From assembly GCF_001870905.1 (NCBI RefSeq), contig NZ_LNDC01000171.1, forward strand, positions 1 through 32,283: 32,283 nucleotides of DNA, given 5' to 3'. A program made the translations under genes and the position numbers. Below the pieces are notes generated by a model. It was not told where the DNA came from, did no database searches, and saw only the letters and a list, made by a program, of their open reading frames with translations. Source of the stretch: Geitlerinema sp. PCC 9228 (GTDB lineage Bacteria > Cyanobacteriota > Cyanobacteriia > Cyanobacteriales > PCC-9228). Below, one piece after another: positions 1 through 32,283 of this stretch; position 1 is the stretch's first letter; each line of letters begins with the position of its first letter.

Positions 1-1110
1 CTGACCGGCTACCTCGCGCAACTGTTTCCCTTTTTTAATTTTGTGCGTGGGAAAATCTTCTTTAAAAGGCGATCGCTCCCGTACCGAATATACCCCATCC
101 GGCAAATTCATCCAACCCAAATAGCTGTCTGGATGTTCCGCGATCGCTTGAAACGCCGTAGCATGGCGCATCCCTTCATGCAAAAATACCCGATGGTAGG
201 CTTCCTGTTCCTCTGCATTCATTTGCTGGTAGGCAGCCGGTCGTGCTTGCTTTTTCACATCTAAAATAATATCGTCGTGGGCAGTGGCTTCATCCCCTTC
301 AATGAGAACGTAGTAACGCGGCGTTCCCAAAGACCCAGTACCTGCATAAAGTCGTTTGGCAACATCTTTAATTTGAAAATGACTATCCTCTTCATAAGCC
401 TTATGAGTGCAAATCGTTTGGCGATAGGTATCCAAAGCATCGTAAAACGAACTTTCCGTCTCCGGCGTCACCGCTGTGAGTTTCTGCAAATCGCAATCGA
501 AAACTCGGCAACCTCGTTCGTCAAATGTCGTCCATTTTTCCAGCATTTTCTGGCGGGTTTCCTTTTTTTCCACCTTTTCTAGAAACTCTTGCAACATCCC
601 AGAAGTATTTTCCTTAGTAAAATGAATTTCCCGGTTGTCTTCGTCTGGTGTATAGTGGGTAATCGTCGCCAAATAAGATTTCGCAAACTCTTTCACTGCC
701 TTGGCAATATCTTTTTCATCTAAATTCTTGTTTTCTCTGCCATCCAAAACAATGCTAATCGCCATACGCCACAAATCGTACTGGTAATCTCCCACAATGC
801 CATCGTCAAAATCATCCAACCCGTAGATAACTTCACCGTAGTGGTTGGCAAAAGCACCTAAATTATAAATATGCGCGTCTCCTTGCAACCAAGTTTGGGT
901 AAACGGCGTACCGCCAAACAAACTCAAACGCCAGTCGTTGTAGAAATCTTCCCAAAATAAATAATTCGTTCCTCGATAGAAACCATAGGGAGAAGCCAAC
1001 ATTTTGTCGTATTTGGCTTGACGTGCAGCTTCTGGCAAGTCGCGATCGTTATTGCCAATAGCTGTAATGACTTTGTAGGGACGGTTGTGTAAATTTAAAG
1101 ATTTATACAT
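1..1110 (-). CDS. DUF2252 family protein, C-terminus cut by window edge
   Basis: Open frame of 370 codons read on the minus strand from the ATG at 1108-1110 and running off the left edge with no stop. The translation starts MYKSLNLHNRPYKVITAIGN. Residues about 45-110 carry the DUF2252 hallmarks: SPYGFYRGTNYLFW, then LQGDAHIYNLGAF, then GLDDFDDGIVGDYQYDLWRM. The GDxHxxN and DDFDD pair resembles the catalytic loop and metal-binding aspartates of aminoglycoside-phosphotransferase-like kinases, so an atypical kinase or phosphotransferase fold is a reasonable inference; the substrate is unknown. No signal peptide or membrane segment is seen, so it is probably cytosolic. Full-length family members are usually 400-450 residues, so little is missing. 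The Shine-Dalgarno sequence is weak (AGAAG, well upstream). The gene stands alone, with about 160 bp separating it from the next minus-strand gene. Confidence 0.85.
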   Translation of the reverse strand, partial: MYKSLNLHNRPYKVITAIGNNDRDLPEAARQAKYDKMLASPYGFYRGTNYLFWEDFYNDWRLSLFGGTPFTQTWLQGDAHIYNLGAFANHYGEVIYGLDDFDDGIVGDYQYDLWRMAISIVLDGRENKNLDEKDIAKAVKEFAKSYLATITHYTPDEDNREIHFTKENTSGMLQEFLEKVEKKETRQKMLEKWTTFDERGCRVFDCDLQKLTAVTPETESSFYDALDTYRQTICTHKAYEEDSHFQIKDVAKRLYAGTGSLGTPRYYVLIEGDEATAHDDIILDVKKQARPAAYQQMNAEEQEAYHRVFLHEGMRHATAFQAIAEHPDSYLGWMNLPDGVYSVRERSPFKEDFPTHKIKKGKQLREVAGQ

Positions 1111-1272
1111 AAAAATGAATGTTCAATATTTCTTCTTTGGTTTTCGCTGTACAAAGGGAAAATCGGGAAAATAGGCAATTTTTGTAACAAGGTAATACTA
1201 TCTTAGCAAATTCCAATATTATTGAAGATAGAGAAACCTACAAATCTTAAGAGCCAGTATCGAAAAAAACAT

Positions 1273-1815
1273 TTATCGTTGTTGAACCATTGCGACAACC
1301 GATTCTACAGTGAGTTGCGGTTGAATATTTAAATCTGGCAATGGATCTGTTCTGGAACAAACCATTGGCAGGTCATCTCCTTGCCAAACCCAAATTCGCT
1401 CTCTTGTCGTATCGATGAACCAGGCAAGTTGCGTTCCGTTACTGAGGCAGTGCAAAATTTTTGTTTGTAAGGTGATACGACTTTGGTTGCGAGAGCCGAT
1501 TTCTACCAACCAATCCGGTGCGCCATTGAATGGTTGGTCTTCTGCAGGCAAGCGATCGCGATCGACAATGGCAATATCCGGCACGGGCGAATAAGGTGGT
1601 ACAATACAGCGTAGTTCTTGTATGGCTTCAAACTGTTCGGTGCGATCGCTGATATAATTAACAAGATTGCGCTGTAGCCGCGAGTGAAACAGAGTTGGCA
1701 TGGGTTTTTGGACGGCTTTTCCAGCTAGAAATTCCCAAGCTGGCGAAGATTCGATATCGGGTTGAGCTAGAAAATCGGCAAGCGATAGTATGCGAACAGA
1801 GGGGTTCGTAGTCAT
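1273..1815 (-). CDS. Uma2 family (DUF820) endonuclease-fold protein
   Basis: 180 aa. It fits the Uma2/DUF820 family, a PD-(D/E)XK-fold group greatly expanded in cyanobacteria. Visible elements in order: an N-terminal segment with EFLAGKAVQKPMPT, a helix with HSRLQRNLVNYI (about residues 64-75), the acidic motif SPVPDIAIV (about 96-104), the core strand DWLVEIGSRNQSRI (about 121-134), then TKILHCLSNGTQLAWFIDT, which matches the family pattern K-x-x-x-Y-x-x-x-G-V-x-x-x-W-x-I-D. The usual tyrosine and valine of that last motif are replaced (CLSNGTQLAW). Biological roles of these solitary proteins are unknown; nuclease activity is assumed from the fold only. There is no partner gene nearby. The start ATG is followed directly by family-like sequence. 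Confidence 0.85.
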   Translation of the reverse strand: MTTNPSVRILSLADFLAQPDIESSPAWEFLAGKAVQKPMPTLFHSRLQRNLVNYISDRTEQFEAIQELRCIVPPYSPVPDIAIVDRDRLPAEDQPFNGAPDWLVEIGSRNQSRITLQTKILHCLSNGTQLAWFIDTTRERIWVWQGDDLPMVCSRTDPLPDLNIQPQLTVESVVAMVQQR

Positions 1816-1864
1816 AGCAATACAGCTATAGCATTTTCATCTAGATTGTATACAATGCAATTGT

Positions 1865-1892
1865 GTAGGGATACTTCGCGAAGCGCCCCTAC
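1865..1892. repeat. Dispersed palindromic repeat of the GTAGGGG type
   Basis: Short inverted repeat with the perfect core CTTCGCGAAG and flanks GTAGGG...CCCCTAC. The same GTAGGGGCG/CGCCCCTAC pattern recurs in the centres of the elements at 13206, 14697 and 31971, and a related palindrome lies at 21684-21709. It sits in the gap between the Uma2 gene and the small gene at 1969. It could form a hairpin in either strand's transcript. Confidence 0.6.
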
Positions 1893-1968
1893 CGAAATGA
1901 AAATTCAAGGTTTCCCTTTTGTTATGTCCATCGTTTCTTTTTGTTGAAAATTTATTCGGAGGAACTGT

Positions 1969-2166
1969 ATGGGAAAGAAAGCCAAGTTAAAGAAACAAAG
2001 AAAACAAGCGCAAAAACAAGCTTCTCCCACTACATCCCAAAATTCCAAATCCCACCATTTTATCGACCAATTGGAACGACAAGGCTATTCATGGAAACAA
2101 CAACAAGAAGCGCCAGATGTGCCGGAGAATAAATGGCAATCTAGGGAAAAAGGTCCGCAGGTTTAG
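1969..2166 (+). CDS. Small basic hypothetical protein (65 aa)
   Basis: 65 aa, starting at ATG 1969, eight bases after a strong ribosome binding site (GGAGGA at 1960-1965). This start is preferred over the ATG at 1941 in another frame because of the ribosome binding site and the strongly lysine- and glutamine-rich start MGKKAKLKKQRKQAQKQ. The N-terminal 20 residues are highly basic and probably disordered or nucleic-acid binding. The rest (HHFIDQLERQGYSWKQQQ) looks like one short amphipathic helix. Proteins that start like this occur in cyanobacteria as uncharacterised small proteins. No function can be assigned. A tandem octamer array begins at the base after the TAG stop. Confidence 0.7.
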   Translation: MGKKAKLKKQRKQAQKQASPTTSQNSKSHHFIDQLERQGYSWKQQQEAPDVPENKWQSREKGPQV

Positions 2167-2207
2167 TGTGGGAGCGTACCGAGCGTGGGAGCGTGGGAGT
2201 GTGGGAG
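2167..2207 (+). repeat. Octamer tandem array (TGTGGGAG/CGTGGGAG), 5 units
   Basis: Five units follow the stop codon with no spacer: TGTGGGAG, CGTACCGAG, CGTGGGAG, CGTGGGAG, TGTGGGAG, then ATA. The second unit is a 9-bp variant. The reverse complement is the same repeat as the long array at 11243-11443, including the 9-bp variant and the boundary TATCTCCCA. Confidence 0.85.
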
Positions 2208-2276
2208 ATAATACTAAGTGCAATTTATATCAATAAACATTGCCCAGCTATAAAAGCTTTGTGGTTCCATATCCCT

Positions 2277-2304
2277 AAAAAAAGGGTGGGAAGTTCCCCC
2301 ACCC
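2277..2304 (-). terminator. Rho-independent terminator of alaS
   Basis: On the minus strand a GGGTGGG/CCCACCC hairpin with a seven-base loop is followed by seven T residues. It lies 8 bp beyond the alaS stop codon. Confidence 0.85.
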
Positions 2305-2311
2305 AAAATGT

Positions 2312-4942
2312 TTATTGCAAAGATTCTTGAAGTTGCTTTTTCGCTGTTTCTAACGCCTCCGGCAACTTATCTGTTTCGCGACCGCCAGCTTGTGCTACAT
2401 TGGGACGACCGCCGCCGCCACCACCGCAGATTTTGGCGATGCCGCCGATAAATTTGCCGGCTTGCAGACCTTTTTGGTTGACTTCCTCAGAGAAAGCCGC
2501 TACCAAACTTACTTTGCCTTCTGTGGGAACCGAACCCAAAATGACCGCAGCTTTGCCGAGTTTTTGCTGCAAGCGAGTTGCTGCTTGTTTGAGGGATTCG
2601 GGGTCGGCTCCTTCTAAGGAGGAAACCAAAACTTGGAAATCGCCGACGGTTTCCGCTTCGTTGGCTAACTGGTCGGATTTGGCGATCGCTAATTCGGCTT
2701 TGGTGTCTTCTAGTTCCTCACGGGTTTCCTTCAACTCTTTCTGCAAATTGCTTACCCGAGGCAAAATTTCCTCCGGTTGTGCCTTAAACTGTTCTCCCAG
2801 CGATCGCACAATCCCATCGCGAACGTTGAGATATTCCAACACCGCCGGACCGGCAACCGCCTCAATGCGACGCACACCTGAGGAAATCCCGGTTTCCGAG
2901 ATAATCTTAAACAGACCAATCTCCGCAGTATTCTTTACGTGGGTACCGCCACACAGTTCCATAGACACCCCGGGAACATCAATCACCCGGACCTCGGAAC
3001 CGTATTTTTCCCCAAACATAGCGATCGCGCCTTTAGCCTTCGCCTCATCAAACGGCATCACCGCCGACTGGGTATCGTGAGCTTCCGCAATCCAGAGATT
3101 GATTTGACTTTCAATTTGCTCCAAATCCTCCGATGTAAGCTGGCGCGGACAATTAAAATCAAACCGCAGCCGGTCGAAAGCCACCAACGACCCTGCCTGG
3201 GAAACTGATTCGTCTACCAACTTCTTCAACGCTGCTTGCAACAAGTGAGTAGCCGTATGGTGAGCAGCAGCGCGACGGCGGCAGGCGCGGTCGATTTGCG
3301 CGTTGACCGTATCTCCCGGTTGCAGGGTTCCTCGTTCTATGCGACCGAAGTGAACGAAAACGTGACCTTCCTGCTGTACATCTTCCACACGAACCACCAA
3401 ATCCTCGCCGCTGAGGTAACCGCGATCGCCGATTTGACCCCCAGATTCGGCGTAAAATGGCGTTCTGTCCAAAACCACTTGCACTTGGTCGCCAGCAGCC
3501 GCTTTCTCCGTAGAACGACCGTCTACCAACACCGCTTCCACTTTGGCATCGTAGGCAAGATGGTCGTAACCAGTAAACTCCGTCGCATGGATTTGGCTGG
3601 CTAACTTCTCAATGCTACCTTGTACGGTCAGGTCAATGGTTTCGTGAGCAGCTTGCGATCGCTGTCTTTGTTTTTCCATTTCCGCTTCAAACTGCTCTTG
3701 GTTCACCGTCAACCCGTACTCGGCAGCCATTTCCTGGGTCAGTTCTAAGGGAAATCCGTAGGTGTCGTACAGAACAAACGCATCGACACCAGAAATTTCC
3801 CCTTGCGACCGTTCGATAACCTCCGCCAGCATCTTCTCGCCGCGTTCCAGAGTTTCCAGAAAGCGGGTTTCTTCGCGACTCAACTCATCTTTAATCGCTC
3901 TTTCTCGTTCTCGAACGTGGGGATAAGCACCTTCCGAAAGCGCGATCGCAATTTCTGCTACATCCTCCAGAAAGGGTCGGCTAATGCCAATGGATTTGCC
4001 GTGGCGAACCACCCGACGAATCAACCGCCGCAACACGTAGCCGCGACCGATGTTCGATGCGGTTACCCCATCGGCAATCAAGTGAACCACCGCACGTACG
4101 TGGTCGCCAATGACTTTCAAAGAAACCCGATTGGCATCGCTGGTGCGATCGTACTGAATTTCTGCAATCTCTGCCGCCTTTTGAATGATGGGGAAGATTA
4201 AATCGGTTTCGTAGTTGTTGGGAACCTGTTGCAGGATTTGCGCCATGCGTTCCAATCCCATCCCCGTATCGATGTTTTGTTTTTGCAAAGGCGACAGATG
4301 GCCTTCCCCATCCCGGTTGTATTCCATGAAAACCAAATTGTAGAACTCGATAAACCGGGAATCGTCTTCAATGTCAAAATCTTCATCGCCTAAATCGGGA
4401 TGGAGGTCGTAATATAGTTCCGAACAAGGACCGCAAGGACCAGTGGGACCAGCAGCCCAGAAATTATCCTCTTCTCCCATGCGAATAATGCGTTGGGTAG
4501 GCAAGCCAATGTCATCGCGCCAAATAGCAAACGCATCTTCATCGTCTTGATAGACGGTAGCAAACAGACGTTCTTTGGGCAGACCAAACCATTCTGTGGA
4601 CAATTCCCAAGCCCAAGCGATCGCTTCTTTCTTAAAATAATCGCCAAAGCTAAAATTGCCCAACATTTCAAAAAATGTATGGTGTCTGGCCGTACGACCC
4701 ACATTTTCGATATCGTTGGTACGGATGCATTTTTGGGAAGTAGTGGCGCGGTCGTATTTCGCCGGTTCCTGTCCCAGAAAAATTGGTTTAAACGGCAGCA
4801 TCCCGGCGATGGTTAGCAAAACGGTGGGATCGTCGGGAATGAGGGACGCACTTTCGAGGACGTGGTGTCCTTTTTTGGCGTAGAAATCTAGGAATTTTTG
4901 TCTGATTTCGTTTCCTGTTAGGAATTGTGGGGAAGCAGGCAT
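2312..4942 (-). CDS. alaS: Alanyl-tRNA synthetase
   Basis: 876 aa, full length for bacterial AlaRS. It charges tRNA-Ala in the cytosol and hydrolyses mischarged Ser- and Gly-tRNA. The class II catalytic domain (about 1-460) contains [17 protein letters not shown] and [14 protein letters not shown], then [11 protein letters not shown] and the dimer/tRNA region [12 protein letters not shown] (about 299-310). The editing domain shows its zinc ligands: HHTATH at 561-566 and CGGTH at 664-668. A coiled-coil stretch (about 725-760) leads to the C-Ala domain, which ends with the glycine run [15 protein letters not shown]. The start ATG at 4942 gives the usual family N-terminus ([19 protein letters not shown]). 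The minus-strand gene upstream is pepP, separated by about 280 bp and a hairpin, so alaS probably has its own promoter. Confidence 0.98.
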
Positions 4943-4974
4943 GGATTTTCTATAAATAATACCTATCTACAGCG

Positions 4975-4999
4975 AAAACAAAGACCCTCGGTGGGGGTC
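4975..4999 (-). terminator. Probable terminator after pepP
   Basis: Minus-strand hairpin GACCC/GGGTC with a seven-base loop (stem at 4983-4987 and 4995-4999), followed by TTTGTTTT. It lies in the 280-bp gap between pepP and alaS, about 220 bp past the pepP stop. The stem is short, so this is less certain than the alaS terminator. Confidence 0.45.
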
Positions 5000-5221
5000 C
5001 AAACAAAGTTTCTCTGTCCTTTCTATTTTGACATCTTCGGTGTAGGGATGGCTGTCTCTTTTTGGGGAGATTTTTTCCCAGATGGGTTCGGGGCAATGCA
5101 GCCTCTGGTTTCCCTTCTCAGCCACGGTAGATGCCACAGAAAAAGCCAGGAAATAGAAAACAAGAAAAAAGGTTGCTCCCGATACAAATCGTTTCTCCCA
5201 GGTCGTGCTATCTTAATCGGG

Positions 5222-6532
5222 TTATTTGGGAACGGCTGCGGTCAAAATTTCGTGACCCTCTGGCGTAACCAAAACATCGTCTTCGATACGAACGCCAATG
5301 CCACGAAAGCGATCGCTAACTTCGGGTTGGTCTTCCGCCAGTTCGATATGAGGAGAAATATAAATTCCTGGTTCCACCGTTAGCACTTGATTGGGTTGCA
5401 ACGTTTGCCAAGAATCATCGCCATATTTATATAAACCCACATCATGGACATCCAACCCCAGCCAATGACCGGTACGATGCATAAAGAAGGGTTTGTATTT
5501 TTCCTGTTCGATGAGTTCGTCCACATCTCCCACCAACAATCCTAAATCCACCAAGCCGCTAACAATAACTTGTACGGCAGCATCGTGGTGGAGATTGTAA
5601 GCATTACCCGGTTGCACTTGCTCGAAAGCCGCTTGTTGCGCATCTAAAACAATATCGTAAATGGCTTTTTGTTCCGGGGTAAACTCACCGCTAATGGGAA
5701 ACGTCCTGGTAATATCGGAATTGTAATACCCGTAAGAACAACCGGCGTCAATGAGTAACAAATCCCCAGCTTGCATTTGACGTTGGTTTTCAACGTAGTG
5801 AAGAATGCACGCATTTTCCCCAGAAGCCACAATAGAAGGATAAGCCGGACCCAAAGCCCCGTGGCGGCGGAAAATTTGTTCCATATCTGCCTGTACCTGG
5901 TATTCGTACATGCCAGGTTGGGCGATATTTTGGGCGTGAATGTGTGCCTCGGCAGCAATATTCGCGGCTTGGCGCATCATGGCAATTTCTGCATCGCTTT
6001 TGATCGACCTCATGCCAAAAACAATGGGAGATGGATCTTCCATTGCCATTGGACCTTGACCGCGTTTGGGATATTGCTGCAAGAATCGCTGCCAGAGTTG
6101 TAAAATTTTATCGTTAAAATCGCGATCGCGTCCTAAGTGATAGTAAATGCGATCGGCATCTTGTAAATACTGGGGCAGTTTGTCTTCTAATTCGGTAATA
6201 GAATAGGCAATATCGGCACCGTAGCGTTCCTGGGCACCTTCTACCCCCACCCGATAGCCGGTCCAGGTTTCTTTCTCTTTATCCCGTGGCTGTACGAATA
6301 AAATATACTGATGTTGGTCGTGGTGAGGGGCAAAAACCGCCACCGCATCGGGTTCGTTGAATCCGGTAAAATAGTAAAACGTGCTTTCCTGGCGAAACGG
6401 ATATTCCACATCCTTGTGCATCACCGCCATAGGCGCACTGCGAAAAATCGCCGTACCGTGGCCAATCTTGGCCATAAATTGTTCCCGTCTGGCGGCGTAT
6501 TCCGCTGCATCGATGGTGAGTTCGTCAAACAT
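5222..6532 (-). CDS. pepP: Xaa-Pro aminopeptidase (aminopeptidase P, M24B)
   Basis: 436 aa, the usual length. It removes N-terminal residues that precede proline, using two metal ions. The N-terminal aminopeptidase P domain (about 6-140) includes FRQESTFYYFTGFNEPDAV. The pita-bread catalytic domain follows (about 175-430). The five metal ligands are all present: D262 (LLIDAG), D273 (NSDITRTF), H356 (HRTGHWLGLDVHD), E387 (TVEPGIYI) and E417 (GVRIEDDVL). H363 matches the further conserved active-site histidine. No signal peptide, so cytosolic. It is transcribed away from the response regulator gene at 6676, with a shared 143-bp divergent promoter region. Confidence 0.96.
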   Translation of the reverse strand: MFDELTIDAAEYAARREQFMAKIGHGTAIFRSAPMAVMHKDVEYPFRQESTFYYFTGFNEPDAVAVFAPHHDQHQYILFVQPRDKEKETWTGYRVGVEGAQERYGADIAYSITELEDKLPQYLQDADRIYYHLGRDRDFNDKILQLWQRFLQQYPKRGQGPMAMEDPSPIVFGMRSIKSDAEIAMMRQAANIAAEAHIHAQNIAQPGMYEYQVQADMEQIFRRHGALGPAYPSIVASGENACILHYVENQRQMQAGDLLLIDAGCSYGYYNSDITRTFPISGEFTPEQKAIYDIVLDAQQAAFEQVQPGNAYNLHHDAAVQVIVSGLVDLGLLVGDVDELIEQEKYKPFFMHRTGHWLGLDVHDVGLYKYGDDSWQTLQPNQVLTVEPGIYISPHIELAEDQPEVSDRFRGIGVRIEDDVLVTPEGHEILTAAVPK

Positions 6533-6675
6533 AGTTTCCTACAAAACATGACTATCGATCGATTATAGACATGCAGGTTGTCGTTCGGGAACTGCCGGTT
6601 TTGGGTGAAAAATGAATATTCGGACAATAAACTTGATAAATTGAAATAAAGAGGAATTGAAAAAGGAAACAAGGC

Positions 6676-7371
6676 ATGGCCTCGAAAGTATTGCTGGTTG
6701 ATGACGAACCTGGTTTGCTAGAAGCCGTCCAAGCGTATTTAGAAGACAGCGGCTTGGAAGTGGAAGTAGCTAGCAACGCCAACGAAGGGTGGGAAAAATT
6801 GCAACAATCGCCCCCCGATTTGGTGATTTCCGATATTATGATGCCGCAGGTAGACGGCTATCAGTTTCTGCAACAGATTCGCGAAGACCCTCGCTACAAA
6901 ACCCTGCCTGTGGTATTTTTAACCGCAAGGGGGATGACCGGCGATCGCATTGCTGGCTATCAAGCAGGCATCGATGCTTACATTTCCAAACCCTTTGACC
7001 CAGAAGAATTGGTGGCTATGGTGAACAACTTGCTCAGTCGCCGGCAAGTATTGGAAGAAGAAAAAGCCGAATCGGGGGAAAATCTCAACATCACCGAACT
7101 CGCCAGTCAAATTGCGGAAATCAAATCGTTGCTAACCCAACGCCACGAAATCTCCCAAACCGCTGCCCCGATTCAGGTAGAACTAACACCACGGGAACAG
7201 AGTATTTTGGATTTGGTGGCGAAAGGCATGATGAACAAAGAAATTGCCAAACATTTGGATACTAGCGTCCGCAACGTGGAAAAATACGTCAGTCGCTTGT
7301 TTACCAAAACCGGCACCACCAGCCGCACGGAATTGGTTCGCTATGCCCTGGAACATGGGTTAACCAGCTAA
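6676..7371 (+). CDS. Response regulator, receiver plus LuxR/NarL-type DNA-binding domain
   Basis: 231 aa. The receiver domain (1-122) has the acidic pair D9/D10, phospho-acceptor D53 (DLVISDIMMP), T83 and K105 (YISKPFDPEEL). A linker (about 123-163) containing a short coiled coil leads to a LuxR-type helix-turn-helix (165-225) with LTPREQSILDLVAKGMMNKEIA. It is therefore a phosphorylation-controlled transcription factor of the NarL class. Cyanobacteria carry a few conserved members, among them the Rre1/Ycf29 type; the general layout fits, but I cannot assign orthology. No sensor kinase gene is adjacent. Ribosome binding site AAGGAAAC lies just upstream of the ATG. The gene is divergent from pepP. 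Confidence 0.93.
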   Translation: MASKVLLVDDEPGLLEAVQAYLEDSGLEVEVASNANEGWEKLQQSPPDLVISDIMMPQVDGYQFLQQIREDPRYKTLPVVFLTARGMTGDRIAGYQAGIDAYISKPFDPEELVAMVNNLLSRRQVLEEEKAESGENLNITELASQIAEIKSLLTQRHEISQTAAPIQVELTPREQSILDLVAKGMMNKEIAKHLDTSVRNVEKYVSRLFTKTGTTSRTELVRYALEHGLTS

Positions 7372-7540
7372 AATATCATTGTTTGATGGGAAAACTTACT
7401 TGGTGGTTTTTCGGTGGTTTTTCTAAGGTGCGATCGCACTTGGTACGATCGACTCTTGACAAAATCCCCTATCCTCGCACACCCTTAATGTGGTAAACCG
7501 ATCGCAGACTAAACGCTCGTGGGCTTTGGAGAGGAAAGCG

Positions 7541-9568
7541 ATGCGACTTTCAAAAATGTTATTTGTCACCTTGCGCGAAAATCCTGCAGAAGCGGAAATT
7601 CCCAGTCACCAACTCCTGCTTCGAGCCGGTTACATACGTCGCATCGCCAGCGGGGTATTTAGCTATCTGCCGCTGATGTGGCGGGTTTTGCGCAAGGTTT
7701 CCCAAATCGTACGCGAGGAAATGGACGCTGCCGGTGCCCAAGAATGTCTGCTGCCGCAGTTACAACCGGCCGATTTGTGGCAGGAATCCGGGCGTTGGGA
7801 AACTTACACCCAAACGGAAGGGATTATGTTTTCCCTGGTCGATCGTGCGGAAAGGCAAATGGGATTGGGACCCACTCACGAGGAAGTGATTACTGCGATC
7901 GCGCGGGATACCCTACGTTCTTACCGTCAGCTCCCTGTTAATTTATACCAAATTCAAGCGAAGTTCCGCGATGAGATTCGCCCGCGATTTGGTTTGCTGC
8001 GGGGTCGGGAATTTGTCATGAAAGATGCTTATTCGTTTAATCCCGACGAAGAAAGTTTGCAGCAGACCTACGAACAAATGTACCAAGCCTACAGCAATAT
8101 TTTCCGTCGTTGTGGGGTGGCGTTTCGCGTGGTAGAAGCGGATTCCGGTGCCATTGGCGGTTCCCAATCCCACGAATTTATGGTGCTGGCAGAAGCGGGA
8201 GAAGACGAAATTCTCTATACGGAAGATGAAAAATATGCCGCTAATATTGAGAAAGCGGTTTCTAAGGTTTCCCCCGCCAAGCGATCGCCGTTTCGTAGCT
8301 ATGAAAAAGTAGAAACCCCCAACACGGAAACCATTGAAAAAGTTTGTCAAGTGTTGGATTGTTCCCCCAGCAACGTTCTCAAAAACGTTCTCTATCAAGT
8401 TCTTTACGATAATGGCAAAACGGTTATCGCCCTGATTGGCATTCGCGGCGACCAAGATATCAATGAAGTAAAGCTGCAAAACGAACTGGGCAAACTGGCA
8501 TCCCATTATGGTGCTAGTAAGGTTTTAGATATTAAAGTGCCCGATGCCAAAGACCAAGAAGAATGGGCAAGCGAACCTTTGCCTTTGGGGTATATTGCCC
8601 CGGATTTATCCGATGACTACATCAGATCTACCGAAAAATTAACCCGCCGCGATTTGAAAGAAATGGGGCTTTCCGACCGGCAAGTGGGCGAGTTGGTACG
8701 TGGTTTGCCTTACTATCCCGGCAAAGGGGTGGTGAAAATTTATTCTTCTGCTGACATTCAAGAAGCCATTGAAACCCGTTTGTCGCAGCCGGGTTTGCTA
8801 CCGGAAACCAGCGAGGAACTGCAAAACGTTCTCAACTTACTGCAAAAGGAAGAGGTATCTTCCAAGTTTTTGCGGCTGGTGGATAAAACCGCTGTCAATA
8901 TGAAAGATTTTGTTACTGGTGCCAATGAAGTTGGCTATCACGTGGTGGGGGCGAATTGGGGGCAACAGTTTCCCCTGCCAGCCCACGTTATCGACGTTAG
9001 GATGGCAAAAGCCGGCGATCGCGCGGTTCACGACCACCAGCAGGTTTTGCACAGTGCCCGCGGTATCGAGGTGGGGCATATTTTCCAGTTGGGAACCAAA
9101 TATTCCCAAGCCTTGGGGGCTACCTATACCACCAAATCAGGGGAAAATTTGCCGTTGGTGATGGGTTGTTATGGGATTGGGATTTCCCGCTTGGCGCAGG
9201 CTTGCATCGAACAGCGCCACGATGACAATGGTATGATGTGGCCGGTGGCGATCGCACCCTACCACGTTTTGATTACCGTTCCGAAAGTTTCCGATTCCCA
9301 ACAGATGGAAGCCGCCGAACAGCTATACCAACAACTCCATGCTGCCGGTATCGAAACGCTGTTGGATGACCGCGAAGAAAGCCCTGGGGTGAAGTTTAAA
9401 GATGCGGATTTGATTGGTATTCCCTATCGCCTGGTGACCGGACGTGCTTTGAAATCTGGCAAGGTAGAATTGGTAGAACGGGAAACGGGCAAGGCGGAAG
9501 AAATTCCCCTGGAAAATGTGGTGGAAACCCTCACTTCCCGGATCAACGCAGGGTTGGCGGGAAATTAG
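7541..9568 (+). CDS. proS: Prolyl-tRNA synthetase, bacterial type with editing insertion
   Basis: 675 aa, longer than the 572 aa of the E. coli enzyme. The start is placed at ATG 7541 because it gives the family N-terminus [19 protein letters not shown] and has GAGAGG upstream; a frame-compatible start at 7490 would add 17 unrelated residues. The catalytic core shows [18 protein letters not shown], the class II motif 2 region [20 protein letters not shown] and, after the insertion, [16 protein letters not shown] (motif 3). Between about residues 210 and 450 lies the INS domain that deacylates Ala-tRNA-Pro, with [12 protein letters not shown] as its recognisable core. A C-terminal anticodon-binding domain (about 575-665) follows. 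Cytosolic. It is preceded by the regulator gene in the same direction with a 169-bp gap, so probably not one operon. Confidence 0.97.
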
Positions 9569-9585
9569 AAATATGCTAAACCAGA

Positions 9586-9640
9586 AGCGATCGTCGTTTG
9601 TTATTCCCTTAGGCGATCGCTCCTCCTATTTTTTTCTTTT
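9586..9640 (+). terminator. Possible terminator after proS
   Basis: AGCGATCG (9586-9593) pairs with CGATCGCT (9614-9621) across a 20-base loop, followed after a few bases by a T-rich run (9629-9640). Both arms are also HIP1-like sites, so the pairing could be incidental. It begins 17 bp past the proS stop. Confidence 0.45.
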
Positions 9641-9749
9641 GTAGAAATTATTAGATTTTCTTATATATTTTAAAAAATTGAAGGAAATGCGATCGCATCT
9701 ACGAACCATACGCAATTCCAATCACCAAGCAATAACTAGGAAATTGGCC

Positions 9750-10517
9750 ATGTTTCAATTAAAATCAAAAACCATGAAAGATATATATTTCGTGGTTCGA
9801 CATCCAGAAATTATATTTGGTAAAAGCAAATATTTATTTATTTTTAGCCATATGAGAAGCCGTTCTTCCTTGCTTTCTCATATCTTGGGAAGCAATCCCA
9901 GCATTTGTGGTTATCGGGAATTACACAAATCTTATCTCAATACCATGGATTTGGCCAACATGCGCATCCAACTATCCCGAGAGTTAAGCGTCAATATCGA
10001 CAATAAATATTTGTTAGACAAAATCCTTCATAACAATTGTCTGATTGCTCCAAAAATTTTTAAAATTGCCCAGCCCAAAGTTCTTTTTTTATTAAGAGAA
10101 CCCCGGGGAACCATTCAAAGCATTACCCACTACATGGGATATTTTCGGAAAAAAAACAAATATCAAAATCCCCAAGAGGGATTGACCTATTATTGCGACC
10201 GACTAGCGTGTATTAAAAATTATGCCCAGGAAATGGACTGCGACTCTTTCTTTTTAGATTCCGACGATATCATCAACAATACAGATACAGTTTTAGCAGA
10301 ATTATCTAACTGGCTGCAGCTTGAGGTTCCCTTAGAGCAAAACTATCAAACTTTTCAAAAAACTGGAAAAGCCGGTCACGGAGATGCCTCACCAGCCATT
10401 CAAGCAGGGACCGTGCAAAAAACTTCCCAAAGTTCGGAAATAGAAGTATCTGAAGAAATTGTAAAACAAGGACAAATGTCCTATCAAAGCTGTAAAGAGG
10501 CAATTTTAAGGAAATAA
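9750..10517 (+). CDS. Sulfotransferase-like protein
   Basis: 255 aa from the preferred ATG at 9750, which has AGGA eight bases upstream; frame-compatible starts at 9678 (TTG) and 9687 (ATG) exist but give unrelated, HIP1-derived residues. The N-terminal core has the 5'-phosphosulfate-binding-like loop SHMRSRSSLLSHILGSNPSI (about 33-52), where the usual GxPRSGTS is changed to HMRSRSS. The second PAPS-binding-like strand is VLFLLREPRGTIQSITHY (about 135-152), with the conserved Arg and Ser. The C-terminal part is charged and low in complexity. A cytosolic sulfotransferase fold is likely; substrate unknown. The gene is clearly richer in A and T than its neighbours, stands alone and looks recently acquired. 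Confidence 0.7.
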   Translation: MFQLKSKTMKDIYFVVRHPEIIFGKSKYLFIFSHMRSRSSLLSHILGSNPSICGYRELHKSYLNTMDLANMRIQLSRELSVNIDNKYLLDKILHNNCLIAPKIFKIAQPKVLFLLREPRGTIQSITHYMGYFRKKNKYQNPQEGLTYYCDRLACIKNYAQEMDCDSFFLDSDDIINNTDTVLAELSNWLQLEVPLEQNYQTFQKTGKAGHGDASPAIQAGTVQKTSQSSEIEVSEEIVKQGQMSYQSCKEAILRK

Positions 10518-10821
10518 TTTCGACTTTTGATTTTTATATGGGCAATTATTTATTACGTATAGTATGAGCTTTTCTACAATCAAGAAATCATGGTAACTGG
10601 GATAGTGGGGATTTTGGGTTGGCTTGCCAGCAAATGCCAGTGGCGAGCGTATTGGTTTTTTGTCAATTTTCTTTTTTTATGATAACGTGATAAGATTGAC
10701 CATTGCTTGGCGTGTCTGAGTGGTTTCCAGAAAGTAGGTCCGCCAAGCACCCTCCTATTCTAAAAACTGATAGCTAGCTTTCACAACCCTGCCGGGGAAG
10801 CTTCCGTTTTTTTGTTTTGCT
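10518..10821. other. 304-bp gap between the sulfotransferase-like gene and trx
   Basis: AT-rich in its first half with no open frame worth calling. The second half holds two structured elements described separately: a 9-bp stem with a 28-base loop (10704-10749) and a terminator-like hairpin just before the thioredoxin start (10793-10813). Confidence 0.6.
10704..10813 (+). ncRNA. Candidate structured leader or small RNA upstream of trx
   Basis: A perfect 9-bp stem TGCTTGGCG/CGCCAAGCA (10704-10712 with 10741-10749) is followed by a pyrimidine-rich, apparently unpaired stretch starting ACCCTCCTATTC, and then by a hairpin (10793-10806, CGGGG-AAGC-CTTCCG type with G-U pairs) plus seven T residues (10807-10813). 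Stem, open pyrimidine stretch, terminator is the general layout of the cyanobacterial small RNA Yfr1, which is known to lie upstream of trxA in several genomes. However, the diagnostic Yfr1 core ACTCCTCACAC is absent, so this is only a candidate. It could equally be an attenuator in the trx leader. Confidence 0.3.
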
Positions 10822-11136
10822 ATGATTACCATTAACGACAGCGATTTCGAGCAAGAAGTATTAAAAGCCGACCAACCGGTACTCGTCTATTTTTGGGCAT
10901 CCTGGTGCGGTCCTTGCCGTCTTATGTCTCCGATTATGGAGCAAATTGACAGCGAATACGGCGATCGCCTCAAGGTAGCCAAAATGGAAGTCGATCCCAA
11001 TCCCAACACCGTCCAAGCTTACCAAATCGAAGGGATTCCAGCTCTCAAGCTCGTGAAAAATTCCGAGGTAGTAGCTTCCTGGGAAGGTGCTATGCCCAAA
11101 CAGCAAGTGGCCGATTGGCTGGCCTCGAATTTGTAA
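10822..11136 (+). CDS. Thioredoxin
   Basis: 104 aa, standard thioredoxin length. Active site W28-C29-G30-P31-C32 within YFWASWCGPCRLMSP, and the cis-proline loop EGIPALKLV (about 72-80). It reduces disulfides in cytosolic target proteins. It departs from canonical TrxA in the tail: SWEGAMPKQQVADWL replaces the usual G-x-x-x-K/R-x-x-L end. The ATG lies eight bases after a run of seven T residues and has no Shine-Dalgarno sequence, so translation may use another route or depend on the leader. The TAA stop is followed at once by an octamer tandem array. The downstream aminotransferase is in the same direction, but the two arrays between them argue against tight coupling. Confidence 0.95.
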   Translation: MITINDSDFEQEVLKADQPVLVYFWASWCGPCRLMSPIMEQIDSEYGDRLKVAKMEVDPNPNTVQAYQIEGIPALKLVKNSEVVASWEGAMPKQQVADWLASNL

Positions 11137-11224
11137 GCATCGGAGCATCGGGGCATCGGGGCATCGGGGCATCGGAGCATCGGAGCATCGGGGCATCGGG
11201 GCATCGGAGCATCGGAGCATCGGA
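11137..11224 (+). repeat. Octamer tandem array GCATCGGR, 11 units
   Basis: Eleven uninterrupted 8-bp units, each GCATCGGA or GCATCGGG, begin at the first base after the thioredoxin TAA stop. The order of last bases is A G G G A A G G A A A. Because 8 is not a multiple of 3, all frames stay open and produce spurious reading frames with period-8 peptides. Confidence 0.97.
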
Positions 11225-11242
11225 GAAAACAACCAATTATAT

Positions 11243-11443
11243 CTCCCAAGCTCCCACGCTCCCAAGCTCCCACGCTCGGTACGCTCCCACGCTCGGTACG
11301 CTCCCACGCTCCCAAGCTCCCACGCTCCCACACTCCCAAGCTCCCAAGCTCCCAAGCTCCCAAGCTCCCACACTCCCACGCTCCCACGCTCCCACGCTCC
11401 CAAGCTCCCACGCTCCCAAGCTCCCACGCTCGGTACGCTCCCA
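11243..11443 (+). repeat. Octamer tandem array CTCCCAAG/CTCCCACG, about 25 units
   Basis: About 25 units of CTCCCAAG, CTCCCACG or CTCCCACA, with three 9-bp variants CTCGGTACG at units 5, 7 and 24. It starts after the boundary TATCTCCCA and ends 50 bp before the aminotransferase ATG. The array is strand-asymmetric (C-rich on the plus strand) and open in all frames on both strands, so annotation pipelines will call false proteins rich in GSLGAWE- or APTLPSS-type repeats. The same repeat, inverted, is at 2167-2207. Confidence 0.97.
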
Positions 11444-11493
11444 CTCCCCATCCTCAACTGCGACCAACCACCCTACCCAAACGCAACCCAACC

Positions 11494-12666
11494 ATGCAAT
11501 TTGCCAAACGGATAGAACCCTTACGCTCGAATGTCTATGCCGACATGGATAACGCCAAAGCTAGGGCGAGAGCTGCCGGCATGGATATTATTGACCTAAG
11601 TTTGGGATCGTCCGATCTACCAGCATCCAGTCATGCTACCGAAGCGATCGCGCGATCGCTAGACGATCCCAGCACCCACGGTTACACTTTGTTCCACAGT
11701 ACCAAAGAATTTCGGGATACCATTGCGCGGTGGTACACCCAAAAATACGGCGTGGAAGTAGACCCGGAAACCGAAATCATGCCGCTGATTGGCTGTCAGG
11801 AAGGCACCGGTCACCTACCTTTGGCTTTGCTCGATCCCGGTGATTTTGCCCTATTGCAAGACCCCGGCTATCCTTCCCACTACGGCGGCGTTTATCTAGC
11901 CAGCGGTCACGTCTATCCCATGCCGACCTTAGAAGAAAACCAATTTTTGCCCGTGTTGGAGGATATTCCCCAACAAGTCCTCGATCGGGCGAAAATGATG
12001 GTGTTGAGCTATCCCCACAATCCCACCACGGGGATTGCCCCCCTCAGTTTTTTTGAAAAGGCGGTACGGTTTTGTCAAGAGCATAACCTGGCTTTGATTC
12101 ATGATTTTCCTTATGCCGATATGGGCTTTGGGGAAGTGGAAATTCCCTCCATATTGCAAGCCGATCGCGCCAAAAGCGTTTCCATTGAATTTTTCACCAT
12201 GTCAAAATCCTATAATATGGGGGGATTTCGCGTCGCCTATGCCATTGGCAACCAGGAGCTAATTTTGGCATTGCGGCAAATCAAAGCCGTTATTGATTTT
12301 AACCAGTATCGCGGAATTATCAACGGCGCGATCGCAGCTTTAACCGGTCCTCAAGAAATCATTCAAAAGACCGTCGATACCTTCCGGCAGCGTCGCGATG
12401 TGTTTGTCAATGCCATGCACCGCATTGGCTGGCAAGTTCCCAAACCTGCCGCCACCATGTACGTCTGGGCAAAATTACCCGAACGTTGGCAAAACGACTC
12501 CATGGGATTTACCACCAAAATGGTAGAAAAAGTTGGCGTGGCAGCCGCTGCCGGTTCGGGATACGGACCCAGTGGCGAAGGATACGTGCGATTTGCCTTG
12601 GTACAAAATACCGACGTTTTAGAAGAAGCCGTACGCCGAATAGACCGTTTTCTCCAAATCGCATAA
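11494..12666 (+). CDS. PLP-dependent class I aminotransferase (LL-diaminopimelate aminotransferase-like)
   Basis: 390 aa, normal length for the AAT-I fold. PLP lysine K238 in FFTMSKSYNMGGFRVAYAIG. The substrate/PLP asparagine is N176 (YPHNPTTG), with the cofactor aspartate at D204 (LIHDFPYADMGF). The phosphate-binding loop is GCQEGTGHLPLALLDPGD (about 100-117). The C-terminal Arg lies in EGYVRFALV. The sequence resembles the bacterial aspartate/LL-diaminopimelate aminotransferase group, but fold-type I specificity cannot be read from motifs, so the substrate stays open. The start ATG (11494) follows the repeat array by 50 bp, with no clear Shine-Dalgarno sequence. A strong terminator lies 44 bp after the stop. 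Confidence 0.9.
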   Translation: MQFAKRIEPLRSNVYADMDNAKARARAAGMDIIDLSLGSSDLPASSHATEAIARSLDDPSTHGYTLFHSTKEFRDTIARWYTQKYGVEVDPETEIMPLIGCQEGTGHLPLALLDPGDFALLQDPGYPSHYGGVYLASGHVYPMPTLEENQFLPVLEDIPQQVLDRAKMMVLSYPHNPTTGIAPLSFFEKAVRFCQEHNLALIHDFPYADMGFGEVEIPSILQADRAKSVSIEFFTMSKSYNMGGFRVAYAIGNQELILALRQIKAVIDFNQYRGIINGAIAALTGPQEIIQKTVDTFRQRRDVFVNAMHRIGWQVPKPAATMYVWAKLPERWQNDSMGFTTKMVEKVGVAAAAGSGYGPSGEGYVRFALVQNTDVLEEAVRRIDRFLQIA

Positions 12667-12710
12667 CCAACATCAAAACGATGGTATCAAACAATGGTTT
12701 CGCCTGATGA

Positions 12711-12738
12711 AGGGGGTCTTTTGAGACCCTCTTTTTTT
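12711..12738 (+). terminator. Rho-independent terminator after the aminotransferase gene
   Basis: Eight-base-pair stem AGGGGGTC/GACCCTCT (one G-T pair) with the six-base loop TTTTGA, running into seven T residues. Confidence 0.92.
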
Positions 12739-12941
12739 GTAGCTCGGCTATGAGCAACCAACCGTGCCTGGCAAAACGCAACAATTCCCCATGTAGGCTA
12801 TACGGTCGTGCGCAAAAAGATATCTATGATTAAATGAAAGAAGATAGCCTCCCGATTTTGGAAATCTGCAGCGATTCCTTGGCAACAGCAGCCCGGACTG
12901 CGGTTGTTGGGTAGCTCAAGACACCCAAACGCCCATGAAAG

Positions 12942-12999
12942 AAGTCAGCCCCCCTAGATGAAGCACGGGGGCTTCATGCCTCCAGCTTCCAGTAGCTGA
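12942..12999. repeat. Nested palindrome, possible transposon end
   Basis: An outer pair GTCAGC (12943-12948) and GCTGAC (12994-12999) encloses a GC-rich hairpin in which GAAGC pairs with GCTTC around ACGGGG, and CCCCCC can pair alternatively with GGGGG. The minus strand (AAGCCCCCGTGCTTC...) looks like the end hairpins of cyanobacterial IS200/IS605-type elements. This is recognition by appearance only. Confidence 0.4.
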
Positions 13000-13023
13000 C
13001 CAGCCGAAGTCTTAACGAACTGA

Positions 13024-13086
13024 CTACATTTTTCAGGTCATGGCACCTACAAATGCTTTCGGTGTTGGTCGCCCTGCCGTTAACGG
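13024..13086 (+). pseudogene. Possible decayed C-terminal end of a TnpB-like gene
   Basis: A short open stretch reads DYIFQVMAPTNAFGVGRP and then a stop (TAA). In the TnpB group represented by the fragment at 15550, the protein typically ends with a stretch of the type YNI-x-x-x-x-P-NAFG-x-G. The match is short, so this is only a possible relic. Confidence 0.25.
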
Positions 13087-13205
13087 TTAAACCGCCCTAT
13101 CAGGGGGAAGGCAGTACCGTTAGCCCCACCAGCCCTAACAACATGGGCGAGGAAAACATTACCCGTTTGACGGAGATTCCCATGTCAACTTTGGTTTTTG
13201 TCCGA

Positions 13206-13327
13206 TCCCATTTCCTGAATAGTCTGCAAGAAATAATAGGAGCATTTTTGTAGGGGCGCAACGCGCGATCGCCCTTACCATAGAAATCGGGGAATCCTCA
13301 AAAAATCATTGTTTTTGAGAAATGGGA
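13206..13327 (-). mobile_element. MITE-like element, family 1, copy C
   Basis: 122 bp bounded by the imperfect inverted repeat TCCCATTTCY...RGAAATGGGA. Its reverse complement aligns along most of its length with the copies at 14697-14815 and 31971-32091: end motif, an A-rich stretch with CAATGATT, a central GGGGCG/CGCCCC palindrome, then AAATGCTCCTATTATTTCTTGCAGACTATTCAGGAAATGG. It is too short to code for a transposase. Confidence 0.75.
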
Positions 13328-13442
13328 TTAGACACCAACAAGCGGCCACTGGACCCAGCGCATCCGGGGAAAGCTTGGCGACTCCTGGCGCTAAAGCGAC
13401 AGGGCTTGCAAACGTATCGAAGATTTTCCGTGAGAGGTGAGG

Positions 13443-14270
13443 ATGGCCAGCACTGCGTCAATTCGACAGCGACGACTTATACGCAAGAGAAAAAGACTGC
13501 GCGCTCAGCGGCGTCGCCAGTGGTTGCAATCCGGTTGGCGATTGCTGGTATCGATGGGGTTGGCTGCTGGTGTGGTATGGGCAACCACCTTGCCCAATTG
13601 GATGGTACAGAAACCGCAACAGCTGCAAATTCGCGGGTTGCGATTGCTCGGTCGGGAAGATATTCGCGAATTAGTCTCTTTGTCGTATCCCCAGTCCATT
13701 TTGCGCCTATCGCCAGAAGCGATCGCAGAAAAGATCGAAACCCATCCCCTGATTGCCGAAGCCAACGTATCCCGGGAATTATTTCCCCCTGCCATTGCCA
13801 TTTGGGTACGCGAACGCCAACCTGTCGCCGTCGCCAAAATCCCCCAATCAACCACCGCCGCCACCGCCGCCTCCGTTTCGCAATCGGTGGGATTGTTGGA
13901 TGCGGAAGGTCGTTGGTTTCCCCTCAAAGGGATAGCAGCGGATGCAGTGGAACTACCGGAACTAACCACCATTGGGTTCCCAAGCGTTTATCGTGCCCAC
14001 TGGCAACAAGTATACCAAGCGATCGCCGCGGCACCCTTTACCGTCCGCGAAATTCACTGGCAAAACCCCAACAATATTATCCTCAAAACCGAAATGGGAA
14101 CCGTTCATTTAGGTCCCTACCAAAAACAGTTCCGCCAGCAACTGCAACAATTAGAACGTTTGCGCCGACTCCCCAAACAAATTCCCGAAGCGCAAATTGC
14201 CTATATCGATCTGCGAAATCCGAACGAACCTGCTGTTCAACTAGCTTCTGGGGCATCTACAACCCCATAA
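13443..14270 (+). CDS. ftsQ: Cell division protein FtsQ/DivIB
   Basis: 275 aa from ATG 13443, with GAGAGG five bases upstream; the in-frame GTG at 13437 would add two residues. Layout: a very basic cytoplasmic N-terminus (RRLIRKRKRLRAQRRR), one membrane segment (about 30-50, LLVSMGLAAGVVWATTL), a POTRA-type domain (about 60-130) with LQIRGLRLLGREDIREL and the typical ILRLSPEAIAEKIETHPLI, then the beta domain with LLDAEGRWFPL and IAYIDLRNPNEPAVQL. FtsQ links early and late divisome proteins at the septum. Unusually, it is separated from ftsZ by 1.85 kb of repeats and transposon debris. Confidence 0.95.
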   Translation: MASTASIRQRRLIRKRKRLRAQRRRQWLQSGWRLLVSMGLAAGVVWATTLPNWMVQKPQQLQIRGLRLLGREDIRELVSLSYPQSILRLSPEAIAEKIETHPLIAEANVSRELFPPAIAIWVRERQPVAVAKIPQSTTAATAASVSQSVGLLDAEGRWFPLKGIAADAVELPELTTIGFPSVYRAHWQQVYQAIAAAPFTVREIHWQNPNNIILKTEMGTVHLGPYQKQFRQQLQQLERLRRLPKQIPEAQIAYIDLRNPNEPAVQLASGASTTP

Positions 14271-14372
14271 CTTTGGTTGGGATTTGGAAATCTCCCCACC
14301 GGTTCAACAACCCATTAAACAAATTAAACAATTGGCCATTGGTATAAGCAACATCTTAGGGTAGGTTGAAAC

Positions 14373-14395
14373 TCTCACGAATTCTATTCGTGAGA
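14373..14395 (+). terminator. Perfect hairpin after ftsQ, possible terminator
   Basis: Ten-base-pair perfect stem TCTCACGAAT/ATTCGTGAGA with loop TCT, followed by the T/C-rich TTCTCGTTTCC but no clean T run. It lies 103 bp past the ftsQ stop. Confidence 0.4.
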
Positions 14396-14444
14396 TTCTC
14401 GTTTCCGCTTCCTTGGGGGTGCCCAGATGGATTCGCTATGAGTT

Positions 14445-14564
14445 ATACAAAATCCGATATTGCTAAACCACAAACATAACCCGAACCGTCCCCCTTTACA
14501 AAGAAGACAACAGGGGGTTCTAACCCGCTTGCACGATCGGGGCTTGCCAGTACGGATTTGGTAT
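14445..14564. mobile_element. MITE-like element, family 2, copy D
   Basis: 120 bp with terminal inverted repeats ATACAAAATCCG...CGGATTTGGTAT and a central CCCCCT...AGGGGG hairpin. It shares ends and centre (CCCTTTACAAAG...CAGGGGG) with copy E at 25544-25675. No coding capacity. Confidence 0.65.
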
Positions 14565-14696
14565 TACTTCATCCCCGGTGCACAGGGACCCTCGACGAGC
14601 ATTTTTCCGCTTTAGTGCCTCGGCAAAAATGCTGTCAGCTTGGTTGCACAAACGGTGAGCCAACTTCAAGAATAAAGTCTTTTCGAGATTTGGTTC

Positions 14697-14815
14697 TACC
14701 ATTTCTAAAAAATAATGATTGTCTGGAATTTCCAAATCTCCCCGATAGGGGCAGTTCGCGAACCGCTCCTACCAAATGCCCCTATTATTTCTTGTAGACT
14801 ATTCAGGAAATGGTA
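14697..14815 (+). mobile_element. MITE-like element, family 1, copy A
   Basis: 119 bp from TACCATTTCT to AGGAAATGGTA. It shares ends, the A-rich start with AATGATTGT, the palindromic centre (AGGGGCAGTTCGCGAACCGCTCCT) and the distal stretch CTATTATTTCTTGTAGACTATTC with copies B and C. Confidence 0.8.
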
Positions 14816-15092
14816 TTACATGTTCGTATAATTGGGCGATGCGATGTTGAATCAAGTGCCAACCTCTCGAACCGCTGCTTCGGCGTAGCTCAGCCCAAGT
14901 TATAGGTGGTTGGGGAACTTTCACATCCGCTGGCACCGGATAAAATGATATACTACCCGCTCGCTCTTTTTAGGAATCGTACCTGCTTAACCACAAAGCC
15001 ATCACCGAAGGGAACGAGACTTGAAAAACCGTAGTTTCCCCATTTTATGAAATTTCCCCTGCTTTTCTAGATTCTAGTACATTGACTTGATT

Positions 15093-15999
15093 TTGACGGC
15101 GGCTAAAGCCGCAGGGGTTGCTTTTCATCCCGGCTGGGAAAGAGGCAGGGCTTTCAAGCTCCCGTCTTTTTTCGTAATCGCAGAAAATTTGGTAGAAATA
15201 GGTCAAGTCCTACCAAAAAAACAATGCCAAAAACGTTCCTGCGGCGTTGAACTGCTACTTCCTAATAGGTTGTCCTGCTGTGCTTTCAGGTGCATCCCCA
15301 CAAACGCTAGCCCAAGCAGCCAACTCCCCTTGTTGGCAAGGGAAGCGAACCGTATCCCGTGATTCCCTGCATCTATTTGGTTGCCAAGTCAACTTCCCTT
15401 ATTGTAGAAAAGGAAAGAGTTTGAGAGAGGTCTACGTAAAAATCTCTGCCTATCAAGGTGGGAATACAGCTGACCTCTCTTAAGGCATCGATCGGCAACC
15501 AACCCAATACCCATTGGCACTTCATCCATAATACTTTATAGGAAATAAAATGAAAGCAGCCATGTTTTTCGCTGTCCAGAAAAAAGAAGGCCGTAGCTGT
15601 AAGGGGTTGGTGTCATGCTGGTGGCGGGGGAAAAAAGCCACTAACAGAGCAGCACGGGGGATTGTCGGATTCTGTAAAGAAAACGGGATTGATACGCTGG
15701 TTTATGGGAACAATAAACGCCAAAAAGATGGTATCAATATAGGGAAACAGAACAACCAGGCGTTGGTTCGTATCCCATCCCAAAAGCTATGCCGCCGTCT
15801 CCAACAATTATGCTTGAATGGTGGCATTCGGTTGGTAGCGGCGGGAGAATCGTACACCTTCAAAGGTAGGCACCAAGCTGGGGATTGACCTCAGTGGCAC
15901 GTGCAGGGGCGCTGTGGCGTCGCCCATTAGGGGAAAGCTGACCCAACCAGGGTTTGCCCGACCTCAAGAAGCCTCGCCCTTGGTGGGTGGGGCGTGTCA
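15093..15999 (+). mobile_element. Decayed IS200/IS605-type element
   Basis: The left end is marked by TTGAC (15093-15097) followed by the hairpin GCGGC-TAAA-GCCGC (15099-15112). The right end is marked by the hairpin GCCTCGCCC-TTGGT-GGGTGGGGC (15971-15993) followed by GTGTCA (15994-15999). Hairpin-bearing ends instead of inverted repeats are typical of this superfamily. Inside is only a fragment of a TnpB gene (15550-15888); no TnpA is present. The element is internally deleted and cannot be autonomous. It ends 116 bp before the ftsZ start. Exact ends are inferred. Confidence 0.6.
15550..15888 (+). pseudogene. tnpB: TnpB (IS605 OrfB) fragment
   Basis: 112 aa. Residues about 35-105 are clearly TnpB: RAARGIVGFCKENGIDTLV, then GNNKRQKDGINIGKQNNQ, IPSQKLCRRLQQLC and GESYTFKG. 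This is the IS1341-like group, in which a G-x-N motif and an E-SYTSK motif mark the central RuvC region. The first RuvC segment, the C-terminal zinc finger and the last RuvC aspartate are all missing, and the frame stops shortly after the ESYT motif. TnpB proteins are RNA-guided nucleases encoded by transposons; this one cannot be active. The ATG at 15550 need not be a true start. Confidence 0.85.
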
Positions 16000-16031
16000 C
16001 CGTTGAAACCAGTTGCGACAAAGCCACCACC

Positions 16032-16081
16032 ACAAATGTAGGGGGAACCCCCCGTGGTTCCCCAACCCCCGTGGTTCCCCT
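16032..16081. repeat. G/C-rich palindromic and direct repeats before ftsZ
   Basis: Two direct copies of CCCCCGTGGTTCCCC, with GGGGGAACC upstream able to pair with either GGTTCCCC. The start CACAAATGTAGGGGGA also occurs inside the family 2 element near 25570. It lies in the probable ftsZ promoter or leader. Confidence 0.6.
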
Positions 16082-16115
16082 TGTTGATTTGTCGCTCGTC
16101 AATGAGCGCAGATTT

Positions 16116-17408
16116 ATGCAATTAAAACCTATGAGGCTTCCTAATATAGAAGAAGAAGTACCGATCCTACAAATTCCCAATACCGACGGAGCTGCCAATT
16201 CCCCAGCAACATCCGATGCTGCGAATCCCTTTGGCAACTCTGGGTACCATGCGGGCCAATCTCGGGAAAACGGGCAGCCAGGGGTTGAATCCAGGAGTAA
16301 AGATATTGTGCCTAGTAACGCAGCCAGAATCAAAGTGATGGGCGTCGGCGGTGGTGGCTGTAACGCCGTCAACCGCATGATCGAGACTGAATTGGGTGGT
16401 GTGGAATTTTGGGGAATTAACACCGATGCCCAAGCCCTTTCCAACTCATCAGCCCCCAAACGCTTGCAAATCGGTCAAAAACTGACCCGCGGTTTGGGTG
16501 CCGGGGGCAATCCTTCCATCGGTCAAAAAGCTGCCGAGGAATCCCGCGATGAAATTACCAATGCTCTCGATAACTCCGATTTGGTGTTTATCACCGCTGG
16601 CATGGGAGGTGGTACCGGTACCGGAGCAGCCCCCATTGTGGCAGAGGTAGCCAAAGAAGTGGGCGCTTTGACCGTGGGTGTGGTCACCAAACCCTTCATG
16701 TTTGAAGGCAGACGGCGTTCCAATCAAGCGGAAGAAGGTATTGCCGCTTTGCAAAGTCGCGTGGATACGCTGATCGTGATCCCTAACGATCGCTTGCTTT
16801 CGGTAATTACCGAACAAACCCCGGTGCAGGAAGCCTTTCGCTATGCAGACAGCATTTTGGGACAAGGCGTACAGGGGATTTCCGATATTATTACCATTCC
16901 GGGTTTGGTAAATGTGGATTTTGCCGACGTGCGCGCGGTGATGGCAGATGCTGGTTCGGCTTTGATGGGCATTGGTGAAGGTTCTGGCAAATCTCGGGCG
17001 CGGGAAGCGGCTGTGGCTGCGATTTCTTCGCCTTTGCTAGAGTCTTCTATAGAAGGCGCGCAAGGGGTGGTTCTCAATATTACCGGCGGCAACGATTTGA
17101 GCCTGTACGAGGTGAATACGGCTGCGGAAACTATTTACGATGCGGTAGACCCCAATGCCAATATTATTTTTGGCGCGGTAATCGACGATCGCATGCAGGG
17201 AGAAGTGCGCATTACCGTGATTGCTACTGGCTTTGATACCGAAGGCAGTGGTGCTGAGGAAGGAAGCGAAACGGTAGAATCATCGCCTTCAGATCGTAAA
17301 AGCGATCGCCGTCCCCCCTCCCAACCCTCGCGGGAAACGCCTTTCAAACAGCCAGGCGGCGGTTTGGATATTCCCGAATTCCTGCAACGTAGAAGACCCA
17401 ATCGATAA
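16116..17408 (+). CDS. ftsZ: Cell division protein FtsZ
   Basis: 430 aa from ATG 16116. The frame stays open upstream to 15954, but those residues come from the transposon end and repeats, so the later start is chosen; ATG 16131 is also possible. After a variable N-terminal extension of about 65 residues, the GTPase domain starts with [18 protein letters not shown] and has the tubulin signature [10 protein letters not shown] (about 165-174). The C-terminal linker is disordered and charged, and the conserved tail [16 protein letters not shown] binds divisome partners. FtsZ polymerises at midcell to form the Z-ring. thiD follows after 14 bp and is probably co-transcribed. Confidence 0.98.
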
Positions 17409-17422
17409 ATTCTATTCTTTTT

Positions 17423-18253
17423 ATGAGCGAAGTTCCTGTAGCCCTGACGATTGCTGGTTCGGATAGCGGCGGTGGCGCTGGCATTCAAGCCGATTTGCGC
17501 ACGTTTGCTTTCCATCGCGTTCACGGAACCAGTGCCATTACCTGCGTTACAGCCCAAAATACCTTGGGCGTAGACCGGGTAGATGCGTTGCCTGCCGCTG
17601 CTGTTGCTGCCCAATGTCAATCGGTGGTTCGCGATATTGGGGTGCATGCTGCCAAAACCGGTATGCTGCTCAATGACGAAATTATGGTGGCAGTGGCAGA
17701 AGAAATTGAAACCTTATCCATTCCCAATTTGGTGGTGGATCCGGTGATGGTTTCCCGTACCGGTGCCAGGCTCATTGATGACGATGCCATTGCCGTTTTG
17801 TGCGAATCGTTGATTTCCCAAGCTACCATTGTGACCCCCAACCACTACGAGGCACAACTGCTCAGCGAGTGGGGAATTGATGGCGTGGAGGATATGAAAA
17901 GGGCAGCGGAAAAAATTTACGAGCTAGGTGCATCTGCGGTTTTGGTGAAAGGGGGTGGTATGCTCAAAGAGTGCTGGGGAACCGATGTTTGGTTTGATGG
18001 CGATCGCATGAAGGTGTTAAAAGCCGATCGCATTGAAACCAAAAATACCCACGGCACTGGCTGTACCCTCTCCGCCGCGATCGCTGCCAACCTGGCTTTG
18101 GGCAAACCCCTGTTCAAAGCCGTACAAGCCGCCAAAGACTACACCACCGAAGCCATCCGCCATTCCTTTGATTTGGGAGAAGGTCAAGGCCCCATCGGGC
18201 ATTTCCTTGGTCTCGACCAGCGAAAATCCCACTCGTCCAAAAAACATCACTAA
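17423..18253 (+). CDS. thiD: Bifunctional hydroxymethylpyrimidine kinase/phosphomethylpyrimidine kinase
   Basis: 276 aa, ribokinase fold. It phosphorylates HMP and HMP-P to HMP-PP for thiamine synthesis in the cytosol. Seen: the substrate loop ALTIAGSDSGGGAGIQADLR (about 7-26), the VTAQNT motif, VVDPVMVSRTGARLI (about 104-118) and the ATP/anion hole with catalytic Asp-region TKNTHGTGCTLSAAIA (about 209-224). The whole catalytic region is intact. It starts 14 bp after ftsZ. No TPP riboswitch is visible; the gap is too short for one. Confidence 0.96.
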   Translation: MSEVPVALTIAGSDSGGGAGIQADLRTFAFHRVHGTSAITCVTAQNTLGVDRVDALPAAAVAAQCQSVVRDIGVHAAKTGMLLNDEIMVAVAEEIETLSIPNLVVDPVMVSRTGARLIDDDAIAVLCESLISQATIVTPNHYEAQLLSEWGIDGVEDMKRAAEKIYELGASAVLVKGGGMLKECWGTDVWFDGDRMKVLKADRIETKNTHGTGCTLSAAIAANLALGKPLFKAVQAAKDYTTEAIRHSFDLGEGQGPIGHFLGLDQRKSHSSKKHH

Positions 18254-18523
18254 ATCGATGAACCATCCCCACCTGCCGCGTTGGCTAATTCCTTGCTTTT
18301 GCTTACCACAAAATCGGCATTTTGTCAAGAAATCTAAACCGATCTCCAAGGGCAGTTTGCCCCACCCCGCATCGAAACCCTAGCCGCGCGCAGTTTGGTC
18401 AGCTGCCATCCATCCCCAACCAGGCTTGCAAGAACGAGACATATTGCAAGAAATCATTCAATAGGACCCATCTGCTTTTCAAGAATTATTCCCCCAATTC
18501 GTGCAGCGCCCGGAGGTCACATC
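18254..18523. other. 270-bp gap with a trace of decayed coding sequence
   Basis: In the second half the plus strand reads GLQERDILQEII, a stop, then DPSAFQELFPQFVQRP, a coding-like helical stretch broken by one TAG and overlapping the CHAT gene start. It may be the end of a lost gene. No terminator was seen after thiD. Confidence 0.3.
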
Positions 18524-19909
18524 GTGGCAAGACAACAGCACCGATTCTTAACAAAATCCTTTTTCGGTTTCGTCACCAGCGTTCCCTTGTGGGGCACTCT
18601 TTTGAGTGGATGGGCAGTGGCTCAAACCTCCTCTCTACCATCTCATTTTGGCACCTGGGAAATTTCTCCCATGACCCCGCAACAAGTGGCAGCACGCGCT
18701 ACCGAGTTAGAAAATAATTGGGAAGAGGTTTATGAAAGCTATTTTGAAACCAATTTATCAACCGTCGAAATTACGGGGCAAGAAATTCCCAAAACCTTAG
18801 AAAAAATTAGCCAAGCAACGGATAACCAGACAGCCCTGATTTATGTCGATGCTACCCCTTCCCACTTACAAGTATTGGCTTTTGCCCCCGGTCGTTCGCC
18901 CAAAGGCTATATTGTGCCCGAAGCCAAGCGCGAATTGGTTTTAGAAACCGTCAAAAACTTGCGCGCCCACATTACCAATCGCCGCCAGCGCCGCAATCAA
19001 ACTTATATAAATGCAGCTAGCAAACTCCACAATTGGATAATTGGTCCCTTACAGGGTTACTTTCAGGGAGGAGAAAATCATATTTCCATCGATACTTTGC
19101 TGTTTTGTATGGGAAGTGGCTTGCGATCGCTTCCTTTATCCGCTTTGCACGACGGCGAACAATTTCTCATCGAACAATACAGTTTGGCCATCATTCCTGC
19201 TTTCAACATGATTGACACCCAACCCGATGCTGACAGCAGTGATAGAACCAACGTACTCGCCATGGGCAGGTCGGAATTTGAGGATTTTACCCCATTGCCA
19301 GCCGTTCCCATCGAACTGGAAACCGTTCTAACCGGCGATTGGACGGGCAAATCTTTCTTAAATCAAGGATTTACTTTGAACAAACTGCGATCGCAGCTCC
19401 AAAATTCCGTTGATATCGTCCATTTAGCCACCCACGCCAGATTTGAAACCGGAGAATTAAAAGATTCCTTTATCCAATTGTGGGATACCCAACTAACGCC
19501 CCCAGAATTACGCCAACTACCCTTTGCCGAATTCGCCATCAACCTATTGGTATTGAGCGCCTGTCAGACAGCCTTGGGCGCAGGCAACGCCGAATTGGGA
19601 TTTGCCGGATTGGCCGTCAACAGCGGCGTACAAACCGCCTTGGCTAGTATTTGGCAAGTAAGCGACGCCGGTACTTTAGCGTTAATGGGCAAATTTTACC
19701 AACACTTGCAAGACCATTCCCTCAAAGCCGAAGCCTTACGCCAGGCACAGCTAGATTTACTCAATCAAGCCGTACGCTTGGAAAACGGTTCCCTGCGCGG
19801 GGTTCGCGGTGCCGTGGCTTTGCCCCCAGAACTCAACAACTTGCCCAACGAAAACCTTTCCCATCCTTACTATTGGGCGGGATTTGTGACCATCGGCGCT
19901 CCTTGGTAA
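18524..19909 (+). CDS. CHAT-domain protein with N-terminal signal peptide
   Basis: 461 aa from GTG 18524, preferred over an upstream in-frame start because of a perfect GGAGGT six bases before it and because it reveals a signal peptide: basic start MARQQHRFLTK, hydrophobic core about 12-30, and an AxA-like site WAVAQ at about 30-34. The caspase-like CHAT domain occupies roughly 190-460, with the catalytic dyad H304 (VHLATHARF) and C347 (LLVLSACQTALG), and the family end SHPYYWAGFVTIG. Cyanobacterial CHAT proteins usually carry TPR repeats; this one has none, only a helical region (about 50-180). Export suggests a peptidase acting outside the cytoplasm. Convergent with the GH3 gene, 14 bp apart. 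Target unknown. Confidence 0.9.
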   Translation: MARQQHRFLTKSFFGFVTSVPLWGTLLSGWAVAQTSSLPSHFGTWEISPMTPQQVAARATELENNWEEVYESYFETNLSTVEITGQEIPKTLEKISQATDNQTALIYVDATPSHLQVLAFAPGRSPKGYIVPEAKRELVLETVKNLRAHITNRRQRRNQTYINAASKLHNWIIGPLQGYFQGGENHISIDTLLFCMGSGLRSLPLSALHDGEQFLIEQYSLAIIPAFNMIDTQPDADSSDRTNVLAMGRSEFEDFTPLPAVPIELETVLTGDWTGKSFLNQGFTLNKLRSQLQNSVDIVHLATHARFETGELKDSFIQLWDTQLTPPELRQLPFAEFAINLLVLSACQTALGAGNAELGFAGLAVNSGVQTALASIWQVSDAGTLALMGKFYQHLQDHSLKAEALRQAQLDLLNQAVRLENGSLRGVRGAVALPPELNNLPNENLSHPYYWAGFVTIGAPW

Positions 19910-19923
19910 ACGGGAAAATGCCA

Positions 19924-21612
19924 TTATTCTTCCAATCGCACTTCTTCCAGAACCGGCAATCCATCCAACCAATTGCGGTCTTCCGTGAGATGGGGGAATT
20001 TTAATTGCGATTCGGCAACGCCCTGTTGCAGCATCCGCTGGCGCAACCGTTCAAAACTACCCGGTGCCATAATGCGCAAGCGTGGTAGGGGAATTTGGTC
20101 GTGCCGCTTGATGGCATAAAATTTCTGCACCTCTTTCATGACTTCGTCAAACCGTTGCAAAAACTGTTTGGGATGGGATAAATGCGATTGCCGGGAAGCC
20201 AGTTCGATATTGACCAAATAGTGTGCGGGTGCAGCATCTTTGCTAAGGGTGATGCAGAAATTTTCTAGGGAAATTTGAAATTCTTCCTGCAAACGACGCA
20301 TGACTTCCACCACGTGAGCTTCGGTGGTTTTTTCGGTGGAAGATGACATGACGTTGCCTTGGCGATGGAGAAAGGTAAACAGAGGTGCTTGGTTGTAGAA
20401 ACCAGTAACCTCGATAATATCGCCCAAATCGTAGCGATAGAAACCGCTGTAGTTGCTGAAAACCACGCGATAGCGTTCTCCCACTTGGGCTTCGGTGGGG
20501 AGGATGGTTTTGGGAAATTCAGCATCCCATTGGTCTTGGGGAATGAATTCCAAAAAGGTACTTTCCATGGCGGGAAGGCAGGTATCGTCGTTGAGGTCGT
20601 GGTGAATGCCCAGAACCCCTTCCGCACAAGAATAAGTTCCGCCGAAAATAGGCGTATCGCCGAAATATTCGGGAAACTTTTGAAAATAAAAGTTGGAAGT
20701 ACCGCCGCGCGCGGTGACGATAAAAGAAAGGTGGGGCCACGCGTGTTTGGGAGTCAGGTGACCGTATTTTTGGACGATTTGGCGCAATTCGGCAGCTCGT
20801 TGGGGGTGGGGAGATAGTTTTGGTTCCAGTCGGCTGCGAATATCTTGGCTGTCACCGTCAATGGGTAGCCAGGAGGCGATGGTACCTTTCTCTAAATCGT
20901 CAATTAAAGATTCGCTGTATTCGCTGAGACGATCGCACATTTGTAAGGCTAGCACGGGAAAGGTAGCCCCAATGACCCGCAGTTGGCGGTTGCGCAGGGC
21001 AAACAAGAGGCAGGCGTAGTAGCGGGCTGGGGTATCGGCAATTTCAAAGGTTTCAAAGGGATGGGCAAATACCTGCCGGGAGAGTCTATCTGTCAACCGC
21101 GCGTCGCTGGTACTGACGGGGGCATAGGGGATGCCGCTGGGGGTGATGCCGTGGGAATTTGCGGAAATGGGATAGAGAAATTCTCCTAAAGGTCGATTTT
21201 GACGGGCAGCGGCGGCTACGCCAAATCCGGCGGCGGTGCGGTTGGAACGAGCGAGAACCCGGCGCGATCGCTTGGTGACGGGAATCAGCTTTTTGGTTCC
21301 CGTAGAACCGCTGCTGATATTAAAATAAATAAGTGGATCGGCGACGAGAACGTTGGGTTCGCCGTTTGCCATGCGTTGGGTGTAGGGTTCAAATGCCTGA
21401 TAAGACTGTACGGGAATTCGTTCGCGAAACTGGTCGATGGTTTGGATATCGGCAAAGCCGTACTCGCGCCCAAAAGCCGTATCTTGGTGGGTTTGCAGTA
21501 GCGATCGCAAAAACTTTTCTTGTACCTCATCCATGCGATGGGTTTTGCGCAGGAAATTCCATCGAGACCAATAGGCGATCGCTGTGAAAGCCGAAAATGC
21601 TAAATTCCTCAT
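19924..21612 (-). CDS. GH3 auxin-responsive-promoter family acyl-amido synthetase
   Basis: 562 aa, typical for the GH3 family of adenylate-forming enzymes. In plants these activate a carboxylic acid with ATP and couple it to an amino acid. ATP-binding motif 1 is FNISSGSTGTKKLIPVTKRS (about 98-117). Other family features: GGTYSCAEGVLGI (about 300), and YRVVFSNYSGFYRYDLGDII (about 378-397), which contains the second and third nucleotide-binding motifs. The C-terminal domain begins around TFLHRQGNVMSSSTEKTTEA. The N-terminus (FSAFTAIAYWSRW) could be a short membrane-associated helix. Bacterial substrates are largely unknown. The upstream gene on the same strand is a cysteate-synthase-like enzyme, 94 bp away, which suggests that the amino acid partner could be cysteate. 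Confidence 0.92.
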   Translation of the reverse strand: MRNLAFSAFTAIAYWSRWNFLRKTHRMDEVQEKFLRSLLQTHQDTAFGREYGFADIQTIDQFRERIPVQSYQAFEPYTQRMANGEPNVLVADPLIYFNISSGSTGTKKLIPVTKRSRRVLARSNRTAAGFGVAAAARQNRPLGEFLYPISANSHGITPSGIPYAPVSTSDARLTDRLSRQVFAHPFETFEIADTPARYYACLLFALRNRQLRVIGATFPVLALQMCDRLSEYSESLIDDLEKGTIASWLPIDGDSQDIRSRLEPKLSPHPQRAAELRQIVQKYGHLTPKHAWPHLSFIVTARGGTSNFYFQKFPEYFGDTPIFGGTYSCAEGVLGIHHDLNDDTCLPAMESTFLEFIPQDQWDAEFPKTILPTEAQVGERYRVVFSNYSGFYRYDLGDIIEVTGFYNQAPLFTFLHRQGNVMSSSTEKTTEAHVVEVMRRLQEEFQISLENFCITLSKDAAPAHYLVNIELASRQSHLSHPKQFLQRFDEVMKEVQKFYAIKRHDQIPLPRLRIMAPGSFERLRQRMLQQGVAESQLKFPHLTEDRNWLDGLPVLEEVRLEE

Positions 21613-21683
21613 AAAACAACCAACCTGTTAACCGCAAAGGCAGAATAGAGACTTGGGCACGAGCGCTATCAAACAGCGAATCA

Positions 21684-21709
21684 TAGGGTCGATTCGCGAA
21701 TCGATCCTA
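21684..21709. repeat. 26-bp palindrome overlapping a stop codon
   Basis: TAGGGTCGATTCG with its near-perfect complement (13 pairs, one G-T), a member of the TAGGG...CCTA palindrome class. The last three bases supply the TAG stop of the minus-strand gene at 21707, so it may also act as its 3' hairpin. Confidence 0.6.
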
Positions 21710-23086
21710 CGCAAAAGGTCGTTCTCTTCCCAAGCGAACGTCAAACCAAGAACCGGAAGTAGGAGACAGCACAAAATCGGCAGACCATGGCTGCCTACCC
21801 AACTCTCGCTGCATGCGCTTGATGCCACCGCTGGTAATATTTAACAAAACGCATTCATCCTTATTGACTTTACCAGCTTCTACAGCCTGGATCAACGCTG
21901 CCGTTGCTACTCCCGATGCGGCACTAATATCAATTCCTTCCAATCGTTCGAACAACCAGCGAGCGTAGCTACAAGCCTGGTTACCAACAGCATACATATT
22001 TCCTCCCGTATCGGTTAGCGCATCGTACAAACCACCAGGCATGGCATAGGCAGGATTGCGATTGGTGAGAACTTGAGCCAAAACTTGCTGAATTTGCGAT
22101 CGCGCGATCGCTTCCGGTGGCCTATTCAGCGAACGGCTTTGTGCGTGCCAAGCATCTACCATGGGGGTAAAGGGCGCATTTTGTGCCAAATGCAATCTCA
22201 TGCGTTTTTCTCCAAAGCGACCATCTTCTAGCAACCGCAAATTCGCTTCCCAAGCCGCGATCGCACCTGTTCCCGAACCCACAGCCTGAAAATAGCTATC
22301 GGGAATTTCCCCCAACGTCACCGCTGCTTCTAAAACTGTTACCCCCATCCCATCCCGTCGCGCCACATTCAAGACCCCACCTTCCGGGAAAAAACCGTTT
22401 TGAGTAGCAATGGAACGAGCAATGGCAATAGCATCGGAGTAGTCGCTGTTGTCAGCAACGGCAACCAAACGAATGGAAGAGGCATTTTGGGGCAACTTGC
22501 CGTTGGTACTCCAGATTTGAGACAAACTACTTTCGGGAACCACCAAACAAATGGGGAAATCGAGGGTTTCTCCCACATGGGCAAATGCCCGCCCTGTATT
22601 CCCCGCAGAAGCCAACGTCAGCATACGATGGCAATTGGGAGGAATTCTGGCGAGTACGCAAGCCGCTTCTAACTCTTTAAAAGAACCAGTAGCCAGGGCA
22701 GCCTGTTTTTCCGGCCAGTAGCCGTTAAAACAGATATAAAGGCGCTCTAAACCCAAATAGGCAGCGAGCTTCTGGCTTTGATAGACAATGGGTTTGCCAG
22801 CAACATCTAAAGCACGGTTCACTGGCAACCAATCGATATAGCGGAAAATTCCAGGTAGTTGGGGTTTGACTTGGAGCTGTTTTTGGGAATAGACGGTGCG
22901 TAACAAAGATCCGGATTCCCGACAGCGATCGCAATGCAATCGAAACGGATGGGGCGGATATTCGATACCGCAGGAAAGGCAACGGAGGGTGTAGCGATAG
23001 GAAGGCGAACGACCGCCGCGATCGCCAGAAACTGGATCGAGCGATACCAGTTCCTGTTGGTTGTGGCTACGGCTACGATGGGACAT
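21707..23086 (-). CDS. Cysteate synthase-like PLP enzyme (threonine synthase superfamily)
   Basis: 459 aa, fold-type II PLP enzyme. An N-terminal zinc-ribbon-like element has C36/C39 and C52/C55 (LRCLSCG, HCDRC). PLP lysine K137 lies in ATGSFKELEA. The phosphate and cofactor loops are TLASAGNTGRAFAHV, FPEGGVLNVARRDGMG and AVGSGTGAIAAWEANLRL. The region FNGYWPEK before the lysine, LAQNAPFTPMVDAW and MPGGLYDALTDTGG match archaeal cysteate synthase as I remember it (methanogen coenzyme M pathway; O-phosphoserine plus sulfite gives L-cysteate) better than ordinary threonine synthase. So cysteate synthesis is a strong guess. Threonine synthase activity is the main alternative. It lies upstream of and co-directional with the GH3 gene. 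Confidence 0.85.
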   Translation of the reverse strand: MSHRSRSHNQQELVSLDPVSGDRGGRSPSYRYTLRCLSCGIEYPPHPFRLHCDRCRESGSLLRTVYSQKQLQVKPQLPGIFRYIDWLPVNRALDVAGKPIVYQSQKLAAYLGLERLYICFNGYWPEKQAALATGSFKELEAACVLARIPPNCHRMLTLASAGNTGRAFAHVGETLDFPICLVVPESSLSQIWSTNGKLPQNASSIRLVAVADNSDYSDAIAIARSIATQNGFFPEGGVLNVARRDGMGVTVLEAAVTLGEIPDSYFQAVGSGTGAIAAWEANLRLLEDGRFGEKRMRLHLAQNAPFTPMVDAWHAQSRSLNRPPEAIARSQIQQVLAQVLTNRNPAYAMPGGLYDALTDTGGNMYAVGNQACSYARWLFERLEGIDISAASGVATAALIQAVEAGKVNKDECVLLNITSGGIKRMQRELGRQPWSADFVLSPTSGSWFDVRLGRERPFA

Positions 23087-23410
23087 CTATAAGGGAAAGG
23101 GTCAGGGTTTCAAAATGCACGTTTTCCTACTTTACATGTATTTGTTGGTATTCTCGGTGGAAAATTTCCCAATATTTAACAGATGGCTGTATGAAAAGCA
23201 TGGATTTGCCCGATGAGACAAATAGGCAAATTGTTCTAAAATTTTTCCTTCACAAGGCAACTGCGAAACTCAAACCTTTTGCCTCTGTGCCAAAATGCCG
23301 CCTTCTCAAAAAGTTTCTCCTCAGGTATCTACTTGTGGTAAAATTTTTGCAATTTGAAAACCGCACAACCAGCACCAGCAAGTGCCTACGCTTGGTTAAC
23401 GGCTACTGCT
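23087..23410. other. 324-bp divergent gap upstream of ureA
   Basis: AT-rich in the middle. A possible -10 box TAAAAT at about 23338 lies 70 bp before ureA. I looked for an NtcA site (GTA-N8-TAC), expected for nitrogen genes, and saw none with correct spacing. No gene or strong hairpin was seen. Confidence 0.5.
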
Positions 23411-23713
23411 ATGCAACTAACGCCCCAAGAAAAAGACAAACTTATGGTATTCACCGCTGCCTTGCTAGCGGAACGACGACTGGCGAAAGGTCTGAAGCTC
23501 AACTATCCCGAAGCTGTGGCTTATATTACGGCAGGAATTTTGGAAGGCGCGCGGGAAGGGCGTACGGTGGCCGATTTAATGAGTTATGGCGCTACTTTGC
23601 TGACCCGCGATGACGTAATGGAAGGCATCCCGGAAATGCTGCCGGAGGTGCAGGTAGAAGCAACCTTTCCCGACGGTACGAAATTGGTCACCGTTCACAA
23701 TCCCATTCGATAA
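23411..23713 (+). CDS. ureA: Urease gamma subunit
   Basis: 100 aa, the standard length. The start is ATG 23411 because it gives the family N-terminus [20 protein letters not shown]; the frame is open upstream to a TTG at 23354, but that segment is not urease-like. Conserved features: [20 protein letters not shown] (about 26-45) and [20 protein letters not shown] (about 71-90). UreA is the small structural subunit of the nickel urease trimer in the cytosol and has no catalytic residues of its own. No clear Shine-Dalgarno sequence. ureB follows after 15 bp. Confidence 0.98.
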
Positions 23714-23728
23714 CTAGCGAGATTAGCC

Positions 23729-24040
23729 ATGATTCCAGGCGAAATGATTCCCCAAGCCGGCGACATCGAACTCAATGCCACGCGCCCGATTACTACCGTA
23801 CGGGTAGCCAACAGCGGCGATCGCCCCATTCAAGTAGGGTCTCATTTTCATTTTTACGAAGCTAACGCAGCGTTGCTATTCGAGCGCGAGCCTACCAAAG
23901 GCATGCATTTAAACCTTCCCGCCGGCGCGGCTGTTCGGTTTGAACCTGGCGACGAACGGGAAGTGGAATTGGTTCCCTACGCCGGCAGCCGCCATGTATA
24001 TGGATTTAACGCGCAAGTCAATGGTGCTTTGGATAGTTAA
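23729..24040 (+). CDS. ureB: Urease beta subunit
   Basis: 103 aa, the usual length. It begins [20 protein letters not shown] and contains [20 protein letters not shown] (about 27-46) and [20 protein letters not shown] (about 65-84), which are family signatures. It is the beta structural subunit of urease. The catalytic alpha subunit gene ureC does not follow; ispF does, three bases later. So the urease operon is split, and UreC and the nickel-insertion proteins UreDEFG must be encoded elsewhere if the enzyme is functional. Confidence 0.98.
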
Positions 24041-24043
24041 ATC

Positions 24044-24547
24044 ATGACCAACATTCGCATTGGCAACGGTTACGATATCCATCGCTTGGGGCGCGATCGC
24101 CCGTTAATTTTGGGAGGCGTAGAAATTCCCCACCAACTGGGATTGGTGGGGCACAGCGATGCTGATGTTCTCACACATGCGATTATGGATGCCATGTTGG
24201 GGGCCTTGTGTTTGGGCGATATTGGCGTTCACTTTCCCCCCAACGACGACCGCTGGAAAGGGGCGAACAGCCTGGTGTTGCTAGAGCAAGTTTGCTATCT
24301 CCTTGCTAAGGAAAACTGGCAAATTGGCAATATCGATGCGGTCATTGTTGCCGAACGTCCAAAACTCAAACCCTATTTAGGGGTCATGCGCGATCGCTTG
24401 GCAACCGTGTTAAAAATCGGCAGCGATCGAATTAGCATCAAAGCCACCACCAACGAAAAAATGGATGCCGTTGGTCGCGAAGAAGCCATGTCTGCCTATG
24501 CCGTTGCCTTGCTAGTTCAAGCCGACAGCCCCCCTCCCAGTAGCTAA
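24044..24547 (+). CDS. ispF: 2-C-methyl-D-erythritol 2,4-cyclodiphosphate synthase
   Basis: 167 aa, full length. It catalyses the cyclisation step of the MEP isoprenoid pathway (CDP-ME-2-phosphate to MEcPP plus CMP). Zinc ligands are in GNGYDIHRL (D10, H12) and the conserved [19 protein letters not shown] (metal-binding His near residue 45). [10 protein letters not shown] and the C-terminal [17 protein letters not shown] are typical. Cytosolic trimer. The ATG lies three bases after the ureB stop, so the three genes are probably one transcript, although urease and isoprenoid synthesis are not functionally related. Confidence 0.98.
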
Positions 24548-24558
24548 TTTGAACGCCA

Positions 24559-25041
24559 CTAGGCGCGTTGCCAGAGCTGTTTGATACCATCTGGCAAGTA
24601 TTGAGCAACCTCTTGGTGACTTGCCGCCGGCAGTTCCGACTTCATCGCCGCAAAAACGGCCTCAATTAGCGTTTCCGGGGCAATATTTTTCGGCAAGCTC
24701 CCCTCTTGCTGAATGCGAAACACAAACGTATCGCCATCAATTTTTAGCGGCGCACGGATAGAACTGAGAAAACGTACTAGGGGATTGGTATCCATCCACA
24801 ACTCGCTTACGGTATGTTGCAGTGCTTTATTTTCGCTGGCGATCGCTTTTACCTGCAATTGAGAGGCGATACGTTGAATGGCTTCTTTCGGCATCAAATC
24901 ACGCATGGTGCGAAAAACCACCACTGTATTATCCCGAGCATCGAAAATATCGGGCAAATCCGCTTGAGACATTACTTTTTCTAGAAACGCTGGCTTGCCA
25001 ACATCGGCTGTAGCGGCGTTTTCTGCGGGAATTTGACTCAT
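24559..25041 (-). CDS. DUF2267-like hypothetical protein
   Basis: 160 aa. Two helical half-repeats resemble the DUF2267 pattern: TVVVFRTMRDLMPKEAIQRIASQL (shown here as the segment about 39-62) and, at the C-terminus, a longer variant running EAVFAAMKSELPAASHQEVA and QYLPDGIKQLWQRA. Between them is a region with DGDTFVFRIQQEG. The function of this family is unknown. No signal peptide or membrane segment. It is convergent with ispF, 11 bp apart, with no terminator visible. The upstream 700 bp is non-coding. Confidence 0.7.
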   Translation of the reverse strand: MSQIPAENAATADVGKPAFLEKVMSQADLPDIFDARDNTVVVFRTMRDLMPKEAIQRIASQLQVKAIASENKALQHTVSELWMDTNPLVRFLSSIRAPLKIDGDTFVFRIQQEGSLPKNIAPETLIEAVFAAMKSELPAASHQEVAQYLPDGIKQLWQRA

Positions 25042-25543
25042 GGGGGAACCTCATCGTTCGTCAGATATGTTTTTAGTCTAATCAAAGAAGTTCTTTTTTT
25101 ACAATGTAGGATTAAGTTGCCTGAATGCGGATATGGCTGCAAAAGAGAGATTTTTTCGTCAAAACTGACTTCTATCTCCCCGCTACTTTCCCCGAGCTGA
25201 AAACGGAATTGTATCCCATACAGAGAACAATCGCGTCCTATCAATATACGTTTTCCCTACTCTACGATACAATTTGTCATAATAACAACAGTACCTTGTT
25301 GTGTCGCCGTCGCAACAATTTCTTTTTTCAAGCAAACAGTAATCTGTTGAAAGACCCAAATTTGTCCTGTCCGGGCCAGATTCTACAGCTGCTCAAAAAA
25401 TTTTTATATCAAAAACATGTCCAAAACCAAGCCTCCATCCGACAAAATTTCAACAAATCGCTTACTAAAATCGGAACTCAACCATCTAGGAAATTATTAT
25501 ACTGTTCAAGGGAAAACGAAAACAAAAGTTTTTTCGAGAGTTA

Positions 25544-25675
25544 AGACCAAATCCGATGTACATAAACCCACACAAATGTAGGGGGAGTGCCCCCATGCCT
25601 ACCTCTACAAAAGGGACCCACAGCGGGGGTTGCCCCGACAAAAAAATTGTGGTTTTTCCATGTCGGATTTGGTAT
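25544..25675. mobile_element. MITE-like element, family 2, copy E
   Basis: 132 bp bounded by AGACCAAATCCGA...TCGGATTTGGTAT. The centre has TAGGGGGAGTGCCCCC and CTCTACAAAAGGGACCCACAG-CGGGGG, which aligns with copy D at 14445-14564. No coding capacity. Confidence 0.65.
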
Positions 25676-25713
25676 AATTCGTAAATTGCGCTTGCCTAAG
25701 TCTTTACAGAAAC

Positions 25714-25743
25714 AATAAAAAGCAAGGTGGGCAACGCCCACCT
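25714..25743 (-). terminator. Rho-independent terminator of mtnP
   Basis: On the minus strand a perfect 8-bp stem AGGTGGGC/GCCCACCT with loop GTT is followed by TGCTTTTTATTG. It starts about 8 bp past the mtnP stop. Confidence 0.8.
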
Positions 25744-25750
25744 ACGGCTT

Positions 25751-26623
25751 TTACATATAATTGCGCAAAAAGATTTCTAGCTTGTTTTTTGTTTCCTCTG
25801 GTACCCGATCCAAAGGCGTGAGAATTGCGGATTGCAAAGCCTTATGTGCCTCCGATTCCGGTGGGTTGTTGCTCAAACGGCGTACGGTCTCTAAAATTAC
25901 CTTCTGAGCGTTGGCAGCATTGCGTTTGAGATTGTTAACCACCATTTCCACGCTGACACTGTCGTGTTCGGGGTGCCAGCAATCGTAATCTGTTGCCAAA
26001 GCCAGCGTTGCATAAGCAATTTCCGCCTCTCGTGCCAATCTAGCTTCCGGTAAATTGGTCATTCCTACCACCGTAGCGCCCCAACTGCGGTAAAGATGGG
26101 ATTCGGCTTTTGTAGAAAACGTCGGTCCTTCAATGCAAATATAAGTGCCGCCGCGGTGTAAGGTCACATCTTCCAAATGGCAGCTAGCCACTGCATCTGC
26201 CAAAACTTGGGCTAATTTCGGACAAACCGGATCGGCAAATCCCACGTGAGCCACGATCCCATCGCGAAAGAAAGTAGAAATTCGTTCCTTGGTGCGATCG
26301 ATAAACTGGGATGGCACTACCATATCCAGGGGTTTCACCTCTTCTTGCAGAGAACCAACTGCAGAAGCAGAAAGAATATATTTGACGCCCAAGCTTTTCA
26401 TGGCGTAGATATTGGCGCGAAACGGGAGTTCGCCAGGGGATAAGTGGTGGTAGCGGCCGTGGCGTGCCAAAAAAGCCACTCGGATGCCTTCTAGGGTACC
26501 CACAATCAACGCATCGGAAGGAGAACCAAACGGTGTATCTATAGAAACTTCTTCTACATCCTGTAGCGCCTCCATCTGATACAGACCGCTACCGCCGATA
26601 ATACCAATTTGTGCCTCGACCAT
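25751..26623 (-). CDS. mtnP: S-methyl-5'-thioadenosine phosphorylase
   Basis: 290 aa from ATG 26623, chosen because it gives [15 protein letters not shown]; an in-frame GTG at 26644 would add seven residues. It cleaves methylthioadenosine to adenine and methylthioribose-1-phosphate (methionine salvage). Phosphate-site motifs: GGSGLY, and [20 protein letters not shown] (about 52-71). [10 protein letters not shown] and [20 protein letters not shown] (about 160-179), followed by [18 protein letters not shown] and the base-binding ATDYDCWH, are all intact. Cytosolic trimer. The upstream TPR gene is in the same direction, about 75 bp away. Confidence 0.97.
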
Positions 26624-26698
26624 GCCTGTTTTTTGTATAACCACAAGGTGCTATTATATCGGCAAATGACAGTTTTGCAGGCCCCAATCTCAGACTGC

Positions 26699-28618
26699 TT
26701 AGCTAGCATGCATGAGGCTTTGCTGAATTTGGACGGCTTTGGTCAGGGAATCAAAGGCTTCTTGGTACTGTTGCAGCCTTGCTAGTAGGTTGCCGCGGTT
26801 GTACCAGGCTTCGTATTTGTCTGGTTTGAGTTTTATGGCGCATTCGTAGGAAGCGATCGCTTCTTCATAGCGGTGCATTTTTTCCAAAACCCGCGCACTG
26901 CTGTGCCAAGCTTGGTGGCTGTCGGGTTTCAATTCTAAAGCCACATTGTATGATTCCATTGCTTCCCGATATCGTTGCAACCGCTGCAACATGGTACCCC
27001 GATTGTACCAAGCTTCGTAATTGTTGGGTGCCAGCTGTACGGTATGGTTGTACGACGCCAACGCCTCTTCGTAGCGATGCAGTTTGGCGAGGGTGTTGCC
27101 GCGGTTGTACCAAACCTGATACCGCTGCGGTTGAATTTCAATGGCTTTTTCGTAGGCAGCCAACGCCTCTTCAAAGCGACGCAACTGCCCCAAAATCGAC
27201 CCCTGAGCGTACCAAATTTCGTAGCTGTTGGGGTTGAGTTCTAGGGCCTTTTCGTAGGCATGCAACGCCTCTTGGTAGCGATGCAACTTTAAAAGCAAAT
27301 TCCCGCATTTGTACCAAGCTTCCACTTGCTGGGGGTTAATTTCCAAAGATTGTTGGTAGGAAACAATCGCGGCATCGTGGCGACCTTGTTTGGCGAGAAG
27401 ATTGCCGCGGTTGTACCAGGCTTCAAATTTGTTGGGGTTGACTGCCAAAGCTTGGTCGTAACTGGCGATCGCTTCGTCGAGACGTTCCAACTTTCCCAAC
27501 ACGACCCCGCAATTTTGCCACACATCAGCATCATCCTGTTTGATGGCAAGAGCCTTTTGATAGCAAGTTACCGCATCTTCGTATTGTTGCTGCATAAACA
27601 GCAAATTGCCACGATTGTACCAAGCCTCAAATTTATCGGGTTTGATAGCCACAGCCCGATCGTAACTGGCGATCGCCTCGTTCAACCGGCGCAACTTCAC
27701 CAAAGCATTGCCACGATTGTACCAGGCTTCGTGGCAGGAAGGGTCTTGTTCCAAAGCACGGTCGTAGGCTGCGATCGCTTCTTCGTATTTATGGGTTGCA
27801 AACAGTTGTTCTCCCTGTTGAAAAGCCGCCTGCGCATCCGGCGATCGCACATCGGTAGGTGGGTTCACCTCCCCGCCATTGGCATACATTTGTTGCAGCT
27901 TCTGTTGCAGTTGGGGTTTCACCGCCTCCAACACCTGCGCCGTGGTTACCTGCGACAGGCGTTCGATGGCTTCATCTTTAGCTTTTTCCACATCCCTGAC
28001 CGCAAATTGAAACTCCGACATGCACACCTGCTGGAACCGTTCTACCTGCTGTAAATTTTGCTTTTGTCGGTTGGTTTCCTGCTGCAGGCTTTCCACCTCC
28101 GCCGTGGTCTTATCGTATGCCGTATTGGCGTGGTGTTCCAACTCCGCCAGCAATTCCTGCGCTTGGCGGCGGGAATCTTGCAGTTGTTCGTTCAATCCCC
28201 CCAACGCCTGCAAATGATTTCTGACTTGGGAAACCAACGCCTTCACCACCAACCGACGCACCAACCAAAAAACCGCCAAAGCACCCAACGGCGACACCAG
28301 CAAATCTCCCAACACCATCATCCAGGCATTAACCTCCTCCGATGGTTCTTCAGCAGCATTGGCAGAGGTTGCCGATAGCAACTGCGTCGGTGGGTTGGCA
28401 ATGGTTTCTGGGGTTCCCATGGCTTGAGAAACGAGTGTGGGTTCTGCCGGAGAACCCAAGTTTGTCTTTTTGCCGCTACTTGTTGCATGGGAACTCCCTA
28501 ACTTGCCGGAAGATGGCTGTGTGGGAGCATCTGCGGTGGTGATGGATGCAGCTTCCGGTACCAAATCTTGAGCGGCAAACGTGGCTAATGCAGCTAAGGC
28601 AACAGTTGGAACGCCCAT
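26699..28618 (-). CDS. Membrane-anchored TPR protein with 11 repeats
   Basis: 639 aa from ATG 28618. The frame is open to a TTG at 28735, but the extra 39 residues look non-coding, so the start is uncertain. Order: an Ala/Ser/Thr/Pro-rich segment (about 1-100), one membrane span near 105-125 (LVSPLGALAVFWLVRRLVV), a coiled coil (about 135-260, rich in Gln and Glu), then eleven 34-residue TPR units from about 275 to the end, most with the consensus AWYNRGNLL...YEEAIASYDKAL...P. Such scaffolds mediate protein-protein contacts; partner unknown. The TPR part probably faces the cytosol. It lies between an ABC exporter and mtnP in one minus-strand series, 127 bp after the exporter stop. Confidence 0.85.
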   Translation of the reverse strand: MGVPTVALAALATFAAQDLVPEAASITTADAPTQPSSGKLGSSHATSSGKKTNLGSPAEPTLVSQAMGTPETIANPPTQLLSATSANAAEEPSEEVNAWMMVLGDLLVSPLGALAVFWLVRRLVVKALVSQVRNHLQALGGLNEQLQDSRRQAQELLAELEHHANTAYDKTTAEVESLQQETNRQKQNLQQVERFQQVCMSEFQFAVRDVEKAKDEAIERLSQVTTAQVLEAVKPQLQQKLQQMYANGGEVNPPTDVRSPDAQAAFQQGEQLFATHKYEEAIAAYDRALEQDPSCHEAWYNRGNALVKLRRLNEAIASYDRAVAIKPDKFEAWYNRGNLLFMQQQYEDAVTCYQKALAIKQDDADVWQNCGVVLGKLERLDEAIASYDQALAVNPNKFEAWYNRGNLLAKQGRHDAAIVSYQQSLEINPQQVEAWYKCGNLLLKLHRYQEALHAYEKALELNPNSYEIWYAQGSILGQLRRFEEALAAYEKAIEIQPQRYQVWYNRGNTLAKLHRYEEALASYNHTVQLAPNNYEAWYNRGTMLQRLQRYREAMESYNVALELKPDSHQAWHSSARVLEKMHRYEEAIASYECAIKLKPDKYEAWYNRGNLLARLQQYQEAFDSLTKAVQIQQSLMHAS

Positions 28619-28744
28619 AGGGTTGTATGCTCTTCCATGGTGAGGGTGAAACGGTTGTGAAATAGGAAAGGAAACCAGCCAGAAGGCGATGGTTCCCTTT
28701 CTCCCTACCCTCTTTGTACCAATCTTCACTATCAAATCCGGAAA

Positions 28745-30508
28745 CTACTTGAGCATGGCTTCCAGTTTTTGCTGGTTCCAGAGTTTGTCGTAAAGACCTT
28801 CTTCTTGCAGCAATTTTTGGTGGGTTCCCTGTTGAATAATTTTGCCCCCATCCATGACAAAAATCCGTTCTAAGGTGGATACGGCTGCCATTTGGTGGGA
28901 AATGAACAAAACCGTACGACCGCCGCGAATTTGAGCCAAATTGTGCAGGATTTCTGTGGCGGTTTGGTTGTCCACGCTGGAAAGGGCGTCGTCTAAAATT
29001 AAAACTGGCGCATCCACCAGCAAGGCTCTGGCGAGGGAAACCCGTTGCCGCTGACCGCCGGAGAGGGTGATCCCTCTTTCGCCAACGATGGTGTCGTATT
29101 GTTGGGGGAAGTTCAGAATTTCGGAATGCACTTGTGCGAGTTTGGCAGCACTTTCGACTTCCGCTTGGGATTTACTGGGGTCGCCGTAGCGGATGTTTTC
29201 CCGAATGGTGGTACTGAACAGAAAGCTTTCTTGGGGAACGTAGGCAATGTGGCTACGCAAAGCTTCTAGTTTGATTTGGGTGATGTCACAGCCGTCTAGG
29301 TATAGCTGTTCGGGGTCGATCTCGATCAAACGCGCGATCGCGTTGGCGAGGGTGGATTTGCCACCACCGATGGTACCGACCACTGCCACCATTTCTCCTG
29401 GCTGAATGTCAAAGGTGACGCCGTCTAAGGCGGGTTGTTCGGTGTCGGGATAGGAAAAGGTTAAGTTGTTGGCTTGCAAGCGACCGCTGACGGGTTGGGG
29501 AAGTTCGATGGGATGGGGAACGTTGCGAATTTGGGGGATGGCTGTGAGAATGGATTCTACGCGATCGATGCTCACTTCGCCGCGTTGGTAGGTGGTCAGG
29601 GTAAACCCTAACAAGGCAGTGGGAAAGACCAGGCGTTCTACGTAGAGGATTAATGCTACGAAACCACCGACTTCTAGGGTACCGTTGGCTAGTGCTGGGG
29701 TACCGAAGGTTAGGAGAATGAGCAAGCTAACGCTGGAAAGACCGGTAAGAATGGGAAAAAGTAAATTGCGGGTTTTGGCGAGTTTTAAGTTGGAACCGAG
29801 CAGTTGTTGGTTGAGACGTTGAAAGGCGTTTTGTTCGTTGTCTTCCTGAGCGTATATTTTCACCAAGGAAATGCCGCTCATGTCTTCCTGAATTAGTTCG
29901 CTTAAGTTAGAGAGGTTTTCTTGAACTTCCATTTGTTCGCTCCGCAAACGATCGCTGAATGCACGCACCAAAATGAGCATGAGGGGATAAACTGCGATCG
30001 CCATTAAACTCAAACGGAAGTTAATGGAAAACATGACCGGTAGGGTCAAAACATAAGCAAATAGGGTGTTGATTAAGCTTAAAACGGCAAATCCTAACAA
30101 GCGACGTACGTTGTCTACGTCGCTTGTGGCACGGTTAATGATATCGCCAACGGTACTGGAAGCAAAATATCCCGGTTCCAAAACCAGCAAATGTTGGAAA
30201 ATTCGTTGTTTGAGGTCAAATTCTACTTTTCTGCCGACCCCAAATATCAGCAGTCGGGAGGCGACCCGCACAAACCACATCATGCTGGCTAACAGGAGAA
30301 TAAATAAAATGGAAGGAACAAAGGAACTCAGGGAGTTCGTATCTGAGGTTTGGGTCATTTGCTGCAGCCGATCGATGCTGTCGCGAATGACCAAGGGAAT
30401 GTAAACCCCCAATAGGTTCACCACCAAAAGCGATAGAATTCCCAAAAGCGCTCGCTTTCGGTGGGGACGCATGTAGCTGTATAATTGCTGTAGACGAGAT
30501 GGTGCCAT
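28745..30508 (-). CDS. ABC transporter, fused permease and ATPase (ABCB/MsbA type)
   Basis: 587 aa, a half-transporter that would act as a dimer. Six membrane helices (about 20-300) form the exporter-type TMD, with the typical PGYFASSTVGDIINRATSDV coupling segment (about 113-132). The NBD (about 340-587) has Walker A GTIGGGKSTL, signature LSGGQRQRVSLARALL, Walker B VLILDDALSSVD and H-loop FISHQ. All catalytic motifs are intact except that Walker A reads GxxGGGKST, a common variant. It exports a lipid, peptide or drug across the inner membrane; the substrate is not predictable. A Crp/Fnr regulator gene lies 75 bp upstream in the same direction and may regulate it. Confidence 0.94.
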   Translation of the reverse strand: MAPSRLQQLYSYMRPHRKRALLGILSLLVVNLLGVYIPLVIRDSIDRLQQMTQTSDTNSLSSFVPSILFILLLASMMWFVRVASRLLIFGVGRKVEFDLKQRIFQHLLVLEPGYFASSTVGDIINRATSDVDNVRRLLGFAVLSLINTLFAYVLTLPVMFSINFRLSLMAIAVYPLMLILVRAFSDRLRSEQMEVQENLSNLSELIQEDMSGISLVKIYAQEDNEQNAFQRLNQQLLGSNLKLAKTRNLLFPILTGLSSVSLLILLTFGTPALANGTLEVGGFVALILYVERLVFPTALLGFTLTTYQRGEVSIDRVESILTAIPQIRNVPHPIELPQPVSGRLQANNLTFSYPDTEQPALDGVTFDIQPGEMVAVVGTIGGGKSTLANAIARLIEIDPEQLYLDGCDITQIKLEALRSHIAYVPQESFLFSTTIRENIRYGDPSKSQAEVESAAKLAQVHSEILNFPQQYDTIVGERGITLSGGQRQRVSLARALLVDAPVLILDDALSSVDNQTATEILHNLAQIRGGRTVLFISHQMAAVSTLERIFVMDGGKIIQQGTHQKLLQEEGLYDKLWNQQKLEAMLK

Positions 30509-30583
30509 GAATGATTTCCGATTCGTACCGATCTCGATCCTACCGAATTTCTGCTGTGGGAACAGCGATCGCTATGGATTTGG

Positions 30584-31291
30584 TTATCTCCCATGGAGAT
30601 TGTCTGGTAGTTCGCCGGCTTTTTGAAGCAACCCTTCGCGATCGCGCAATTCAATGACGTTCCCCTGGGAAACAATTAAACCTTCCCGGGATAGTTTGCT
30701 AAATCCTCTGGAAAGGGTTTCGGGAATCGTTCCTAACAAAGCAGCTAGCTGGCTTTTGGTGATATCTAAAACGGCGCGATCGGGGGTTGCTTGTTGGCGG
30801 CTTAATTGCAGAAGATATCCTGCCAGCCTCGATGGAACTTCCCGCAACGATAAATCTTCGATTAGCCAGGTAAAATGTCGTAGGTGGCGTGCAAAAATAG
30901 CCAGCAAATTGACCGCAAGGGTGGGTTGTGAATGTAAAAGGTCTAGAAATCGCGATCGCGGGAAAAACACCACATTGCTATCTTCCACGACTGCCGCAGA
31001 AGCCGGCAAAGGCTGACCGTCAAAAGCCGGTACTTCCGCAAAATGTTCCCCAGCTTCAAAAAAACGCAAAATCTGTTCTTTTCCAGAAACCGCCGTTTTA
31101 AATACTTTTACCTTTCCCGATCGCACCACAAAAAATCCTTTCGGTGGATCGCCTTCGGTAAAAATCGTTTCTCCTCGCTGATAGGACTGCACAATCACAA
31201 TTTTAGCCAAGGCTTCTAGTTGTTGAGCTGGCAATCCTTGAAAAATCCGAATTTCTCCTAGAAAAGGACCAATATCTGTGGGTTCTGTCAT
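30584..31291 (-). CDS. Crp/Fnr family transcriptional regulator
   Basis: 235 aa. The cyclic-nucleotide-binding-type beta-roll domain (about 12-125) has GETIFTEGDPPKGFFVVRSG and FFEAGEHFAEVPAFDGQPLP. The dimerisation helix (about 128-155) is followed by a winged helix-turn-helix (about 160-220) with [20 protein letters not shown] and FSKLSREGLI. The phosphate cassette differs from the cAMP-binding consensus (GE-x-x-x-x-x-RSA is absent), and there are no N-terminal cysteines for an Fe-S cluster, so the ligand may be neither cAMP nor O2. NO-sensing Dnr-like regulators share these traits. Probable targets include the downstream ABC exporter. Confidence 0.93.
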   Translation of the reverse strand: MTEPTDIGPFLGEIRIFQGLPAQQLEALAKIVIVQSYQRGETIFTEGDPPKGFFVVRSGKVKVFKTAVSGKEQILRFFEAGEHFAEVPAFDGQPLPASAAVVEDSNVVFFPRSRFLDLLHSQPTLAVNLLAIFARHLRHFTWLIEDLSLREVPSRLAGYLLQLSRQQATPDRAVLDITKSQLAALLGTIPETLSRGFSKLSREGLIVSQGNVIELRDREGLLQKAGELPDNLHGR

Positions 31292-31455
31292 GGAAAATGT
31301 TCTCAGTAGCGATCGAAGTTCTTAGCATATTGCCGTACGTTCAGTTTACCATTCACAAAAAATCGAGATATCCTAGCTGGTATATTGGTAAACTCCAGAA
31401 GTTCTGATTTTAAATCAATAAAAGTAAATATGAAAACCATAAAGGCTGTCGCTAA

Positions 31456-32209
31456 AAATTACTAGAGCTAGCTATATTTCTGGAAAACCGCAAATATTCT
31501 GTTTTTAATCTAAATATAGCAACAATCTCATTAATTATCTTGGGTTTTACAGTTGGTAGTATCAGTTATATCCAAGCTCAAGAGTGACCAAACTCAAATT
31601 CAGATAACTAGCAAACCGCCAACCGCAATTGTCCTACTTGGGAAACTTTTCGAGAAGCCGTTCGTTCCAGAAAAATTTCCCTTAACATACCCATTCCCAA
31701 CTTACCGGCAGGATTTCGTCAAGGGTGCGTTGCTAGTAGTTCTGGTGCCCATACGTTGAATGTTTTCGTTTACCGCGAAGGCATCCAACCAAAATATCAA
31801 GAAAATGCACCGACATCCAACCCCATTGCACCCATTTTGCCGCCTGCAAGTGATATAGCCAACAAATCAACTCTATCCGACTCGGAAATTCGTGCCATTC
31901 ATTTTGGCTTTGATGGTGGGTTTAGCTATACCCAGTTGTTCGATCGATATCAAGCTTGGCAAGAACCTTATACCATTTCTGAAAAACAACGATTGTATGG
32001 TATTTGCCAATTGCCCTGTTAGGGGCGCTCACGCGTTGCGCCCCTACAAAAATGCCTATATTATCTCTTGCAAATTATTAAGGAAATGGTATTATATTAC
32101 GGCTGGAGGCACAGTTTTGTTTCGCTATACTTGGGCAACCTTACTGCCAGATCCCCAGGAATTACCTACTTCTCAGGCAGCCCCCATGTTAGCCAATGTG
32201 GCAGACTAA
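31456..32209 (+). pseudogene. Secreted-protein gene, disabled by two stops and a 121-bp insertion
   Basis: One plus-strand frame from 31456 encodes a signal-peptide-like stretch (FLENRKYSVF, then a hydrophobic run IATISLIILGFTVGSIS and YIQAQE), is broken by TGA (31585-31587) and TAG (31609-31611), then stays open for 120 codons (CPTWETFREAVRSRKIS, PIPNLPAGFRQGCVA, LNVFVYREGIQPKYQ, IRAIHFGFDGGFSYTQLFDR). At 31971 a MITE-like element begins. Removing that element joins ...QAWQEPY to YITAGGTVLFRYTWATLLPD, which ends PMLANVAD at TAA 32207. No ATG in frame. The family is unknown; the product would have been exported, about 200 aa. Confidence 0.7.
31971..32091 (+). mobile_element. MITE-like element, family 1, copy B
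   Basis: 121 bp from TACCATTTCT to AGGAAATGGTA, flanked on both sides by TTA, a possible 3-bp target duplication. The centre is AGGGGCGCTCACGCGTTGCGCCCCT. It is inserted in the pseudogene 31456-32209. Confidence 0.85.
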
Positions 32210-32283
32210 CCAAATCACTGAACATTAATTGACATCTGTGTTAATTGTGTTCGGTTAGTCCAGTCTTAGCCTCTTAGCGGGCT

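Follow-up and report, generated by a model that had tools for sequence, protein, structure and literature searches.

A putative cysteate synthase beside a GH3-family amide ligase in a cyanobacterium suggests an undescribed sulfonated lipid or conjugate

We found that a 32,283-nucleotide stretch of DNA from Geitlerinema sp. PCC 9228 (hereafter the window) carries a gene for an enzyme that, to judge by its sequence, very probably makes cysteate from O-phospho-L-serine and sulfite, next to a gene for a GH3-type amide ligase, a class of enzyme that couples amino acids to acids, fatty acids among them. The synthase belongs to a known family; for its presence in this cyanobacterial lineage no earlier report was found. 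The new element is its pairing with GH3, from which we suggest a sulfonated lipid or conjugate not yet described. Cysteate is chiefly known as the compound from which some methanogens build coenzyme M and Bacteroidota their capnine lipids. A synthase beside an amide ligase points to a phototroph-made sulfonate pool, of which we found no report and which is a possible food for sulfonate-degrading bacteria; it also makes cysteate a concrete candidate amine substrate for a bacterial GH3 enzyme. A first-pass annotation of this DNA, in which GH3 did not figure, had supposed that cysteate in a cyanobacterium would lead to another sulfonate product, an idea strengthened by the GH3 partner. The features of the locus are collected in Table 1.

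Table 1. Positions, within the window, of the two genes and of the residues discussed in the text.
Feature	Positions	Strand	Basis or remark
Putative cysteate synthase, clade I, 459 aa	21707..23086	minus	TIGR03844, PDB 9k3c match, tree, AF2 model
Codon of K137, presumed PLP lysine by position (SFKELEA)	22676..22678	minus	Invariant in 38 aligned rows
N-terminal Cys cluster C36/C39/C52/C55	22922..22981	minus	Sequence and alignment
GH3 acyl-acid amido synthetase, 562 aa	19924..21612	minus	Pfam GH3/GH3_M/GH3_C, predicted fold
GH3 residues 164-170	21103..21123	minus	Residue set of clade-I-linked GH3s, aligned to plant GH3
Synthase-GH3 gap, 94 bp	21613..21706		GH3 downstream, same strand

A member of the cysteate synthase family

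The first-pass annotation had read 21707-23086 as an enzyme of PLP fold-type II resembling archaeal cysteate synthase. The open reading frame is real, on the minus strand and with exactly these limits (its plus-strand translation contains nine stops): the match to the model TIGR03844 (cysteate_syn) reached 498.2 bits for a cut-off of 324.9, with residues 32-435 aligned on positions 1-393 of 398, and an E-value of 1.4e-149 is not chance. The threonine synthase model thrC (TIGR00260), in contrast, gave 30.4 bits, below its cut-off of 167.1. The fold-type was confirmed by the Pfam PALP score (99.6 bits, cut-off 35) and by structure prediction, in which solved cysteate and threonine synthases came nearest. 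Among solved chains the closest is PDB 9k3c, titled CapA2 of Alistipes finegoldii (E = 8.9e-114). The AF2 model (pLDDT 90.7, falling below 50 at residues 1-22, N-terminal to the conserved part) also resembled this structure most (TM 0.87, 46% identity), and the next fold matches were threonine synthases with E-values around 1e-19 and 20-24% identity.

Threonine synthase as the identity of this protein was rejected on the low thrC score together with the finding of two other genes above the thrC cut-off. The host genome has eight PALP matches in all, window synthase included, and the two of the seven others that were compared with NCBIfam, C46 (337.6 bits) and C10 (342 bits), both exceed that cut-off. 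The protein moreover groups in a tree with cysteate synthases, apart from threonine synthases. With this placement and the two other genes passing thrC, neither of the sequence-level objections to the first reading, kinship with threonine synthases or the lack of any other threonine synthase in the genome, arose. Membership in the cysteate synthase family is thus indicated by profile, residue conservation, tree and predicted fold. What did not stand is the restriction to archaea, as the family also has members in Bacteroidota, Spirochaetota and Aminicenantes, and the CapA2 structure.

The five segments quoted by the first-pass annotation were all found, starting at residues 120, 132, 158, 300 and 349. 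By its position, we take K137 to be the lysine that binds PLP. The window synthase keeps 78 of the 80 columns that are invariant among 22 non-cyanobacterial rows and differs at two. The two CxxC pairs noted earlier are present and perhaps form a metal ribbon. In the 38-row alignment C36, C39 and C52, together with H56, occur in all 15 other cyanobacterial rows, the three cysteines are kept in all six Methanosarcinales-type rows, none of the ten Bacteroidota rows has all three together, and the complete second pair (C52/C55) is found in the window synthase alone. Given this variation, the CxxC pairs are not diagnostic for cysteate synthase.

Distribution and phylogeny of the synthase

Two overlapping cyanobacterial samples of 388 genomes each were searched, one at the level of the class and one of the order (G000 and G372 belong to both). 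The synthase was present in 14 class-sample and 11 order-sample genomes, amounting to 23 distinct genomes. A scan of named genomes with an alignment query, which is no census, yielded at least 80 loci; those among the matches listed come from Moorena, Symploca, Leptolyngbyaceae, Lyngbya, an uncultured cyanobacterium, Spirochaetota, Aminicenantes, Bacteroidota and archaea, the latter mostly Methanosarcinales-type. A quick tree of 97 rows was built with two threonine synthase rows as outgroup; L108, L116 and L127 were lost to the ORF filter, L074 and L078, which duplicate sampled genomes, were excluded, and the label 'cyano_sample' is a default one, also borne by L080 (Aminicenantes) and L145 (an archaeon). 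The window synthase falls in a clade of 20 cyanobacterial rows (clade I, branch value 100), which lies within a group of 90 rows that also takes in archaea and Bacteroidota (100) and adjoins a Spirochaetota/Aminicenantes group (87). Five other cyanobacterial rows (L037, L038, L039, L167 and L168) form clade II, placed outside the other 90 rows (100). Of the same 80 columns, clade II synthases keep just 69-73 (one of the changes is T273A, within the GSGTG loop), which makes their activity less sure. No report of cysteate synthase or cysteate-derived products in cyanobacteria was found in the literature searched, which covered few subscription journals; in the accessible portion of PMC12172450, which mentions cyanobacteria, cysteate appears just in a reference title.

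A GH3 enzyme next to the synthase

The downstream gene encodes a protein with the N, M and C domains of GH3 (273, 79.2 and 70 bits, cut-off 23.6 each), whose predicted fold is nearest to plant GH3.6, GH3.5 and JAR1 and which is the single PF03321 match in the host genome. On its other side lies a convergent gene for a CHAT-domain protein (18395-19909, plus strand, 199.7 bits). Upstream of the synthase lie genes for urease gamma and beta and then ispF (23354-24040, plus strand); the gene that comes next does not encode the alpha subunit.

In 15 of the 23 positive genomes, including 13 of the 14 in the class sample, GH3 and synthase are no more than 2 kb apart; the order sample added nine positive genomes, of which G465 and G551 have GH3 near the synthase (G408, G514 and G524 were scored on loci L072, L073 and L075). 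The two genes are direct neighbours on the same strand in ten genomes, with gaps of 21-213 bp. Other arrangements were seen: a VTT protein separates them in G115, a racemase and a methyltransferase in G372 (L037:7724-9325), they are divergent in G159 and convergent in G551, and in G465 GH3 precedes the synthase, from which two ORFs separate it. The cultured relative Lyngbya confervoides BDU141951 (L078) carries the pair as well. The G042 GH3 is cut by a contig end and that of G240 is broken into four ORFs. In the remaining eight positive genomes (G282, six of Moorena/Symploca type and G605) no GH3 was seen in the stretch around the synthase, which in G605 is a short contig; G282 has its GH3 on another contig, beside a decarboxylase, and G605 a 30% identical partial match. 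These eight genomes count against a general partnership of the two genes. Nor was GH3 near the synthase in L076, outside both samples, or in any of the 73 non-cyanobacterial loci (L077 and L079-L150, 3-21 kb each) among the matches listed.

Two kinds of synthase paired with different GH3s

A GH3 tree of 53 rows was computed from which GH3s shorter than 450 aa, including those of G042 and G240, were left out. Nine GH3s linked to clade I synthases are split from 43 others by a branch with a value of 98; the very long row L215 falls on the clade-I-linked side, a placement that is unsure. The four GH3s linked to clade II synthases sit among the 43 others, in three places as drawn. Since clade-I- and clade-II-linked GH3s are apart in the tree, the pairing seems to have evolved repeatedly, and that two kinds of synthase are each accompanied by GH3s of separate regions of the tree speaks for a functional link.

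A residue set at positions 164-170 of GH3 is suggestive. A164, T168, S169 and D170 are common to all eight clade-I-linked rows that were compared (the nine of the tree less L035, a near copy of L033), while each occurs in at most two of 14 unlinked rows. In plant GH3.5, GH3.6, OsGH3-8 and VvGH3-1 the aligned segment reads PVLTSYYKS. GH3.12, which uses glutamate, has a T-S pair there too, so that the set is not specific for aspartate-like amines, and it is not common to the three clade-II-linked rows, which we counted against our preferred reading. In the partly accessible literature that was searched, no residue-level text was found on the plant GH3 residues binding the amino acid.

A proposed two-gene pathway

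We give about an even chance to the reading in which the minus-strand pair, from 23086 to 19924, forms a two-gene pathway where cysteate is made and then joined by GH3 to yield N-acyl-cysteate. In a first step, for which the sequence support is strong, the PLP enzyme would convert O-phospho-L-serine and sulfite to L-cysteate. With ATP, GH3 would then convert a carboxylic acid (a free fatty acid is the likeliest) to its adenylate, which the alpha-amine of cysteate would attack, giving N-acyl-cysteate and AMP. What results would be an amino-acid lipid or conjugate that bears a sulfonate. Cysteate is the sulfonate analogue of aspartate. Aspartate is a substrate of the plant (Arabidopsis) enzymes GH3.2 and GH3.5, according to the accessible part of PMC11253546. 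In a few relatives cysteate may be altered before joining, by the racemase and methyltransferase of one genome or, in two, by a decarboxylase leading to taurine. The G372 racemase has as its best model the cysteate racemase CuyB (123.6 bits, below the cut-off of 190) and passes the general amino acid racemase cut-off. The wider reading, that cyanobacteria make N-acyl-cysteates, and N-acyl-taurines in some lineages, with a synthase and GH3 pairing that arose repeatedly and stands apart from the capnine route of Bacteroidota, is put forward tentatively, at somewhat under an even chance.

Genome-level association and the capnine-type alternative

In the class sample GH3 was found somewhere in the genome of all 14 synthase-positive members, compared to 98 of the 374 negative ones (Fisher p = 1.5e-8, kinship ignored, and the genomes counted are related to each other). 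A serine-palmitoyltransferase-type AONS showed nearly the same distribution (14/14 versus 104/374, p = 3.3e-8). Among AONS-positive genomes, GH3 is present in 14/14 with synthase and 68/104 without (p = 0.004); among GH3-positive genomes, AONS is present in 14/14 and 68/98 (p = 0.009). AONS being tied as tightly to the synthase, it is gene adjacency and not co-occurrence in genomes that points to GH3. The synthase is absent from 98 of the 112 GH3 genomes of this sample, hence GH3 has other jobs.

This distribution of AONS fits a capnine-type sulfonolipid, in which cysteate and an acyl thioester would be condensed by an AONS-family enzyme and the resulting base N-acylated by GH3 or by the f19 protein beside the AONS, as in the sulfobacins of Bacteroidota. 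The host genome has an AONS gene on contig C89 with f19 alongside, which shares 77% identity with the GH3-linked AONS family of other cyanobacteria; its PDB matches are serine palmitoyltransferase (133.6 bits) and cysteate-C-fatty acyltransferase (111 bits), and G551 has AONS, Rieske, f19, cysteate synthase and GH3 together. However, the host AONS and synthase lie on separate contigs, the AONS is 31% identical to a spirochaete CFAT-like protein and stays below every NCBIfam cut-off, and the 104 class-sample genomes with AONS and no synthase indicate that AONS usually acts on another amino acid. We consider this route unlikely. The AONS is one of three host matches to a CFAT-like query, the others being a BioF (442.9 bits, over the cut-off of 426.45) and a third, weakest one; the f19 protein has no family or PDB match.

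GH3 genes of cyanobacteria also have lipid-type neighbours, which we counted in favour of the N-acyl-cysteate reading. Among 19 GH3 neighbourhoods from synthase-negative class-sample genomes (L169-L187), 12 carry and seven lack at least one of fatty acid hydroxylase, Mpo1-like, Amidohydro_2, AONS, Rieske, f19 and OlsC-like, families chosen for their recurrence there and labelled from a Pfam/NCBIfam scan of one member each; the OlsC-like hydroxylase scored 283.6 bits for a cut-off of 450. AONS is present in 82 of 112 GH3 genomes and 36 of 276 others in the class sample. AONS, Rieske, MFS, GH3, OlsC-like, f19, fatty acid hydroxylase, Mpo1-like and amidohydrolase genes recur as a set, in varying subsets, at L172, L182, L187, L209, L212, L214, L221 and L222. 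In G057, which lacks the synthase, the gene immediately preceding GH3 in the same orientation (L184:7806-9098) encodes a threonine-synthase-family protein (thrC 173.1 bits, cut-off 167.1), which hints at a possible recurring pattern of GH3 adjoining a gene for the making of an amino acid.

Decarboxylase contexts and the remaining alternatives

The decarboxylase genes found in some relatives raise the possibility that cysteate is converted to taurine, either as a free product or as the amine for GH3 (N-acyl taurine). In G115 a PF00282 decarboxylase follows synthase, VTT and GH3 on the same strand, in G282 it adjoins GH3, and in Moorena-type genomes it lies in or near the synthase clusters. When the G115 protein was used as query over the 23 positive genomes, matches of at least 52% identity came from the six Moorena/Symploca-type genomes and G282, and matches of 33-34% from the host genome and G372; at E ≤ 1e-60 none was found in the other 14 of the 23, nor in any of the ten other genomes with a clade I synthase beside GH3. 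For the host we rejected taurine for want of a close decarboxylase: its one PF00282 match is 33% identical and on another contig than the synthase. Overall, the taurine route appears distinctly unlikely at this locus.

The six Moorena/Symploca-type genomes belong to one family and are to be read as one contrast, not six. At E ≤ 1e-40 GH3 is absent from four of them, and the matches in G438 and G550 are 29% and 50% identical. At L071, L072, L075, L163, L164 and L165, all of this type, the synthase is clustered with a PF00282 decarboxylase, and most of these clusters also contain a TauD-methyltransferase fusion and methyltransferases, the parts varying by locus. They look like clusters for taurine and N-methylated taurines. 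With the same synthase clade accompanied by a decarboxylase and methyltransferases instead, one precursor seems to lead to two sulfonate products.

A third alternative questions the synthase itself, which could be a fold-type II beta-replacement enzyme of this family that in the cell takes a different nucleophile or carries out threonine chemistry. Belonging to the family is no proof of the substrate, and the window enzyme departs from two of the 80 otherwise invariant positions. We hold this to be quite improbable, however, in view of the profile and fold of a cysteate synthase, of the place of clade I among Methanosarcinales, Spirochaetota and Bacteroidota members, of the two other genes over the thrC cut-off and of the racemase and decarboxylase neighbours in relatives, which fit cysteate. 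Coenzyme M biosynthesis as in Methanosarcinales, which shares its first enzyme's family with the window, is hardly credible: the search of the host genome for the beta subunit of sulfopyruvate decarboxylase gave at best 36.9 bits, in a 643-aa frame (cut-off 221.5, passed by two of 14 control genomes), and this route was disfavoured.

Comparison with known systems

The cysteate synthase of Methanosarcinales was reportedly described by Graham and co-workers in 2009. The window enzyme belongs to the same family (TIGR03844), with 45-47% identity over six Methanosarcinales-type rows and shared conserved columns, but organism, neighbours and cysteate fate differ, and sulfopyruvate decarboxylase beta was not found here. 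CapA2/Cys of Bacteroidota (9k3c), at 46% identity the closest solved fold, feeds the synthesis of capnine sulfonolipids according to the accessible part of PMC11211663, where the next enzyme is an AONS-type CFAT/SulA, whereas the gene linked in the window is GH3. The same source gives sulfonate fragments at m/z 79.957 and 80.965 for sulfonolipids in negative mode. Among the matches listed, five of the 70 loci L081-L150 have CFAT-like genes and none has GH3. In two Spirochaetota loci (L103:2389-4959 and L135:10013-12638) an AONS-family enzyme, assigned by PF00155 in L103 and 57% identical in L135, comes after the synthase; these are perhaps capnine-type sulfonolipid genes outside Bacteroidota. 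In the first step catalysed by SulA/CFAT, as given in the available text of PMC9304779, cysteate is the head-group precursor, as it would be here, but that reaction is a carbon-carbon condensation and the window has an amide ligase.

On the GH3 side, the nearest solved relatives are the plant enzymes GH3.5, GH3.6, OsGH3-8, VvGH3-1 and JAR1 (TM mostly 0.80-0.87, 20-25% identity), whose acyl substrates are hormones; the window GH3 would most likely take a free fatty acid. OlsH, a GH3-like enzyme of planctomycetes, is described in the accessible part of PMC12493201 as N-acylating ornithine with free fatty acids and ATP. Glutamate was not used according to the same part, which we counted against the N-acyl-cysteate reading; cysteate is mentioned nowhere in that paper, and the OlsH model (NF052613) gives the window GH3 110 bits, far under its cut-off of 620. 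The two enzymes have the GH3 family in common and, by analogy, may share N-acyl amino acid chemistry, with another amino acid expected for the window enzyme; in the part of PMC12493201 that was accessible, the OlsH authors likewise expect different amino acids for other GH3s.
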